From: Actinomycetota bacterium
Lineage (GTDB): Bacteria > Actinomycetota > Nitriliruptoria > Nitriliruptorales > Nitriliruptoraceae
Length of the DNA stretch: 64,000 nucleotides
Direction of reading: 5' to 3'
NCBI GenBank assembly: GCA_019347575.1
Contig: JAHWKY010000004.1
Location: 124,001 to 188,000 of the forward strand
Both the position numbers and the translations under genes were made by a program. Within the stretch, counting starts at the first letter, position 1, and the number at the start of each line of letters is the position of its first letter. Of the stretch, positions 1 through 64,000 are shown in pieces. The notes under the pieces are model-generated. The model was not told where the DNA came from, searched no databases, and saw only the letters and a program-made list of their open reading frames with translations.

Positions 1-2929
1 CGACTTCGGTCTTCGGCTCGTCGCCACCAACGACACGCACTACACCGCTCCTGAGGACGCCGAGGCTCACGATGCCCTGCTGTGCATCCAGACCAACGCG
101 CAGATCGACGATGAGGATCGGTTCCGCTTCAAGGGCAGCGACTTCTACCTCAAGTCGGCCGCGGAGATGCGTCAGCGGTTCCGCGAGATCCCCGAGGCCT
201 GCGACAACACCCTCCTGATCGCCGAGATGGCGGACGCGAGGCTCGAGTTCGGGCTCGACCTGTTGCCGGCGTTCCCCTGTCCCGACGGGATGGACGAGGC
301 TGCGTACCTGCGCCACACGGTCTACGAGGGCGCGCGACGCCGTTACGGCGATCCCCTGCCCTCCGAGGTGGCTGACCGTCTCGAGCACGAGCTCCGGGTC
401 ATCGTGCAGATGGGCTTCCCGGCCTACTTCCTGATCGTCGCCGACCTCTGCGACCACGCCCGCGCCAACGGGATCCGTGTCGGCCCCGGCCGCGGCTCCG
501 CGGGCGGCAGCGCCGTGGCGTACTGCACCGGCATCACGAACATCGACCCCATCGAGTACGGCCTGATCTTCGAGCGCTTCCTGAACCCGGAGCGCATCTC
601 GATGCCCGATATCGACATGGACTTCGACGATCGGCGCCGGGCCGAGGTGATCCACTACGCGGCCGAGAAGTACGGTCACGACCACGTGGCGCAGATCGTC
701 ACGTTCGCCACCATCAAGGCCAAGTCCGCCATCCGTGACGCTGCCCGCGTCCTCGGCTACCCGTTCCAGGTCGGCGACAAGCTGTGCAAGGCGATGCCGC
801 CGCCGGTCCTCGGCAAGGAGCCGCCGCTCGAGCAGGCCTTCGAGCACTCCGCCGAGCTCCGCGACGCCTACGAGGCTGACCCCGACGCGCGGCGCGTGCT
901 CGATACCGCCAAGAAGCTCGAGGGCCTCCGCCGGCAGCACGGCATCCACGCGGCCGCGGTCGTCATCGGGGCACGACCGCTCACCGAGACGGTGCCGCTG
1001 CTGAAGACCGACCGCGACGAGATCGTCACGCAGTACGAGATGGGGGCGGTTGAGGCCATCGGCCTGCTGAAGATGGACTTCCTCGGCCTGCGCAACCTGA
1101 CCGTCATCTCCGACACCGAAAGGCACATCCGCGACAACCGCGGGATCGAGGTGGACGTCGATGGCGGTCTAGCGCTCGACGATGCCGCCGCCTTCGAGAT
1201 GCTCGCGCGGGGCGAGACGCTCGGGGTGTTCCAGCTCGACAGCTCCGGCATGCAGAGCCTGGTGCGCCTGATGAAGCCCGACAGCTTCGATGACATCATG
1301 GCGCTCGTTGCGCTCTACCGACCGGGTCCTCTGGGCGAGCACATGCACGTCGAGTACGCCGAGCGCAAGCACGGCCGCAAGGAGGTCGTGTACGACCATC
1401 CCGATCTCGAGCCGATCCTGGCCGAGACCTACGGGATCATCGTCTACCAGGAGCAGGTGCTCCGGATGGCCGTCGACATCGCCGGGTACACGATGGGTGA
1501 GGCCGACAAGCTGCGCAAGGCCATGGGGAAGAAGGACCCCGAGGTCATGGCCCAGCAGCGCAGCAAGTTCGTGGACGGTGCTGTCGCGAAGGGCTACGAG
1601 CGTCCGTTCGCGACCCAGCTGTTCGACCAGATCGAGAGGTTCGCCGGGTACGGCTTCAACAAGTCGCACTCGTGCGGCTACGGCCTGGTCGCGTACCAGA
1701 CGGCGTGGCTCAAGGCCAACTACCCGGTCGAGTACATGGCGGCGCTGCTCACGTCGGTCAAGAACAACAAGGACCGTCTCCCCCTGTACCTCAACGAGTG
1801 CCGCCGGATGGGCATCACCGTCCTGCCGCCCGATGTCAACGAGTCCGACGTGGACTTCTCGCCCCGCGGCGAGCAGATCCGGTTCGGGCTCTCCGCCGTC
1901 CGCGGTATCGGCGAGACCGTCGTGGAGCAGATCATCGCGGCGCGGCGTGAGCACGGCCGGTTCGAGGGGTTCCGTGACTTCTGCGACAAGGTCGATGCGG
2001 CCGTGCTCAACCGCCGCGTCATCGAGTCACTGGTCAAGGCCGGCGCGTTCGCGACCCTGGGGCACACCCGCAAGGGCCTGCTCGGAGCGTTCGAGCCGCT
2101 CGTCGAGGCCGCGGTCGCCCGCAAGCGCGCCGAGGCCGCCGGGCAGTTCAGCCTGTTCGGTGAGGACGCGGGGCCTGGCGGCGACGGGACGGTCGAACTC
2201 GAGGACGGGGTGATCATCCTCGATGACGAGTTCGACAAGCAGCAGCTGCTGGTCTTCGAGCGCGAGATGCTCGGCCTCTACGTCTCCGACCATCCGCTCT
2301 TCGGTGCGGAGCGCCTCATCGACGAGATGACGGACCACACCTGTGCCGACCTCCGAGAGGCCGAGGACGGCGGGGCGGTCAAGGTCGGCGGTGTCCTGAC
2401 CGGACTGGTCAAGAAGTTCACGCGCAAGGGCGACACCTACCTGATCGCGACGCTCGAGGACCTCTCGGGGGCGGTCGAGGTCGTGTTCTGGCCACGCGTC
2501 TACCAGGCCGCTCATGAGCTGCTGGCCGAGGATCAGGTCCTGGTCGTCACGGGGCGGCTCGAGTCCCGCGACGAGACCGTCAAGCTCACCGCGAACGAGG
2601 TGAGCGCACCGGACCTGGCCGAGGTTCGCGGGGCACCCGTCGTCGTCCACCTCGACGTGGTCCAGTGCACCGACGAGGCCGTCTCACGTCTACGCGCGGT
2701 CCTGTCACACCACCCCGGGCACGTGCCCGTCCACGTGCACCTCCACCACGGCGGCGAGCGCGCGGGGGAGTTCCGGCTCGGGGACGCCCACCGCGTCACG
2801 CGCCGACCGGGACTGTACGGCGAGCTCAAGTCCGCCTTCGGGCCCGACGTCGTCGAGGACGAGATCGGCACACGGACGATCACGGTCGATGAAGCTGAGC
2901 CCCGCGTCCGGGTCGGCGCCGCCCCCTGA
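1..2929 (+). CDS. dnaE: DNA polymerase III alpha subunit, 5'-truncated by the window edge
   Basis: Replicative polymerase catalytic subunit that extends DNA at the replication fork. The frame is open from base 2, and 975 residues are visible. The first visible residues (VATNDTHYTAPEDAEAH) match the end of the PHP domain of DnaE. Next come the PGRGSAGG motif near base 490 and PDIDMDFDD at 604-630, which carries catalytic aspartates. The palm/fingers motifs LKMDFLGLRNLT and KSHSCGYGLVAY follow. A C-terminal OB-fold stretch (TYLIATLEDLSGAVEVVFWP) is typical of DnaE1. The gene ends 66 bases before hisD, and a possible -10 (TAACGT, 2959-2964) sits in that gap. The missing N-terminus lies outside the window, and no frameshift is seen. 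Confidence 0.97.
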   Translation, partial: DFGLRLVATNDTHYTAPEDAEAHDALLCIQTNAQIDDEDRFRFKGSDFYLKSAAEMRQRFREIPEACDNTLLIAEMADARLEFGLDLLPAFPCPDGMDEAAYLRHTVYEGARRRYGDPLPSEVADRLEHELRVIVQMGFPAYFLIVADLCDHARANGIRVGPGRGSAGGSAVAYCTGITNIDPIEYGLIFERFLNPERISMPDIDMDFDDRRRAEVIHYAAEKYGHDHVAQIVTFATIKAKSAIRDAARVLGYPFQVGDKLCKAMPPPVLGKEPPLEQAFEHSAELRDAYEADPDARRVLDTAKKLEGLRRQHGIHAAAVVIGARPLTETVPLLKTDRDEIVTQYEMGAVEAIGLLKMDFLGLRNLTVISDTERHIRDNRGIEVDVDGGLALDDAAAFEMLARGETLGVFQLDSSGMQSLVRLMKPDSFDDIMALVALYRPGPLGEHMHVEYAERKHGRKEVVYDHPDLEPILAETYGIIVYQEQVLRMAVDIAGYTMGEADKLRKAMGKKDPEVMAQQRSKFVDGAVAKGYERPFATQLFDQIERFAGYGFNKSHSCGYGLVAYQTAWLKANYPVEYMAALLTSVKNNKDRLPLYLNECRRMGITVLPPDVNESDVDFSPRGEQIRFGLSAVRGIGETVVEQIIAARREHGRFEGFRDFCDKVDAAVLNRRVIESLVKAGAFATLGHTRKGLLGAFEPLVEAAVARKRAEAAGQFSLFGEDAGPGGDGTVELEDGVIILDDEFDKQQLLVFEREMLGLYVSDHPLFGAERLIDEMTDHTCADLREAEDGGAVKVGGVLTGLVKKFTRKGDTYLIATLEDLSGAVEVVFWPRVYQAAHELLAEDQVLVVTGRLESRDETVKLTANEVSAPDLAEVRGAPVVVHLDVVQCTDEAVSRLRAVLSHHPGHVPVHVHLHHGGERAGEFRLGDAHRVTRRPGLYGELKSAFGPDVVEDEIGTRTITVDEAEPRVRVGAAP

Positions 2930-2995
2930 CCGACGTGGGGTCCCCAGAGGCGGTCCGCTAACGTCGCGCAGCCTCCCGGTGGAAGTCCGTCCCCC

Positions 2996-4294
2996 GTGCC
3001 ACGTCTCGACGTCCTCGACCTGCGTGACGACCGTTCGGATCCGACCTCGCGGCTGCCCCGGCCGCGGATCGACACGGCGGCTGTCGAGGGCGCCGTGCGC
3101 GCCACGCTGGCAGCTGTCCAGGAACGCGGTGACGACGCGGTCCGGGAGCACACGCGCCGCTTCGATCGGGTCGACGTCACCGACCTGCGCGTCCCGGACC
3201 CCATCATCGAGGCGGCGTCGTCGCGTCTCGATGGTGCGGTGCAGGACGCCATCGATCGGGCCATCGACCAGGTCCGCTGGTTCCACGAGCGGGCGCGGCC
3301 ACGCGATTGGGAGGACGCGCGGGACGGTGCGCGGATGGGACAGTGGTACCGACCTATATCGCAGGTCGGCGTGTACGTGCCGGGCGGCAAGGCGGTCTAC
3401 CCCTCGACCGTCGTGATGACGGTCGTCCCTGCGCAGGTCGCGGGTGTCGCGGGGATCGCTCTGTGCTCACCCCCCCAGGCGGACGGCTGGCCGCACCCCG
3501 CGATCCTCGCCACCGCCGCCCGCCTCGGCGTCCGTGCCATCTTCCGCGTGGGCGGGGCGCAGGCCATCGCCGCGATGGCGCTCGGGACCGAGACCATCCC
3601 CGCCTGCGACAAGATCGTCGGTCCCGGCAACATCTACGTCGCCACCGCCAAGCAGCAGGTCCAGGCCGCGGGCCTGTGTGGCATCGACGCGGTCGCGGGC
3701 CCGACCGAGATCGCCATCATCGCCGACGAGAGCGCCGACCCGGGTCTCGTGGCCGCGGACCTCGTGGCGCAGGCGGAGCACGACGAGCTGGCCACGTGCC
3801 TTCTGATCACGACCGACCCCGGACTCGTCGATGCGGTCGAGGCGGCGCTGGAGACCGAGATCTCCGGCACTCGTCACCGCGCCCGGGTCGAGGCCGCGTT
3901 CGAGGGCCAGGGGACGGCCGTCGTCGTCGCCGACATCGAGCACGCGGTCCTCGTGGCGGAGGCGTTCGCACCGGAGCACCTCGAGGTCCACACCGTGGAG
4001 GCGGCCGCGGTCGCGGCGCGTGTCCGCTACGCGGGGACGACGTTCATCGGTCCGGACACCCCGGTCTCGCTCGGCGATTACGCCGCCGGACCGAACCACA
4101 CCCTGCCGACGATGGGCACGGCGCGCTTCTCCGGTGGGCTGTCGACCTCGTCCTTCCTGGTTCCCGTGAACTGGGTGCAGTACGACCGCACCGCGCTGGC
4201 GGACCTCGCGTCCACGGTCGAGCGACTGGCCGCGACCGAGGACCTGCCGGCGCACGCTCGTGCCGTCGCGATCCGGCTGGAGGGCGGATCGTGA
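2996..4294 (+). CDS. hisD: Histidinol dehydrogenase
   Basis: Catalyses the last two steps of histidine synthesis, oxidising L-histidinol to L-histidine with two NAD+ and a bound zinc, in the cytoplasm. The protein has 432 residues, the usual length. Family motifs are present: GPGNIYVATAKQQV (NAD-binding region), AGPTEIAI, AQAEHDELA (zinc ligands), FAPEHLEVHT (catalytic Glu-His) and GDYAAGPNHTLPT (Asp and His). The start is GTG at 2996, which gives the usual short N-terminus; no strong ribosome-binding site is seen. This is the first gene of a his cluster transcribed on the plus strand. Its stop codon TGA at 4292-4294 begins a 14-base sequence repeated at the hisC start, discussed separately. 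Confidence 0.97.
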   Translation: MPRLDVLDLRDDRSDPTSRLPRPRIDTAAVEGAVRATLAAVQERGDDAVREHTRRFDRVDVTDLRVPDPIIEAASSRLDGAVQDAIDRAIDQVRWFHERARPRDWEDARDGARMGQWYRPISQVGVYVPGGKAVYPSTVVMTVVPAQVAGVAGIALCSPPQADGWPHPAILATAARLGVRAIFRVGGAQAIAAMALGTETIPACDKIVGPGNIYVATAKQQVQAAGLCGIDAVAGPTEIAIIADESADPGLVAADLVAQAEHDELATCLLITTDPGLVDAVEAALETEISGTRHRARVEAAFEGQGTAVVVADIEHAVLVAEAFAPEHLEVHTVEAAAVAARVRYAGTTFIGPDTPVSLGDYAAGPNHTLPTMGTARFSGGLSTSSFLVPVNWVQYDRTALADLASTVERLAATEDLPAHARAVAIRLEGGS

Positions 4295-4370
4295 CCGGTC
4301 GAGCCTCACCCCCCAGGCCGGCAACGCCGGCCCCTCCCCCCTCAAGGGGGGAGGTATGACCGGTCGAGCC
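4292..4370 (+). repeat. Double-hairpin insertion with 14-bp direct repeats at the hisD-hisC junction
   Basis: The 14 bases TGACCGGTCGAGCC occur at 4292-4305, overlapping the hisD stop, and again at 4357-4370, overlapping the hisC start. Between them are two perfect stem-loops. The first has a 7-bp stem (4316-4322 with 4326-4332, loop AAC). The second has a 9-bp stem (4333-4341 with 4346-4354, loop TCAA). The right arm of the second stem, GGGGGGAGG, is also the hisC ribosome-binding site, one base before the ATG. Removing one repeat plus the hairpins would restore a GTGA stop/start overlap like the others in this operon. An insertion with target duplication is therefore inferred. Confidence 0.75.
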
Positions 4371-5429
4371 GACCGCGTCCCCGTCAGAACGGACCTCGAG
4401 GACCTCGAGCCGTACGGGGCACCGCAGCTCGACGTCCCGGTCCGGCTCAACACGAACGAGACGGCGGAGCCGCCGCCGTCCGAGTACCTCGAGGCCGTCG
4501 CATCGCGGCTCGGCGACCTCGGGCTGAACCGCTACCCCGATCGCAGCCACGCCGAGCTGCGCCAACGGCTCGCGGAGGCGCTCGGCACCACCGCCGAACG
4601 TGTCTGGGCCGCCAACGGTTCGAACGAGATCCTCCTACAGCTCCTCCAGGCGTACGGAGGCCCCGACCGCCGTCTGCTGCTGTTCCGGCCCGGGTACTCG
4701 ATGTACCCGGTCATCGCACGCGTGACCATGACACCGATCGTCGAGCACGACCTGCCCGAGGACTTCGTCCCCACCGTGGAGACGGTCGAGAAGGCAGCCG
4801 ATCGACACGCCCCGCACGTCGTGTTCCTCGCCAACCCCAACAACCCCACCGGGATCCGTGCCGAACGCGAGGTGATCCGCGCGCTGCACGACGCGGCACC
4901 ACAGGCGCTCGTGGTGGTCGACGAGGCCTACGTCGAGTTCGGCGGCGTGTCGGTCATCGACCTGATCGAACAACTGCCTCGGCTCGTCGTGGTCCGCACC
5001 TTCTCGAAGGCCTTCCGCCTCGCTGGTCTGAGGCTGGGCTACCTCGCCGGACAACCCTGGGTCGTCGACGACGTCCGCCGTGTGCGCCTTCCCTACCACC
5101 TCGACACCATCAAGCAGCTGGCCGCGATCACCGCCCTCGAGATGCAGGACGTCTTCCTCGAGCACCGTGCCAGGGTCGCCGCTGAACGGACCCGGATCAC
5201 GGGGTCGCTGCGCACCATGCCGGACGTCGAGCCCTTCCCGTCCGATGCCAACTTCGTGTTGTTCCGGCTCCCGCAGGCGAAGCGGGCCTTCGAGGCGATG
5301 CTCGAGCGGGGCGTGCTGGTACGCGACTTCTCGGACCGGCCCCGGCTGGAGGGCTGCCTGCGGGTGACCATCGGCACGGTCGCCGAGAACGACGAGTTCC
5401 TGGCGGCGCTGCGCAAGGTCGCCGGGTGA
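4356..5429 (+). CDS. hisC: Histidinol-phosphate aminotransferase
   Basis: PLP-dependent class I/II aminotransferase that converts imidazole-acetol phosphate and glutamate to histidinol phosphate. The protein has 357 residues from ATG 4356. Motifs seen: LNTNETAEPPP near the N-terminus, ANGSNEILLQLLQ, FLANPNNPTG, VVDEAYVEF (PLP contacts), RTFSKAFRLAGLRLGY with the Schiff-base lysine, and a C-terminal RVTIGT carrying the substrate-binding Arg. The frame is open further upstream. However, the ATG follows a strong GGGGGGAGG site and gives the normal family N-terminus. That site is locked in a perfect hairpin, so translation may depend on ribosomes arriving from hisD or on hairpin melting. This last point is inference. 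Confidence 0.95.
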   Translation: MTGRADRVPVRTDLEDLEPYGAPQLDVPVRLNTNETAEPPPSEYLEAVASRLGDLGLNRYPDRSHAELRQRLAEALGTTAERVWAANGSNEILLQLLQAYGGPDRRLLLFRPGYSMYPVIARVTMTPIVEHDLPEDFVPTVETVEKAADRHAPHVVFLANPNNPTGIRAEREVIRALHDAAPQALVVVDEAYVEFGGVSVIDLIEQLPRLVVVRTFSKAFRLAGLRLGYLAGQPWVVDDVRRVRLPYHLDTIKQLAAITALEMQDVFLEHRARVAAERTRITGSLRTMPDVEPFPSDANFVLFRLPQAKRAFEAMLERGVLVRDFSDRPRLEGCLRVTIGTVAENDEFLAALRKVAG

Positions 5430-5486
5430 CCGCCTCGCGAGGGTGAGCCGGCGGGGTACCGTGCTCGCGATCCGAGGAGGTGGACG

Positions 5487-6071
5487 ATGACGCGGCGCGG
5501 CCGCATCGAGCGCAGCACGGGCGAGACGAGCATCCTCGTCGAGGTCGACCTCGACGGTTCGGGAAACACGACGATCGCGACCGGTGTCCCGTTCTTCGAC
5601 CACATGCTCGACCAGCTCGGTCGTCACGGCCGCCTCGACCTGACCGTCAAGGCGGAGGGTGATCTCGAGATCGATGCTCACCACACCGTCGAGGACGTCG
5701 GGATCGCGCTCGGACAGGCGCTCGCCGAGGCGTGGGGCGACCGTGCGGGTGTGGAGCGCTTCGGCGACGCGCACGTGCCCATCGACGAGGCCCTGACCGA
5801 GGTCGCGATCGATCTGTCGGGGCGCCCCTACCTCGTCTACGACGTGGTGACGCCGGTCGAGGTGGTCGGCACGTTCGAGACCACGCTGATCAGGCACTTC
5901 TTCGAATCCGTCACCGCCAACGCCCGTGTGACCCTGCACGTGCGCAACCGATCGGGCGACAACACCCACCACGTCTACGAGTCGGTGTTCAAGGCGGTTG
6001 CGGTCGCGCTACGACGTGCGGTCGCGGTCACGGGAGCGGGCGTGCCATCGACCAAGGGCGTGCTCGAGTGA
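5487..6071 (+). CDS. hisB: Imidazoleglycerol-phosphate dehydratase
   Basis: Manganese-dependent dehydratase that makes imidazole-acetol phosphate, the substrate of HisC. The protein has 194 residues, the size of the monofunctional enzyme without the HisB phosphatase domain of enterobacteria. Both metal-binding motifs are visible: DAHHTVED in the first half and NTHHVYESVFKA in the second. ATG 5487 follows a strong GAGGAGG site. A possible -10 (TACCGT, 5457-5462) lies in the 57-base gap after hisC. The stop overlaps the hisH start by 4 bases (GTGA). Confidence 0.97.
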   Translation: MTRRGRIERSTGETSILVEVDLDGSGNTTIATGVPFFDHMLDQLGRHGRLDLTVKAEGDLEIDAHHTVEDVGIALGQALAEAWGDRAGVERFGDAHVPIDEALTEVAIDLSGRPYLVYDVVTPVEVVGTFETTLIRHFFESVTANARVTLHVRNRSGDNTHHVYESVFKAVAVALRRAVAVTGAGVPSTKGVLE

Positions 6072-6700
6072 GCGAGGCAGGTCCGCGGGTCGCGCTGCTC
6101 GACTACGGGGCAGGCAACCTTCGCTCGGCGCAGCGCGGACTCGAACGTGCGGGCGCACGGGTCACCGTGACCGACGACGCCCCGACCGCCGCCCGCGCCG
6201 AGGCGCTCGTCGTCCCCGGGGTCGGCAACTTCTCCACGTGTCTCCACAACCTCCGATCAGCAGGACTCGCCGATCTCGTGATGCGCTGGGTGGAGCAGGA
6301 TCGGCAGGTCCTCGGCATCTGCGTCGGGATGCAACTGCTGTACGAGCACTCTGAGGAAGGTGACGTCGCCGGCTTGGGGGTCCTTCCGGGACGGGTCGTG
6401 CGCTTCGACTCCGAGGTCGTCGTGCCACACATGGGCTGGAACGTCGTGCACGAAGCGCGCCCCGACTGGCTGCTCGCGGGCGTCGATGGGGAACGGTGCT
6501 ACTTCGTGCACAGCTACTACGCCCAGCCCGAAGAGCCGTCGCACGTCGTTGCCACGGCGTCGTACGGGGGCGAGTTCCCGTGCGTCGTCCGGGTCGGCAA
6601 CGTCGTCGGGACCCAGTTCCACCCCGAGAAGTCCGCCGACGTGGGAGCGCGTCTGCTGCGCAACTGGGTCGCGTCCGTCCGGGAGGAGGCACCCGCGTGA
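6068..6700 (+). CDS. hisH: Imidazole glycerol phosphate synthase, glutaminase subunit
   Basis: Class I glutamine amidotransferase that releases ammonia from glutamine and passes it to HisF. The protein has 210 residues from GTG 6068, which overlaps the hisB stop in a GTGA. The catalytic triad is present: Cys85 in GICVGMQLL, and His185 and Glu187 in QFHPEKS. The oxyanion region PGVGNF is near residue 50. It is followed directly by hisA through another GTGA overlap. HisH normally works as a heterodimer with HisF, encoded two genes downstream. Confidence 0.96.
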   Translation: MSEAGPRVALLDYGAGNLRSAQRGLERAGARVTVTDDAPTAARAEALVVPGVGNFSTCLHNLRSAGLADLVMRWVEQDRQVLGICVGMQLLYEHSEEGDVAGLGVLPGRVVRFDSEVVVPHMGWNVVHEARPDWLLAGVDGERCYFVHSYYAQPEEPSHVVATASYGGEFPCVVRVGNVVGTQFHPEKSADVGARLLRNWVASVREEAPA

Positions 6701-7422
6701 GTCTGACGCTGTACCCGGCGGTCGACATCAAGGACGGGCGCGCGGTCAGGCTCACCCAGGGGAGGGCCGAGCAGGAGACGGTCTACGACGCCGACCCGGT
6801 CGCGGCGGCGCGTCGCTGGGCGGATGCCGGTGCTGAGTGGCTCCACGTGGTCGATCTCGACGCCGCCTTCACCGGCGAGCCGCGGAACCGCCACCTCATC
6901 GCCGCCATCGTCGAGGCCACGGGTCTGCCGGTGCAGGCCTCCGGTGGCGTCCGGACCGTGGCCGACGTCGAGGCATCCCTCGGGTACGGGGCGCAACGGG
7001 TCGTCATCGGCACGATGGCGCTGCAGCAACCGTCCTTCGTCGCCGAGGTCCTCGACCGCGTCGGGGCGCGCATCGCGGTCGGACTCGACGCCGAGGGACG
7101 GACCCTGAAGGCACGGGGATGGACCGAGGAAGCGGGCGATCTGTTCGACGCTCTCGCGACGTTCACGGAGATGGGGGTGCCCCGTTTCGTCTACACCGAC
7201 ATCACCAAGGACGGGATGCTGACGGGACCGAACGTCGAGATGCTGCGACAGGTCGCTGACGCCACGTCCTCGATGGTGACGGCCTCCGGGGGCGTCTCCA
7301 CGCTCGACGACCTGCAGGTGCTGGCGGCGTGTCACGAGCGCGTCGATGCCGTCATCGTCGGCAAGGCCCTGTACGCGGGGGCGTTCACCCTCCCCGAAGC
7401 GCTGACGGTGACGCGCACGTGA
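6697..7422 (+). CDS. hisA: HisA/PriA-type phosphoribosyl isomerase
   Basis: TIM-barrel isomerase that converts ProFAR to PRFAR for histidine synthesis. The protein has 241 residues. The acid/base aspartates are Asp10 (PAVDIKDG) and Asp168 (TDITKDG). Phosphate-binding loops SGGVRT and SGGVST mark the two half-barrels. The stretch LKARGW (Arg140, Trp142) aligns with the Arg143/Trp145 region that in mycobacterial and streptomycete PriA also allows the TrpF reaction. The C-terminus ([15 protein letters not shown]) also resembles PriA. No trpF is in the window although most other trp genes are, so a dual role is plausible but not proven. It overlaps hisH and hisF by 4 bases on each side. Confidence 0.92.
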
Positions 7423-8201
7423 GCGACGGTCTGGCTATCCGGGTCATCCCGTGCCTCGACGTCACCGGCGGCCGGGTCGTCAAGGGTGTCCGGTTCGTTG
7501 AGCTGCGGGACGCCGGCGATCCGGTCGAACTCGCCGCCGCCTACGACGCCGAGGGTGCCGACGAACTCGTCTTCCTCGACATCACCGCCTCCTCCGACGA
7601 CCGGGGCACGATGGTGGAGGTGGTCCAGCGGACCGCCGAGCAGGTGTTCATCCCGCTCACCGTGGGTGGGGGAGTACGGACGGCGGAGGACGTCCGGGCG
7701 ATGTTGCGGGCCGGAGCCGACAAGGTCGCGCTGAACACCGCAGCGGTGCAGCGTCCCGAGGTGCTGTCGGAAGCCGCTGACCGCTTCGGGTCCCAGTGCG
7801 TCGTGGCGGCGATCGATGCCCGCGCACGGACGCTGGGTGGCTGGGAGGTGGTCACCCACGGCGGCCGGACCCCGACCGGCCGCGACGCCGTCGAATGGGC
7901 CGCGGAGTGCGAGGTGCGCGGGGCGGGCGAGATCCTGCTCACGTCGATGGACCGCGATGGCACGAAGGAGGGCTTCGACGTCGACCTGCTCCGCGCGGTG
8001 ACCGACGCCGTCAACCTCCCCGTGATCGCCTCGGGCGGGGCGGGGACCGCCGAACATATGGCCGAGGCGGTCACCGTTGGTCACGTCTCGGCCGTCCTGG
8101 CCGCGTCCATCTTCCACTTCGGCGAGCTGCGCGTCGACGAGGTGAAGCGGACGATGGCCGATCACGGCCTGCCCGTCCGGTTGGTGCCGTCCCGACGTTG
8201 A
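7419..8201 (+). CDS. hisF: Imidazole glycerol phosphate synthase, cyclase subunit
   Basis: TIM-barrel cyclase that uses ammonia from HisH to turn PRFAR into imidazole-glycerol phosphate and AICAR. The protein has 260 residues from GTG 7419 (GTGA overlap with hisA). Catalytic aspartates are Asp14 ([14 protein letters not shown]) and Asp133 (VVAAIDARA). Phosphate-binding VGGGVRT and ASGGAGT are present. It is the last gene of this his run. A long inverted repeat just downstream probably ends transcription. hisI is displaced about 3 kb further on, after four unrelated genes. Confidence 0.96.
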
Positions 8202-8221
8202 AGGCAGCGCGGCGGTCTCCC

Positions 8222-8284
8222 GGGAACCCGCGCCAGCGGTGGTTTCCCAAGCCCGCGGAAACCACCGCGTGGCGTGGGTTTCCC
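8222..8284. terminator. Long inverted repeat, probable bidirectional terminator
   Basis: Lies between the convergent hisF and methyltransferase genes. The core is a perfect 12-bp stem (8236-8247 with 8257-8268) and a 9-base loop. One bulge later it continues as CGCCA (8231-8235) with TGGCG (8270-8274). An outer imperfect arm (GGGAACCCG against TGGGTTTCCC) extends it to about 30 paired bases. There is no U-tract, which is common for terminators in high-GC actinobacteria. Confidence 0.65.
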
Positions 8285-8291
8285 AAGCGGG

Positions 8292-9341
8292 TCAGTCGGT
8301 GCGCTCCACGACGAAGAGGTCGACGCGGTAGCGCATCGTCGAGCGCGCGTGGAGCCGGACGTCCCAGGGCAGATCCGGCACCTCGTCGAGGAGCCGCAAA
8401 CCCGCGATCGCATCGGGTCCCTCACCCGACAGCAACCGGCGCAACACCGTGGGGCTGTCACCGTCCTGCTCAGGGCCGGGGCGTCCGCCGAGCCAGTGCG
8501 CGGGGTCGGTCGCGTTGGGGGCCCAGTCGTACGGGCTGGAGACGATGGCCACGCCCCCCGGCTGGAGCAGGTCGTGGAGCGCCTGCAGGTGGGTGTACGG
8601 GTGCTGGATGCAGTCGACCAGGTTCAGGCTGGTGATCAGTCCGAAGCGCTCGGCCTGGACCGGCAGGACCGCGACGTCCGCGACCCAGATGTCGACGAGC
8701 TCCGAGTGCTCGACGGGCACGTCGAAGGACCGACGCTCGTAACGGGTCCCAGTCACGCGCAGGTCGTAGGCGACGTGGCCCGTGTCGATGATGAGCATCG
8801 CCGCCCGAGCGAAAGACACGTTGAGCTCGATACCGAGCACGGCCTCCCCGGTCGCTTCGGCGAGGCGCAGGCTCGTGCGACCGAGGCCCGCGCCGAGGTC
8901 CAGAGCCGGTCCGGAGACCTCACGCCCCGTGCCCCGCGTGACCTCCAGCCCTCGCTCGAGCAGCGCGAGGACGCTGGCCTCCTTGGGGCCGTCGCCGGCC
9001 GGGTCGAGGTCGCCCCAGTGCCCCCAGGTGTAGGTCGACAGGTTCTGACGGCGCGCGTCGAGCGGGCTGCCGGGCCCGCCGGCGTCACCGAGCAGCACCG
9101 CGACGTCGGTGTCGATGGCATCCGGGTGGACGAGGTTCAGGACCTGGTTCTCGACCACGCCGGAGAGGTCGGCCACGATGACCGGCACGCCGTGGAGGAG
9201 CGGGTGGCGAGCGCCGCACGCGTCCATGTCGCACGCCAGCACGCCATCGCCGCTCAGGTCGGTGTCCTGGACCGGTGCGAGGTGGCCGCTGCGACAGACG
9301 GGGCACCCCGGCGTGAAGTGTTCGAGGTGAAGGGCGCGCAC
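8292..9341 (-). CDS. SAM-dependent class I methyltransferase with N-terminal zinc-binding segment
   Basis: 349 residues. The N-terminus has a Trm112-like Cys pattern (CPVCRSGH, then CDMDACGARHP ending in GVPVIV). A Rossmann methyltransferase domain follows, with the SAM-binding LDLGAGLGRTSL near residue 150, the acidic GIELN, and the post-II region LLQPGGVAIVSSPYDW. The substrate is not evident. The start is GTG 9341, only 4 bases after the stop of the PAAR gene, so the two are probably co-translated. The enzyme interrupts the usual hisF-hisI neighbourhood. A modifying role toward the PAAR protein or its partner is possible, but nothing beyond operon linkage supports it. Confidence 0.8.
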   Translation of the reverse strand: MRALHLEHFTPGCPVCRSGHLAPVQDTDLSGDGVLACDMDACGARHPLLHGVPVIVADLSGVVENQVLNLVHPDAIDTDVAVLLGDAGGPGSPLDARRQNLSTYTWGHWGDLDPAGDGPKEASVLALLERGLEVTRGTGREVSGPALDLGAGLGRTSLRLAEATGEAVLGIELNVSFARAAMLIIDTGHVAYDLRVTGTRYERRSFDVPVEHSELVDIWVADVAVLPVQAERFGLITSLNLVDCIQHPYTHLQALHDLLQPGGVAIVSSPYDWAPNATDPAHWLGGRPGPEQDGDSPTVLRRLLSGEGPDAIAGLRLLDEVPDLPWDVRLHARSTMRYRVDLFVVERTD

Positions 9342-9345
9342 GCCC

Positions 9346-9732
9346 TCAGCCGCCGATCTGGACCGTGGGAACGCCCGGCGGGATGATCTTCCCGGTCGGC
9401 GACGGGATGGGCGCGATGCAAGTCGGGAAGTTGACGATGTCGCCGACCCGAGCTGCGGGCCTGCCGCCGATCGTCACCGTCATCGAGCCCTTCAAGATCG
9501 TCCCGGGGCCGCCCGGTACGCACGGCGGCACGGTGCACGGCTTGGTCATCGCCCCGACGGTCATCGCCGGCTTGTTCCCGATCATCACGTTCGGGACGGG
9601 TGGGCCCACGAGCGCCTGCGGGATCGGCGGGTGCGGCATCGGCGTTGGAGTCGGCGCCGGCGGGTGGATCGGTGCATGGCAGTGCGGGGCATCGTGCAAG
9701 GCGTTGTCGCCCATGACCGCTGCGGGTGGCAC
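9346..9732 (-). CDS. PAAR-motif spike-tip-like protein
   Basis: 128 residues from GTG 9732, preceded by GGAGAGGAG. The start MPPAAVMGD resembles the common PAAR opening. The body has Pro- and His-rich turns (HCHAPIHPPAP), the repeats GNKPAMTVGAMT and GGRPAARVGD, and conserved Cys residues. It ends PPGVPTVQIGG. PAAR proteins cap the VgrG spike of type VI secretion or extracellular contractile injection systems and bind zinc at the tip. No sheath, tube, baseplate or VgrG gene is in the window, so this is an orphan or works with genes elsewhere. A later ATG at 9714 is an alternative start. Confidence 0.72.
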   Translation of the reverse strand: MPPAAVMGDNALHDAPHCHAPIHPPAPTPTPMPHPPIPQALVGPPVPNVMIGNKPAMTVGAMTKPCTVPPCVPGGPGTILKGSMTVTIGGRPAARVGDIVNFPTCIAPIPSPTGKIIPPGVPTVQIGG

Positions 9733-9865
9733 CGTGCTCTCCTCTCCGCGCCCGAGGGTACGGCGTGGGGAGAGGGCCGACAACGGGGGCGGACCCGATC
9801 CTGCCCGTAGGGGCAGCCGATGGTTCCCCGCGCGTACCCTGCGCCGGCCGAACCCGGAAGCCGTC

Positions 9866-10684
9866 GTGTCACACCAGGCCCCGCCGCCCACCGAACACTT
9901 CAGCGACGAGTACGCCGCCATCGCCGAGGTCTACGACCTGTGGTCGGCCGACATGACCGCCGACGTGCCCTTCTACGTCTCCGAAGCGGTCGCTACGGGT
10001 GGCCCCGTCCTGGAGGTCGGGGTGGGAACGGGACGGGTCTCGGTGGCCATGGCGCGGGCTGGCGTCGACGTCGTCGGCATCGACGTGTCGCCCTCGATGC
10101 TGGGTCGAGCTCGCGACCGGGTCGAGCGTGAGCGCCTTGGAGACCGCATCGAGCTCATCGAGGCCGACATGCGCGGCTTCGAGCTGGACCGAACCTTCAA
10201 GCTCGCTGTGTTGCCCTACCGCGTGCTGGCTCACGCGCTGACGCCTGATGAGCAGCTCGCGACGCTGCGGAGCATCCGGGCGCACCTCCCGCCAGGCGGG
10301 CGTCTGGTCTTCAACCTCCCCGTCCCCCGCCCCGACGATCTCACATCCCACGACGGGTTGCGACGCGAGGGCCGCTACCGGCTCGACGATGGTCACGAGG
10401 CGGTGCTGTGGCGCCACGCCGACTACGAGCCCGGCACCCAGCGCATCCGCTTCCACTTCGTCGTCGACCATCTCGACGCCGAGGGTCGGGTGACGGACCG
10501 GGTGCACGGCGAGTCGCTCGTGCGCCAGAGCTCCCCGGGCGAGCTCGAACATGCGCTGGCGCGGACCGGGTTCGAGATCGTCGACCGTTGGGGCTGGTTC
10601 GACCAGCGCGCGTTCGGTGCCGACTCACCGGAGATGGTCTGGGGCGCCGTGCGGACCGAGGGCTGGATCAACCCCGGTCGTTGA
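9866..10684 (+). CDS. SAM-dependent methyltransferase (Methyltransf_25-like)
   Basis: 272 residues from GTG 9866. A typical small-molecule methyltransferase: FSDEYAAIAEVYDLWSADM at the N-terminus, SAM-binding VLEVGVGTGRVSVAMA, acidic loop VVGIDVSPSMLGRA, motif II IEADMRGFEL and motif III LPPGGRLVFNLP. The C-terminal part is beta-rich. The substrate is unknown. It is divergent from the PAAR gene, and a possible -10 (TACCCT, 9835-9840) serves it. Its 3' end overlaps the convergent LOG-like gene by 17 bases. There is no strong ribosome-binding site, so the exact start is uncertain. Confidence 0.78.
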   Translation: MSHQAPPPTEHFSDEYAAIAEVYDLWSADMTADVPFYVSEAVATGGPVLEVGVGTGRVSVAMARAGVDVVGIDVSPSMLGRARDRVERERLGDRIELIEADMRGFELDRTFKLAVLPYRVLAHALTPDEQLATLRSIRAHLPPGGRLVFNLPVPRPDDLTSHDGLRREGRYRLDDGHEAVLWRHADYEPGTQRIRFHFVVDHLDAEGRVTDRVHGESLVRQSSPGELEHALARTGFEIVDRWGWFDQRAFGADSPEMVWGAVRTEGWINPGR

Positions 10685-11168
10685 TCGCGGCAACGGCGAG
10701 TCGCACCGCGTCCTCCGCTGACGACGCGCGGAGCAGATCGTCGGACGTCCCATCCGGCCGCGTCAGGATCCACGTCGCAACACCCACGACCGGGACACCC
10801 AGCTTGCGCGCCAGCGCGATCTCCGACAGGGTCCCGTACTCGCCGCCGAGCGCTATGACGGCGTCGACCGTCCGCACGATGAGCGCGTTGCGCATCTCAC
10901 CCATGCCCGTCGGGATGGCGATGGTCACGTGCGGGTTCGCGCTGCGTCGGTCGTCGCCCGGCAGCATCCCGACCGTGATGCCACCGGCGTCGCGGGCACC
11001 ACGGCAGGCGGCCTCCATCACCCCACCGAGCCCGCCGCAGACGAGGATCGCGCCCGCCGACGCGACCGCCCGACCCACGTCGGCGGCGGTGGCGTCGAGG
11101 GCGTCGTCGGAGGTGCCGGCGCCCACGACGGCGATGTAGAGGCCGGTGGGGAAGAGGTCGCTGTCCAC
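10668..11168 (-). CDS. LOG-like / TIGR00725 family protein
   Basis: 166 residues with the Rossmann-like fold of the lysine-decarboxylase-like (LOG) superfamily. Motifs: [11 protein letters not shown] at the N-terminus, [17 protein letters not shown], and [17 protein letters not shown]. The last is the variant of the LOG PGGxGTxxE motif typical of the TIGR00725 branch. Relatives cleave nucleoside 5'-monophosphates or have no assigned role, so the function is open. The frame continues upstream, but conservation begins just after GTG 11168. It is transcribed away from hisI, with which it shares a short divergent region. Confidence 0.75.
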
Positions 11169-11200
11169 GCTGCAGACGGTAGCCGTGGTGGGGCCGGCGC

Positions 11201-11206
11201 TACGCT
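11201..11206 (+). promoter_or_regulatory. Possible -10 element for hisI-trpE
   Basis: TACGCT lies 28 bases before the hisI ATG and fits the actinobacterial TANNNT -10. An AGGA ribosome-binding site follows at 11223-11226. No clear -35 is seen. Confidence 0.35.
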
Positions 11207-11234
11207 CGCCCCCCGCTCCCACCAGGAACCACGT

Positions 11235-11585
11235 ATGGGACTCACCGAGGCGCAGTTCGCTGAGCTGAAGTTCGACGACCAGGGGCTGATCCCCGCGGTC
11301 GTGCAGCACCACCGGACCGGCGAGATCCTCATGGTCGCGTACATGAACGCCGAGTCCCTCGGCAGGACGCTGGACGTCGGCGAGACCGTGTTCTGGTCGC
11401 GGTCGCGCCAGGAGCTGTGGCACAAGGGCGCGACGTCGGGCAACACCCAGCCGGTCACGCGGATCCTCTACGACTGTGACGGCGACTGCCTCGTCGTCCA
11501 GGTCGACGTCCCCGACGACAACGTCGCCTGTCACACCGGGGAGCGGACGTGCTTCTTCCGCGACCTCGGCGAGGTCGCCGGGTGA
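11235..11585 (+). CDS. hisI: Phosphoribosyl-AMP cyclohydrolase
   Basis: Opens the purine ring of phosphoribosyl-AMP in histidine synthesis. The protein has 116 residues, the size of the monofunctional enzyme without the HisE domain. Metal ligands are clear: the Asp/Cys cluster DCDGDCL at 80-86, and the zinc Cys pair in [10 protein letters not shown] at 99-108. Also present are [17 protein letters not shown], and [17 protein letters not shown], which binds substrate. The start is ATG 11235. The stop overlaps the trpE start (GTGA), giving the hisI-trpE junction common in actinobacteria. Confidence 0.96.
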
Positions 11586-13069
11586 CGAGCGGGCCCGACC
11601 GCGACGACTTCCTCCGGCTCGCGGGCGACCACGGCGTCGTGCCCGTGTGGCGTGAGATCCTCGGGGATCTCGAGACCCCGCTGTCGGTGTACGCCAAGCT
11701 CGCAGGCGACGGACCCACCTTCCTGCTGGAGTCCGCCGAGCACGGCGATCGTTGGGGTCGTTACTCGTTCGTCGGCACCGATCCGTTCCTCGTGCTCCGC
11801 GGCAGTCGTGGCATCGCCAGCTGGGAGGGCGACCCCCCGCCCGCCGCGCGCGATGTCGAACAGCCGCTCGCGGCTCTCGCCGCAGCGACCCAGGCGTTGC
11901 ACGCGCCGAAGCTCGATCAGCTGCCCCCCCTGCACGGTGGTGCCGTGGGGTACATCGGCTACGACGCGGTGCGCGAGATCGAGCGCATCCCCGACACGGG
12001 CGTCGACGATCTCGCCATCCCCGACCTCCTGATGATGTTCCCACGTCACGTGGTCGCCCTGGACCACCTCCGTCAGGTCCTGACCGTGGTCACCAACGTC
12101 GTCATCGGGGAGGATCCCGGGTCCCAGTACGACGCGGCCGTGGCCGCGACCGACGCGATGATCGAGCGCCTCGCCGGCATGGCGGCGCCCGGACGACCCG
12201 TCCAGCCACCCGTCGCAGAGCCCGTCGACGATGCACGCTCCAACATGGCACCGCACGAGTACGAGGCCATGGTCGAGCGGGTCAAGGAGTACATCCGCGC
12301 CGGTGACACGTTCCAGACCGTCGTCAGTCAGCGGTTCGCCGTCGAGACCTCCGCGGACCCCTTCGACATCTACCGCATCCTGCGCGTCGTCAACCCCTCG
12401 CCGTACCTGTTCCTCTTCGACCTCGGGGGCTGGCACGTCATCGGTTCCTCACCTGAGGCGCTCGTGCAGGTGCACGACCGTCACGTCGAGACGTGGCCGA
12501 TCGCCGGCACGCGCCCGCGTGGGGAGACGCCGGAGGAGGATCGGGCCTACGAGCGCGAGCTGATCTCCAGCGCGAAGGAGCGTGCCGAGCACGTCATGCT
12601 CGTGGACCTGGGACGCAACGACCTCGGTCGCGTGTGCGAGACCGGCACGGTGCGTGTGGACGAGATGATGACCGTCGAGCGCTACAGCCACGTGATGCAC
12701 CTCGTCAGTTCCGTGGTCGGTGAGTTACGTCAGGACCTGGGACCCGTGGACGTCCTGCGATCGGTCTTCCCCGCGGGGACGGTGTCCGGCGCCCCGAAGG
12801 TCCGGGCCATGCAGATCATCGACGAGCTCGAGCCCACCCGCCGCGGCGTCTACTCGGGTGCGGTCGGGTACGTCGACCTGTCCGGCAACCTCGACACCTG
12901 CATCGCCATCCGCACCGTCGTCGTCAAGGACGGCGTCGCCTATGTCCAGGCCGGCGCGGGCATCGTGGCCGACAGCAAGCCCTCGGACGAGGAGCAGGAG
13001 TCTCGGGACAAGGCACGAGCGCTGTTAGCTGCGGTCCGAGGGGCCGAACGGCTCGCGTCGTCGGCCTGA
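11582..13069 (+). CDS. trpE: Anthranilate synthase component I
   Basis: Makes anthranilate from chorismate with ammonia from TrpG, the first committed step of tryptophan synthesis. The protein has 495 residues from GTG 11582. The LLES motif at residues 48-51 is the tryptophan feedback site. Catalytic-domain motifs include [44 protein letters not shown], and [20 protein letters not shown]. The partner amidotransferase trpG is not in the window. Operon with hisI and probably the peptidase gene 5 bases downstream. Confidence 0.97.
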
Positions 13070-13074
13070 CCGAG

Positions 13075-14016
13075 GTGGCCACCCGTGTCCTCCTCGCCAC
13101 CGTGGCGGTGGCGGTCGCGTGCTCCAGTGGGCCCGTCACCCCGACGGGCTCGCCGACTACGGCGGCGTCGCCGGTCGCGCCGACCGTCGATGTCACGACG
13201 ACGATGGGGCCCGGTCCGGCCCTTTCCACGAACACGGGTGCCCCGTCGCCGGCCCCGGCGTTCGGGGAGTTCGATACGCGGCTGGCCGTGGGGTTCGCCG
13301 AGCGGTTGGTCGCCGCGACCGGTCCGCGTCCCGCAGGATCGGCCGGGGACATCGCCGCGCGTGAGCTGCTGGCGTTGACGTGGGCGACCACAGGCTGGCA
13401 CGTGGTGGCCGAGCCGTTCCCACTCCCGCAGGGCGGCGAGAGCGCCAACCTCGTCGCGTGGCGGGGGGACGATCCGCGCGGGGGTCCGCACATCGTCGTC
13501 GGCGGCCACATCGACACGGTTGCGGGCTCACCGGGCGCCAACGACAACGCCTCCGGGATCGGTGTCCTGGTGGCCCTGGCGGACGAGCTGCGCGACGAGG
13601 ACGTCGGCCCTCTGGTGCTCGTCGCGTTCGGGGCGGAGGAGAAACAGCCGTCGACGCCCCGTGAGCACCACATCGGTTCGAAGGCCTACGCGGCCGGGTA
13701 CGCCGACCGTGTCACCGCGATGCTCTCGGTGGACATGATCGGCCACGGCAGCCCCACCTGCCTGTGCTGGTACCGCGATGGACCCGCGACCCTGGCCCAG
13801 GAGCTGGCTGGGCTCGCCGACGACGGCTTCCACGTCGAGGCCCGTGGGGACATCAGCGATCACGTCCCGTTCGCCGAACGGGGTGTGCCGGCCGTACTGC
13901 TGTGGACGGGCCGGTCGCCGGGCTACCACGGTCCCGGCGATACGGTGGAGCTGCTCCGACCGGGGGACATCGAGCGCACCGGCGAGCTCGTCCTGCGGTG
14001 GCTCCGGATGCGCTGA
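13075..14016 (+). CDS. M28-family zinc aminopeptidase, predicted lipoprotein
   Basis: 313 residues. The N-terminus (LLATVAVAVAC, lipobox Cys16) predicts a lipoprotein on the outer face of the membrane. A low-complexity Ser/Thr/Pro linker follows, then an M28 domain. Its two-zinc ligands are all visible: His in GGHIDT, bridging Asp in ANDNASG, catalytic Glu-Glu in FGAEEK, Asp in SVDMIGH and His in GYHGPGDT. Likely substrates are peptides, but the specificity is unknown. It begins 5 bases after trpE, and the hotdog-like gene follows 14 bases on. It is therefore carried within the trp operon without an obvious link to tryptophan. Confidence 0.87.
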   Translation: MATRVLLATVAVAVACSSGPVTPTGSPTTAASPVAPTVDVTTTMGPGPALSTNTGAPSPAPAFGEFDTRLAVGFAERLVAATGPRPAGSAGDIAARELLALTWATTGWHVVAEPFPLPQGGESANLVAWRGDDPRGGPHIVVGGHIDTVAGSPGANDNASGIGVLVALADELRDEDVGPLVLVAFGAEEKQPSTPREHHIGSKAYAAGYADRVTAMLSVDMIGHGSPTCLCWYRDGPATLAQELAGLADDGFHVEARGDISDHVPFAERGVPAVLLWTGRSPGYHGPGDTVELLRPGDIERTGELVLRWLRMR

Positions 14017-14030
14017 GAGGAGGTGCGCAC

Positions 14031-14744
14031 TTGAGTGACACGGTGTCGATCGGTCCGCGCTTCAACGGACCGCCGGGTTCCGCCAACGGCGGTTACGCCT
14101 GCGGGGTGGCGGCTGCGTTCATCGACGGGACCGCTCGCGTCACGCTGCGGCGACCACCACCGCTCGCCACCGAGTTGGAGGTCCACCACACGAACGGCTG
14201 CGTCGAGCTCCGCGAGGGTGATCAACTCGTCATCGAGGCCGAACCCGCGACGCTCGAGGTCGCGGGTCCCCCCGTCGCCGTCGACCTCGAGACCGCCGAC
14301 GACGCGACCCGTCGTTACCCGGGGTTCGACCGCCACCCCTTCCCCACGTGCTTCACGTGCGGACCGCGACGGCCTGACGATGACGGGCTGCGGATCTACC
14401 CGGGCCGTGTCGAGGGCACCGACCTGTACGCCTCTCCGTTCGTCCCCGACGCGTCGGTGGCCAATGCCGCCGGCCAGGTCTCGCCGGAGGTCGTCTGGGC
14501 CGCGCTCGACTGTCCATCCTCCTTCCCGTTCACCGGGCTCGGTGTCGTGGCCGTGCTCGGTCGGCTCGCGGCGCGGCTCGATCGCCCACTGGTGGTGGGA
14601 GAGCGTTACGTGGCGATCGGGTGGCCGTTGGGGCGGGAGGGTCGCAAGCTGCACTCGGCGTCGACCATCACCGACGGGTCCGGTGCGCCCCTCGCGATCG
14701 CCGAGGCCACGTGGGTGATCCTGCGTGATCAGCCCGCGCCTTGA
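14031..14744 (+). CDS. Hotdog-fold-like protein of unknown function
   Basis: 237 residues from TTG 14031, preceded by AGGAGG at 14018-14023 with ideal spacing. The N-terminal motif NGPPGSANGGYACG and the central FPTCFTCGPRRPDDDGL are typical of an actinobacterial family related to hotdog-fold thioesterases. A second half (VSPEVVWAALDCPSS, then GRKLHSAS) resembles a second hotdog. No catalytic assignment is possible. It sits between the M28 peptidase and trpC. Confidence 0.65.
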   Translation: MSDTVSIGPRFNGPPGSANGGYACGVAAAFIDGTARVTLRRPPPLATELEVHHTNGCVELREGDQLVIEAEPATLEVAGPPVAVDLETADDATRRYPGFDRHPFPTCFTCGPRRPDDDGLRIYPGRVEGTDLYASPFVPDASVANAAGQVSPEVVWAALDCPSSFPFTGLGVVAVLGRLAARLDRPLVVGERYVAIGWPLGREGRKLHSASTITDGSGAPLAIAEATWVILRDQPAP

Positions 14745-14774
14745 GTTGATCGGGGCGGCCACTCGGTCACCCCG

Positions 14775-14791
14775 TAGGATGCGGTCCCTTG
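14775..14791 (+). promoter_or_regulatory. Probable leaderless promoter of trpC
   Basis: A TAGGAT -10 (14775-14780) is followed by an 8-base spacer and directly by the TTG start at 14789. No ribosome-binding site is present, which fits a transcript starting at or very near the start codon. Confidence 0.5.
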
Positions 14792-15586
14792 ACGACCTAC
14801 CTCGACGGACTGCTCGACGGCGCTCGTGCCCGCGTTGCCGCGGCTCGCGCCGCGCTCCCACTCGACGAGTTGCGGGAGCGTGCCAGCGCCGTGAGTCCAC
14901 CGCCGTCGCTCCTGGAGGCGCTGGGTCGGACCGGCGTGCAGGTCATCGCGGAACTCAAGCGGGCGTCGCCATCACGTGGCGATCTGGCCCCCAGTGTCGA
15001 CGCGGCGGGTCAGGCGCGTGCATACCTCGCCGGTGGCGCGGCTGCGGTGTCCGTCCTCACCGAGCCCGACCGGTTCAAGGGATCGCTCGACGACCTTCAC
15101 GACGTGGCCACGCTCGGTGCTCCGACGCTCCGCAAGGACTTCCTCGTGGATCCCTACCAGGTGTGGGAGGCGAAGCGGGCCGGCGCATCGGCGGTGCTCC
15201 TCATCGTGGCGGCACTCGACGACGACCTGCTGGAGGTGCTGCTCCGCGAAGCCCGTGACGCCGGTCTGGATGCGCTCGTCGAGGTCCACGACGCGCCGGA
15301 GGGCGCACGAGCCGTTGCTGCTGGCGCGGCCATCATCGGTGTCAACGCCCGCGACCTGCGCACGTTCGAACTCGATGACGACGCGTTCGCGCGCATCCGA
15401 CCGCAGCTGCCGGACAGCGTCGTGACCGTGGCCGAGTCCGGGATCAGTGGACCGGACGACGTCGCGCGTGCCGGGCGCGTGGGAGCGGATGCGGTGCTCG
15501 TGGGCGAGGCGGTGGTCACGGCCGACGATCCGACCACGGCGGTGGCCGCGCTCGTGGCCGCCGGCCAACGGACGACGACAGGATGA
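14789..15586 (+). CDS. trpC: Indole-3-glycerol-phosphate synthase
   Basis: TIM-barrel enzyme that closes the indole ring from CdRP. The protein has 265 residues from TTG 14789. Catalytic Glu55 and Lys57 lie in [44 protein letters not shown] (catalytic Lys), [15 protein letters not shown] and [12 protein letters not shown] follow in order. This is a monofunctional TrpC without a TrpF domain. It ends 4 bases before trpB. The TTG start without a ribosome-binding site is explained by the leaderless promoter described separately. Confidence 0.96.
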
Positions 15587-15590
15587 TCAG

Positions 15591-16832
15591 GTGAGCGAGC
15601 TACCGGCCGAGGAGTCCGGGCGACCGGGCTACTTCGGGCGCTTCGGTGGACAGTTCGTACCCGAGGCGCTGTCGGGAGCGCTCGCGGAGCTCGAGAGCGC
15701 TTGGGACCAGGCACGTGACGACGACGCTTTCACGACCGAGCTCGACCGGCTCCGCCGCGAGTACGGCGGCCGTCCCACACCGCTGTACCTCGCCGAGCGG
15801 CTGTCGGAGGCGGTCGGCTTCACCGTCTACCTCAAGCGCGAGGACCTGGCCCACACCGGCAGCCACAAGCTGAACAACGTCGTCGGCCAGGCGCTGCTCA
15901 CCACGCGCATGGGCAAGCCACGCGTGATCGCCGAGACCGGTGCCGGACAGCACGGCGTGGCGACCGCCACGGCGGCGGCGCTGTTCGGGTTGGAGTGTGT
16001 CGTCTACATGGGGGCCGAGGACTGTCGACGGCAGCGCCTCAACGTGGTCCGCATGCAGCTGCTCGGCGCCGAGGTGGTACCGGTCGAGGCGGGGACGCGA
16101 ACGCTCAAGGACGCGATCAACGAGGCGATGCGCGACTGGGTCACGAACGTCGCATCGACCCACTACCTCATCGGGTCGGTGGTCGGTCCCCACCCGTTCC
16201 CGCTCATCGTCCGTGAGCTTCAGCGCATCATCAGCACCGAGGCGCTCACCCAGTTCGATCAGCGCGAGGGCGGCTTACCCGATGCGGTGATCGCGTGCGT
16301 CGGGGGCGGCTCGAACGCGATGGGCAGCTTCGCCGACTTCATCGGACACGACGCCGTCCGCCTGATCGGTGTCGAGGCGGCCGGCGACGGGATTGGGTCA
16401 GGTCGCTCCGCCGCGACCTTGACCGAGGGTCGCGAGGCTGTGCTCCACGGTACCCGGTCCGTCGCGCTGGTCGACGCGGACGGCCAGGTCCTACCCGCCC
16501 ACTCGGTCTCCGCCGGCCTGGACTACCCCGGCGTCGGACCCGAGCACGCGTGGCTGGCCGACACCGGACGTGCCACGTACGTCGCGGCGACGGATGCGGA
16601 CGCGCTCGACGGCTTCCGGCGTCTGTGCGAACTGGAAGGCATCATCCCCGCCCTCGAACCGGCACACGCCGTGGGGTGGCTGCTGCGACACGGGCGGGAC
16701 CACTTCACCGCCGACGCCAGGGTGATCCTTACCGTCTCGGGCCGTGGCGACAAGGACGTCGACGAGGTGGTCCGTGTCCTGCGCGAGCTCGGTCGGGGCG
16801 AGGGACTCGGGGTCGCCACGGAGGACGACTGA
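15591..16832 (+). CDS. trpB: Tryptophan synthase beta chain
   Basis: PLP enzyme that condenses indole, channelled from TrpA, with serine. The protein has 413 residues from GTG 15591. The PLP lysine is Lys93 in HTGSHKLNN. The loop [19 protein letters not shown], the phosphate-binding [10 protein letters not shown], and [14 protein letters not shown] mark a TrpB1-type chain that works with TrpA. Its stop shares one base with the trpA ATG (TGATG). Confidence 0.97.
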
Positions 16833-17644
16833 TGGCGGGGCGCGAGGACGTCGAGCACGCGTTCCGACGGACCGTTGGTCAGGGTCGCGCGACGTTGGTG
16901 ATCTACCTGCCGGCTGGGTACCCGGACATGGACACATCTCGCGCATGCCTCGAAGCAGCAGCCCACGCCGGGGCCGACGTGCTGGAGGTGGGGATCCCGT
17001 TCAGCGACCCGATGATGGACGGACCGACGATCCAGGCCGCGACCCAAGCAGCGCTCGAGCGTGGCTACACGGTGGACGCCGACCTCGAGATGTGCGCCGC
17101 GCTCACCGAGGCGGTCCCCACGCCGGTGCTGGCCATGACGTACTACACGATCCCGGATGCGCGCGGACTCGACCGCTTCGCCGATGACCTCGCGTCGGTG
17201 GGGATCGACGGCGCGATCCTGCCCGACCTGCCAGCTCAGGAAGCGCAGCCATGGCTCGATGCGGCAGCTCGGCACGATCTCGCAACCGTCTTCCTGGCGA
17301 GCAGTGTCTCCGCGGAGAGCCGGCTCACTTCGATCGCGGCGATCAGCACAGGTTTCGTCTACGCCACGGGGCTGTTGGGTGTCACCGGCGTGAAGGACGT
17401 CGACCACGGCGACGCGGCCTCGTTGGTGAAGCGTCTGCGGGCCCTCACGAACGCGCCTGTGGCGGTCGGCGTGGGGGTCAAGACCGGCGAGCAGGCTGCC
17501 ACCGTCGCTGGCTACGCCGATGGGGTCATCGTCGGGTCGGCGGTCGTTACCGCGGCCGGGGACGGCGACCCTGCCGGGGCGCCGGAGCGCGTGGCCGCGC
17601 TGGTCCGCGAACTCCGTGCCGGCATCGAGCGCGCAGCCTCGTGA
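16832..17644 (+). CDS. trpA: Tryptophan synthase alpha chain
   Basis: TIM-barrel lyase that releases indole from indole-glycerol phosphate for TrpB. The protein has 270 residues. Catalytic Glu52 (LEVGIPFSDP) and Asp63 (DPMMDGPTIQ) are present. The flexible loop and phosphate sites (GLLGVTGVKD, VGVGVKTGEQ, VIVGSAVV) are also present. It is translationally coupled to trpB, and its stop overlaps the next start as GTGA. Confidence 0.96.
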   Translation: MAGREDVEHAFRRTVGQGRATLVIYLPAGYPDMDTSRACLEAAAHAGADVLEVGIPFSDPMMDGPTIQAATQAALERGYTVDADLEMCAALTEAVPTPVLAMTYYTIPDARGLDRFADDLASVGIDGAILPDLPAQEAQPWLDAAARHDLATVFLASSVSAESRLTSIAAISTGFVYATGLLGVTGVKDVDHGDAASLVKRLRALTNAPVAVGVGVKTGEQAATVAGYADGVIVGSAVVTAAGDGDPAGAPERVAALVRELRAGIERAAS

Positions 17645-18579
17645 TCTCGGCACCGGTCCGCGCCCCGGCCCTCGCCGCCGGAGACCGTGTGGCGGTGGTC
17701 GCCCCGTCGGGGCCGATCCTCGATGAAGGTGCGGTGCGCGCCGGGCTCGACGTCCTCGCGTCGTGGGACCTCGATGCGGTCCTGATGCCGCACCTCCACG
17801 CGCAGGTCGGGCACCTCGCGGGGACGGACGGGGAGCGTGCCGCCGATCTGAACGCCGCCATCCGGGACCCCTCGATCCGAGCCATCTGGGCCGTTCGCGG
17901 CGGGTACGGCGCGGGGCGGATCGTCGACCTCGTGCGGTGGCAGTCGCTGCGTGAGGACCCCAAGCTGCTGTTGGGCTTCAGCGATGTCACCGCCTTGCTC
18001 GTCGCGGCGTGGGAGCGGACCGGGTTGATCACGATCCACGCCCCGTCGGTGAGCGGCCTCGCCGGTGTCGTGGGCACCGCAGGGGAGGCGCACCTGCGAC
18101 GCCTGGTGTCGGCCACGGAGGCACCGGGCGAGGTGGTGTGGGCGTCAACACCACCGACGAGCCTCCACGACGGGCGGGGTGCAGGCAGGTTGGTGGGTGG
18201 CAACCTGGCCATGCTGTGCTCGTTGCTCGGAACGGTGGACGAGCCCGACACCCGCGGGACGATCGTCTTCCTCGAGGAGGTGGGGGAGCCCCCGTACCGC
18301 ATCGACCGGATGCTGATCCAGCTCCTGCGTGCCGGCCTCCTCGACGAGGTCGAGGGCCTCGTCATCGGCCGCCACGTGCGGTGCGATCCAGCCCCCGGAC
18401 GTGCGTCGTTGAGCGCCGACGAGGTCGTGGCCGACGTCCTCGGTGGACTGGGCATCCCCACGATCGTGGACGCCCCGATCGGTCATCACGCGGGACAGTT
18501 CGCGCTGCCGCTGGGTGTCCGCGCCACCCTCGACGCGGACACGGCCTCGCTCACGCTCCACGAACCGGCGGTCAGCTGA
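17641..18579 (+). CDS. Muramoyltetrapeptide (LD-)carboxypeptidase, S66 family
   Basis: 312 residues. Removes the terminal D-amino acid from tetrapeptide stems, or processes microcin-like peptides, as LdcA/MccF relatives do. The nucleophile Ser114 is in LLGFSDVTALL. The catalytic Glu is in FLEEVGEPPYRIDRML, and the His is in DAPIGHHAGQFALPLG. The N-terminal AVVAPSGPI and WAVRGGYGAGR are diagnostic. There is no signal peptide, so it acts in the cytoplasm, probably in peptidoglycan recycling. It starts inside the trpA stop and so belongs to the trp transcript. Confidence 0.9.
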   Translation: MISAPVRAPALAAGDRVAVVAPSGPILDEGAVRAGLDVLASWDLDAVLMPHLHAQVGHLAGTDGERAADLNAAIRDPSIRAIWAVRGGYGAGRIVDLVRWQSLREDPKLLLGFSDVTALLVAAWERTGLITIHAPSVSGLAGVVGTAGEAHLRRLVSATEAPGEVVWASTPPTSLHDGRGAGRLVGGNLAMLCSLLGTVDEPDTRGTIVFLEEVGEPPYRIDRMLIQLLRAGLLDEVEGLVIGRHVRCDPAPGRASLSADEVVADVLGGLGIPTIVDAPIGHHAGQFALPLGVRATLDADTASLTLHEPAVS

Positions 18580-18582
18580 CGT

Positions 18583-19689
18583 TCAGCCGTAGGTGCGGAC
18601 GAGGAACCCGTCACGCGGAGCGGCGACGTCGGACCAGTCCGACGGGTAGGTGACCACGGTCGCGTCTCCGTCGGAGACGAAGCGACGTCCCGGCTCCTCG
18701 TCGAGCCAGGCGACCCACTTGTCGAACTCCTCGACGAACGCCTGGACGCGCTGCACCGACCGACGGTCGTACTCGACGTGGTGGGGTGACCTGGTGGGCA
18801 TGAAGCCGACCTCGAGCGCGATGTCGTGCTCGTAGGCGAACCCGTCGTGCTCGCCGCGCAGCGCGAGATCCGGGTTCTGCGGCCAGATGCCCTGGGTGAG
18901 GGTCATGACCCGGACGTGGTAGTCGTCGCCGACGACCGCTGCCAGCTCCGCCTCCGCCCGGGCGAGGTTGGCGACGACATCGGCATCGCTCAGCTCGCTG
19001 AGGTCGTCGTGGGTGTAGGTGTGGTTCGCGAGGTCGAAGCCGTTGGCGACCAGGTAGCGCAGCTTGCGCTCGATCAGGTCCCGGTCGGTCTCCCGGAACG
19101 GGTAGGGCCAGTAGAACGAGAACACCGCCCGGGCACGCCACGTCGGATCCTCGGCCTCCATCGCCTGCAGGATCCCCACGACCGAGTCGGGGTCGGGGGT
19201 CGAGCCGTCCGGGCCGAAGTACAGGTGCTCCTTGTAGGAGTCGTCGAAGGTCAGCAGGACCGGAGTCGTGCCGGCCGGGATGGGGAAGGTGCCCTCGATG
19301 AACTCCGAGGCGGACACGGGGCGGTAGCCGCGCTCGTACAGGACACGGAGCTGCGCCCGGAACGTGGCGATCGAGTTCTCCCAGCGGCCGTCCACGTCCT
19401 GGATCTTGTGCCACTGCACGACCAGCACGCGGCCGAGCTCGTTGACGCCGAGCTGCGCCGCTCGCTCGTCGGTGAGGTCCGGCCCGGTTCCCTCCGTGGG
19501 CTGACTCGAGCGATCCGGCGTCGGTGAGGCCGTCGGGGCCAGCGCCGGCGACGGTGCCCGCGTGGCCGTCGGTGTTGGGGAGGCGACCGCGGCGGCCTCC
19601 GACGCGACCGGGGCCGCAGGCTCGGCGCCGCCGCCGCAGCCGGTGGCCAGCGCCCCGGTGGCCGCCAGCAGCGCGAGGCTACGCCGCAC
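18583..19689 (-). CDS. Polysaccharide deacetylase (NodB-fold) lipoprotein
   Basis: 368 residues from GTG 19689. The N-terminus with lipobox ALATGC (Cys18) indicates a membrane-anchored lipoprotein. A Ala/Pro/Thr-rich linker leads to the NodB domain. It contains LLTFDDSYKEH (metal Asp and catalytic Asp) and LANHTYTHDDLSEL (His-box). A conserved barrel segment WPQNPDLALRG follows later. It probably removes acetyl groups from cell-wall or extracellular glycans. Another GTG nine bases upstream is possible. The gene overlaps the end of the DUF4015 gene by about 11 bases, suggesting coupled expression and perhaps a shared substrate. Confidence 0.82.
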   Translation of the reverse strand: MRRSLALLAATGALATGCGGGAEPAAPVASEAAAVASPTPTATRAPSPALAPTASPTPDRSSQPTEGTGPDLTDERAAQLGVNELGRVLVVQWHKIQDVDGRWENSIATFRAQLRVLYERGYRPVSASEFIEGTFPIPAGTTPVLLTFDDSYKEHLYFGPDGSTPDPDSVVGILQAMEAEDPTWRARAVFSFYWPYPFRETDRDLIERKLRYLVANGFDLANHTYTHDDLSELSDADVVANLARAEAELAAVVGDDYHVRVMTLTQGIWPQNPDLALRGEHDGFAYEHDIALEVGFMPTRSPHHVEYDRRSVQRVQAFVEEFDKWVAWLDEEPGRRFVSDGDATVVTYPSDWSDVAAPRDGFLVRTYG

Positions 19690-21259
19690 CGGTGCCACCC
19701 TCGGTCGGCTGCTCCGTCGGCTGCTCGGTCGGCGACCGCTCCGGCTCCGTCGCCGGCGGGTCCTCGGGCGGGGCGGTCGGGTAGGGGACACCGGGGAACG
19801 TGCCCGCGGAGTTGCCTTCGCCGATCAGCGACGGCGCGACATCGAGCCCCTCGACGTAGCCAGGCCAGCGACGCCGGTCGGCGCCGGGCGCCACCGCGGG
19901 ATCACGGGTACGGGGAGGTGGCACGAACCCGGGGTCCGCGCGCGACTCCTCGGTGGGCTCGAGCGCCTCCTCCGAGAAGCGGTTGGAGGCGTTCCACAGC
20001 ATCCACCCCTCGATGCCGTTGTCGTAGACGGCGCGCTTCTGGTCGAGGACGCGCTGGGGGGAGTGGCCGCGCCCCATCCACACCGGGGCGAAGTCCTCGA
20101 TCCAGGGCCGGATCTTGGCGCGCAGCCCCTGGCTGCGCATCTGGGCCTCCTGCATCGCGTTCCACACCGTCTCGTAGGGGTGGTCCACGGGGTGGGGTTG
20201 CAGGCCGTAGTTCCCTGGGCCGTAGTGGCTGGGGTAGACCATGGGGGAGACGTAGTCGAGGTGCTCGGCGAGACGCTCGAAGACCTGACCCGTGCCGTCG
20301 CCGTCCCACGACCAGTTGTAGGTGGTGAGGCCGAAGATGTCGGCGGACACGCGCACGCCGGCTGCGTGCAGCTGCTGTCGTGCCGAGGCGAGGAAACGCG
20401 TGATGGCATCGGGGTGGCGCCACACCTCACGGGGAGCATCCGCTGGACGGCCCGGGAAGTCGAAGAACTCGCTGGGTCCGTCACCGCCGTTGGGGAATCG
20501 CACGTAGTCGTACTGGACCTCGAGGAAGCCCATCTTCGCGGCCTCGATACCCACGTCGATGCAGTACTGCCACGCCTCGTCGTTGTAGGGGTTGAGCCAG
20601 TACTGGCCGTCACGGCCCTGCCACGGGCCGCCGGTGCGCGTGTCGACGACGGCGAGGTCGGGGCGCGCCTGCGCGACGTAGCTGTCCTTGAAGCACACGA
20701 CGCGCGCGATCGGGTAGCCGCCTGCCCTGCGTAGCTCCATGATCCGGTCGCGGGGGCTGGCATCGGGGTGCCACGAGGCGCCGCCACCTTCGACGGCGAG
20801 GGGGACGACGGGCATGTGCCAGGCGAGCTGGCCCTTGTCGTCCTTCACGTCGATGACGATGGCGTTCAACTCCGTATCGCGGATGAGCCCCATCAGGTGC
20901 TCCCAGCGCTCCCCCCACAGGCTGTGCATGGTGGAGTACATCCCGCGGACGATGGGCCATTCCGGAGGCAGTGGGTCGGGGTTCTGGGTGACGCGCGTCG
21001 CGAGCGCGTGATCCGACCGGGCGACCACGGCGAGGTCGGCTGGGCTCGGCGAAGCGGACGGCGCTGGACCGGCCGGTGCCGTTGGCGACGCCGGGGCGGT
21101 GGTTGCCGCAGCGACCGGTTCACGCTCGGCGTCCGTCCGGCCGAAGGCCACGACGAAGGCGGTCGCGAGCGCCAGCAGCGTGATGAGCACGCTCCAGCGC
21201 AGCCACGGGCGGGCGGGTCGGTTGGGCCCGTCTCCGGGCACGTCGGCACCTGTGGTCAA
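19679..21259 (-). CDS. DUF4015 (GH-like TIM barrel) membrane-anchored protein
   Basis: 526 residues. One membrane segment lies near residues 22-41 (LRWSVLITLLALATAFVVAF), then a Pro/Ala-rich stalk. The large catalytic-like domain is typical of PF13200/DUF4015: RGMYSTMHSL, AIVIDVKDDKGQLAW, ARVVCFKDSYVA, DVGIEAAKMGFLEVQYDYVRFP, and VSPMVYPSHY. The family is related to alpha-amylase-type glycoside hydrolases, but substrates are not established. The C-terminal tail is Pro/Glu/Thr-rich. The start is TTG 21259 or GTG 21241. It is paired with the deacetylase lipoprotein, so both probably work on extracellular polysaccharide. Confidence 0.8.
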   Translation of the reverse strand: MTTGADVPGDGPNRPARPWLRWSVLITLLALATAFVVAFGRTDAEREPVAAATTAPASPTAPAGPAPSASPSPADLAVVARSDHALATRVTQNPDPLPPEWPIVRGMYSTMHSLWGERWEHLMGLIRDTELNAIVIDVKDDKGQLAWHMPVVPLAVEGGGASWHPDASPRDRIMELRRAGGYPIARVVCFKDSYVAQARPDLAVVDTRTGGPWQGRDGQYWLNPYNDEAWQYCIDVGIEAAKMGFLEVQYDYVRFPNGGDGPSEFFDFPGRPADAPREVWRHPDAITRFLASARQQLHAAGVRVSADIFGLTTYNWSWDGDGTGQVFERLAEHLDYVSPMVYPSHYGPGNYGLQPHPVDHPYETVWNAMQEAQMRSQGLRAKIRPWIEDFAPVWMGRGHSPQRVLDQKRAVYDNGIEGWMLWNASNRFSEEALEPTEESRADPGFVPPPRTRDPAVAPGADRRRWPGYVEGLDVAPSLIGEGNSAGTFPGVPYPTAPPEDPPATEPERSPTEQPTEQPTEGGTGAA

Positions 21260-21380
21260 GGGCGGGTTCCCCCGTCGTCACGCGGTCGTGCCCCCCGCGG
21301 ACGGCGAACCGTAGCAGCGGCTCAGCGCAACACACGCAAGCGCCGCACCGCTACCTTCAACCCCGCGCGGAGGAGGGAGC

Positions 21381-22163
21381 GTGGTGGACGCTGGCGGTGC
21401 GACGATGGCCCGTGAGCTCATCGAGGCGGCCGAGCGTGTCACGGTCCTCACCGGCGCGGGCATCTCGACCGAGTCGGGGATACCCGACTACCGCGGCCCC
21501 CAGGGCGTGTGGACCAGGAACCCCGAGCGCGAGAAGCTGTCGACGATCGACAACTACGTCGCCGATGCCGAGATCCGCAAGGAGGTGTGGCGGTTCCGGC
21601 TCGCGCACGAGGCGTGGGAGGCAGAGCCCAACGACGGACACCGCGCGCTCGTCGACCTCGAGACGGCGGGCAAGCTGCACCTGCTCGTCACCCAGAACGT
21701 CGATGGCCTGCACCACCTCGCCGGGACCTCTCCCGACCGCATCGTCGAGGTCCATGGCACCATCCGCGAGGCGCTGTGCCTGTCGTGCGGTGACCGGATG
21801 CCGATGGAGGCGGCACTGGACCGGGTCCGGGGCGGCGAGGACGACCCGCACTGTCGTGACTGTGGCGGACTGCTGAAGTCCGCCACCATCTCCTTCGGTC
21901 AAGCCCTGATCGAGGAGGATCTGCGTCGTGCGCGGGCGGGCGCCGAGGCGTGCGACCTCTTCCTCGCCATCGGCACGTCGCTGCAGGTCTTCCCCGTCGC
22001 CTACCTGCCCGGCATAGCGCTCGACGCGGGCGCGGACCTCATCGTCATCAACGCCGAGCCGACGCCCTACGACGACGCTGCGGCGGTCGTGCTCCGAGGC
22101 CGCATCGGCGAGGTTCTGCCCGGGCTCGTCGCGGACCTCGCGGGCGAGCGGAGACACGCGTGA
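21381..22163 (+). CDS. Sirtuin-family NAD-dependent protein deacylase
   Basis: 260 residues from GTG 21381 after GGAGGAGGGAGC. All sirtuin signatures are visible: TGAGISTESGIPDYRG, TQNVDGLHHLAG, VEVHGTIREALC with the catalytic His, the zinc Cys pairs CLSC and CRDC, ATISFGQAL, AIGTSLQVFPVA and VINAEPTPYD. It removes acyl groups from lysines with NAD+ in the cytoplasm. A possible -10 (TACCTT, 21352-21357) precedes it. The stop overlaps the GDPD start. Confidence 0.93.
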   Translation: MVDAGGATMARELIEAAERVTVLTGAGISTESGIPDYRGPQGVWTRNPEREKLSTIDNYVADAEIRKEVWRFRLAHEAWEAEPNDGHRALVDLETAGKLHLLVTQNVDGLHHLAGTSPDRIVEVHGTIREALCLSCGDRMPMEAALDRVRGGEDDPHCRDCGGLLKSATISFGQALIEEDLRRARAGAEACDLFLAIGTSLQVFPVAYLPGIALDAGADLIVINAEPTPYDDAAAVVLRGRIGEVLPGLVADLAGERRHA

Positions 22164-23305
22164 TCCCTCGCTGTGCCCGGTCGGCGCTGTGGTTCGGCGC
22201 GCTGCTGGTGGCGATGTGGGTCCTGGCGGCCTCGGCGTCGGCCCAGGCCGAAGGACCACTCGTGTCGGCACATCGGGGCGGGGCCGCTTACGCCCCCGAG
22301 AACACGATGGTGGCCTTCGAGAACGCGAGCCGGCTCGGAGCCGACGTCCTCGAACTCGACGTCGTGCTCAGCGGCGACGGTGAACTCGTGGTCATCCACG
22401 ACAGCACCCTCGACCGGACCACCGACTGCACCGGCGAGGTCGCGGCCAGGACGGTCGAACAGCTCGGGGAGTGCGACGCGGCGCACTGGTTCACACCCGG
22501 CGTCGCGACCACGGTGAACGACACGACGGCCGAACATCCCCTACGCGGTAGCGGCATAGGCATCCCCACCCTCGCCGACGTGCTCGCGTGGGCGGCGACA
22601 CTCGACCCGGTCCCGCAGCTGTTCATCGAGTCGAAGAACCTGCCGACCGAGGCCGGTTTCGACCCGACCGGGACCGCGATCCCCTCGGTGCTGGTGCCGC
22701 AGATCCAGGGCTCGGGCCTGGCGGATCAGGTCGCGATCCTGGCCTTCTGGCCGGCGGACCTCGAGACGGTCAAGATGCTCGATCCCAGCATCCGCACCCA
22801 CTTCCTCACGACCCACGAGTTCGGCCAGACCGCCTTCCAGAATCTGGCCTACGTGACCGCGCGCGGACACGACATGTCCGGCCCCAACCACCAGAGCCCC
22901 GACCTGAACGAGGCCTACGTCGAGGCCACGCACGCAGCCGGCGTCCCGACCGTGCCGTGGACCGTTGATGCGGCGGAGCGGATGGACGAGGTCATCGTGC
23001 TCGGCGTCGACGGCATCACGACCAACTACCCCGCGTGTCTCCTCGACCGGCTGGGTCGTCCACGCCCCGCGGATGTCCGACCTCCCGAACTGGTCGCAGC
23101 TGGGTACGGGGCGGTGCCGGTCTGCGGCGGCGACGCGACTGGTGACGCCGACCCGCCGACCGACGACGACCCACAACCGCGGCCCGACCAGGACACGCTG
23201 CCCGGCCCAGAGGCGCCGCTCCCGGTGTCGGGCGGAGGTGGGTCCGCGTTCGCGCTGACCGCGGGCCTCGGCGTGGTCGTGCTCTCTCGCCGGCTGCGCG
23301 GGTGA
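22160..23305 (+). CDS. Glycerophosphodiester phosphodiesterase with LPxTG-like C-terminus
   Basis: 381 residues. A Sec signal peptide ends around residue 30 (AASASAQA). A GDPD TIM barrel follows, with SAHRGGAAYAPENT, ADVLELDVVLSGDGELVV and IHDSTLDRTTDCTG (metal and catalytic His/Glu/Asp), then VPWTVDAAERMDEVIVLGVDGITTNYP split over the end of the barrel. The tail has LPVSGGGG, a hydrophobic segment and RRLRG, the layout of a sortase signal. It hydrolyses glycerophosphodiesters outside the cell, perhaps teichoic-acid or lipid-derived. It overlaps the sirtuin stop by 4 bases, which is probably only economical packing. Confidence 0.88.
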   Translation: MIPRCARSALWFGALLVAMWVLAASASAQAEGPLVSAHRGGAAYAPENTMVAFENASRLGADVLELDVVLSGDGELVVIHDSTLDRTTDCTGEVAARTVEQLGECDAAHWFTPGVATTVNDTTAEHPLRGSGIGIPTLADVLAWAATLDPVPQLFIESKNLPTEAGFDPTGTAIPSVLVPQIQGSGLADQVAILAFWPADLETVKMLDPSIRTHFLTTHEFGQTAFQNLAYVTARGHDMSGPNHQSPDLNEAYVEATHAAGVPTVPWTVDAAERMDEVIVLGVDGITTNYPACLLDRLGRPRPADVRPPELVAAGYGAVPVCGGDATGDADPPTDDDPQPRPDQDTLPGPEAPLPVSGGGGSAFALTAGLGVVVLSRRLRG

Positions 23306-23329
23306 CGGCGATCGGACAGCATCGGCCGG

Positions 23330-23767
23330 TCAGGTGTCGAGGACCTCGGCGGCCGTGACCTCGGGCTCCGCCTCGATGTGCGTCAGCGGCAGGTCGTAGC
23401 GACGCTGGACCCGGTGGGGCAGGTCCATGTTGAGCCACCGTGACACCCCCGCAGGCAACGTCGACAGGACGATGGCGTCGTAGTCGCCGGCGCGTAGCGC
23501 GTCGTCGATGGCGTCGCCCGGACGGTGGTCGCCGATCTCGCCGGTCACCTCCGCATCGAGGCCACCGAAGCGCTCGAGCGCGCGCTCGAGCCGGACCTCC
23601 GCGAGGGTGATGCCCTCGCCCTCGATGCGGAAGTCGTGGTCGGCCGGTTCGGTGGCGGGGACGAGGAAGTGGAACGACGCGTCGCCGGGGGCCGCGAGTT
23701 CGGTGAGGTGCTCGCGCAGGCGCTCTCCGCCGAGGGTCTGGTTCGCGACGACGAGGTAGCGGGTCAC
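23330..23767 (-). CDS. Small UspA-like protein
   Basis: 145 residues from GTG 23767 behind GGAGGGGA. The start TRYLVVANQTLGGERLREHL and the mid-segment AEVTGEIGDHRPGDAIDDAL, with IVLSTLPAGVSRWL, resemble the alpha/beta universal-stress-protein fold seen in actinobacteria. The ATP-binding G-2x-G-9x-G(S/T) motif is not clear. The role is unknown. It converges with the GDPD gene. Confidence 0.6.
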   Translation of the reverse strand: MTRYLVVANQTLGGERLREHLTELAAPGDASFHFLVPATEPADHDFRIEGEGITLAEVRLERALERFGGLDAEVTGEIGDHRPGDAIDDALRAGDYDAIVLSTLPAGVSRWLNMDLPHRVQRRYDLPLTHIEAEPEVTAAEVLDT

Positions 23768-23882
23768 GGGCTCCCCTCCGTGCCGATTCCACTCCCACCG
23801 TAACGCGGAACGGGACCGCTGTCGCGTGGCGGCGTCACCGTCGTCGTCACTACGGTTCGGGGCCGAGAGCGTGGGGGAGCCG

Positions 23883-24968
23883 ATGGAGCACGGTGGGATC
23901 TGGACCGAGCCGTTCCAGGGGACGTACGGGGCGATGGCATCGCTGCGACTGCCGGGCAGGGCACGCATCCTGTCCGGCGGCTCACGGCCGCCCATCCACT
24001 ACCTCACCGGACTGCGCCCCACCGAGACCGGTCTGGGAACGAGCACCTTCGTCATGCCCGCGACCGGTTGGTTGCAGCTCGGAGTCGGGACCTACAGCGG
24101 CGGGGCGATGGCGTGGGTCGCCGACGCCCCGCTCACGTCGGCCATCGTCACCGGACTTGCCCCGGGCTGGATCGCGACCACCTCCGAGATGTCGATGAAC
24201 TTCCTGCGCGCGCCCCGCGTCTCCAGCGGCTCGTTCACGGGGCGCGCACGCACCATCCACGCCAACCGCCGCGTGGGACTCTCCGCTATCGAGGTCACCG
24301 ACGCGGTGGGACGGATCGTGGCCCACGGCACCACCCGCGCCGTCATCGCCAAGGTTCCCGGTGTCATCGACGGCGACCTCGAGGAGTCGGCGCTGGAAGG
24401 GAAGACGGGGCCGGGCACCGGGCCGCCGCCGTTCGAGCAGGAGGCCGTAGGGTTCGTCGCCCCGCCGGAGTACTGGGGCGCGTTCACCGGACGCGAGAGC
24501 CTCCAGGAGGGGATAACGAACGACGAGGTGCTGCCTCCGGTGCACCACCTCACGGGTCTACGGCCGGTCGAGGCGTCCGACGCCCACACGCTCTGGACGC
24601 TGCCGAACACCGAGTGGCTGTGCAGTCCCGCGCCCTACCTCTACGGCGGGGCGATCGCGTGGTTCGCCGACCACGCCCTCATCGGGGCCTACACCGTGAC
24701 GATGGAACGCGGCCACGTCGCCACGCCGCTCGACCTCAAGGTGCAGTTCCTGCGCCCCGTCTTCCCCAACACCGGGGACCTGCTGGCCCGGAGCGAGGTC
24801 GTGCACCGAGGCCGCAGCATCGTGGTCGCGCGCAGCGAGGTGACCGACCACGAGGGCCGCACCGTCGCGCTGGCGACCGGGTCCGCGATGGTCGTGCGGG
24901 GCGGGGTCCGGCGCCTCCTCGAGGACGATCCCGAGTCCCTCGCCGCCGACAGCGACCGCGGGGCGTAG
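23883..24968 (+). CDS. Double-hotdog acyl-CoA thioesterase-like protein (PaaI type)
   Basis: 361 residues made of two similar halves. Half one has PPIHYLTGLRPTE and GTYSGGAMAWVADAPL. Half two repeats PPVHHLTGLRPVE and YLYGGAIAWFADHAL, each followed by a core of the type MNFLRAP or VQFLRPV. Tandem hotdog domains act as thioesterases on acyl-CoA, but the substrate is not evident. The start is ATG 23883 with GGGGAG upstream and a possible -10 (TACGGT, 23851-23856). Confidence 0.75.
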   Translation: MEHGGIWTEPFQGTYGAMASLRLPGRARILSGGSRPPIHYLTGLRPTETGLGTSTFVMPATGWLQLGVGTYSGGAMAWVADAPLTSAIVTGLAPGWIATTSEMSMNFLRAPRVSSGSFTGRARTIHANRRVGLSAIEVTDAVGRIVAHGTTRAVIAKVPGVIDGDLEESALEGKTGPGTGPPPFEQEAVGFVAPPEYWGAFTGRESLQEGITNDEVLPPVHHLTGLRPVEASDAHTLWTLPNTEWLCSPAPYLYGGAIAWFADHALIGAYTVTMERGHVATPLDLKVQFLRPVFPNTGDLLARSEVVHRGRSIVVARSEVTDHEGRTVALATGSAMVVRGGVRRLLEDDPESLAADSDRGA

Positions 24969-25055
24969 CTGTCACAGCTAGCTGCTGTACTGGTCGGGTC
25001 CGAAGGGCGGGGGCGCCCGACGCCGGTGGGCAACCGGCACCGGAGCTGCTCAGCC

Positions 25056-25898
25056 ATGCCCCGACCCCGATCCTGGACCGACGACCAACTCCGCGACGCC
25101 GTCGCCACCAGCACCACCTACCGCGAAGTCGTACTGCGACTCGGGCTCGCTCCCAGCGGCTACGCGTTCAGCGCCGTTCGTGGCCGTGCCGCGCAACTGG
25201 AGCTCGACGATAGCCATCTCGCGGTAACTGCATCCTGGACCGATGCCGACCTGCGCGAGGCGGTCACGCGAGCCAAGTCGTTGAACCAGGTCTTCGCGAA
25301 CCTGGGCTTGCAGGTCGGCGGTAGTCAGTGGCTCACCATCCGGGAACGCATCAACGAACTCCGACTCGACACCAGCCACTTCGAAGTCGGCGTTCTCGCT
25401 CCACGCCCGCGGCGTGGTCGCCGCAGATCCTGGACCGACGATGACCTTCGTCGGGCCGTGGACGGAGCACGCTCGATCGCCGAGATACAGCGACGGCTGG
25501 GGCTGACACCTGGGGGGAGCTCGCACGAGACGATCAAGAGGCGGATGAGCGAACTTGGCTTGGAGACGAGCGCACTGAAGGGCCAGGGCTGGTCGCGTGG
25601 GGTACGCACCGGCACGGATCGTGGCCGCCCTTTGGACGAGATCCTCATCGAGAACTCCGACTACAGGAGCACACGGACTCTCAAGCGGCGGCTACTCCGA
25701 GTCGGATTGCTCGAACCTCACTGCGAGCTCTGCGGCGGTGACGAGTGGCAGGGACGACCCATGCCGCTGCGGCTCGATCACATCAACGGCGACCGTCGTG
25801 ATCACCGACTCGAGAATCTGCGGTTGCTCTGCGCGAACTGCGATGCGCAGACGGATACCTACTGTGGGCGCAACATCGGTCGCTACAGCGAGGGGTAG
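25056..25898 (+). CDS. HNH endonuclease-like protein with three N-terminal repeats
   Basis: 280 residues from ATG 25056. Three roughly 50-residue repeats (6-54, 60-109, 125-173) each start SWTDxxLRxAV and end near an L-x-L-(D/E)-(D/T)-S-(H/A) motif. They look like helix-turn-helix DNA-binding units. The C-terminal HNH nuclease has Cys223-x2-Cys226, LDHINGDRRDHRLENLRLLC, and Cys259-x2-Cys262. The wording is less GC-rich than its neighbours. It ends 14 bases before a tRNA-Leu gene. Free-standing HNH proteins of this kind are often mobile; that this one is mobile is inference. Confidence 0.8.
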   Translation: MPRPRSWTDDQLRDAVATSTTYREVVLRLGLAPSGYAFSAVRGRAAQLELDDSHLAVTASWTDADLREAVTRAKSLNQVFANLGLQVGGSQWLTIRERINELRLDTSHFEVGVLAPRPRRGRRRSWTDDDLRRAVDGARSIAEIQRRLGLTPGGSSHETIKRRMSELGLETSALKGQGWSRGVRTGTDRGRPLDEILIENSDYRSTRTLKRRLLRVGLLEPHCELCGGDEWQGRPMPLRLDHINGDRRDHRLENLRLLCANCDAQTDTYCGRNIGRYSEG

Positions 25899-25912
25899 CC
25901 TTGCGACGGCAT

Positions 25913-25999
25913 GCCCCCGTACCCGAACTGGCAGCAGGGGATCGGCTCAAAACCGATCGGCGAAAGCCCATGTGGGTTCGAGTCCCACCGGGGGTACCA
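25913..25999 (+). tRNA. tRNA-Leu (anticodon CAA)
   Basis: A full class II cloverleaf can be drawn. The acceptor stem is 25913-25919 with 25989-25995. A 3-bp D stem is CCC/GGG (22-24 with 37-39 of 259xx). The anticodon stem is ATCGG/CCGAT, with loop CTCAAAA giving anticodon CAA. The long variable arm has a GGC-GAAA-GCC hairpin. The T arm is GTGGG-TTCGAGT-CCCAC. CCA is encoded at 25997-25999. The long variable arm and anticodon fix it as leucine (UUG codons). Confidence 0.95.
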
Positions 26000-26117
26000 A
26001 CTCGACGTACCGCCCCGCCGGTGTTTGGCCCGGTTCCGGGGCCAGCAGTAGGCTCGGCTGCCCGATGGCTCCGCGCTGGAGGGCGGAGGCGTCCCGCCCG
26101 ACCGGCCCCTAGCATGC

Positions 26118-26468
26118 GTGAACCCCACCCGGGGACGGTCCACGACAGGTGACGCCACGGCCGACACGCGCGAAGCCAGACGCATCGAGGAACGCCTCGC
26201 TCGCGTCCAGGACGAGCTGAGACGCACGCGCAGTAACGTGCGCGTGCTGACCGAGCAGGTCGCCCACCTCGCCGAGGTGGCGGACGAGGCCGAGACGCGC
26301 GCGGTGGTCGCCGAGACGCCGCTGGCCGACCGCGAGTACCGGGTGGCGGCGGTGGACCGCGACAACCACGCGAAGCTGCTGGCCGAGGCTCGGGACGAGG
26401 TGGTGCGTCTCGAACGGACGCGCGACGAACTGCTGGATCGACTGCTCGACCTGGAGGGCTCGCGGTGA
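26118..26468 (+). CDS. Small coiled-coil protein upstream of PdtaR
   Basis: 116 residues from GTG 26118. After about 18 disordered residues the chain is almost entirely charged helix with heptad-like spacing (RRIEERLARVQDELRR, VRLERTRDELLDRLLDLE), so a coiled coil is predicted. No family is recognised. There is no clear ribosome-binding site, and TAGCAT two bases upstream could be part of a promoter. The real start is therefore uncertain. Its stop overlaps the pdtaR start (GTGA), so the two are co-expressed and may act together. Confidence 0.55.
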   Translation: MNPTRGRSTTGDATADTREARRIEERLARVQDELRRTRSNVRVLTEQVAHLAEVADEAETRAVVAETPLADREYRVAAVDRDNHAKLLAEARDEVVRLERTRDELLDRLLDLEGSR

Positions 26469-27091
26469 GCGACACGACGGGCACGGCCCCCGACGGCCGC
26501 CCCACGCGTGTGCTGATCGCCGAGGACGAAGCGCTGATCCGCCTCGATCTCAAGGAGATGCTCCAGGAGGAGGGCTTCGACGTCGTCGCGGAGGTCGCGG
26601 ACGGTGCGTCGGCAGTGCGCCTGACGCGCGAGCTCAAGCCGGACCTGGTCATCCTCGACGTGAAGATGCCGGTGATGGACGGCATCCAGGCGGCCGAGGA
26701 GATCGCCAAGGAGCGGCTCGCCGCGATCCTGATACTCACCGCGTTCAGCCAGCGCGACCTCGTCGAGAAGGCGCGCCGGGCGGGTGCGATGGCCTACCTC
26801 GTCAAGCCGTTCCAGAAGCACGACCTGCTCCCCGCGGTCGAGATCGCGGCAGGGCGCTTCCGCGAGATGTCGGGGCTCGAGGCCACGGTCGACGACCTCC
26901 AGGGTCGGCTCGAGGCGCGCAAGCTGGTCGAACGCGCCAAGGGCGTGCTCATGGAGCACGAGGCGCTGTCGGAGTCGGAGGCGTTCCGGTTCATCCAGAA
27001 GCAGGCGATGCAGCGGCGCCTGACCATGCGGCAGGTCGCCGAGCAGATCCTCGACAAGTTCGAGGCCGAGAGCGCGGTCGACGACGCCTGA
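26465..27091 (+). CDS. pdtaR: ANTAR-domain response regulator, PdtaR-like
   Basis: 208 residues. The receiver domain runs about residues 14-128, with acidic pocket EDE (20-22), phospho-acceptor Asp65 in LVILDVKMPVMDG and Lys114 in VKPF. A helical linker is followed by an ANTAR domain (about 145-200: LEARKLVERAKGVLMEHEAL). ANTAR proteins bind paired RNA hairpins to prevent transcription termination. In mycobacteria PdtaR is activated by the kinase PdtaS. No kinase gene is in the window. It is coupled to the small coiled-coil gene upstream. Confidence 0.9.
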   Translation: MSDTTGTAPDGRPTRVLIAEDEALIRLDLKEMLQEEGFDVVAEVADGASAVRLTRELKPDLVILDVKMPVMDGIQAAEEIAKERLAAILILTAFSQRDLVEKARRAGAMAYLVKPFQKHDLLPAVEIAAGRFREMSGLEATVDDLQGRLEARKLVERAKGVLMEHEALSESEAFRFIQKQAMQRRLTMRQVAEQILDKFEAESAVDDA

Positions 27092-27219
27092 TCCGCGGGG
27101 CCTCCTACCGGCGTAGTAGACCTCGGGGCGCGCTGCTCCTAGGCTGCCGCACGGGAGATACGCCGCGGCCATGCGACCGGCGGCGCCACCACACCCACAC
27201 CTCGGATGACTCGAGACAG

Positions 27220-27284
27220 GTGCTCAAGCAGGCCGAAGGCCGGTAGCACGATGAGGACTGCTCAAGTAGCAAAGGCGATAGCAC
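27220..27284 (+). repeat. Two REP-like palindromic repeats (long and short type)
   Basis: Copy one is at 27220-27249 (30 bp). Outer arms are GTGCT and AGCAC, and the inner hairpin is GGCC-GAA-GGCC. Copy two, at about 27258-27284, is a degenerate short-type unit (TGCTCAAGTAGC, then GATAGCAC). Both lie in the 212-base gap between pdtaR and the transporter operon, in plus orientation. They belong to the same family as 30704-30811, 56604-56724 and 61732-61757. Confidence 0.8.
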
Positions 27285-27303
27285 CATCACAGAGGGAGAC
27301 ACC

Positions 27304-28170
27304 ATGCGTTCATCCAAGTTCCTGAAGGCGGCGGCGTTCACGGCTGTGCTCGCGATCGGCCTCACGGCCTGCGGCGGGGACGACGACGACACGACCACCG
27401 GCGACGCGACCGCCGAGCCCACGGGCGACGCGACCGCGGCGCCGACCGACGACGATGTCGACACCGGCGAGCTCAACCTCGTCGCCGACGGCACGCTGAC
27501 CGTCTGCACCGACGCCCCGTACCCCCCGATGGAGATCGAGGACCCCGAGAGCCCGACCGGCTTCAGCGGCTTCGACATCGAACTGATGGGTGCGATCGCG
27601 GACAACCTCGGCCTCGAGTTCGCCGTGATCAACTCGGGCTTCGACCCGATCACGACCGGCTCGGCGTTCGCGGCCGGACAGTGCGACATCGCGGCCGCCT
27701 CGATCACGATCACCGAGGAGCGCGAGGAGAACATCGACTTCACCGAGCCGTACTTCACGGCGGACCAGTCGCTGCTCGTGAAGGCGGACTCGGGCATCAC
27801 GAGCTTGGCTGACCTCGCGGGCCAGACCATCGGCGTGCAGTCGGGGACGACTGGCGAGGCCTACGCCAACGAGAACGCCCCCGAGGGGGCGACCGTGCAG
27901 TCCTTCGATGACCCGGGCGGGCTGTTCCCGGCGCTCGAGGCCGACACGATCCAGGGCGTCCTGCAGGACATCGTGGTCAACCAGGGTCGTGCGCTCGAGG
28001 ACGACACCGTGGTCGTGGTGGAGACCTTCCCGACCGACGAGCAGTACGGGTTCGCCGTGGCCGAGGAGGGCAGCGACGCGCTGCTCGAGGCTGTCAATGG
28101 CGCGCTCGAGACAGTGCAGAACGACGGCACCTACGACGCGCTCTTCGACGAGTGGTTCCCGACCGCCTGA
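27304..28170 (+). CDS. Polar amino-acid ABC transporter, substrate-binding lipoprotein
   Basis: 288 residues from ATG 27304, with AGAGGGAG upstream. Signal and lipobox are LAIGLTACGG (Cys23). An Asp/Thr linker follows, then an SBP_bac_3 domain: LTVCTDAPYPPMEI, GFSGFDIELMGAIADNLG, CDIAAASITITEEREENIDFTEPY, LAGQTIGVQSGTTGEAYA. It captures an amino acid outside the membrane and delivers it to the permease. The exact ligand cannot be read from sequence. It is the first gene of a three-gene transporter operon, and a hairpin follows its stop. Confidence 0.92.
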   Translation: MRSSKFLKAAAFTAVLAIGLTACGGDDDDTTTGDATAEPTGDATAAPTDDDVDTGELNLVADGTLTVCTDAPYPPMEIEDPESPTGFSGFDIELMGAIADNLGLEFAVINSGFDPITTGSAFAAGQCDIAAASITITEEREENIDFTEPYFTADQSLLVKADSGITSLADLAGQTIGVQSGTTGEAYANENAPEGATVQSFDDPGGLFPALEADTIQGVLQDIVVNQGRALEDDTVVVVETFPTDEQYGFAVAEEGSDALLEAVNGALETVQNDGTYDALFDEWFPTA

Positions 28171-28193
28171 TCCCCGGGAACACCGTGGCGATG

Positions 28194-28218
28194 AGGGGGA
28201 CCCGACTAGGGTCCCCCT
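28194..28218 (+). terminator. Hairpin between binding-protein and permease genes
   Basis: A perfect 10-bp stem (AGGGGGACCC with GGGTCCCCCT), loop GACTA, followed by TTGTTG. Its position inside the operon fits a partial terminator or 3'-end stabiliser. Either would keep binding-protein mRNA in excess over permease mRNA. Confidence 0.6.
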
Positions 28219-28249
28219 TGTTGCGTCCCGGAGGATCGAGGAGGGCGAC

Positions 28250-29041
28250 GTGACGCCCCGCCAGCGGGCGCAGCTGATCCGCATCGTCTTCTACGTCGTG
28301 CTGATCGCCGGTACGGCAGCGGTCGTCTTCCTGGGGTGGCGCAACTGGGCCACTATCCAGCGAGGGTTCTTCCAGCCCGACATCGCCAGGGCCATGTTCC
28401 CCGAGGTCATCACGATCGCGGCGAAGAACACGATCATCTACACGGCTCTCGCGTTCTCGTTCGGTCTCGTCGTAGGTCTCGTGCTCGCGCTCATGAAGCT
28501 GTCTACCATCGCCCCGTACCGGTGGATCGCCAACGTCTACATCGAACTGTTCCGCGGCTTGCCAGCGCTGGTCACGATCATCCTGGTCGGGTTCGGGCTA
28601 CCCATCGCCCTCGGGATCAGGATCCCCGGCGGTGTGCCGGGGAAGGCCAGCATCGGGCTGGGAGTCGTGGCGGCGGCGTACATGGCCGAGACGATCAGGG
28701 CGGGCATCCAGGCCGTCCCGCGCGGTCAGATGGAGGCGGCCCGGTCACTCGGTATGTCGTACGGCCGCGCGATGGTGTCGATCGTGATCCCGCAGGCCTT
28801 CCGCATCATCATCCCACCGCTCACGAACGAGCTCGTCCTGCTCATCAAGGACTCGTCGCTCGTGTTCGTGCTCGGGACCACCCCGGTGACCAAGGAGCTC
28901 ACGAAGTTCGGTCGTGACCTGATGTCGCAGCACTTCAACGGGACGCCGCTCACGGTCATCGCTCTGGCCTACCTCGCGATCACGGTGCCGCTGACACAGA
29001 TCGTGGCCGGTCTCGAGCGGCGCCAAGCCCGCGCCCGCTAG
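28250..29041 (+). CDS. Polar amino-acid ABC transporter, permease
   Basis: 263 residues from GTG 28250 behind GGAGGG. Membrane segments are visible at the N-terminus (IVFYVVLIAGTAAVVFLGW), then NTIIYTALAFSFGLVVGLVLAL and three more. The coupling EAA loop is EAARSLGMSYGRAMVSIVIPQAFRIIIPP. FRGLPALVTIILVGFGLP is typical of the HisM/GlnP class. One permease gene implies a homodimer. It precedes the ATPase by 9 bases. Confidence 0.92.
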   Translation: MTPRQRAQLIRIVFYVVLIAGTAAVVFLGWRNWATIQRGFFQPDIARAMFPEVITIAAKNTIIYTALAFSFGLVVGLVLALMKLSTIAPYRWIANVYIELFRGLPALVTIILVGFGLPIALGIRIPGGVPGKASIGLGVVAAAYMAETIRAGIQAVPRGQMEAARSLGMSYGRAMVSIVIPQAFRIIIPPLTNELVLLIKDSSLVFVLGTTPVTKELTKFGRDLMSQHFNGTPLTVIALAYLAITVPLTQIVAGLERRQARAR

Positions 29042-29050
29042 GAGCGAACG

Positions 29051-29818
29051 ATGAGCGCTGACCCCTTCCCGGAGGTCCACTCCGGACCGGCCATCGATGT
29101 GGTCGAGCTCCACAAGAGCTTCGGGGATCTCGAGGTACTCAAGGGGATCGACTTCCAGGTGGCTCTGGGCGAGGTCGTGTGCGTGATCGGTCCGTCCGGA
29201 TCCGGCAAGTCCACGTTGCTGCGTTGCGTCAACCGTCTCGAGGAGCCCACATCGGGGCGCATCCTCATCGAGGGGATCGACATCACCGATCCGGACCTGA
29301 ACATCGACGCGGTACGGCGCAAGATCGGGATGGTGTTCCAACAGTTCAACCTCTTCCCACATCTCACGGTGCTGCGCAATCTGACGATCGCCCAGACGAA
29401 GGTGCTCAAGCGTGACAAGGCCGAGGCTGTCGACGTCGCTCAGGCGATGCTCGAGCGTGTCGGTCTGGTGGAGAAGATCGATGCCTACCCGAACCACCTG
29501 TCCGGGGGACAGCAGCAGCGCGTCGCGATCGCTCGTGCGCTGTGCATGAACCCCGACATGATGCTGTTCGACGAGGTGACGTCGGCGCTCGACCCCGAGC
29601 TCGTCTTCGAGGTGCTCGAGGTCATGCGGACCTTGGCGTCCGAGGGCATGACCATGATGGTGGTCACTCACGAGATGGGCTTCGCGAAGAAGGCTGCCGA
29701 TCGCGTCGTGTTCATGGACGACGGCGTGGTGGTGGAGGATGGTCCTCCTGCCCAGGTCATCGGAGAACCCCATGAGCCCCGCACGCGCGAGTTCCTCTCG
29801 ATGGTGCTGAACCGCTGA
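29051..29818 (+). CDS. Polar amino-acid ABC transporter, ATP-binding protein
   Basis: 255 residues from ATG 29051 (TAGGAGCGA upstream). Walker A is GPSGSGKST, the Q-loop is [15 protein letters not shown], the signature is LSGGQQQR, Walker B is [15 protein letters not shown], and the switch His is in VVTHEMGF. These are GlnQ/HisP-class features. It powers import with the adjacent permease and binding protein. It ends just before a strong hairpin. Confidence 0.93.
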
Positions 29819-29827
29819 CACCGAACG

Positions 29828-29866
29828 TTGAGCCGCTGAACCCGTCGGACCGGTTCAGCGGCTCAA
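29828..29866. terminator. Perfect 15-bp stem-loop between convergent genes
   Basis: 29828-29842 (TTGAGCCGCTGAACC) pairs perfectly with 29852-29866 around a 9-base loop. It serves both the transporter operon and the convergent serine hydrolase, whose stop codon lies in the right arm. Confidence 0.75.
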
Positions 29867-30681
29867 GCTTCGGCGTAGGCCTCCAGGATGGCGTCGCTGA
29901 GCACGGGCCAGCGCTCGGCCGCCGGCCAGTCGTCGAAGCTCATGCTCGCCAGCTCGACGCAGGCCAACTCGGCCTCCGGATCGACCCACAGGAACGAGCC
30001 GCTGCCGCCGAAGTGGCCGAAGGTGCGAGGCGAGTTGCGGCTGCCGGTCCAGTGGGGCTGCTTGCGGTCGCGGATCTCGAAGCCGAGCCCCCACGCGTTG
30101 TCCTCGTGACGACCGAAGCTGGGTAGGACACCGCTGAGACGGCCGAACTGCGGAGTCGTCGCGGCGGTGAACAGCTCGTCGGGGAGCAGCGTCGGGGCGA
30201 GCAGCTCCGCGGCGAACGTGACCAGGTCGTCGAGTGGCCCGATGAGGCCGTGAGCGGGGGAGCGGTCGCCGAGTTCGGTTGCCTCCATGCCCAAGGGGCG
30301 CAGGACACGCTCCCGGAGCAGTGCCGCCGGCTCCAGCCCGGTTCGTGCCGAGACGTGCCGGGCCAGCACCTCGTACCCCTCGTTGGAGTAGACCCGCCGG
30401 TCGCCCGGCGTGGTCGTCATCGTGCTGCCGAGCCCGGGGAGTCCGGAGGCGTGGGCGAGCAGGTGGCGCAGCGTGGACCCTTCCGGCCCGGCGGGCTCGT
30501 CGAGCCGCAGCGTGGCGTCGTCGACCAGCGTGAGGACGGCGTACGCGTAGACCGGCTTGGTCAGCGACGCCCACCGGTACGGCTCGTCCGTCGGCCCGCG
30601 GCTCGCTCTCACGCCGCTGGGCTCCACGACCGCGACCGCGACCGTGGGCTCCCAGTCATCGACCTGCTCGAGGGGATCCAC
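29863..30681 (-). CDS. Serine hydrolase of the beta-lactamase/PBP class C family
   Basis: 272 residues. Catalytic motifs: Ser39-x-x-Lys42 in WASLTKPVYAYA, Tyr-Ser-Asn in RRVYSNEGYEVLARH, and HFGGSGSF replacing the KTG box. There is no signal peptide, so it is probably a cytoplasmic esterase or peptidase and not a resistance enzyme. The start GTG 30681 has no ribosome-binding site. It is preceded on its strand by TAGCAT and an 8-base spacer, suggesting a leaderless mRNA. Confidence 0.8.
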   Translation of the reverse strand: MDPLEQVDDWEPTVAVAVVEPSGVRASRGPTDEPYRWASLTKPVYAYAVLTLVDDATLRLDEPAGPEGSTLRHLLAHASGLPGLGSTMTTTPGDRRVYSNEGYEVLARHVSARTGLEPAALLRERVLRPLGMEATELGDRSPAHGLIGPLDDLVTFAAELLAPTLLPDELFTAATTPQFGRLSGVLPSFGRHEDNAWGLGFEIRDRKQPHWTGSRNSPRTFGHFGGSGSFLWVDPEAELACVELASMSFDDWPAAERWPVLSDAILEAYAEA

Positions 30682-30695
30682 AGCCCCGCATGCTA
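30681..30695 (-). promoter_or_regulatory. Probable leaderless promoter of the serine hydrolase
   Basis: On the minus strand TAGCAT (30695-30690) is followed after 8 bases by the GTG start at 30681. This is the same layout as at trpC, polA, uvrB and the ubiA-like gene. Confidence 0.45.
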
Positions 30696-30703
30696 TTCGG
30701 GTC

Positions 30704-30811
30704 GTGCTACCGGCCTCCGGCCTGCTTGAGCACGGTCGGGTCGTGCTACCGGCCTCCGGCCTGCTTGAGCACGGTCGGGTCGTGCTACCGGCCTCCGGCC
30801 TGCTTGAGCAC
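30704..30811 (-). repeat. Three tandem REP-like palindromic repeats, 39-bp period
   Basis: Three identical 30-base units of the long type at 30704-30733, 30743-30772 and 30782-30811, separated by identical 9-base spacers (GGTCGGGTC). Read on the minus strand they match the unit at 27220-27249 at all but one base (inner loop GGA for GAA). They lie 3' of the SRPBCC gene in its sense orientation. Confidence 0.9.
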
Positions 30812-30846
30812 GGTCGGGTCGTTACGGGCCTGGTGCGTGACGGTGC

Positions 30847-31293
30847 TCAGGCGTCGACACCGGCCTCCAGCAGCTCCTTGAGCTTGGCCAGGTCGGACTG
30901 CACGTCCCGGGTGTAGAGCTTGACGACGAGGGGGTCGGTGAGCTTGCCGAAGAACCCTCGGAGTGAGCCGGACTCGTTGCGGAAGGTGACCTTCGTTCCC
31001 TCGCCCGCGTCCTCGAGGGTGGTGCGGATCATGAACTCGACCGGTGCCTCGATGCTCTTCGTGGCCCAGATCCTGCCGTCCTCGATCTCGGTGATCTCGG
31101 CCGTCCAGTGCATCTTCTTGCCGGCCACGCGGACCGTGCCCTTGTTGATGTTGCCGACCTTCGGCTCTGGGTCGTCGTACTGGAAGTCGATGAGCGACCC
31201 CTGCCACAGCACCTGGTTCTCAGGGTTGATCATGAACGCCCACACCTCGTCGCGTGGGCGGTCGATGTGGATGGATTCCTCGATGAGCGGCAT
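30847..31293 (-). CDS. SRPBCC (polyketide cyclase/START-like) protein
   Basis: 148 residues from ATG 31293 with GAAGGGA upstream. The START-like fold pattern is clear: EESIHIDRPRDEVWAFMINPENQVLWQ at the start (split beta and helix), WTAEITEIEDGRIWATK in the middle, and a long C-terminal helix (DVQSDLAKLKELLEAG). It probably binds a hydrophobic ligand. No enzymatic assignment is justified. Confidence 0.75.
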   Translation of the reverse strand: MPLIEESIHIDRPRDEVWAFMINPENQVLWQGSLIDFQYDDPEPKVGNINKGTVRVAGKKMHWTAEITEIEDGRIWATKSIEAPVEFMIRTTLEDAGEGTKVTFRNESGSLRGFFGKLTDPLVVKLYTRDVQSDLAKLKELLEAGVDA

Positions 31294-31436
31294 AGCGGGT
31301 TCCCTTCGGTCATCCGGCTGCCCCACTCTCGCGCTCGATCGCGCCCACCGCAAGGGGAACCGCCGCATCTACGCCGAAAGGACGCCCCGCCCCCGTGTGG
31401 ACCGGCGCGCCGCCCCGTGTGGACCGGGCCCCCGCC

Positions 31437-34118
31437 TCAGCGGCGCCGTCGTGCGGTCGCCAACGCCACCAGCAACGCCCCGATGGCCACACCGCCACCG
31501 GTCGTTGGAAGGGGGGCACGGTCAGGTGTGGGTGCCGGCGGAGGTGGAGGAGGAGGCGGCGGTGTCGCCGGAGCCGGGGGTTGCCACAGGCCGACGCCGT
31601 CCGGGAAGTCGAACCCGGCCCCGAGCGTCTCGGGTGCCAGCGGCTCACCATCTGCGTCGAAGCGGATGCGACGGACGGTCCCGTGGCTCGGTGCCGGCTG
31701 AGCGACGAGGATCCCGAGGTCGGCGTAGTACAGCGAGCCGTCGGTACCGAGCGCCAGCCCGAACGGTGTGCCGGTCGTCTGGGCCGGTGGTCCAGGTGCC
31801 CGCAGGATCTCGCGCACGAACCCCCCGTCGCGGTCGTACTCGGCGATGACCCCGTTGAAGACCGACGAGACGTAGAAGCTGTCCCGGCCGCTGTCGATGA
31901 TCGCGCTCGGCGTGAGCACGTGCTCGTCCTGCTGGATGAACGGCTCCTTGGTGATGCGGCCCTCGTCGACCAGCGGCGCGCCGGTGCCGTCCGTGCGACC
32001 GCAACCGCCGGCGGCATCCGGGCCCGTCGGCCAGCGGCCGTCGTAGCGGTAGATGCCGCCGGGGTTGCCGGCCTCGTCGGGGCGGTTGGAGGCGACGTAC
32101 ACCGCGTCGTCCTCGTCGACCCAGATGCCTCCAGCGGTGGCGATGCCGACATCGATCTTGCAGTACGCGACCTCGAACGAGTTGAACGGGGGGAACCACA
32201 CGATGAGCTGGCCGTTGCCTGGGAAGCCGGGGAACTGGTCGCCGACGTCAGAGGTCAACACGCGGCCATCCGACAGGAACCCGCAGCCGTAGTTCTCGGG
32301 GTTGCTCTGGGTGTCCTGGAACGTCGGGGCGAGCTTGCCGACGTGCTCGTACGTCAGCGCCCCGATGCGGTCGCCCTCGAGGCGGATGATGCCCCACCCC
32401 TGTGTGCCTGCGCCCCCCTGATCGGTGTCCTCGCCGGCGATGATGCGACCGGACCCGTCCGGAAAGGCGCAGATCTGGGCGTTGATGTCCAGCCCCCGGG
32501 CTGGATCGTCACCCGACGAGGGGATCACGACCTGGTGGCGGAGCGTGGAGACGTCCCAGGCGTGCAGCCGGTCGCCCTCGCCTCCGAGCAGGATCCCGCT
32601 GCCTGCGCCGGCCGTGGCCGCCGTGTGGCCAACAGCTGCGAGTTCGAACGCGTGGACCGCCCCCGTCGCACCTAGTGCTTCGTCGAAGGCGGCGAGGCAC
32701 AGGTCCGAGAAGATCGGGACGTCCTTCGCGCAGGCGTCCGATGACGACGTCCCCGAGCCGATGTACACGCGGTCGCCGACGATGGCCGGGCTGGACGAGA
32801 TCGGACCCGCGAGCGGTGCAGTCCACAGCTGCATGCCGCTGGTGCCGTGCCAGGCCTTCAGCTCGTTGTCGAGCGCACCCGCGATCACGATGCCGTTGGT
32901 CGTGGCGGTCGCCGCGTACGTCGGTCCGGCCACTCCGCTCCACATCACCTCCCCGGTGCGACCATCGAGTGCGTGGAAGTACGGCGGCCCTCCGATGGCG
33001 GTTCCCCCGAAGACGTCTCCGCGGGACGTCGCGGTCGAGCCGATGAAGCCTCCGATGGCGAAGTCCTCGTTGACGTTGCCGGGCTCCGCCACCTGGGTGG
33101 ACCACAGCTCCTCGCCGGTGTCCGGGTCGAGGGCGTAGTAGACGGCGTTCTTCTTCCCGATCCCGAGGATCTCGCGCCCCGCCCTGTCCCGGAACAGGTT
33201 GGGTGTCGCGCCGAAGTCGGTGTCGTCGCGGTTCTCGGGTTCCGGTTGGAACGACCAGATCGGCTCGCCGGTCGGCAGGTCGAGCGCGGTCACCGCCTCG
33301 GTATGGGGGGTCCAGGGGTAGTCGTCGTGGGGGCAGTTGCCGGTGGCGAGGTAGACCTGCTCTCGGGCGTCGTCGATCGTCGGAGACGACCACACGCTGG
33401 AACACCCCGATGCCTCGTTGTCGAGCTCGGGGTTGAAGAACCACAGCGTCTCCCCGGTCGCCACGTCGAGCGCCCACAGACCACCCCGCACCCCGCCGGT
33501 CTGGTCGACGGTGCGGTTGTGGACGTCCATCCCGACGTAGACCACACCCTCGTGCACGACCGGTGACGACTCGATCTCGGTCTGCTCATCCGGCACGTCC
33601 GCGCCGAAGTAGCGCACCCACACCTGGGAGCCGTCCTCGGCATCCAGCGCGTACAGGCGCGGTCCCGCCCCGAACACGACCAGCGCCGTCGTCGCGCCAT
33701 CCACCGTGACGTCCGTGACCGCAGCGGACGACACGATCGGGCCGAACGGCGCACCGGGCGCGGGTTCGGTGGTCACCTGCCACAGCTCAGCGCCCGTGTC
33801 GGCGTCGAGCGCGTACATCGTGCCGGTCCAGTCCCCGACGAACACGCGTCCGTGCCCGACGGCTGGCGAGGCGGTGACGGTCTTGGTGGTCTTGAACGCC
33901 CAGAGCGGACTGAGGCTCGCCACGTTCTGTGGGGCGATCGCGGAGGGGCAGCGGGTCTCGAACGTGCGCCGGATGTCGTTGCCGTACATGGCCCAGTCAG
34001 GGCAGCCGGGCTCGGACGTGGCGGTGGGGTCGGTGACCCGTGGCTCCTGGTCCTGTGCCCCCGCCGGGAACGCGAGGAGGATGCTGAGCGCGATGCTCGC
34101 GGCGGCGGTTCGTCTCAC
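31437..34118 (-). CDS. Secreted PQQ-type beta-propeller fused to a second propeller, LPxTG-anchored
   Basis: 893 residues from GTG 34118 (AGGAG upstream). A signal peptide (ALSILLAFPAGAQ) precedes a PQQ-repeat propeller, with repeats of the kind GRVFVGDWTGTMYALDADTG and REILGIGKKNAVYYALDPDTG. From about residue 500 the chain closely resembles the neighbouring downstream-numbered protein (DINAQICAFPDGS, ENYGCGFLSDGRVLTSDVGDQ, IATAGGIWVDEDDAVYVA). The end is LPTTGGG, hydrophobic stretch, RRRR, a sortase signal. No cofactor or substrate can be named. Loss of aligned Trp/Cys ligands was not tested. Operon with the paralogue 25 bases upstream on the same strand. Confidence 0.82.
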   Translation of the reverse strand: MRRTAAASIALSILLAFPAGAQDQEPRVTDPTATSEPGCPDWAMYGNDIRRTFETRCPSAIAPQNVASLSPLWAFKTTKTVTASPAVGHGRVFVGDWTGTMYALDADTGAELWQVTTEPAPGAPFGPIVSSAAVTDVTVDGATTALVVFGAGPRLYALDAEDGSQVWVRYFGADVPDEQTEIESSPVVHEGVVYVGMDVHNRTVDQTGGVRGGLWALDVATGETLWFFNPELDNEASGCSSVWSSPTIDDAREQVYLATGNCPHDDYPWTPHTEAVTALDLPTGEPIWSFQPEPENRDDTDFGATPNLFRDRAGREILGIGKKNAVYYALDPDTGEELWSTQVAEPGNVNEDFAIGGFIGSTATSRGDVFGGTAIGGPPYFHALDGRTGEVMWSGVAGPTYAATATTNGIVIAGALDNELKAWHGTSGMQLWTAPLAGPISSSPAIVGDRVYIGSGTSSSDACAKDVPIFSDLCLAAFDEALGATGAVHAFELAAVGHTAATAGAGSGILLGGEGDRLHAWDVSTLRHQVVIPSSGDDPARGLDINAQICAFPDGSGRIIAGEDTDQGGAGTQGWGIIRLEGDRIGALTYEHVGKLAPTFQDTQSNPENYGCGFLSDGRVLTSDVGDQFPGFPGNGQLIVWFPPFNSFEVAYCKIDVGIATAGGIWVDEDDAVYVASNRPDEAGNPGGIYRYDGRWPTGPDAAGGCGRTDGTGAPLVDEGRITKEPFIQQDEHVLTPSAIIDSGRDSFYVSSVFNGVIAEYDRDGGFVREILRAPGPPAQTTGTPFGLALGTDGSLYYADLGILVAQPAPSHGTVRRIRFDADGEPLAPETLGAGFDFPDGVGLWQPPAPATPPPPPPPPPAPTPDRAPLPTTGGGVAIGALLVALATARRRR

Positions 34119-34143
34119 GTCCGCGATCTCCTGGGCAGCACGG

Positions 34144-35487
34144 TCACGTGCTCCGACGCCGCCACGCCAGCGCGAGACCCGCCAGACCGAGCGCCGCCGT
34201 GGCACCGCCGCCCGTCGTGGGCAGCGACGCCTCGGGTGCGGGGGCGGGCTCGGGCGCAGACGGGCCTGACGGCGGGGGTGTCGGGGCGGCGACCGGGACC
34301 TCGAGGATCCCGATCCCGTCGGGGAACGCCAGGCCGTCGTCGATGACCTCGGGATCACTGGGGTTGCCGTCGGCGTCGACGGTGATGCGGCGGACGTGAC
34401 CGTTACTGTCGCCGGGTCCTGGCGGCGGCCCGAGCACGATGCCGATGTCGGCGTAGTACAGCGTGCCGTTGCGGTCGATGCCGAGCCCGAAAGGTGTGCC
34501 GGTGTCGTAGGGCGGCACGGGGTTGGTCGGCGAGGGAACGAGGATGGGACGGACGAACCCGCCGTCGGCGTCGAACTCGCTGATCTTACCGTCGAACACG
34601 CTCGACGCGTAGTAGCCCCCGGCGGGGGAGGGGACCACCGCGCTCGGCGTCTGCAGGAACGGGTGGCCGGCGCGGATGAACACCGAGCGCTCGACGCGAC
34701 CCTCGTCTACCAGCGGCGAGCCGTTGGGATCCTGTCGCCCGCAGCCGCCCGCCGCGTCGTCCGCGGTCGGCCAGTCGCCCTCGTAGAGGTAGATCCCCCC
34801 GGGGTTGCCGACCGGGTCGGCGAAGTCGGGGCGCTGCGCCCCGACGAACACGCGGTCGTCCTCGACCAGGATCTGGCCGGCCGTCGGGATGGTGACGTCG
34901 ATCTTGCAGTACGGGACGTCGGTGCGATCGAGCGGGGGGAACCAGACGATGAGCTGGCCGTTGGCGCCGGACTGAGGCTGCTGGTCGCCGACGTCGCTGG
35001 TGAGCAGGCGTCCATCCGACAGGAACCCGCAGCCGTAGTTCTCGGGATTGTCGGCGGTGTTGTTGTAGGTCGGGTCGAGCTTGCCGATCTGCTCCCAGTT
35101 GAACTCGCCGACATGGTCCCCGTCGAGCTCGAAGTAGCCCCAGCCCTGACCACCTTCGACCGTCTGTCCCGACTGCTGGCCGGTGTCCTCTCCGGCGATG
35201 AAGAAGTGGGGCGTCTCGGGGTCGTCGTCTCGGTAGCCGGGGTCGAAGCAGATCTGGGCGTTGATGTCGCGACCGCCGTCGGGGTCGTCGGCGGCCGACG
35301 GGATGACGGTCTGCTTCTCGAACGTGTCCGCGTCGTACGCGTTGAGGCGGTTGCCCTCACCGTTGAACACCGAGATGTGCACGTCCGGGCCCGCCGAAGC
35401 CGGAGCGGCGAAGAGCGCAGCCGCCAGGGCGAGCAGTGCGAAGCCGATCGTGGCCACAGCGGGCCCCTCTCGTCCCGTTGCTGACAT
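34144..35487 (-). CDS. Secreted SMP-30-like propeller protein, LPxTG-anchored
   Basis: 447 residues from ATG 35487. Signal peptide (FALLALAAALFAAPASA). A single propeller domain follows with ISVFNGEGNRLNAYDADT, DINAQICFDPGY, NPENYGCGFLSDGRLLTSDVG, and TGTPFGLGIDRNGTLYYAD, then a Pro/Ala linker and LPTTGGG plus hydrophobic tail and RRR. It matches the C-terminal half of the next gene, so the two arose by duplication with gain or loss of the PQQ domain. It is likely covalently attached to the wall. The ligand is unknown. Confidence 0.8.
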   Translation of the reverse strand: MSATGREGPAVATIGFALLALAAALFAAPASAGPDVHISVFNGEGNRLNAYDADTFEKQTVIPSAADDPDGGRDINAQICFDPGYRDDDPETPHFFIAGEDTGQQSGQTVEGGQGWGYFELDGDHVGEFNWEQIGKLDPTYNNTADNPENYGCGFLSDGRLLTSDVGDQQPQSGANGQLIVWFPPLDRTDVPYCKIDVTIPTAGQILVEDDRVFVGAQRPDFADPVGNPGGIYLYEGDWPTADDAAGGCGRQDPNGSPLVDEGRVERSVFIRAGHPFLQTPSAVVPSPAGGYYASSVFDGKISEFDADGGFVRPILVPSPTNPVPPYDTGTPFGLGIDRNGTLYYADIGIVLGPPPGPGDSNGHVRRITVDADGNPSDPEVIDDGLAFPDGIGILEVPVAAPTPPPSGPSAPEPAPAPEASLPTTGGGATAALGLAGLALAWRRRST

Positions 35488-35600
35488 GACCGTCAGTCTT
35501 CGACGCTAGCCGGTCGCATCCCTGTCGGCTCGACGGGTGGGGGATGGCAGCGGGCGAGACCGCGCTCTCGCCTGCGGGCGCGCCTCGATCGCTCCATCGA

Positions 35601-35625
35601 CGACGCGGATGCGGCGTCGCCAATA
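35601..35625 (-). repeat. Post-stop hairpin, copy A
   Basis: Directly after the TGA of the thioredoxin gene on the minus strand. Stem CGACGC/GCGTCG (35601-35606 with 35614-35619), loop containing GCATCC read on that strand. Same motif as 40838-40862 and 48914-48940. Probable terminator. Confidence 0.55.
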
Positions 35626-36462
35626 TCAGAAGAGCGCGTTGGCCAGCTCGCGGCGCCCCGTCTTCACCAGCGGGTCGGTGTCACCGAGGATGGTGAACAG
35701 CTGTACCAACTGGTCACGGGCCGCATCCCGCGTCGCTCCACCGAGCCTCACGGCCCTCAGGAGGTGATCGATCGCGGCGCGATACTCGCCGGTCGCTGCC
35801 AGAGCGCGGCCGAGCTCGAGCTGCGCCGCGGCGTCCGTCGGATCGGCGCCCGCGGCGGTGCGGAGGACGTCGAGGTCGAGGGAGTCGGCGAATGCCAGCT
35901 GGGCCTTGGCGGCGATCGCCTCGGCCGACACCTCGGGGCGATGCGGGGAGACGAGATCGAGCGCGCGCTGCGGGTCGTCATCGAGCACGAGCTCTGCGAG
36001 GCCGAGCGCCGCCCCGAGGTGCCTGCCGTCCAGCTCGAGCGCCTCCTCGAACGTTGCTGCGGCGCCGGCGGGATCGTTCGGCAGGCGCGCGGCCGCCTGG
36101 GTGGCCAGCCGGTCCGCCGCGGTCGGGGCGATGCGGTCGAGGAACGCCTCGATCTGCTGTGGGGGCAACGCGCCCGTGAACTGGTCGACCAGCTTGCCGT
36201 CCTTGAACGCCTTCACCGCGGGGATGCCCCGGATCCCGAACTGCGCAGCGAGCTGCTGGTTGCGGTCGACGTCGACCTTCGCGAGCACGATGTCCCCGTT
36301 CCGTGCCGTCACGGCCGCCTCGAGGGCGGGACCCAGGGTGCGGCACGGCCCGCACCACGCGGCCCAGAAGTCCACGACGACGGGGACGTCCTTCGACCGC
36401 TCGATGACGGCGGTCTGGAAGTCGGCCGTCTCGACGTCCTGCACGTGCGAGCTCGTGCTCAC
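35626..36462 (-). CDS. Thioredoxin-TPR protein, CnoX/YbbN-like
   Basis: 278 residues from GTG 36462 behind GGAG. The thioredoxin domain (about 1-110) has the active site WCGPC (Cys37, Cys40) and the cis-Pro loop GIRGIPAVKAF. The C-terminal 150 residues are TPR-like helices (NDPAGAAATFEEALELDGRH, AAAQLELGRALAATGEYRAA). This is the architecture of the CnoX/YbbN chaperedoxin. It may protect proteins under oxidative stress and hand them to chaperonins. Unlike E. coli YbbN, the CxxC is complete, so redox activity is expected. Confidence 0.87.
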   Translation of the reverse strand: MSTSSHVQDVETADFQTAVIERSKDVPVVVDFWAAWCGPCRTLGPALEAAVTARNGDIVLAKVDVDRNQQLAAQFGIRGIPAVKAFKDGKLVDQFTGALPPQQIEAFLDRIAPTAADRLATQAAARLPNDPAGAAATFEEALELDGRHLGAALGLAELVLDDDPQRALDLVSPHRPEVSAEAIAAKAQLAFADSLDLDVLRTAAGADPTDAAAQLELGRALAATGEYRAAIDHLLRAVRLGGATRDAARDQLVQLFTILGDTDPLVKTGRRELANALF

Positions 36463-36626
36463 GGTGGGCTCCTATCGTTGGGTGGCCGTCAGGATGCGGA
36501 GGATGGCGCTCGGAGCCCCCGAACGCACAGTCGACCCCGTCCTGACGGTCGCACTCACAGGCAGGAACGCCGCTGGCGAGCGTCGAAGTCCCGATCGAAC
36601 GATCCCACCCACCAACGGAGCACTCG

Positions 36627-38126
36627 ATGCGTCGGTCCTCGATCGCCGCCCTGACGGCCGGTCTTCTCGTCGCGCTGGCCGCCCCCGCCTCGGCCCACCC
36701 CACCGTCCCCCTGGCGCCGACACTGCCCACCGACCTGACCCACGCCAAGACCGACAACCTCGAGTACCACGGACGCTTCCCCGAGCACACGGGGAACGCC
36801 GGGGGACGGGTTCTGGGGGACCGTTACTACGTCACCGACCCGCGGGGCGTGTACGTCTACGACGTCTCCACACCGGAGTCGCCCGAGCTGCTGGGGTTCA
36901 CTCCGCTCTTCCAGCACGCGGCCGGCCTCGGAGCGACCGGGATCGCGCTCGCCCAGGAGGATCCCGACACCAACGGCGAGATCCTGCTCGTCGACGGCAG
37001 CCCGCTGCCCAACGGTGACACCGCCCTCCAGGTCGTCGACGTCAGTGATCCCGCTGAGGGCGTGGCGATTATCGGGACCGCCGACGTGACGGACCACACC
37101 TGGACCTGCGTCAGCGGCGAGGTCGATGGCGAGGTCAACAGCTGTGCCTACGCCTACGGACGGACCGGCTACATCGTCGACCTCACCGACCCGACGAACC
37201 CGACGCTGCTGCCGGGCCGCTGGCGCCAGCACGTCGGCTACGGATCGACCAGCAACGATCCGTACGCGCACGACCTGACCGAGGTCGCGCCCGGACTCGT
37301 CATCGCTGCCGGCGCGAGCCTGGTGTTCATGGACACCACAGATCCGGCCGCGCCGGTGCTCCTCAACCGGATCGAGCAGCCGGGCCGCTGGCACACCTTC
37401 GGGTACCACGCCGTCGAGTGGGCCAACGAGGGCCGCGACCCGATCCTCGTCGCCGGCACCGAGATCCCCCCGACCGCGGACGAGCGCGCTGGCAGCGAGT
37501 GCGACGAGGGACCGACCAAGGCCGCGGTCATCGACACGTGGGACACGACCACGTTCCTCGCCGCCTATGACGCCTGGAAGGCGGGCGAGGAGGGCGCGAC
37601 GCTCGAGGACGTCCGCGCCGCGGAGTTCGCCTTGCTCGACTCCTTCGACGCCGGTTCGAGCGGGATCTTCCTCGACGGCGAAGCGACCGGCAACGTCCTC
37701 TACTGCGCCCACTGGATGGAACTGCACCCCGAGTTCGACGGTGGCGGCAAGATGGTCGTCGGGTACTACAACCGCGGGACCCGCTTCGTCGACATCGCCC
37801 CGGACGGGACGATGAGCGAGATCGCGTGGATCGTGGGGGCGGACGGCTTCACCGGATCGGCGCAGTGGGTCAGCGGCGACGTCGTCTACATCCACGACTA
37901 CACCCGGGGGATGGAGGTCGTGGAGCTCGGCGAGGAGCCCGCCACGGGCGTCCACCACGCACAGGGCGATGCGGTGGCACCTTCGAGCGTGACCCTCCTG
38001 GCCGCGGAGGCAGGTGGCGGGGTCCCCGCCGCCAGCACGATCCCTGCCAGCTTGGGGCTTCTGCTCCTCGCCGTCGAGCTGTGGCGCCGTCGCCGGCACG
38101 CAGCAGCCGCGGATCTCACCGTCTGA
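36627..38126 (+). CDS. Secreted LVIVD-repeat beta-propeller protein
   Basis: 499 residues from ATG 36627 with GGAG upstream. Signal peptide GLLVALAAPASA. Propeller blades of the LVIVD type follow: GVYVYDVSTPESPELLG, LQVVDVSDPAEGVAII, GYIVDLTDPTNPTLLP and LVFMDTTDPAAPVLLN. The tail is Gly-rich, then hydrophobic (PASLGLLLLAVELW), then RRRRH, so it is a membrane-anchored surface protein without LPxTG. Function is unknown; such repeats are thought to mediate adhesion or binding. It is divergent from the thioredoxin gene. Confidence 0.75.
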   Translation: MRRSSIAALTAGLLVALAAPASAHPTVPLAPTLPTDLTHAKTDNLEYHGRFPEHTGNAGGRVLGDRYYVTDPRGVYVYDVSTPESPELLGFTPLFQHAAGLGATGIALAQEDPDTNGEILLVDGSPLPNGDTALQVVDVSDPAEGVAIIGTADVTDHTWTCVSGEVDGEVNSCAYAYGRTGYIVDLTDPTNPTLLPGRWRQHVGYGSTSNDPYAHDLTEVAPGLVIAAGASLVFMDTTDPAAPVLLNRIEQPGRWHTFGYHAVEWANEGRDPILVAGTEIPPTADERAGSECDEGPTKAAVIDTWDTTTFLAAYDAWKAGEEGATLEDVRAAEFALLDSFDAGSSGIFLDGEATGNVLYCAHWMELHPEFDGGGKMVVGYYNRGTRFVDIAPDGTMSEIAWIVGADGFTGSAQWVSGDVVYIHDYTRGMEVVELGEEPATGVHHAQGDAVAPSSVTLLAAEAGGGVPAASTIPASLGLLLLAVELWRRRRHAAAADLTV

Positions 38127-38135
38127 CCCGGTGAC

Positions 38136-38152
38136 TACCCTCGGTCCCCATG
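38136..38152 (+). promoter_or_regulatory. Probable leaderless promoter of polA
   Basis: A TACCCT -10 (38136-38141) and 8-base spacer lead straight to the ATG at 38150. No ribosome-binding site is present. Confidence 0.5.
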
Positions 38153-40834
38153 ACGGAGGCCGAGGAGCGACCCACGCTCGTCCTGTTGGACGGGCACTCG
38201 CTGGCGTACCGGGCCTTCTACGCGCTGCCCGATTCGCTGCGTACCCAGACCGGTCAGCTCACGAACGCCGTCTACGGCTTCACGAGCATGCTCATCAAGC
38301 TGCTGGGGGACCGCCACCCCGACGGCATCGCCGTGTGCTTCGACAAGGGCCGCGACGTGCAGCGCACGGCGGCCTACCCCGAGTACAAGGCCAACCGATC
38401 CCAGACACCGGACGAGTTCCGGACCCAGCTCGACCTGATCCGCGAGGTGCTCGCGGCGATGACGATCCCCGTCGTCGAGCTCGCGGGGGTGGAGGCCGAC
38501 GACGTCATCGCGACGATCGCCGAGCGGGGCAAGGCCAAGGGCTTCCACGTGCTGATCCTCACCGGCGACCGCGACACGTTCCAGCTGGTCGACGACGACC
38601 TCACGGTGCTCTACACGGCGCGGGGCGTGAGCGACATCCGCGAGATGACCCCGCCGGAGGTCGAGGAGAAGTACGGCATCCCACCTGACCGGTACGTCGA
38701 GTACGCGGCCCTGCGCGGCGACAACTCCGACAACCTCCCCGGCGTGCCCGGGGTCGGCGAGAAGACCGCCGCGAAGCTGATCACCGAGTTCGGTCACCTC
38801 GACGGCATCTACGCCCACCTCGACCAGATCAGCGGCAAGAAGGTCCCCGCGATGCTCGCGGAGCACCGTGATCAGGTCTACATCAACCGCAGCATCATGA
38901 CCCTGCGCCGTGATCTGGCCGACCTCGAGGTCGACCTCGCCGACCTGCGCATCACCCACATCGACGCCGACGCGGTCCGCGGCCTGTTCGGGACCCTGGA
39001 GTTCCGCGCCCTCTACGACCGGCTCGTCGACGAAGTGCTCGGTGATGTCGAGGAGGAGGAGGCCGCAGGCTTCGACACCGCGCCCCGCCACCTCGGGGCG
39101 GGCGAGCTGCGGGAGTGGCTCGACGGACTGACCGGACCTCTCGCCATCGTGCCCCTGACCGAGCGGCCCGTCCCGCACCTGCGCTGGGTGTCCATCGGCC
39201 TGGCGGCTGTCGGACGGAGCCCGGCCACGGCCGTGCTCGACGATCTGGCCGACGAGGACCGGGCCGCGCTCGCGGACGCACTCGCTGACCATGAGCTGCC
39301 GAAGGTGGTCCACGACGCCAAGGCACTCGACCACGCGGCGTTGTCGCGGGGCTGGGACGTGGCCGGCGTCCGCACCGACACGGAGCTGGCGGCGTACCTC
39401 ATCAACCCCGAGCAGCGGAGCTTCGACCTCGAACGCATCGCGCTGCAGTACCTGTCCCGCACGCTCACGGTCGAGGACGCGGGTGACGACGAGGGCCAGC
39501 TGTCGCTGGGCGTCGAGGACGAGCCGTGGCACGAGCGTGCGCTGCGAGCGCAGGCGACCCTCGAGCTCGCCGAACACCTGCACGGCGAGCTCGTCGAGCG
39601 CGACCAGGTCGAGTTGCACGACGACATCGAACTGCTGCTGGCACCCGTCCTCGCGCGCATGGAACGGGCTGGCATCGCGATCGATCGCTCGGTGCTCGAC
39701 GAGATCCGTGGACGGCTCGCCGAACGGGCGGCCGAGCTCGAGCGCGAGGTCTGGGACCACGCCGGCGAGCGCTTCAACGTGGGATCGGGACCGCAGCTGC
39801 AGGAGGTGCTGTTCGACCAGCTCGGGCTGCCCAAGACCCGGCGTATCAAGACCGGCTACTCGACCGACGCCACCCAGCTCCAGAACATCATCGACGCCCA
39901 CCCGATCGTCCAGGCGATCCTCGACTGGCGCGAGGTCACCAAGCTGCTGTCGACCTACATCGACGCCCTCCCGCCGCTGATCGACGACGAGACCGGCCGG
40001 GTCCACACGACCCTCAGCCAGACGACAGCCGCGACGGGGCGGCTCGCCTCATCCAACCCCAACCTGCAGAACATCCCGGTACGCCGCGAGGAAGGCCGCG
40101 AGATACGCCGGGCGTTCACCGCAGGCGAGGGCTACGACACGCTGATGGTCGCCGACTACAGCCAGATCGAGCTGCGCATCATGGCCCACCTGTGTCAGGA
40201 CGACGGGCTGCTCGAGGCGTTCGGGTCCGGCGAGGACATCCACGCCACCACCGCGGCCAAGGTGTTCGACCTGCCGCTCGAGCACGTCGACGCCGCCCTC
40301 CGGGACCGTGCGAAGGCGATCAACTACGGCTTGGCGTACGGCCTGACCTCGTTCGGGTTGAGCCAGCAGCTCGGCATCCCACCGGATGAAGCGCAGGAGA
40401 TCGTCGATGCCTACATGGAGCGCTTCCCGGACGTCGCCGGGTTCCTGCGGGGCGCGGTCGAGACCGCGCGCAAGACCGGGTTCACCCGCACGCTCTTCGG
40501 GCGTCGGCGCTACCTGCCCGACCTGCTGTCGGACAACCGCAACCGCCGGGGCATGGCGGAGCGCATGGCCCTCAACGCCCCGATCCAGGGGACGGCCGCC
40601 GACATCATCAAGCTCGCGATGGTCCGGGTCGATCGTGCCCTCGCTGAGACCAGCCTGCGCATCCAGATGCTCCTGCAGGTCCACGACGAGCTGATCTTCG
40701 AGGTCGCCGACGACGATCTCGACGAGGCCCGGGAGCTCGTCGTCACCGAGATGTGCGCCGTCGCCGACCTCGACGTGCCGTTGGAGGTTGACACCGCCGC
40801 CGGCGTCACCTGGTTCGACGCCCAGAAGCACTGA
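38150..40834 (+). CDS. polA: DNA polymerase I
   Basis: 894 residues. Fills gaps in excision repair and removes RNA primers. The 5' nuclease domain (about 1-290) has LLDGHSLAYRAFYAL, GVEADDVIATIA, GDRDTFQLV and GDNSDNLPGVPGVGEKTA. The middle domain lacks the DxE of an active 3'-5' exonuclease (IVPLTER at the expected place), as in most actinobacterial PolI. The polymerase domain has motif A VADYSQIELRIMAHL, the O-helix RDRAKAINYGLAYG and motif C QVHDELIFEV. It has no ribosome-binding site, so leaderless translation is inferred. A hairpin motif begins at its stop codon. Confidence 0.97.
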   Translation: MTEAEERPTLVLLDGHSLAYRAFYALPDSLRTQTGQLTNAVYGFTSMLIKLLGDRHPDGIAVCFDKGRDVQRTAAYPEYKANRSQTPDEFRTQLDLIREVLAAMTIPVVELAGVEADDVIATIAERGKAKGFHVLILTGDRDTFQLVDDDLTVLYTARGVSDIREMTPPEVEEKYGIPPDRYVEYAALRGDNSDNLPGVPGVGEKTAAKLITEFGHLDGIYAHLDQISGKKVPAMLAEHRDQVYINRSIMTLRRDLADLEVDLADLRITHIDADAVRGLFGTLEFRALYDRLVDEVLGDVEEEEAAGFDTAPRHLGAGELREWLDGLTGPLAIVPLTERPVPHLRWVSIGLAAVGRSPATAVLDDLADEDRAALADALADHELPKVVHDAKALDHAALSRGWDVAGVRTDTELAAYLINPEQRSFDLERIALQYLSRTLTVEDAGDDEGQLSLGVEDEPWHERALRAQATLELAEHLHGELVERDQVELHDDIELLLAPVLARMERAGIAIDRSVLDEIRGRLAERAAELEREVWDHAGERFNVGSGPQLQEVLFDQLGLPKTRRIKTGYSTDATQLQNIIDAHPIVQAILDWREVTKLLSTYIDALPPLIDDETGRVHTTLSQTTAATGRLASSNPNLQNIPVRREEGREIRRAFTAGEGYDTLMVADYSQIELRIMAHLCQDDGLLEAFGSGEDIHATTAAKVFDLPLEHVDAALRDRAKAINYGLAYGLTSFGLSQQLGIPPDEAQEIVDAYMERFPDVAGFLRGAVETARKTGFTRTLFGRRRYLPDLLSDNRNRRGMAERMALNAPIQGTAADIIKLAMVRVDRALAETSLRIQMLLQVHDELIFEVADDDLDEARELVVTEMCAVADLDVPLEVDTAAGVTWFDAQKH

Positions 40835-40837
40835 CCT

Positions 40838-40862
40838 TGGCGACGGCGCATCCGCGTCGCTG
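40838..40862 (+). repeat. Post-stop hairpin, copy B
   Basis: Immediately after the polA TGA. Stem GCGACG/CGTCGC (40840-40845 with 40855-40860), sharing the core CGCATCCG with the copies behind the thioredoxin and uvrB genes. Probable polA terminator. Confidence 0.55.
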
Positions 40863-40934
40863 GTCACGAACTTGAATCTGAATACCTGGGCACATCAGCG
40901 TGTACCCAACCATTCAAGTTCGCGAGCCAGCGAC
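40856..40934. repeat. Imperfect inverted repeat, about 22 bp arms
   Basis: Left arm 40856-40877 and right arm 40912-40934 share CGAACTTGAAT and its complement and GTCGCTGG and its complement, with a short mismatched patch, around a 34-base AT-richer loop. It stands at the border between polA and the decayed region. It could be a second terminator or the end of a small mobile element. Confidence 0.5.
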
Positions 40935-40985
40935 GAGTCGCGGGCGGACCGTGAGGCGGTTTCTGACGCTCCCCGAGGGCCTCGC

Positions 40986-41307
40986 GTGTTCCTCGAGGTG
41001 CCGCCGGCGGGTGAGGTCAGGGCCGACTTCGTCGGGGAAGATCCGGTCTTCGTTGTTCACGGTCAGGACGGTGCCGTGCGCGTGCTCGACGCGGTGAGCC
41101 CGCACAGACGGCCAGACTTCCGCAAGGTGCTGGCGTGGTGCTAGGCCAGCGAGCAGTTCGAGGATCTGTGGCACGGGTCCCGGTTCGACCGGAACGGGAC
41201 GTGGCTGCGCGGCCCCGCTCCGACGGGTCTGGCGAGCTACGTGGTGACGTGGTCAGGGTCAGGTCGCGTGCTGGTGGGAGAGCGGCAACCACCCCGCCTC
41301 GACCTTC
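40986..41307 (+). pseudogene. Decayed Rieske [2Fe-2S] domain gene
   Basis: One frame reads VFLEVPPAGEVRADFVGE, VFVVHGQDGAVRVLDAVSPH, then an in-frame TAG at 41142-41144, and continues FEDLWHGSRFDRNGTWLRGP, APTGLASYVV and GRVLVGE. This follows the order of a small Rieske protein. The first Cys-x-His cluster motif is shortened (SPH without Cys). The second has Trp instead of Cys (LWHGS for xCHGS). The stop and both lost ligands mean the gene cannot make an iron-sulfur protein. The rest of the 748-base polA to 41583 gap shows no convincing gene. Confidence 0.6.
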
Positions 41308-41582
41308 GGACCAGGCCGAGCCGAGGGTCGAGGGCGAGCCGTGCGATGCGAAGACCGCGCTGTACGGTTCCGGGCATCCGGCAGATCCCGCAGTCCTCGA
41401 CGGCGTGGTGGTTCACCACGCCTCGCCTGGGATCGGCCTGTGGTACCCGACGCCGGAGCGGATGCTGGGTCAGGTTCAGACGCACCCGAAGCAGATCCAC
41501 TTTGTCCCCCGATCCGATCGGATATGCGATCAGACCGGGTGATGAAGTTGCGCAGCCGAGGGGGGAGGAACCCTGCCGCTGG

Positions 41583-41969
41583 TCAGGCGGTGGTCACACA
41601 GCGGGTGGGGCCCGCATCACGGTCCCAGTCGAGGCCGCCGGCGCCGACGTCGAGGACCTCGATCGCGTAGCGCCCTGCCGGCCCCGTCATCCGGAACTCG
41701 GCGGCGCCCATCACGTTCGTGTTCGCCGTCCCCGTCCCTGACCGCTCCGGTCCGTCGATACGGGCCTGGACGTAGATGTCGGGGCAGCGGCGCCCCTCGG
41801 CATCCTTCACGGTCAGGCGGAAGCGCACCCGGAGCTCGCCCTCACCTCGCGACTCGGGCTCGAGCGCCCGCAGATCGGCGACGACCAGCGGCTCGGCGAA
41901 CAACCCCTTGCGGGGCAGGTCGTCGGGGATCTGGAAGAGCCCGTCGGGCTCGCGGGACGTGTCGGGCAC
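41583..41969 (-). CDS. Small hypothetical protein
   Basis: 128 residues from GTG 41969; longer readings upstream are possible but look non-conserved. The sequence is beta-rich (RVRFRLTVKDAEGRRCPDIY, EFRMTGPAGRYAIEVLDVG) and has two Cys that could form a disulfide. It resembles a small Ig- or transthyretin-like extracellular domain, yet no signal peptide is visible. The start may therefore be lost or misjudged. It lies between the decayed Rieske gene and the rpsA promoter region, so it may itself be a remnant. Function unknown. Confidence 0.4.
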   Translation of the reverse strand: MPDTSREPDGLFQIPDDLPRKGLFAEPLVVADLRALEPESRGEGELRVRFRLTVKDAEGRRCPDIYVQARIDGPERSGTGTANTNVMGAAEFRMTGPAGRYAIEVLDVGAGGLDWDRDAGPTRCVTTA

Positions 41970-42027
41970 GGGGAGCCTGTCGCGCGCGAGAACGGGCTCG
42001 TACGGTACCCTGCACGGCCTGGCAGCG

Positions 42028-42056
42028 TTGACGCACGCTCGCGTGCGTGCGATGCT
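42028..42056 (+). promoter_or_regulatory. Possible rpsA promoter and leader
   Basis: TTGACG (42028-42033) and GATGCT (42051-42056), 17 bases apart, form a plausible -35/-10. A GCACGC-TC-GCGTGC inverted repeat sits between them. A second -10-like TACCCT is at 42006-42011. The mRNA leader before ATG 42194 would be 130-175 bases, with no ribosome-binding site close to the start. Confidence 0.35.
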
Positions 42057-42193
42057 CGCCACTCGCGTCGCCTGCCTGCAGCCGGTGTGAGGCAGCGGAC
42101 GGGCGCAACAGACCCTCCCAGCCCCGCAGCGCTGTCGGCCTGCGCGACGCGGACAACCGACCTGACCGGACCGAACAAGAGACCGACCACCAC

Positions 42194-43771
42194 ATGGAAC
42201 CGACCGACAGCCCGACGCCCGAACAGCCTACGACCGCTCCCGAGGCGTCGACACCCTCGCAGATGGTGGTGCTCAGCGATCCGGGACGTACCCACACCTC
42301 GACCGGCGAGGACATCGTCGAGCGAGACGTCAGCGACGAGGACTTCGAGTCGGCGCTCGAGGACACGCTCCGCCCCATGAACGAGGGCGACATCGTCGAG
42401 GGCGTCGTCGTCAAGATCGATCCCGACGAGGTGCTCCTCGACATCAGCTACAAGTCCGAGGGCGTCATCCCGCTGCGTGAGCTGTCGATCAAGGCGGACG
42501 TCGATCCCAACCAGGTCGTGCAGATCGGGGACGTGGTCGAGGCCCTCATCCTCGAGAAGGAGGACGAGGAAGGTCGGCTCGTCCTGTCGAAGAAGCGTGC
42601 CCAGTACGAGCGCGCCTGGGGCACGATCGAGCGCATCTACAACGACGACAAGACCGTCCAGGGCACCGTCATCGAGGTCGTGAAGGGTGGTCTGATCCTC
42701 GACATCGGACTGCGTGGCTTCCTGCCCGCCTCGCTCGTCGAGATGCGGCGCGTCCGCGACCTCAACCCCTACGTGGGTGAGGTGCTCGAGTGCAAGATCA
42801 TCGAGCTGGACAAGAACCGCAACAACGTCGTGTTGTCGCGGCGCAAGTTCCTCGAGGAGACCCAGTCCGAGTTCCGTCAGGAGTTCCTCCAGACGTTGCA
42901 GAAGGGCGAGGTCCGCAAGGGCGTTGTCAGCAGCATCGTCAACTTCGGGGCGTTCGTGGACCTCGGTGGTGTCGACGGCCTCGTGCACGTGTCGGAGCTG
43001 TCGTGGCACCACATCGACCACCCGTCCGAGGTCGTCGAGGTCGGTGACGACGTCGCCGTCGAGGTCCTCGACGTGGACATGGACCGCGAGCGCGTGTCGC
43101 TGTCGCTGAAGTCCACCCAGGAGGATCCGTGGGACAAGTTCGCCCGCGAGAACCAGGTGGGCGACGTGGTCGAGGGCGAGGTCACCAAGCTCGTGCCGTT
43201 CGGGGCCTTCGTCAAGGTCGCCGAGGGCATCGAGGGCCTGGTCCACATCTCCGAGCTGGCCGACCGTCACGTGGAGGTCCCCGAGGCTGTCGTCAACGTC
43301 GGCGACAAGATCGACATCAAGGTGATCGACATCGACACCGTCCGCCGCCGCATCAGCCTGTCGCTGAAGCAGGTGGCCGGTGGCGACGGTCCGGTCATCG
43401 TCGACGAGCACGACGAGGACGCCGAGCCGACGGTGGCGCACGCGTACACGTCCGGTGGCGAGGAGGACGAGACCCCGCAGAGCACGATGGCCGGAGCGCT
43501 CGCTCAGGCTGGTCTCGTCAAGGAGCCCCAGCTCAGCCCCGAGGAGATGGCTCTGCAGGAGGCGCAGCTCCCGCAGGAGCGGCTCGGCACGCCCGAGGCC
43601 GACGAACCGCAGGCTCCGGTCGGGGACGCGGCGCCGCCCGCGGACGCGGACATCCCGACCGAGGCCGCACCGCTGGATGACGAGACGCCCGCCAGCGAGT
43701 CCGCACCGACCCCCGACGAGGCTCGCGGCGACGACGCAACCCCGGCCGAGGGCGACGACACCACCGCCTGA
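42194..43771 (+). CDS. rpsA: 30S ribosomal protein S1
   Basis: 525 residues from ATG 42194. Binds mRNA on the small ribosomal subunit. Four S1 (OB-fold) domains follow a 60-residue acidic N-terminus: about 62-132 (GDIVEGVVVKIDPDEVLLDI), 148-216, 237-306 (FGAFVDLGGVDGLVHVSELS) and 322-392 (FGAFVKVAEGIEGLVHISEL). Four domains is the usual actinobacterial form, against six in E. coli. The C-terminal 120 residues are acidic and Ala/Pro-rich, low complexity. It is followed 7 bases later by coaE. Confidence 0.96.
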   Translation: MEPTDSPTPEQPTTAPEASTPSQMVVLSDPGRTHTSTGEDIVERDVSDEDFESALEDTLRPMNEGDIVEGVVVKIDPDEVLLDISYKSEGVIPLRELSIKADVDPNQVVQIGDVVEALILEKEDEEGRLVLSKKRAQYERAWGTIERIYNDDKTVQGTVIEVVKGGLILDIGLRGFLPASLVEMRRVRDLNPYVGEVLECKIIELDKNRNNVVLSRRKFLEETQSEFRQEFLQTLQKGEVRKGVVSSIVNFGAFVDLGGVDGLVHVSELSWHHIDHPSEVVEVGDDVAVEVLDVDMDRERVSLSLKSTQEDPWDKFARENQVGDVVEGEVTKLVPFGAFVKVAEGIEGLVHISELADRHVEVPEAVVNVGDKIDIKVIDIDTVRRRISLSLKQVAGGDGPVIVDEHDEDAEPTVAHAYTSGGEEDETPQSTMAGALAQAGLVKEPQLSPEEMALQEAQLPQERLGTPEADEPQAPVGDAAPPADADIPTEAAPLDDETPASESAPTPDEARGDDATPAEGDDTTA

Positions 43772-43778
43772 TCGGCGC

Positions 43779-44420
43779 GTGTACCTCGTCGGACTCACCG
43801 GAGGCATCGGCAGCGGCAAGTCGACCGTCGCCGCGGGGTTCTCGGCTCGCGGGGCGGTGGTCGTGGACGCCGACCGCATCGCGCGCGAGATCGTCGAGCC
43901 CGGTGAGCTGGCGCTCACCGAGCTGGTCGAGCGCTTCGGCGATGACATCCTGCGCCCCGACGGCACGCTCGACCGCCCCGCCCTCGCGGCCATCGCGTTC
44001 GCGGACGACGACGCCCGTGCCGCTCTGAACGCGATCACGCACCCGCGCATCAGCCAGCGTCTCGCCGACCGGATGGCCGAACTCGCGGCGGCTGATGACA
44101 CCGGCGACCCCACGATCGTCGTGCTCGACATCCCCCTCCTCGTCGAGTCCAGGCTGTACGAGCAGCACGACGCCCTCGTCGTGGTGACGGCACCACCCGA
44201 GATCCGGCTGGAACGCCTCGTCTCCCAGCGCGGCATGGACGAGTCGGACGTCCGGGCACGGATGGCGACGCAGCTCACCGACGAGGACCGGCGCATCAAC
44301 GCCACACACATCATCGACAACAGCGGTGACCGGGCGGCGCTCGAGCGTCGCATCGACGAGGTCTGGTCGCAGTTGACCGCCGCGGCCGAGGCCGCTCACC
44401 AGGAGCGGGCGAGCTCGTGA
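43779..44420 (+). CDS. coaE: Dephospho-CoA kinase
   Basis: 213 residues from GTG 43779. Phosphorylates the 3'-hydroxyl of dephospho-CoA, the last step of coenzyme A synthesis. P-loop GLTGGIGSGKST starts at residue 5. The catalytic VDADRIAREIVEPG follows, then LDIPLLVESRLYEQHDALVVV and the lid RMATQLTDEDRRINA. There is no actinobacterial C-terminal UPF0157 extension. Co-transcribed with rpsA and overlapping the HAD gene by 4 bases. Confidence 0.95.
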   Translation: MYLVGLTGGIGSGKSTVAAGFSARGAVVVDADRIAREIVEPGELALTELVERFGDDILRPDGTLDRPALAAIAFADDDARAALNAITHPRISQRLADRMAELAAADDTGDPTIVVLDIPLLVESRLYEQHDALVVVTAPPEIRLERLVSQRGMDESDVRARMATQLTDEDRRINATHIIDNSGDRAALERRIDEVWSQLTAAAEAAHQERASS

Positions 44421-45151
44421 CCGTCCACACCGTGATCTTCGATGCCGGACTCACGCTCCTGACGATCGCCCCCTCGTGGTGGGAGGTGTTCGTGCGCGGC
44501 TGCGAGCGCGCCGGGATCGACGTGCCCGACCTCGACGGCGACGTGTCGCGCGTGTCACACCTGTTCGGAGAGCACCACGAGGAGTGGCGGGCCCGGGGTC
44601 AGACCTCGCCCCACATCGGTGACGATGCCTCCGAGCAGGCGTTCTGGCGTGCTCTGTACGCCCGGTTCCTCCAGGCACTCCAGATCGAGGGTGACCACGA
44701 GCACGCCACGGCCGAGATCTTCGAAGCGTTCCGGGAACCGGGCGTCTTCGTCCCGTTCCCCGAGGTCGACGACGTCCTCGCGGACCTGACACGGCGGGGC
44801 GTGCGGATCGCGATCGTGTCGAACTGGGGTACGTGGCTTCGGGAGGTCCTGCAGCACGCCGACCTGCTCCACCGGTTCGAGGCGATCGTCGTGTCCGGCG
44901 AGGAGGGCATCGAGAAGCCGGACCCCACGATCTTCGTCCGTGCGCTCGACCGCCTCGGCCTCGATCCGACACCTCAGGTCGCCTACGTCGGCGACGACCT
45001 GCGAGCCGATGTCGAGGGCAGTGCGGCGGCGGGGCTGCTGCCCGTGCTCGTCGACCGGCGCGGGCGGCATCCCGACCACACCGGACACCGGGTGACCGAC
45101 CTGCGTGAGCTCGTGGACGTGCTGCCCCTCCCAGGGCCGATCAGGGCGTGA
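44417..45151 (+). CDS. HAD-superfamily hydrolase
   Basis: 244 residues. Motif I is VIFDAGLTLL (nucleophile Asp, with Gly where phosphatases usually have a second Asp, as in HDHD3-like members). Motif II is IAIVSNWGTW, motif III the Lys in GIEKPDPTIF, and motif IV YVGDDLRADVEGSAAAG. A helical cap lies between I and II. Probably a small-molecule phosphatase of unknown substrate. It overlaps coaE and the peptidase gene by 4 bases each. Confidence 0.85.
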   Translation: MTVHTVIFDAGLTLLTIAPSWWEVFVRGCERAGIDVPDLDGDVSRVSHLFGEHHEEWRARGQTSPHIGDDASEQAFWRALYARFLQALQIEGDHEHATAEIFEAFREPGVFVPFPEVDDVLADLTRRGVRIAIVSNWGTWLREVLQHADLLHRFEAIVVSGEEGIEKPDPTIFVRALDRLGLDPTPQVAYVGDDLRADVEGSAAAGLLPVLVDRRGRHPDHTGHRVTDLRELVDVLPLPGPIRA

Positions 45152-46848
45152 ACCACCCTCCGGCCCCCGATCGGCGGCTTCGTCTGCTCGCCGCGTTCGT
45201 CTGCATCGTGCTGCTCATCGGCGCGGTGGTGGCCGTGAGCCGTGGCCGCAGCGACGACGTCCGTGCGCCGGCGACCTCGGCGCCGACCGCTCCTGACGGG
45301 ACGAACCCACCGACGCCCGATGCACCGGCGGCACCCACCGATCCACGCCCCGGGACGAGCGCCCCGCCGACCGCTGACCTGGACGCGCTCGTCGATCCCG
45401 ACGCGGCGGAGGCGCTCGGCGCGGAGGCACTGCTGGCGCTCGGTGTCGCTGCGGCGCGAGGGCCCTGGGCCGAGACCGGGCACCCAGCGTGGCCTGTCGA
45501 GGAGCGGCCGGTGTACGTTGCGACGGTCGATCTCGACGAGGACCGCGACCACGTCACGGCCGACGTCGTCATCGCTGCGCGGTCGGATGCCGATCTCGAC
45601 GCGATCGTCCTGCGTCTGCTGCCGGCTGCAGAGGCGCTGGCCGACGCCGGAACCAACCTCGCCGTCACGGTGCGCGGTGGTGGCGGCGGTGCCCCGCACG
45701 AGATCGACGCCGCTGGTGCGCGGCTGGTCGTCGACCTCGAGCCGACGGTCGTGCAGGGCGAGGCGTACCTGCTGCGCATCCAGACGAGCTACGACGTACC
45801 CCCCAGGGTCGCCATCGAGGGCGACGGCGGTGCCGCCGGGTTCGGCCTGCTGGCCCACAACGAGGCGGTCACCTTCCTCGGCCACTGGCTCCCAGTGCTG
45901 ACGCTGCCGACCGACGCGGGCCCCATGATCCCGTGGGGCGATGTCGGGGCGTTCCCCGCGGCGGTGTGGTCCGTGACCATCACCCACTCGGGGACTCTCC
46001 TCACGGGCGGCGTCGACGGACCCTGCCCCGACCCCGCCCCGACGTGCACCTGGGCCCGCGGCATCGCACTGCGTGACGTGTCCGCCGTCGCCTACGACGC
46101 GGGTGCGATCGCGACCGACTCCCTCCAGGGCGATCTGCTGGTCCGCACGGTCGTTCCCGCGGTGGCCCCGCTCGACGAAGCCGCGCCGCGAGCGCACGAG
46201 GAGGCCGTCTCTGCGGTCGAGAGCTTCACGCAACGGTTCGGCCCGCTGGCCTGGTCGGAGTTCGACGTGGCGGTCGCCCCGATGGGCACCGGTGCCGCCG
46301 GGATGGAGTTCCCCGGCCTGATCGTCATCGACGACTCCGACTTCACCCAGCTCGGAGGAGAGTTCGGCAGCTTCGTCCTGGGACACGAGGTCGCCCACCA
46401 GTGGTTCCACGCCCTCGTTGGGAACGGCTCGCTGTCGAGCCCGGTCGTGGACGAGGCGGCGGCGCAGTACCTGACGTACCTGTGGTACCGCGACCACTTC
46501 GGACCGGCCGCAGCCGATCAGCTCGTGTCGACCTACCTGCGTGGTCGGTACGACCGCTACCACGTGCAAGGTGGGACCGACGCCCCGCCGGCACAGCCAC
46601 TGGACGCGTTCACGTCAGCCGCGTCGTACGGCGCGATGGTCTACGCGAGGGCGCCCCTCGCGTGGTTGCGCGCGGAGGACCGGCTCGGGGCCGACCGCGT
46701 CGAGACGTTCCTGGACGAGGTCATCGAGCGGTGGGGGCTGGGCTTCGTCAGCGACGACGAACTCATCGACGCCGCGACCGTCTTCGATGCCGACCTCGGG
46801 GCCATCCTGACCCGTTACTGGCTCGAGGCGGCACCCATCGAGGAGTGA
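45148..46848 (+). CDS. Membrane-anchored M1-like zinc metallopeptidase
   Basis: 566 residues. One N-terminal membrane segment (LLAAFVCIVLLIGAVVAV), a Pro/Ala/Thr stalk, then a beta-rich domain and a gluzincin catalytic domain. HEVAH at about 413-417, followed by the third ligand Glu in VVDEAAAQYLTYL about 20 residues on. The GxMEN exopeptidase motif of classic M1 enzymes is replaced by GAAGMEFPG, so aminopeptidase specificity is uncertain. The active site faces outside. It is the last gene of the rpsA-coaE-HAD run. Confidence 0.82.
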   Translation: MNHPPAPDRRLRLLAAFVCIVLLIGAVVAVSRGRSDDVRAPATSAPTAPDGTNPPTPDAPAAPTDPRPGTSAPPTADLDALVDPDAAEALGAEALLALGVAAARGPWAETGHPAWPVEERPVYVATVDLDEDRDHVTADVVIAARSDADLDAIVLRLLPAAEALADAGTNLAVTVRGGGGGAPHEIDAAGARLVVDLEPTVVQGEAYLLRIQTSYDVPPRVAIEGDGGAAGFGLLAHNEAVTFLGHWLPVLTLPTDAGPMIPWGDVGAFPAAVWSVTITHSGTLLTGGVDGPCPDPAPTCTWARGIALRDVSAVAYDAGAIATDSLQGDLLVRTVVPAVAPLDEAAPRAHEEAVSAVESFTQRFGPLAWSEFDVAVAPMGTGAAGMEFPGLIVIDDSDFTQLGGEFGSFVLGHEVAHQWFHALVGNGSLSSPVVDEAAAQYLTYLWYRDHFGPAAADQLVSTYLRGRYDRYHVQGGTDAPPAQPLDAFTSAASYGAMVYARAPLAWLRAEDRLGADRVETFLDEVIERWGLGFVSDDELIDAATVFDADLGAILTRYWLEAAPIEE

Positions 46849-46871
46849 GGGGGCGTGTCACAGGCCGTGGG

Positions 46872-46887
46872 TACCCTCGCGCGCATG
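46872..46887 (+). promoter_or_regulatory. Probable leaderless promoter of uvrB
   Basis: A TACCCT -10 (46872-46877) and 7-base spacer lead directly to ATG 46885. This also argues against the GTG 30 bases further upstream as the start. Confidence 0.5.
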
Positions 46888-48912
46888 TCCGAGTTCCACG
46901 TCGTGAGCGACTTCGAACCGTCCGGTGACCAGCCGACGGCGATCGACGCCATCGTCGAGGCGTTCCAGGGGGGCGAGAAGGCGGTCACGCTCCTGGGGGC
47001 CACGGGGACGGGCAAGACCTACACGGCGGCGAAGGTCCTCGAGCGCATCCAGCGCCCCGCCCTCGTCATCGCCCCGAACAAGACCCTCGGAGCGCAGCTC
47101 GCCAACGAGTTCCGCGAGTTCTTCCCGGACAGCGCGGTGGAGTACTTCGTCTCCTACTACGACTACTACCAGCCGGAGGCGTACATCCCGCAGTCCGATA
47201 CCTACATCGAGAAGGACGCGACGATCAACGACGAGATCGACCGTCTCCGGCACCGCGCCACCATGGCGCTGCTGTCCCGACGGGATGTGGTCGTGGTGGC
47301 CTCGGTCTCCTGCATCTACGGCCTCGGGTCGCCGTCGGAGTACGAGGATCACATCGTCTGGTTCAAGACCGGCGGGCAGATGGATCTCGACCCGACGCTC
47401 CGTAAGCTCGTCGACCTGCAGTACAGCCGCAACGACCTCAACCTCGTGCGGGGAACCTTCCGGGTCCGAGGTGACGTGCTCGAGATCTTCCCGGCCGACG
47501 CCGACCAGGCCATCCGGGTGGAGTTCTTCGGCGACGAGGTCGACCGCATCGTCCGCGTCGACACCGTGACGGGTGAGGTCTCCGCGCCGATCGGCGACTA
47601 CGCCGTCTTCCCGGCGTCGCACTACGTCTCGTCGCGCGAGTCGATCGACCGCGCGGTGCAGACGATCCAGCAGGAGCTGGACGAGCGCCTGGCCGAGCTG
47701 CAGCAGGAGGGCAAGCTGCTCGAGGCACAACGGCTCCGCATGCGCACGAACTACGACCTCGAGATGATCCGCGAGGTCGGCTTCTGCAACGGCATCGAGA
47801 ACTACTCCAGACACTTCGACGGCCGTACGGAGGGCGAGCCTCCGTTCACCTTGCTGGACTACTTCCCCAAGGACTTCGTGCTCCTCGTCGACGAGTCGCA
47901 CGTGACGGTGCCACAGATCGGAGCCATGTACGAGGGCGACCGCTCCCGGAAGGAGACGCTCGTCGAGCACGGGTTCCGCCTGCCGTCGGCCAAGGACAAC
48001 CGGCCGCTGCGGTTCGATGAGTTCCTCGAGCGCATCGGCCAGCGGCTGTTCATCTCGGCGACCCCGGGGCCGTACGAACGGCGCGAGTCGGACACCATCG
48101 CCGAGCAGATCATCCGCCCGACCGGGCTCGTCGACCCCGAGGTGATCGTGCGTGCGACCAAGGGCCAGATCGATGACCTCATGGCCGACATCAGCGCCCG
48201 GGTCGAGGCCAACGAACGTGTCCTCGTCACCACCCTCACCAAGAAGATGTCGGAGGACCTGACCGACTACCTCGTCGAGAACGGCGTCCGGGTCCGCTAC
48301 CTGCACTCCGACATCGACACGGTCGAGCGCGTCGACATCCTGCGCGGGCTGCGCCTGGGTGAGTTCGACGTGTTGGTCGGCATCAACCTGCTGCGCGAAG
48401 GTCTCGATCTGCCTGAGGTCTCCCTGGTCGCGATCCTCGATGCCGACAAGCAGGGCTTCCTGCGCTCCGAGACCTCGCTGATCCAGACGATCGGGCGCGC
48501 GGCGCGGAACGTGAACGGTCAGGTCGTGATGTACGCGGACGAGGTGACCGATCAGATGCGGTCGGCCATCGACGAGACCAACCGGCGACGCGAGAAGCAG
48601 GTCGCGCACAACACCGAGCACGGCATCGACCCCCAGACCATCCGCAAGAAGGTGGGTGACATCATCCGTGCGGTGCGTGCCGAGGAAGCGGGAGAGGCCT
48701 ACGCCCCGCTGGAGTACGCCGGCGGCCAGCGGACGGCGGAGGTCGACGTCAGCGACCTACCACGCGAGGATCTCGGCGCCCTGATCCGCAGCCTCACCGA
48801 CGAGATGCACGAGGCGGCGGGCGAGCTGCGGTTCGAGTACGCGGCGCGGCTGCGGGATGAGATCGCCGACCTCAAGCGTGAGCTGGCCGCCATGGAAGCC
48901 GCCAACGTCTGA
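46885..48912 (+). CDS. uvrB: Excinuclease ABC subunit B
   Basis: 675 residues from ATG 46885 (N-terminus [17 protein letters not shown], normal for UvrB). Damage-verifying helicase of nucleotide excision repair. Walker [11 protein letters not shown] (38-47), the beta-hairpin [20 protein letters not shown], Walker [11 protein letters not shown], and helicase motifs [18 protein letters not shown] and [11 protein letters not shown]-terminal UVR motif contacts UvrC ([20 protein letters not shown]). No SOS box was found upstream, unlike uvrA. A post-stop hairpin motif follows. Confidence 0.97.
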
Positions 48913-48913
48913 T

Positions 48914-48940
48914 CCTGGCGGAGTCGCATCCGGCGTCGCC
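48914..48940 (+). repeat. Post-stop hairpin, copy C
   Basis: Just after the uvrB TGA. It shares the TGGCG, CGCATCCG and CGTCGCC blocks with copies A and B. The stem is weaker (GGCG/CGCC at the ends). It also lies at the 3' end of the convergent Clp-N gene. Confidence 0.5.
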
Positions 48941-48944
48941 GATC

Positions 48945-49571
48945 TCAATCGGGGAGCACGGTGGCGGCGAGTGAGATGCCACAGGCCTCGCAGTACACGA
49001 ACACGACCTGACGGGTGCCGCCCTCGTCGGAGGGGAGTTCCCGGGTCTCGGTCCGCGCCCGTTCCGACAGCAGCGAGCGGCACCGGGGACAGTGCGGTTC
49101 GACGTGGTGCTCGGGCGCTGGGTCCGGGCCGTGGTCAGCGGTGTCGGTCGCGCGCTCGCGTTCGAGCGCCGCGACGACGTGGTCGCGGTCCACGTGGAGG
49201 GCCGCGAGGACCTTTCCAACCTCGTCCGTGCGGAGGATGGACTCGAGCAGTTCACCCGTGCCGAGGCCCTCACCACCTGCCGAGCCGGCAGTGGCGACGG
49301 CGCCGTCGAGGGCACGCTTGAGGGACGGTGCGAAGGGGACGATGTCGCCGCTGCGGCGGTCGCTCCCGCCCGACACCGCATCCACGGCCTTGCGCGCCGC
49401 GTCGAGGTCGATGCCGGCGAGCCGCAGCGCGGCCGGGGCCGACCCGCCGGGCACCCGACGCAGACCGAGGAGCAGGTGTTCGGCACCCACGTGAGGGTGT
49501 CCGAGCTCGCGTGCTTCGTCCTGCGCGAGCGCGACCGCTTGACGAGCCCAGTGTGAGAACTGTTGGAACAC
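48945..49571 (-). CDS. Clp N-domain protein with C-terminal zinc ribbon
   Basis: 208 residues from GTG. Two Clp-N repeats (about 1-64 and 78-138: FSHWARQAVALAQDEARELG, VGAEHLLLGL; then SLKRALDGAV, LGTGELLESILR). A His/Pro linker leads to a four-Cys zinc ribbon, Cys161-x2-Cys164 and Cys194-x2-Cys197. There is no AAA+ ATPase domain. It may bind ClpC partners or substrates as an adaptor, like ClpC-associated McsA-type zinc proteins, but this is inference. Confidence 0.75.
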   Translation of the reverse strand: MFQQFSHWARQAVALAQDEARELGHPHVGAEHLLLGLRRVPGGSAPAALRLAGIDLDAARKAVDAVSGGSDRRSGDIVPFAPSLKRALDGAVATAGSAGGEGLGTGELLESILRTDEVGKVLAALHVDRDHVVAALERERATDTADHGPDPAPEHHVEPHCPRCRSLLSERARTETRELPSDEGGTRQVVFVYCEACGISLAATVLPD

Positions 49572-49599
49572 GGCGCCGACCTCCCGAGAGCGTCACAGC

Positions 49600-50796
49600 C
49601 TACGCGGCTCGCGTGAGGTGCGGCCCTATCCGCGCCATCCCGATCGCCACGAGTACAGCCGCCACCCCGAAGAGGACGCCGATCTCGGGCAGGATGCCGG
49701 CCAGCCCCGCGCCCCGCTCGAACAGGTCCGCGAACGCATCCATAGCCCACGCGTGCGGGGTCAGGTGGCCGACCGTCCGCATCGGTGCCGGGACGATCTC
49801 GAGCGGCCACATGCAGCCGCCGAGCATGCCCAGCGCGATGCCGATCGGTGGTCCTACGGCGCTGGCCTGGTCCTCGGTGCGGAGGATGGTCGCCGCCACC
49901 AGGCCCACGCCGGTGCCCGCGAGCGTCAGCGCGAGTACGAGCACGAACGCCGCCACCGGGTCGCCCCAGCGCACCCCGAACACCAGGCCTCCGGCCACCA
50001 CGATGACGACGGCCTGGAACACCGCGATGGCGAACCGACCGGCGGCGAAGCCGAGCAGGACGTGGCTGGGGCGGACCGGTGCTGCCAGGGCGCGTCGGGC
50101 GATGCCGAGTCTGCGGGCTCGGATGATGCCGCCCGACGCCACGAGCGAGGTGATGAACACGAACAGCACGAGGTTGCCAGCCGCGATGTGGTTGGTCTGG
50201 AGCCCGGTTCCGCCGTCGCCCTCCGCAGCACCGACCGTGGTGGTGGTGACGGATGCACCGGCACGGACGGCGTCGGTAGCCAGTCGTGCCGCCACGTCGC
50301 TGCGTTCCGCGTCGGCGACCTCAGCGACCACGACGACCACGGCGGCACGGCGCGCGAGGTCGTCGACGGTGCTGCGCAGGACGGTCGCGACCCCGGCCGA
50401 ACCGGTCCGCGTCGGATCGGTGACCAGCTCCACCGTGACCGCACCCTCGCCCCCCACGGCGGCGCCCAAGCCAACCGGTACGACCAGGCCCGCGATGACC
50501 TCGGTGCCGCGGACGGCCTCCCGCAGTGCCCGCTCCGAGTCGTAGGGCACCACCTCGACGACGTCGGGTAGCGATGCCACCAGATCCGCGGCCACGGAGG
50601 TGTGGTCGAGGTCCGCGATACCGACCCGGGGTTGGAAGTCCTCTCCCTCGAACGCCAGGCCGATGACGTAGATGATCATCAGTGGGAGGAGCACGGTGAA
50701 GAACAGCGCGGTGCGATCATGACTGAGTCGACGCAGATCCGTCTGCGCGACCGTGAGCACGGTCCGGGTGAGTCGGGGTGGATGTGCCTGGGTCAC
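49600..50796 (-). CDS. ABC-2 type transporter permease (second subunit)
   Basis: 398 residues. An N-terminal membrane segment (LFFTVLLPLMIIYVIGLAF) is followed by a large extracellular domain and five C-terminal segments (for example NLVLFVFITSLVASGGII and FVLVLALTLAGTGVGLVAA). LGGCMWPLEIVPAPMRTVGHLTPHAW is typical of ABC-2 exporters. It overlaps the partner permease by 4 bases. Together with it and the ATPase it forms a heterodimeric exporter of unknown substrate. Confidence 0.85.
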   Translation of the reverse strand: MTQAHPPRLTRTVLTVAQTDLRRLSHDRTALFFTVLLPLMIIYVIGLAFEGEDFQPRVGIADLDHTSVAADLVASLPDVVEVVPYDSERALREAVRGTEVIAGLVVPVGLGAAVGGEGAVTVELVTDPTRTGSAGVATVLRSTVDDLARRAAVVVVVAEVADAERSDVAARLATDAVRAGASVTTTTVGAAEGDGGTGLQTNHIAAGNLVLFVFITSLVASGGIIRARRLGIARRALAAPVRPSHVLLGFAAGRFAIAVFQAVVIVVAGGLVFGVRWGDPVAAFVLVLALTLAGTGVGLVAATILRTEDQASAVGPPIGIALGMLGGCMWPLEIVPAPMRTVGHLTPHAWAMDAFADLFERGAGLAGILPEIGVLFGVAAVLVAIGMARIGPHLTRAA

Positions 50797-51950
50797 GTCG
50801 AGACCAGCCTGCGTGCTCGCAACGCCCCGAGCGCCCCGACGACCGTGGCGATCCCGAGGAGGACGGCGAGCTCAGGGACGACGGCCTCCAGCGCCTGCCC
50901 ACTCGACAGGTCGACGTAGCCCTGGAGCGCCCAGCCGTTCGGTGTGAGCTTCGCCACGGCGCGCAGCGCCGCCGGGGCGCTCGTGAGATCGATGAAGTTG
51001 CCTCCGACGAGGGCGAACACGATGGCGACACCCGAGGCGTAGCCGTCGGCCTGCTCGCGGGTCCGTGCGCTGACGGTCACCAGGGCCACGACCGCGGTCA
51101 CGGCCAGGACCGTTGCCACGCTGAGGAGGGCGACGCCGGATGGGTCGCCGTAGTGCGCATCGAGCAGGACGCTCGTGAGCACGATGACGACCGCCATGCT
51201 CGAGATCCCGAGGGCGAGGCTGCCGAGGGCCTTGCCACCGAGGATCGTGGTTCGTGCGATGGGGGCGGCGAGCAGGCGCTGCAGTGCGTGGGTCTCGCGC
51301 TCGTCGAGGAGGCTGCGCGGACCGAACTGGACCGTGAAGTAGAGGAACAGGATCACCATCGCCGCCCCGAAGTAGGCAGCCGTGGCGCCCGAGAGCGAGG
51401 CCTCGGTCCCGTCGTCGATGGAGATCTGGGAGGGCTGTGCCACCGCCCGCGCAGCCGCTGTGCGGGCCGTCTCGGGGTCGGCCCCGAGAGCGAGGGCGGT
51501 GGCCGCGGCCAGCTGCCCCGTCGTGACCCGGTCGGCCAACCCGTTCGCGACCGCCGTCGCGACGGCGGACGTCACCGGGGCGTCGGCGTGTCGCAGCACC
51601 TCGACATCGACGGCAGCTCCCGACGTTGCTCCGGCGGAGAAGCCAGCCGGGATGACGACGCCACCCAGAGCCCGCTCCTCCTCGATGGCACGGACCGCCT
51701 CGTCCCGGCTGCCGACCCGTTCCACCGTCACGCCGTCGAGGCCGAGCAAGCCGGCGACGAAGGTCGAGGCGATGGCGCCGTCGTCCTCGGTCGCCACGAC
51801 CAGTTCGATCTCGAGATCGTCGGTCCCGCCCAGCGCCAGGCTCAGGATCGCCGCGAGCGTGGCCGGGGCGATCACGGCGAGGATCAGAGCGGTGCGGTCG
51901 CGGAGCCGTTGGAGGAGGTCCTTGCGAGCGATCAGGACGATGGCGCGCAC
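50793..51950 (-). CDS. ABC-2 type transporter permease (first subunit)
   Basis: 385 residues with the same layout as its partner: one N-terminal membrane helix (ALILAVIAPATLAAILSLAL), a long external domain, then five helices including AAYFGAAMVILFLYFTVQFG and SVATVLAVTAVVALVTVSA. The near-terminal APAALRAVAKLTPNGWALQG corresponds to the conserved P-x-x-G/W segment. Directly after the ATPase gene. Confidence 0.85.
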   Translation of the reverse strand: MRAIVLIARKDLLQRLRDRTALILAVIAPATLAAILSLALGGTDDLEIELVVATEDDGAIASTFVAGLLGLDGVTVERVGSRDEAVRAIEEERALGGVVIPAGFSAGATSGAAVDVEVLRHADAPVTSAVATAVANGLADRVTTGQLAAATALALGADPETARTAAARAVAQPSQISIDDGTEASLSGATAAYFGAAMVILFLYFTVQFGPRSLLDERETHALQRLLAAPIARTTILGGKALGSLALGISSMAVVIVLTSVLLDAHYGDPSGVALLSVATVLAVTAVVALVTVSARTREQADGYASGVAIVFALVGGNFIDLTSAPAALRAVAKLTPNGWALQGYVDLSSGQALEAVVPELAVLLGIATVVGALGALRARRLVST

Positions 51951-51951
51951 G

Positions 51952-52905
51952 TCAATCCCGGAGGGCGCGGCCGGTCAGGTGCAGGAAGACCGCCTCGAGG
52001 TTGGGTTCGTGGACTTCCACCGCTGTCACGGTCGCACGTCGGCTGGCCGCGGCGATGAGTTCGGGGAGTACCCCTCGTGCGTCGGCGACGAGCACATCGA
52101 GGCTGTGACCCTCGACCGAGACCTCGGACACGGCAGCGACGGTGCGGACGTCCTCGGTGGCGAGGGCCACGTCCCCTTCGATCCCGACGACGACGCGGTC
52201 ACGTTCCCCCATGCGGCCGACCAGTTCTCGGCGCGTGCCCTCGGCGATGACGCGTCCGTGGTCGAGGATGGCGAGGCGGTCGCAGAGCCGCTCGGCTTCC
52301 TCCATGTAGTGGGTCGTGTAGAGCACCGACAGCCCGTCCCGCCCCAGGGTCTCGACCGCTTCGAGGATGGCGTTGCGGCTCTGGGGATCGACACCCACCG
52401 TCGGCTCATCGAGGACGAGAAGGCGGGGATCGTGCAGCATCCCCGCGGCGATGTTGAGGCGGCGCTGCATGCCGCCGCTGTAGGTCTCGACGCGGTCACC
52501 GCCGCGGTCCTGCAGCCCCACCACCTCGAGGACCGTGTCGATGCGGTCGTCGAGGGTGCGCCCGGTCAGCCCGTACAGTCGCCCGAAGAAGCTCAGGTTC
52601 TCGCGGGCACTGAGATCGGGGTAGAGCGCGATCTCCTGTGGGACGACGCCGATGTGCGCGCGTGCGGCACGATCGAGGGATCGGCCCGCGACCAGCACCT
52701 CACCGGCGTCGGGTTCGAGGATGCCCACGGCCATGGAGATGGTCGTGGTCTTGCCGGCGCCGTTCGGCCCCAGCAGCCCGAAGGTCTCGCCCCGGGCGAC
52801 ACGGAACGACACACCATCCACGGCGAGGCGGTCGCCGTACGAGCGGGAGAGGTCGCGGCACTCGAGGGCCGCCGGGTCCGTGACCGCTCCACTCCGGGTC
52901 GTCAC
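51952..52905 (-). CDS. ABC-2 transporter ATP-binding protein
   Basis: 317 residues from GTG 52905 in a GTGA overlap with the upstream hydrolase (GTG 52908 is equally close). Walker A LLGPNGAGKTTT, signature YSGGMQRRLNIAAGM, Walker B LLVLDEPTVGVDPQSR, switch His in YTTHYMEEAERL. These are CcmA/DrrA-class features. A C-terminal regulatory domain follows. It energises the two ABC-2 permeases; drug, lipid or polymer export are all possible. Confidence 0.9.
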   Translation of the reverse strand: MTTRSGAVTDPAALECRDLSRSYGDRLAVDGVSFRVARGETFGLLGPNGAGKTTTISMAVGILEPDAGEVLVAGRSLDRAARAHIGVVPQEIALYPDLSARENLSFFGRLYGLTGRTLDDRIDTVLEVVGLQDRGGDRVETYSGGMQRRLNIAAGMLHDPRLLVLDEPTVGVDPQSRNAILEAVETLGRDGLSVLYTTHYMEEAERLCDRLAILDHGRVIAEGTRRELVGRMGERDRVVVGIEGDVALATEDVRTVAAVSEVSVEGHSLDVLVADARGVLPELIAAASRRATVTAVEVHEPNLEAVFLHLTGRALRD

Positions 52906-53555
52906 CACTTGCGCTCGTACCAGGCTCCCAGCTGCGGTCGTTGTGCACCGAGCGTGGTGTCGTCGCCGTGGCCCGGGTACATCCACGTCTCGTCAGGTAG
53001 GCGGTCGAAGACCTCGCGGATCACGCTGCGGTAGAGCTGCTCGAAGTGGTCGGGGGAGGTGGTCCGCCCCAACCCTCCGGGGAAGAGCGCGTCCCCCGTG
53101 AACAGGTGGGGACGCTCGTCGCCTTCGACCAGGAACATGACGCCTCCGTCCGTGTGCCCCGGGGTGTGCAGCACCTCGAGCGCGAGCGAACCGACCGGTA
53201 TCCGGTCCTCGTGGCGCAGGAGGTGGTCGGGCTCGGCGGGGTAGCGGTCCCGGTCGTCGGCGTGGGCGTGGACCGGCAGGTCGTCCTCGTCCTGCAACGT
53301 CGGCCACGCCCCGACGTGGTCGGCGTGCCCGTGGGTGATGAGCACCCCCAGCACGTCGACATCTGCCGCCGCCGCGCGGATCCGCGCGGGATCGGTGGGC
53401 GCGTCGACCACGAAGGCGTCGCCCGCCGCCGTGTCGGCGACGATGTAGACGTTGTTGTCCATGGCGCCGACGGACAGCTTGCGGATCAGCAGGGGTCCGT
53501 CACGTCGCTCGATCCAGGCACCTCCCGGTTCGACGTGCCCCTCGTAACGGTCCAC
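52902..53555 (-). CDS. Metallo-beta-lactamase-fold hydrolase, glyoxalase II-like
   Basis: 217 residues from GTG 53555 behind GAGGAGG. Metal motifs THGHADHVG, HTPGHTDGG, FTGDALFPGG and PGHGDDTTLG are complete for a two-metal site. The length fits small glyoxalase II-like or mycothiol/sulfur-linked hydrolases. The substrate is not predictable. Its stop overlaps the ABC ATPase start, so it leads that operon. It diverges from uvrA. Confidence 0.85.
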   Translation of the reverse strand: MDRYEGHVEPGGAWIERRDGPLLIRKLSVGAMDNNVYIVADTAAGDAFVVDAPTDPARIRAAAADVDVLGVLITHGHADHVGAWPTLQDEDDLPVHAHADDRDRYPAEPDHLLRHEDRIPVGSLALEVLHTPGHTDGGVMFLVEGDERPHLFTGDALFPGGLGRTTSPDHFEQLYRSVIREVFDRLPDETWMYPGHGDDTTLGAQRPQLGAWYERKW

Positions 53556-53608
53556 GCTGCCTCCTCGACGTCTCGAGACGGTAGTCGTGCGCGGCGAGCG
53601 TGTACGGT

Positions 53609-53624
53609 TCGAACGGATGTTCGG
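53609..53624 (+). promoter_or_regulatory. LexA-type SOS box upstream of uvrA
   Basis: TCGAAC-GGAT-GTTCGG matches the actinobacterial LexA operator (TCGAAC-N4-GTTCGA) at all but the last base. It lies at the -35 position relative to a TAACCT -10 at 53644-53649, where a repressor would block polymerase. uvrA would therefore be induced by DNA damage. Confidence 0.8.
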
Positions 53625-53643
53625 TTCCAGAGGGAGACCACGC

Positions 53644-53649
53644 TAACCT
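53644..53649 (+). promoter_or_regulatory. Probable uvrA -10 element
   Basis: TAACCT 20 bases after the SOS box. Transcription would start near 53656, leaving about 115 bases of leader before GTG 53772. Confidence 0.5.
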
Positions 53650-53771
53650 CGGTACCATCGCCCGACCTCCCCGGGCCCGCCACCGTCCGACCCGTCCACG
53701 ACCATCCACGATGATCCGAACCGCCACCTGAACCGCCACCGGCAACGGCTCACCACTGAAAGTCCGAACGA

Positions 53772-56615
53772 GTGTCCAGCGACCGCATCATCGTCCGGGG
53801 CGCCCGCGAGCACAACCTCAAGAACATCGATCTCGAGCTGCCGCGCGAGGCCCTCGTCGTCTTCACCGGCCTGTCCGGATCCGGTAAGTCGAGCCTCGCC
53901 TTCGACACCATCTACGCCGAGGGGCAGCGCCGCTACGTCGAGTCGCTGTCCGCCTACGCACGCCAGTTCCTCGGTCAGATGGACAAACCCGACGTGGACT
54001 TCATCGAAGGCCTGTCGCCGGCCATCTCGATCGACCAGAAGTCGACGTCGCGCAACCCGCGGTCCACGGTCGGCACCATCACCGAGATCTACGACTACCT
54101 GCGCCTCCTGTTCGCCCGGGTGGGCACACCGCACTGTCCCAACTGCGGCCGCGAGATCGCGTCGCAGACGGCGGAGCAGATCGTCGATCAGGTCCACGAG
54201 CTCCCGGCCGGGACGAGGTTCCAGGTGCTCGCGCCGGTGGTCCGCGGCAGGAAGGGTGAGTACGCCGCGCTGTTCCAGCAGCTGTCCAAGGACGGGTACG
54301 CCCGCGTCCGCGTCGACGGCGACGTCCACGCGCTCGACGACGTCCCCAAGCTCGCCAAGAACCGCAAGCACTCGATCGAGGTCGTCGTCGACCGCCTCGT
54401 GCAGAAGCAGGACATCCGCCGACGGCTGACCGATTCGATCGAGACCGCGCTGCAACTCGCTGAGGGCGTCGCGCAGATCGAGGTGGTCGCTGGTCCCGAT
54501 GACGACTTCGAGCCCGAGCTACTGACCTTCTCCGAGCACCTCGCCTGCCCACACTGCGGTCTGAGCTTCGACCAGCTCGCGCCGCGCAACTTCTCGTTCA
54601 ACTCGCCCTACGGGGCCTGCGAGGAGTGTTCCGGTCTGGGGGTGCAGCTCCAGGTCGACCCCGAACTCATCATCGGGGACGAGGACCTCACCGTGGCCGA
54701 GGGTGTCGTCCTGCCGTGGGCAAGCGGCCACCAATCGAACTACTACGAGCAGCTGCTCCGTGCGGTCATCCGTGACCAGGGCGGGGATCCCGATGCGTCC
54801 TGGGGCGAGCTGCCGGGATCCGTGAGGGACGCGATCCTCGACGGTCTCGACCACAAGGTCCACGTCCAGTACACGAACCGCTACGGCCGCCGACGCGCTT
54901 ACCGCGCCAACTTCGAGGGTGTGCTCAGCAGCCTCCTGCGTCGCTACGAGGAGACCGACTCGGACTGGGTGAAGTCCCAGATCGAGCAGTACATGCGCGA
55001 GATCCCCTGCCCCGCCTGCCGTGGCCAACGGCTCAAGTCACTGCCGCTCGCCGTCACCGTCGGACAGCTCAACATCGCCGAGCTCACCGCGATGTCGGTC
55101 GGCGAAGCGCAGGGCTGGATCAGCCAACTCGAGCTCACCGACCGGCAGGAGCTCATCGCGGCGCGGGTCCTCAAGGAGATCCGGGCGCGTCTGACCTTCC
55201 TGCTCGACGTGGGCCTGGAGTACCTCACGCTCGACCGTCCCGCCGGATCGCTGTCAGGGGGCGAGGCCCAGCGCATCCGGCTCGCGACCCAGATCGGCGC
55301 CGGACTCGTCGGAGTGCTCTACGTCCTCGACGAACCGTCGATCGGCCTGCACCAGCGCGACAACGCGCGGCTCATCGAGACGTTGCTGCGGCTACGCGAC
55401 CTCGGGAACACGCTGATCGTGGTTGAGCACGACGAGGCCACCATCGAGGCGGCCGACCACATCGTCGACATCGGTCCTGGCGCCGGGGAGCACGGAGGCG
55501 AGATCGTGCACTCCGGGACGCTCGCCCAGCTCAAGCGTGAGAAGCGCTCGATCACCGGCCAGTACCTCGTCGGCAAGCGCTGGATCGAGGTCCCCGAGCA
55601 GCGCCGCGCGATCGATCCCGACCGGGTGCTCCGGGTTATCGGTGCCACCGAGCACAACCTCCACGAGATCGATGTCGAGTTCCCGCTGGGCACCTTCACG
55701 TGCCTCACCGGGGTGTCCGGCTCGGGCAAGTCCACCCTCCTGAACGAGGTACTGGCGCGCGTGCTGATGCGCCACGTCTACAGCTCCCGCGAGGCCCCCG
55801 GACGACACAAGCGCGTCGAGGGGCTCGACCTGGTGGACAAGGTCGTGGTCGTCGACCAGTCCCCGATCGGACGCACCCCCCGCTCGAACCCCGCCACCTA
55901 CACCGGCGTCTTCGACCACATCCGTAAGTTGTTCGCGAAGACCCCCGAAGCCAAGGTGCGTGGCTACCAGCCGGGACGTTTCAGCTTCAACGTCAAGGGG
56001 GGTCGGTGCGAGGCATGCAAGGGCGACGGGACGATCAAGATCGAGATGCACTTCCTCCCCGACGTGTACGTGCCGTGCGAGGTGTGCAAGGGTCGCCGCT
56101 ACAACCGCGAGACGCTCGAGGTGCACTACAAGGGTCGGACCATCAGCGAGGTGCTGGACATGACGGTCAGCACCGCGCGGACCTTCTTCAGCAACATCCC
56201 GGCCATCGAGGCTCACATGGCGACGCTCGAGGACGTCGGTCTGGGCTACATCCGGCTCGGCCAGCCGGCGACCACTCTGTCAGGTGGTGAGGCCCAGCGG
56301 GTCAAGCTCGCCAGCGAGCTCAAGAAACGCGCGACCGGGCAGACCGTCTACATCCTCGACGAGCCAACGACCGGGCTGCACTTCGAGGACATCAAGCGGC
56401 TGCTCGATGTCCTCCACCGGCTCGTCGAGAAGGGCAACACGGTCATCCTCATCGAGCACAACCTCGACGTGATCAAGACCGCCGACTACGTGATCGACCT
56501 CGGACCCGAGGGCGGTGATGGCGGTGGCACGGTCGTCGCGCTCGGCACGCCGGAGGACATCATCGAGGTGCCCGCGTCCTACACCGGCAAGTTCCTGCGC
56601 GAAGTGCTCAAGTAG
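53772..56615 (+). CDS. uvrA: Excinuclease ABC subunit A
   Basis: 947 residues from GTG 53772. DNA-damage sensor with two ABC modules. First Walker [10 protein letters not shown], second GVSGSGKST; signatures [12 protein letters not shown] and [12 protein letters not shown]. Zinc modules: CPHC with CEEC, and CEACKGDG with CEVCKGRR. The C-terminus is EVLK-stop. Those last codons (GTG CTC AAG TAG) are part of the REP-like repeat starting at 56604. Controlled by the SOS box upstream. Confidence 0.97.
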
Positions 56616-56724
56616 CGCAGCGGTAGCACAGAAGGACGTGCTCAAGTAGCGAAGCGGTAGCACAACCCGAACGTGCTCAAGTAGCGCAGCGGTAGCACAG
56701 AACGAGGTGCTCAGGTAGCGCACC
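56604..56724 (+). repeat. Cluster of four REP-like repeats (short type) over the uvrA stop
   Basis: Units at 56604-56629, 56638-56663 and 56673-56698 are 26 bases each and nearly identical, with outer arms GTGCT/AGCAC and centre AGCG-(C/A)-AGCGG. A fourth, at 56707-56724, is broken. The period is 34-35 bases. The first unit provides the codons Val-Leu-Lys-stop of uvrA. Probable terminator or mRNA-stabilising structures. Confidence 0.9.
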
Positions 56725-56745
56725 GATCCAGGCCGAGCCACGCGC

Positions 56746-56761
56746 TACCGTCCCAGCGATG
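56746..56761 (+). promoter_or_regulatory. Probable leaderless promoter of the ubiA-like gene
   Basis: A TACCGT -10 (56746-56751) and 7-base spacer lead directly to ATG 56759, without a ribosome-binding site. Confidence 0.5.
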
Positions 56762-57670
56762 ACCCAGGGCACCTCGTCCGCACCTGCTCCCGCGCCCCCA
56801 CGCTCCGTCGTCGGTGGCCTGATCCGGGCTGCACGACCCCAGCAGTGGCCCAAGAACGTCCTCGTGTTCGCCGCCCCGGGCGCCGCCGGCGCCCTGTTCG
56901 AGGCCGACGTGCTCGGTCCGACGCTGCTCGCCCTGGTCGCCTTCGTGCTGGCATCGGCGGGCACCTACCTGGTCAACGACGTCGCGGATCGAGAGGAGGA
57001 TGCGCGACACCCCGTCAAGCGTTCCCGACCGGTGGCGGCGGGACTCGTGCCGTACCGCCTGGCGGCCGGGGTCGGCATCGTGCTCCTCGCCGTCGCGGTG
57101 GCCCTCCCGTTCACGATCGGGGCGCCCGCCCTCGCAGCCGTCATCGGGACGTACGTGGCGATCACCGCCGCGTACAGCGCGTGGTTGAAGCACGTCGCCC
57201 TGATCGATCTCGTGGCGGTCGCCGCGGGCTTCGTGCTGCGCGCGGTCGCCGGAGCGGCTGCGACCGATCTCGCGCTCAGCAAGTGGTTCCTGATCGTGGC
57301 GTCCTTCGGGTCGCTCTACGTCGTCGCGAACAAGCGGTTCGCGGAGCTGCGAGCGGGCCTCGACCGCACCCGACCGGCGCTGGCGGCGTACACCCCCGAG
57401 TTGCTCCGAGAGATCCGCTTCACCTCGGCCGCGGTGACGATCGCGGCGTACGTGCTGTGGGCGTTCGAGAACGCCGAGATGCTGGGCGCATCGGCCTTGT
57501 TCGAGCTCTCGATCGTGCCGTTCGTGCTCGCGCTGTACCGCTACGCGCTCGCGGTGGACCAGGGCGCCGGTGAGGCTCCGGAGCAGATCTTCCGGCGCGA
57601 TCGACCGATCCAGATCCTCGCGTTGGTGTGGGCGGTGCTCTTCGCGGTGGCGGTGACGCGTGTCCGGTGA
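56759..57670 (+). CDS. ubiA: Decaprenyl-phosphate phosphoribosyltransferase (UbiA family)
   Basis: 303 residues with about nine membrane helices. [14 protein letters not shown] at the N-terminus. The Asp-rich [20 protein letters not shown] binds phosphoribosyl pyrophosphate. A second Asp-region ([22 protein letters not shown]) follows, as in mycobacterial Rv3806c. It would transfer phosphoribose to decaprenyl phosphate, the first step to the arabinose donor DPA. Direct linkage to DprE1 and DprE2 supports this. It overlaps the dprE1 start by 11 bases. Confidence 0.9.
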
Positions 57671-59039
57671 GCGCCGCGATCCGCTGCCCACTCGGCGCGC
57701 CGTGCTGACCGGGTGGGGCCGTACCGCGCCGTCGGCGGCGGATGTGTTCGCGCCCACGGTGCCCGAGGACGTCGGTCGAGCGATCGGAGCGGCGGGGGAG
57801 CGGGGCGTGCTGGCGCGGGGCCTGGCGCGCAGCTACGGCGACGCGGCCCAGAACGCCGGCGGGCTCGTCCTCGACATGACCCACCTCGCCGCGGTGCGTG
57901 CCTTCGATCCCAGAACCGGGCTGCTGACGGTCGACGCCGGTGCGTCGCTGGACGCCTTGATGCGCGCGTTCGTCCCACGCGGCTGGTTCGTCCCCGTGAC
58001 CCCAGGGACGCGCCACGTCACGGTGGGTGGAGCGATCGCCGCCGACATCCACGGCAAGAACCACCACGTCGACGGCACCTTCAGCCAGCACGTGACCGAG
58101 CTGGTCCTGGCAAGCCCATCCGGGGTCCACCGCGCGACCCCCGAAGACGAGCTGTTCTGGGCGACGGCAGGAGGGATGGGTCTCACCGGGATCGTCACCG
58201 AGGCCACCGTGCGTCTGCTGCGGATCGAGACGAGCCGGGTCGTGGTGGACACCGAGCGGGCGTCCGACCTCGACGATCTCATGGCCCGCATGGTCTCCGG
58301 CGACGAACGCTACCGCTACTCCGTCGCGTGGATCGACCTGCTCGCCGCCGGGGCAGCGCTCGGCCGTTCGGTGCTCACCCGTGGCGACCATGTGTCGGTG
58401 GACGCCCTGCCCACCCTGCAGCGCGACGAGCCGCTGGCGTTCGATCCACAGGAGCTCATCAGCGCCCCGCCATGGATGCCACCCAAGCTCCTGAACCGGC
58501 TCACGATCCGCGCGTTCAACGGGGCGTGGTACCGCAAGGCGCCGAGGGAGCGTCGGGGCGAGATCCAGACCATCCCCGCCTTCTTCCATCCTCTCGATGC
58601 CGTCGCAGGTTGGAACCGGATGTACGGATCGCGCGGCTTCCTCCAGTACCAGTTCGTCGTGCCCGACGCGGCGGCCGAGGATCTTCGTGCGATCGTCGAG
58701 GAGCTCTCACGGGCGCAGGTAGCCTCGTTCCTCGCCGTCCTGAAACGGTTCGGTGCGGCGAACCCCGGGCCGCTGTCGTTCCCTGCTCCCGGCTGGACCT
58801 TGGCCCTCGACCTCCCGGTCGGTGATCGCCGCCTCGCGCCGATGCTTGAGCGGTTCGACGACCGCGTGGCTGACGTCGGCGGCCGCGTCTACCTCGCCAA
58901 GGACTCCAGGCTCCGCCCCGAGCATCTACCGATCATGTACCCACGACTCGATGAGTGGCGCAAGGTGCGCGACAGCGTGGATCCCGATCGTCTCCTGAAC
59001 TCCGATCTGGCCCGCCGCCTCCGCCTCCTCGAGTCGTGA
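57660..59039 (+). CDS. dprE1: Decaprenylphosphoryl-beta-D-ribose 2'-oxidase
   Basis: 459 residues from GTG 57660. FAD-linked (VAO-fold) oxidase that makes the 2-keto intermediate reduced by DprE2. FAD-binding stretches: [13 protein letters not shown] and [21 protein letters not shown]. The His of GKNHH is kept, as is the Lys of YLAKDSR. The position of mycobacterial Cys387 (GWNICVDFP) is Ala382 here (GWTLALDLP). That Cys is not needed for catalysis but is the covalent target of benzothiazinones. It acts at the membrane or periplasm with DprE2. Confidence 0.92.
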
Positions 59040-59060
59040 CCGACCCCAACGGAGTGACCC

Positions 59061-59822
59061 ATGCGTGATGCTCTCGGTTCGATCCGCAGCGTCCTCGTTC
59101 TCGGAGGAACGTCCGAGATCGGCCTCGCGACCGCCGAGGCGCTGGTGCGGCAGCGCGGCGCGACGAGGGTCGTGCTGGCAGGGCGCGACCGTCCCAGGAT
59201 GCAGGCCCGTGCCGCTGCTCTCGAGCGGGCAGGAGCGCAGGTCGACCTCGCGGACTTCGACGCCGAGGCGGTGGACGCCCACGAGGGGGTCGTGGAGCAG
59301 ATCTGGCAGGAGCACGGCGACATCGACGTCACGATCGTGGCGTTCGGTGTCCTCGGTGACCAGGCCGTTGCCGAGAAGGACCCGCGTACCGCAGTCCACA
59401 TCGCGATGGTGAACTACGTCGGGGCGATGTCGGTGGGCCTCCACGTGGCGAACCGGATCGAACGGCAGGGGCACGGCACGATCGTCGTCCTGTCATCCGT
59501 CGCCGGTGAGCGTGCTCGCCGTGCCAACTACGTGTACGGCTCGTCCAAAGCCGGCCTCGATGCCTTCGGCCAAGGCCTCGGCGATCGCCTCGCCAAGGCC
59601 GCCGGTCACGTGCTCGTCGTCCGTCCCGGTTTCGTGCACACGCGCATGACCACGGGCATGGATCCCGCCCCGTTCTCGACGACACCGGAGGCGGTCGCGA
59701 CCGACATCGTGCGTGCCCTCGACAGACGCGCGCACACGGTGCACTCGCCCAACGTCCTCCGCTGGGTCATGACCGTCCTCCGTCACCTACCCCGCGCGCT
59801 GTTCCGGCTGCTCCCGCGTTAG
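59061..59822 (+). CDS. dprE2: Decaprenylphosphoryl-2-keto-ribose reductase
   Basis: 253 residues from ATG 59061 (GGAG upstream). Short-chain dehydrogenase that uses NAD(P)H to complete epimerisation of ribose to arabinose on the lipid carrier. Nucleotide motif LGGTSEIGLATA (14-25), catalytic Ser145/146 (VVLSSVAG) and Tyr159-x3-Lys163 (YGSSK). Its 3' end overlaps the convergent membrane-protein gene by 36 bases. Confidence 0.92.
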   Translation: MRDALGSIRSVLVLGGTSEIGLATAEALVRQRGATRVVLAGRDRPRMQARAAALERAGAQVDLADFDAEAVDAHEGVVEQIWQEHGDIDVTIVAFGVLGDQAVAEKDPRTAVHIAMVNYVGAMSVGLHVANRIERQGHGTIVVLSSVAGERARRANYVYGSSKAGLDAFGQGLGDRLAKAAGHVLVVRPGFVHTRMTTGMDPAPFSTTPEAVATDIVRALDRRAHTVHSPNVLRWVMTVLRHLPRALFRLLPR

Positions 59823-61712
59823 TGCCCAGACGACGGCGAGCAAGAAGGCCCCGCGGGCGATCCATAGCCACGCCTGCGGCCAGGCACGGAGCATCCCGAG
59901 GCTGATCCAGTCGGGGTGGTTGACGGCGTACGTCTGCGCGAAGCGATGGGCGGCCGGATCTTCGGTCCGACAGTAGATGCGGGCCACCGGATCGCCGTCG
60001 CGATCGGCGAAGGCCACGTGCGGATCGCGGTCCTGCTCGTTCCATCCCGCGGCCGCCGTGGGAGGCGGTTGCACCTCGAACTCCTCGGTGGACGGTCGGA
60101 GGAGGCGGTAGACGCCGACGGGCGGGCCCGCCTGGTGGTCGGGGCGCCCCGACAGCGACAGTGGCTGTTCGCGTCCACCGGTACGCGCGACGACGGCGGC
60201 TGGCGGCTCCGATGCGAAGGTCAGGCCCACCGCCTCGGCCTCGCACGGCGGCCGGAAACGGAGGGTCGCCCCCTGCTGCCAGGCGTCGTTGTGCCACTGG
60301 TCGACGACTGGGGTCAGGCCCTCGAACGTGCCGCTCGCGTAGACGATGTCGATGTAGGTGCGTACGTGCATCGGCTCGAAGCTGAGCGCGAGCGCGGCGA
60401 TCCCCGCGAGGGCGACCGTGCCGACGCGTCGCTCGAACGCCACGACGGCGCCGCCGGCCAACAGTACGACGAGCGGCACCAGGGACGTGTACATCATCCG
60501 GCCCATGGTGATCTGGGCGCCTCCGAGGGTCGCGTACACGATGACGAGGAACGTGACGAGCGTGATCGGTGCCGTCGCCAGCAGCCACCCGATCGCGGCG
60601 AACTCTCCGGTGCTGCGCCGCCGTCGCGCCCTCAGCAGACCTACGACCGAGGCTCCGACCACGGATGCAGACCACACGGCGGTCTGGGCGTCGAGCAGCA
60701 TGAAGTCGAGGAGCGAGGTCTTGGGCACGACCTGGCCGTTCCAGTACGAGGCGACGGCCAGCTCGACGTGCTGCCAGATCCCCCCTGGACTGAGAGGGAG
60801 GGCGGGTTGGAGGGGTCCCGTGATCGTCGACAGGACCTCATCGGCCGCGGACGGAGAGCCGTACGCAGCCAGGTTCCAGATGAGCCACGGGACGTACACG
60901 AGGACACTGGCACCCGCCGCGAGACCCAACCAGCGGGCTCCGTCGTGCCACGTGTGCCTGCCGATCACGACGGCGGCGGCCACGCCGGAGGCGACGTACA
61001 CGGGTACGGGTACCGCTGTGCTCTTGACGAGCAGCGCGGCACCGATGAGCACACCAGTCGCTACCGCCAGACGCGTCGTCAGTCCGTACCGGATCGCCCG
61101 CGCCGTGGGGATCATCGCCGCCGCAGCAGCTGGGACGAGTGCGTCGTTGGTGACCGTCGCCAGGTTGGTGTTGAAGCCGCTGACGAGGACGAGGAGCGTA
61201 GGCGCGAGCAACCACACCGACGGTCTGCGTGGGAAGAGTTCGCGTGCGAGCCCGTAGGCCACCAGGACGGCGAGGAGGCTGATCGCGACCGTTGCCCCAC
61301 GGACCGCGAAGATCGCGGATCGGATACCGGCGAGGGACCCCAACCGCTGCGGCGCCAGCATCGACACGTAGTACAGCGGGGGCTGTCCGGCCTCGTACTG
61401 CTCTCGGGCTGCACCCCACCGCTCGTCATCAGCCTCACCGCGGAACGGCTGCGATCGCGTGCTCCCGACGGCCGTCGCCAACGCCACCTCGAGCACCTCA
61501 TCCGGGACCAGATCCTCACCGATGACCGGGACGTCGCCTTCCCCGAGAGCGGCCATATAGCTGTAGTGCTGGGGCTCGTCGATGGGGCTCCAGACCTCGA
61601 TCGTCGCCGCCCAGAAGAGCCCGCGGACCAGGCCGGCGAGCACGATCGCGACGAGGATCCAGCGGTGTCGGGGCGGGACGTCAAGGAGCCGTGGTGCGGA
61701 GGACGTGGGCAC
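59787..61712 (-). CDS. GT-C-like multispanning membrane protein
   Basis: 641 residues with 11-12 predicted membrane helices and an extracytoplasmic C-terminal domain. The first external loop has the acidic motif WSPIDEPQHYSYMAALGEG. Then EQYEAGQPPLYYVSML follows. This is the pattern of polyprenyl-phosphate-sugar-dependent GT-C enzymes (GT39/GT83-like). It could use the DPA made by the convergent genes, or another lipid-linked sugar. No specific acceptor can be named. The start is GTG 61712; a REP-like repeat lies just upstream. Confidence 0.7.
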   Translation of the reverse strand: MPTSSAPRLLDVPPRHRWILVAIVLAGLVRGLFWAATIEVWSPIDEPQHYSYMAALGEGDVPVIGEDLVPDEVLEVALATAVGSTRSQPFRGEADDERWGAAREQYEAGQPPLYYVSMLAPQRLGSLAGIRSAIFAVRGATVAISLLAVLVAYGLARELFPRRPSVWLLAPTLLVLVSGFNTNLATVTNDALVPAAAAAMIPTARAIRYGLTTRLAVATGVLIGAALLVKSTAVPVPVYVASGVAAAVVIGRHTWHDGARWLGLAAGASVLVYVPWLIWNLAAYGSPSAADEVLSTITGPLQPALPLSPGGIWQHVELAVASYWNGQVVPKTSLLDFMLLDAQTAVWSASVVGASVVGLLRARRRRSTGEFAAIGWLLATAPITLVTFLVIVYATLGGAQITMGRMMYTSLVPLVVLLAGGAVVAFERRVGTVALAGIAALALSFEPMHVRTYIDIVYASGTFEGLTPVVDQWHNDAWQQGATLRFRPPCEAEAVGLTFASEPPAAVVARTGGREQPLSLSGRPDHQAGPPVGVYRLLRPSTEEFEVQPPPTAAAGWNEQDRDPHVAFADRDGDPVARIYCRTEDPAAHRFAQTYAVNHPDWISLGMLRAWPQAWLWIARGAFLLAVVWALTREQPEQRAG

Positions 61713-61731
61713 GCGCGGGTCCCTCAGGGTT

Positions 61732-61757
61732 GTGCTACCGCTTCGCTACTTGAGCAC
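61732..61757 (-). repeat. Single REP-like repeat (short type)
   Basis: Reverse complement of the uvrA-downstream unit at 56638-56663, identical over 26 bases. It lies in the divergent gap between the membrane-protein gene and uvrC. Confidence 0.85.
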
Positions 61758-61811
61758 TCGGAGGCGTGAGCGTGCGCAGCGTAGTGGCGCCTCGTGTGTC
61801 ACCATCGAGGC

Positions 61812-63710
61812 GTGGAGAACCCCGCTCTCGCCTTCCGTCCCGAGCCCGGCTCGATCCCCGACGCGCCGGGCTGCTACCAGTTCAAGGACCGACGCGGTCG
61901 CGTGGTCTACGTGGGCAAGGCGAAGTCGCTCCGCCAGCGGGTCTCGAGCTACTTCCAGGCGTGGCACAACATCGCACCCCGGACCCAGGCGATGCTCGAG
62001 GCTGCGCACTCGGTCGAGTGGATCGTGGTCGACAGCGACGTCGAATCGCTGCACCTCGAGTACAACCTGATCAAGCAGCACCGGCCGCGCTACAACGTTA
62101 AGTACCGCGACGACAAGAGCTACCCCTACCTGGTCCTCACCACCTCGGAAGAGGTCCCGCGGGCGCGCGTCATGCGCAACCCCCGGTCGAAGGACGATCG
62201 GCGCTTCGGCCCGTTCGCGCACGCCTACGCCATCCGCGACACCCTGGACCTGCTCCTGCGTGTCTTCCCCGTGCGGACGTGTTCGCAGGGCATCTACGAC
62301 CGTTGCGCACGTACGGGACGGCCGTGCCTCTACTACCACATCGGTCGTTGCTCGGCTCCGTGCGTCGGGCACGTGTCGGTGGATGAGCACCGCACGCTCG
62401 TCGAGGCACTGGCCGACTTCCTCGACGGCAACAGCGCGCCCGTCCTCGATCGCCTCGAGAGCCAGATGCGCGAGGCGTCCTCCGAGCAGGAGTACGAGCG
62501 CGCGGCGATGCTGCGCGATCAGCTCTTCGCCGCCCGCCGAGCGCTCGAGAAGCAGCAGATGGCGCTCGACCGCCCCGAGGACCTCGATGCCATCGCGGTC
62601 CACCAGGACGAGCTCGAGGCCGCCGTTCAGGTCTTCTTCGTGCGCGGCGGACGCGTCGTCGGACGCAAGGGCTGGACCGTCGACAAGGTGGAACCCCTCC
62701 AGCTGGCGGAGCTGTTGACCTCGTTCCTCCTCCAGTTGTACGAGGAACGTGATGACGACGTCCCACCCCTCGTACTCGTGCCGACCGAACCCGAGGACGC
62801 GGAGGCGCTGTCGGACCTGCTCGCGGAACTGCGCGGCCGGAACGTGGCCTTCCGCGTGCCGCAACGAGGGCACAAGCGCGCCCTCCTGGACACGGTCGCC
62901 GAGAACGCGCGCGAGTCGTTCCAGCGCCACCGGCTGAAGCGTGCGTCGGACTTCAACACACGATCGCAGGCGCTCCGTGAGCTGCAAGCGGCTCTCGATC
63001 TCGACGAGGCGCCCTTGCGTATCGAGTGCTTCGACATCAGCCACCTCGGCGGTACCGAGGTCGTGGGCTCGATGGTGGTGTTCGAGGACGGGCTGCCGCG
63101 CAAGTCCGACTACCGGCGCTTCAAGCTCTCACTCGACCGCAACGACGACTTCGCAGCGATGCGTGAGGTGATCCGCCGACGCTTCCGCCGCTACATCGAC
63201 GAGCAGTCCGCGCCGGTCGAGGGCCGCAGGTTCGCCTACCCGCCCAACCTGGTGATCGTCGACGGAGGAGCGGGGCAACTGGGGGCAGCACTCGAGGGGG
63301 TCGGGGATCTCGACCTCGACGGCGTCGAGTTCGCTGCTCTGGCGAAGCGCTTCGAGGAGTTGCACCGACCCGACCAGGCTCGCCCGGTGGCCCTCCCCCG
63401 CGGCAGCGAGGCGCTCTACCTCGTGCAGAGGATCCGCGACGAGGCTCACCGCTTCGCCATCACCTACCAGCGTCAGCGGCGTTCGCGCGCCGTGCGCGGC
63501 TCGGTCCTCGAGGACATCCCCGGAGTGGGACCGGCGCGACGCCAGGCGCTGCTCAAGCACTTCGGATCGGTCAAGGCGATCCGACAGGCGTCGCTGGACG
63601 ACCTCGCAGCCGTGCCCGGGGTCTCGCTTACCATCGCGACCGCCGTCCGACAGCATCTGGAGTCTGCGGACGACGACCAGCCGGCGGTCGCGGGACCGGG
63701 AGGAACGTGA
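61812..63710 (+). CDS. uvrC: Excinuclease ABC subunit C
   Basis: 632 residues from GTG 61812; GTG 61794 is also possible. Dual nuclease of excision repair. N-terminal GIY-YIG domain (GCYQFKDRRGRVVYVGKAKSL), Cys-rich CSQGIYDRC...CLYYHIGRC region, and a UVR motif near residue 230 (EYERAAMLRDQLFAARRALE). The RNase H-like nuclease has RIECFDISHLGGTEVVGSMV and LVIVDGGAGQL. The end has tandem helix-hairpin-helix (IPGVGPARRQALLKHFGSVK). It overlaps rapZ by 4 bases. Confidence 0.96.
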   Translation: MENPALAFRPEPGSIPDAPGCYQFKDRRGRVVYVGKAKSLRQRVSSYFQAWHNIAPRTQAMLEAAHSVEWIVVDSDVESLHLEYNLIKQHRPRYNVKYRDDKSYPYLVLTTSEEVPRARVMRNPRSKDDRRFGPFAHAYAIRDTLDLLLRVFPVRTCSQGIYDRCARTGRPCLYYHIGRCSAPCVGHVSVDEHRTLVEALADFLDGNSAPVLDRLESQMREASSEQEYERAAMLRDQLFAARRALEKQQMALDRPEDLDAIAVHQDELEAAVQVFFVRGGRVVGRKGWTVDKVEPLQLAELLTSFLLQLYEERDDDVPPLVLVPTEPEDAEALSDLLAELRGRNVAFRVPQRGHKRALLDTVAENARESFQRHRLKRASDFNTRSQALRELQAALDLDEAPLRIECFDISHLGGTEVVGSMVVFEDGLPRKSDYRRFKLSLDRNDDFAAMREVIRRRFRRYIDEQSAPVEGRRFAYPPNLVIVDGGAGQLGAALEGVGDLDLDGVEFAALAKRFEELHRPDQARPVALPRGSEALYLVQRIRDEAHRFAITYQRQRRSRAVRGSVLEDIPGVGPARRQALLKHFGSVKAIRQASLDDLAAVPGVSLTIATAVRQHLESADDDQPAVAGPGGT

Positions 63711-64000
63711 GCAGCCAGACCATCCCCGAGCCCGTCGACGACGTGGCGTCGCGCGTCGAGGTCCTCGTGGTCACCGGCATGTCGGGGGCGGGGCGAACCC
63801 ACGCCGCGAAGGTGCTCGAGGACCTGGGGTACTTCGTGATCGACAACCTGCCCCCGATGCTCATCTCCCGTGTCACCGAGCTCGCACGGACGCCGGGGAG
63901 CAGCGTGGATCGCATCGTGCTGGTCACCGATGTGCGGGGCCGCGAGTTCTTCGACGCCCTCGAGGACGAGGTGAGCCGGCTGCGGGAGGCCGAGGACGTC
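63707..64000 (+). CDS. rapZ: RapZ-family nucleotide-binding protein, 3'-truncated by the window edge
   Basis: 98 residues visible from GTG 63707. P-loop GMSGAGRT (24-31), followed by VLEDLGYFVIDNLPPMLI and VTDVRGREFF, all typical of RapZ/YvcJ. In E. coli RapZ steers small-RNA control of glucosamine-6-phosphate synthesis; in Gram-positives the role is less clear. The uvrC-rapZ order is the usual actinobacterial one and predicts a YvcK-like and a whiA gene next, outside the window. Confidence 0.93.
   Translation, partial: MSSQTIPEPVDDVASRVEVLVVTGMSGAGRTHAAKVLEDLGYFVIDNLPPMLISRVTELARTPGSSVDRIVLVTDVRGREFFDALEDEVSRLREAEDV

Follow-up and report, generated by a model that had tools for sequence, protein, structure and literature searches.

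An actinobacterial DprE1 with alanine at the position of the cysteine that benzothiazinones attack in Mycobacterium tuberculosis

Introduction

Benzothiazinones react with Cys387 of Mycobacterium tuberculosis DprE1, and resistant M. tuberculosis mutants have Ser or Gly at this position; the available part of the same paper gives M. avium (Ala) and M. aurum (Ser) as naturally resistant species (PMC3206020). M. abscessus also has Ala at 387. BTZ-043 and PBTZ-169 are described in sections of one paper as inactive on this species, on which the non-covalent DprE1 inhibitor OPC-167832 acts (PMC9765218). C387A is included in a table of resistance changes excerpted from another source (PMC8152995), and the M. 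smegmatis C394A enzyme is reported to be active, with a kcat/Km of 8.5 vs 26.8 in the accessible text (PMC8776228). Although M. avium has Ala, certain nitro-aryl oxadiazoles act on it very strongly, with other targets not excluded by the authors in the part of the paper at hand (PMC12121777). A review contains one sentence, apparently garbled, on the covalent inhibitors' 'potency against' C387A/C387S mutants (PMC6015584). Changes of Tyr314 have been linked, in portions of two papers, to resistance against some non-covalent classes (PMC6015584, PMC5659129).

High conservation of the cysteine among actinobacterial orthologues, with a few species as exceptions, is stated in the available parts of two papers (PMC3206020, PMC6015584), and Corynebacterium glutamicum DprE1 has it, according to a section of a third (PMC3937683). 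Streptomyces and Actinomadura are said, on the basis of one genome each, to be without a DprE1 orthologue in the accessible part of another study (PMC4608729). Here we describe a dprE1 gene in a stretch of 64,000 nucleotides, referred to as the window (contig JAHWKY010000004.1 of assembly GCA_019347575.1, positions 124,001 to 188,000), from an actinobacterium of the Nitriliruptoraceae.

Results

Identity of the enzyme

The gene under study and the codon at issue are as follows.

57660 to 59039, plus strand: dprE1, encoding DprE1 (459 amino acids, GTG start), from NF053785, phmmer and AF2 fold matches
58803 to 58805, plus strand: codon GCC for Ala382, the equivalent of M. tuberculosis Cys387, from phmmer and multiple alignments

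The open reading frame scored 620.9 bits against NF053785, the DprE1 equivalog model (cut-off 500), and 73.6 bits against the FAD-binding domain PF01565. phmmer matched its product over nearly the full length to DprE1 of M. tuberculosis (chain 21gq_A, E 7.2e-128) and of M. smegmatis (4aut_A, E 1.4e-131), and residues H131 and K414 align with the equivalents of the active-site residues His132 and Lys418. An AF2 model based on 23 aligned sequences (mean pLDDT 86.7) was used purely as a fold check. The 49 best PDB matches of this model were mycobacterial DprE1 chains; 45 are so titled, and the remaining four are chains of 4pfa and 4pfd, whose titles name only M. tuberculosis with BTO or cBT. In addition, the gene is encoded beside those for DprE2 and an Rv3806c-type phosphoribosyltransferase, both of which exceed curated cut-offs. 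By family membership the protein is thus a DprE1, as had been claimed originally, and its predicted reaction is the oxidation of polyprenylphosphoryl ribose. The NF053785, Pfam, phmmer and model-based PDB matches together rule out a different FAD oxidase.

Residue 382 and the inhibitor pocket

Positions 58797 to 58811 are codons T380-L381-A382-L383-D384 of the window dprE1. They lie in the segment GWTLALDLP, which phmmer aligned without gaps to GWNICVDFP of M. tuberculosis and GWNVCVDFP of M. smegmatis. Since this gap-free alignment is part of near-full-length DprE1 matches, it upholds the assignment of Ala382 as the Cys387 equivalent that was made in the original prediction. The prediction had also described the flanking residues as conserved, which is correct for the Lys of AKDSR (K414, aligned with K418 of M. 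tuberculosis) and too strong for the immediate flank, where conservation is moderate, with four of nine residues (G, W, D and P) identical to those of M. tuberculosis. A search for a stand-in cysteine in the same pocket found none: the window protein is wholly cysteine-free, and therefore no cysteine, nearby or distant, can substitute for Cys387. The aligned part of the M. tuberculosis chain contains two, Cys129 and Cys387. If the benzothiazinone-susceptible class is defined by Cys at M. tuberculosis position 387, the window enzyme, with Ala382, falls outside it.

The two enzymes share 210 of 443 aligned residues. For a closer comparison we used 19 M. tuberculosis positions that we take to line the pocket. 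Fifteen of these assumed positions are identical in the window enzyme and four differ (S228V, Y314F, N385T and C387A); Y59, H131, K133, Q329 and K414 match M. tuberculosis pocket residues. Because the Tyr314 equivalent is a phenylalanine (Phe309), weaker binding of some non-covalent inhibitors to the window enzyme is plausible.

Survey of the Cys387 position

Occupancy of the site was surveyed in two sets of loci. The first 80 loci are those that match the window best, and are hence biased toward it. A first count at the site covered 81 rows, made up of the window and 80 out of 86 loci, with Ala in 77, Ser in two and Thr in two. Of the 86, L012 was missed by the motif and L082-L086 are distant FAD oxidases; the window's own copy, L081, was among the 80 counted. 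Because this set leans to the window, we also drew a phylum sample free of that bias. Among 396 Actinomycetota genomes, 76 including the window's own had a DprE1 over the cut-off among the matches listed. Apart from the window's own, 82 genomes contributed a total of 83 loci: 75 over the cut-off, in which G334 was counted by its frame as a whole and the window's own locus was left out, and eight below it, each with at least 433 bits. The leftover matches among those listed were partial, at 91 bits or less, except for a second G341 piece within the same region. One family in this sample, f29, had 12 Cys and eight Ala among its 20 loci, and the 63 loci of other families had 51 Ala, 10 Thr, one Ser and one Cys (L121). 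Seven plasmid-borne outgroup DprE1-like proteins from Pseudomonadota, Acidobacteriota and Bacteroidota had six Ala and one Thr.

A first joint alignment contained 164 of the 169 loci (without L082-L086, with L081 still in), the window and M. tuberculosis; omission of L081 and addition of eight plasmid loci gave 173 rows. Across these 173 DprE1-like rows the site is Ala in 142, Cys in 15, Thr in 13 and Ser in three. All but one of the Cys rows (14/15) fall in a single Mycobacteriaceae-like clade, and 150 of the 151 rows outside that clade are without Cys. At M. tuberculosis positions 228/314/385/387 the 20 f29 loci read SYNC (12) or SYNA (8), such that Ser228, Tyr314 and Asn385 are retained in all eight Ala-bearing loci. 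The 151 rows outside the clade read VFTA in 127 cases, the window among them, VFTT in 10, VFTS in three, VFTC in one (L121) and otherwise in 10.

Several individual loci in the survey deserve mention. L121 (G297:C1:2759100-2760700) is a non-mycobacterial DprE1 with Cys at 387 (GWTLCVDIP) and otherwise a Val/Phe/Thr pocket; it is predicted to be a benzothiazinone-reactive enzyme, and its Cys is an independent gain on the tree described below. Family f27 has Thr at 387 in eight of 13 loci (L138, L140, L142, L143, L144, L152, L153 and L168) and Ala in the other five, with several switches between both states on the tree. The dprE1 of L167 (G341:C1:313700-315260) was matched in two frames and is either broken or affected by a sequencing error. 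Despite the title Bifidobacterium breve on its record (CAMCTW010000118.1), L006 has a DprE1 that falls inside a tight group made up of a Candidatus Microthrix sequence and its relatives, and this record is probably a mislabelled or contaminated metagenome bin.

Direction of change at the site

A maximum-likelihood tree was built from 134 of the 173 rows after removal of the site's own columns, with the Streptomyces-titled loci among L001-L080 omitted. It is a quick tree without bootstrap, in which 43 of 130 inner forks have support below 80%. The tree needs a minimum of four switches between Cys and any other residue, a count that on the tree alone does not separate gain from loss. The branch to the f29 clade has an SH-aLRT of 100, and the DprE1 proteins of M. 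tuberculosis and Nocardia farcinica nest in that clade. Its nearest relatives have Thr (L075 and L107) or Ala (L013). Rooted toward other phyla, the tree reads as a gain of Cys on the f29 stem and another, separate one in L121. The two remaining changes lie inside the clade, where Ala may have replaced Cys twice, or Cys may have been lost once and regained in L091. This rooting relies on seven plasmid-borne long-branch outgroup rows that no branch sets apart from all other rows; Actinomycetota row L165 clusters with these seven. One of the seven, L197, is without the Lys418 and Tyr60 equivalents and may be a non-DprE1. The sister rows L075 (AYTT) and L107 (MYTT) already have Tyr314 with Thr387, and thus Tyr314 predates Cys387.

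The site counts and the tree rule out Ala as a rare or recent variant. From the aligned sequences, Ala is most likely the ancestral state and the mycobacterial Cys the exception. The original prediction had implied a cysteine that is missing or lost; this picture is not supported, as Ala is the commonest state (142/173 rows, and 6/7 outgroup rows) and Cys is, on the tree, derived in one clade and one further lineage. The window enzyme carries the whole older pocket (VFTA) and is therefore not simply 'a C387A mutant'; probably its pocket as a whole is of the ancestral type and the enzyme is not an evolved resistant variant.

The cassette and its surroundings

The genes around dprE1 are listed below.

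53772 to 56615, plus strand: uvrA, left neighbor of the cassette (Pfam UvrA domains)
56759 to 57670, plus strand: UbiA-type decaprenyl-phosphate phosphoribosyltransferase gene, Rv3806c-like (NF008978, 336.6 bits, cut-off 207; PF01040)
59061 to 59822, plus strand: dprE2, an SDR gene for the partner 2-ulose reductase (NF053786, 328.4 bits, cut-off 250)
59787 to 61712, minus strand: gene for a multi-spanning GT-C-like protein (PMT_2) of 641 amino acids, convergent with dprE2 (PF13231, 35.0 bits, cut-off 26.1)
61794 to 63710, plus strand: uvrC, right neighbor of the cassette (Pfam UvrC domains)

On the UbiA-type gene, the sister models NF008976 (259.5 bits vs 474) and NF008977 (166.4 vs 234) remained below their own cut-offs. 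The dprE1 start overlaps the end of this gene by 11 bases. At the 80 best-matching dprE1 loci, a match to the window DprE2 was present in 79 and a match to the window UbiA-type protein in 74 (E<=1e-5). Among 19 uvrC loci of family relatives, read with up to 1.5 kb of flank, uvrA was within the flank in seven; in six of these seven, uvrA and uvrC are separated by a frame that by eye resembles a mechanosensitive channel, and the genes abut in the seventh. DprE1 exceeded the cut-off in one of 14 sampled family members, among the matches listed, and DprE2 in one of 35; after that one, the highest scores were 212 and 196 bits (cut-off 250), at two places in G402. Given this rarity in its family, the cassette may have been acquired by the window lineage.

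A 26-base repeat, GTGCTCAAGTAGCGNAGCGGTAGCAC, occurs in the window at 56604-56629, 56638-56663 and 56673-56698 on the plus strand and at 61732-61757 on the minus strand. The final codons of uvrA, with the stop, overlap the first of these copies. The genome contains 142 copies (up to two mismatches), often in clusters of two to five spaced about 31-37 bases apart, and 10 relatives contain none. RNA folding of the three-copy stretch between uvrA and the UbiA-type gene was no better than that of shuffled sequences (z 0.15), and just one 8-base inverted-repeat pair was found within it.

We considered the GT-C-like gene as a source of the cassette's arabinosyltransferase. A relative of its product was present at none of the 80 best-matching dprE1 loci (E<=1e-5), some of which are cut short. 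Fifteen other sampled genomes have such a relative (E<=1e-10), and one of them (G240) has a DprE1 over the cut-off among the matches listed. No PDB relative was found at E<=1, and a single-sequence AF2 model had a mean pLDDT of 42.8. With no co-occurrence with DprE1 and no PDB relative, this role and any pathway link of the gene are not supported. The protein sequence reads DEPQHY following the first hydrophobic segment, and a beta-rich region is called in the low-confidence model. Homologues with 37-41% identity occur in four sampled genomes that have no DprE1 over the cut-off among the matches listed.

The window's own genome (98.77% complete) was also searched for the mycobacterial arabinan system. 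There was no match to Emb (PF04602) or to AftA (AftA_C, PF12249), both of which were matched in a C. glutamicum control, and no match to the GtrA family. Of the mycobacterial arabinogalactan/LAM arabinan system, the genome thus showed neither of these two marks, an Emb-type arabinosyltransferase and AftA.

Discussion

The explanation that we hold with high confidence, as a whole, is that the window encodes an ordinary DprE1, probably with an ancestral pocket, in a lipid-linked arabinofuranose (DPA) cassette, and that Ala382 would preclude covalent benzothiazinone inhibition. As judged from family membership, the UbiA-type enzyme would place phosphoribose on polyprenyl phosphate, DprE1 would then oxidize the 2'-OH with FAD, and DprE2 would reduce the product back as arabinose. 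A nitroso-benzothiazinone would find no thiol in this DprE1, such that the semimercaptal adduct should be impossible to form. Covalent benzothiazinone inhibition should therefore fail, as argued by the chemistry and by mycobacterial precedent. The original prediction had noted that known resistant variants alter this very residue, and in mycobacteria Ala or Ser does accompany natural benzothiazinone resistance according to the available parts of two papers (PMC3206020, PMC9765218). For the organism, insensitivity is only predicted, on condition that DprE1 matters for growth and that the drug reaches the enzyme.

It is likely, in our judgment, that Cys387 is a late, lineage-specific residue that would have arisen, as would Ser228 and Asn385, on the Mycobacteriaceae-like stem and a step later than Tyr314, with reversion to Ala in some members and an independent gain in L121. 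Most makers of lipid-linked arabinofuranose would then keep Val/Phe/Thr/Ala and be insensitive by ancestry, and mycobacterial 'natural resistance' by Ala would restore the ancestral residue at one position of a pocket that has otherwise changed. The converse reading, in which the ancestor had Cys and Ala382 is a resistance allele evolved under natural nitro-aromatic or other thiol-reactive inhibitors, can point to L088 and the L093 group, both of the Mycobacteriaceae-like clade, in which Cys changed to Ala; in that clade Ala accompanies resistance. However, the Cys clade is nested on the tree among Cys-less rows, with Cys in just one of the 151 rows outside it, and the window enzyme is also without the other mycobacterial pocket residues, which all eight Ala-bearing f29 loci keep (SYNA). 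We regard an evolved resistance allele as highly improbable.

Two further readings concern drug binding and substrate. Benzothiazinones might still inhibit the window enzyme well, non-covalently, despite Ala382; 15 of the 19 assumed pocket positions are as in M. tuberculosis, and OPC-167832 acts on M. abscessus in spite of its Ala. This is unlikely, however, given that BTZ-043 and PBTZ-169 are inactive on that same species in the available part of the report (PMC9765218) and that three further pocket positions differ in the window enzyme. Somewhat less doubtful, and still improbable, is that the substrate of this DprE1-family protein has another pentose or another lipid carrier, in the manner of the three-component pentofuranose systems, in which case drug sensitivity would be moot. 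Lipid or sugar could differ, since the genome has no Emb, AftA_C or GtrA family match, and lipid-linked pentofuranose pathways outside mycobacteria are described in the accessible text of one paper (PMC11127046). On the other hand, DprE1, DprE2 and the phosphoribosyltransferase each exceed a curated cut-off, and Y59, H131, K133, Q329 and K414 of the pocket are as in M. tuberculosis.

The window enzyme itself is ordinary, and it is of use chiefly in showing that the cysteine hit by the drugs is for the most part a mycobacterial trait. Our survey found DprE1 in many Streptomyces and other genera, mostly with Ala and with DprE2 and UbiA matches close by. It thereby corrects the published picture: many non-mycobacterial orthologues exist, and nearly all are without the cysteine, which would explain a narrow spectrum of covalent DprE1 drugs. 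We did not find a statement that Ala is ancestral in the literature searched, which covers few subscription journals. Natural Ala-type enzymes could serve as controls for probing the catalytic role of the cysteine and its companion residues.

Among described systems, the three-component pentofuranose systems (GT136; Citrobacter youngae O1/O2) resemble the window cassette in combining, as set out in the available part of their description, a UbiA-type polyprenyl phosphoribose synthase, an optional epimerase and a GT-C transferase (PMC11127046). In the window, by contrast, the epimerase is the DprE1/DprE2 pair, the cassette shows no flippase gene, and the GT-C-like neighbor is not associated with DprE1 elsewhere among the genomes sampled. 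M. tuberculosis DprE1 (Rv3790) is a full-length homologue with DprE2 and Rv3806c-type partners; the window enzyme differs from it in replacing Cys387, Ser228, Tyr314 and Asn385, and its genome in having no Emb or AftA_C match. The DprE1 proteins of M. avium and M. abscessus belong to the same family and have Ala at the drug-attacked position, where an adduct is not expected. They are a precedent for the predicted drug response, whereas the surrounding pocket differs: the sampled Ala-bearing members of the clade (8/8, not tied to these two species) have Ser228, Tyr314 and Asn385, and the window enzyme has Val, Phe and Thr.
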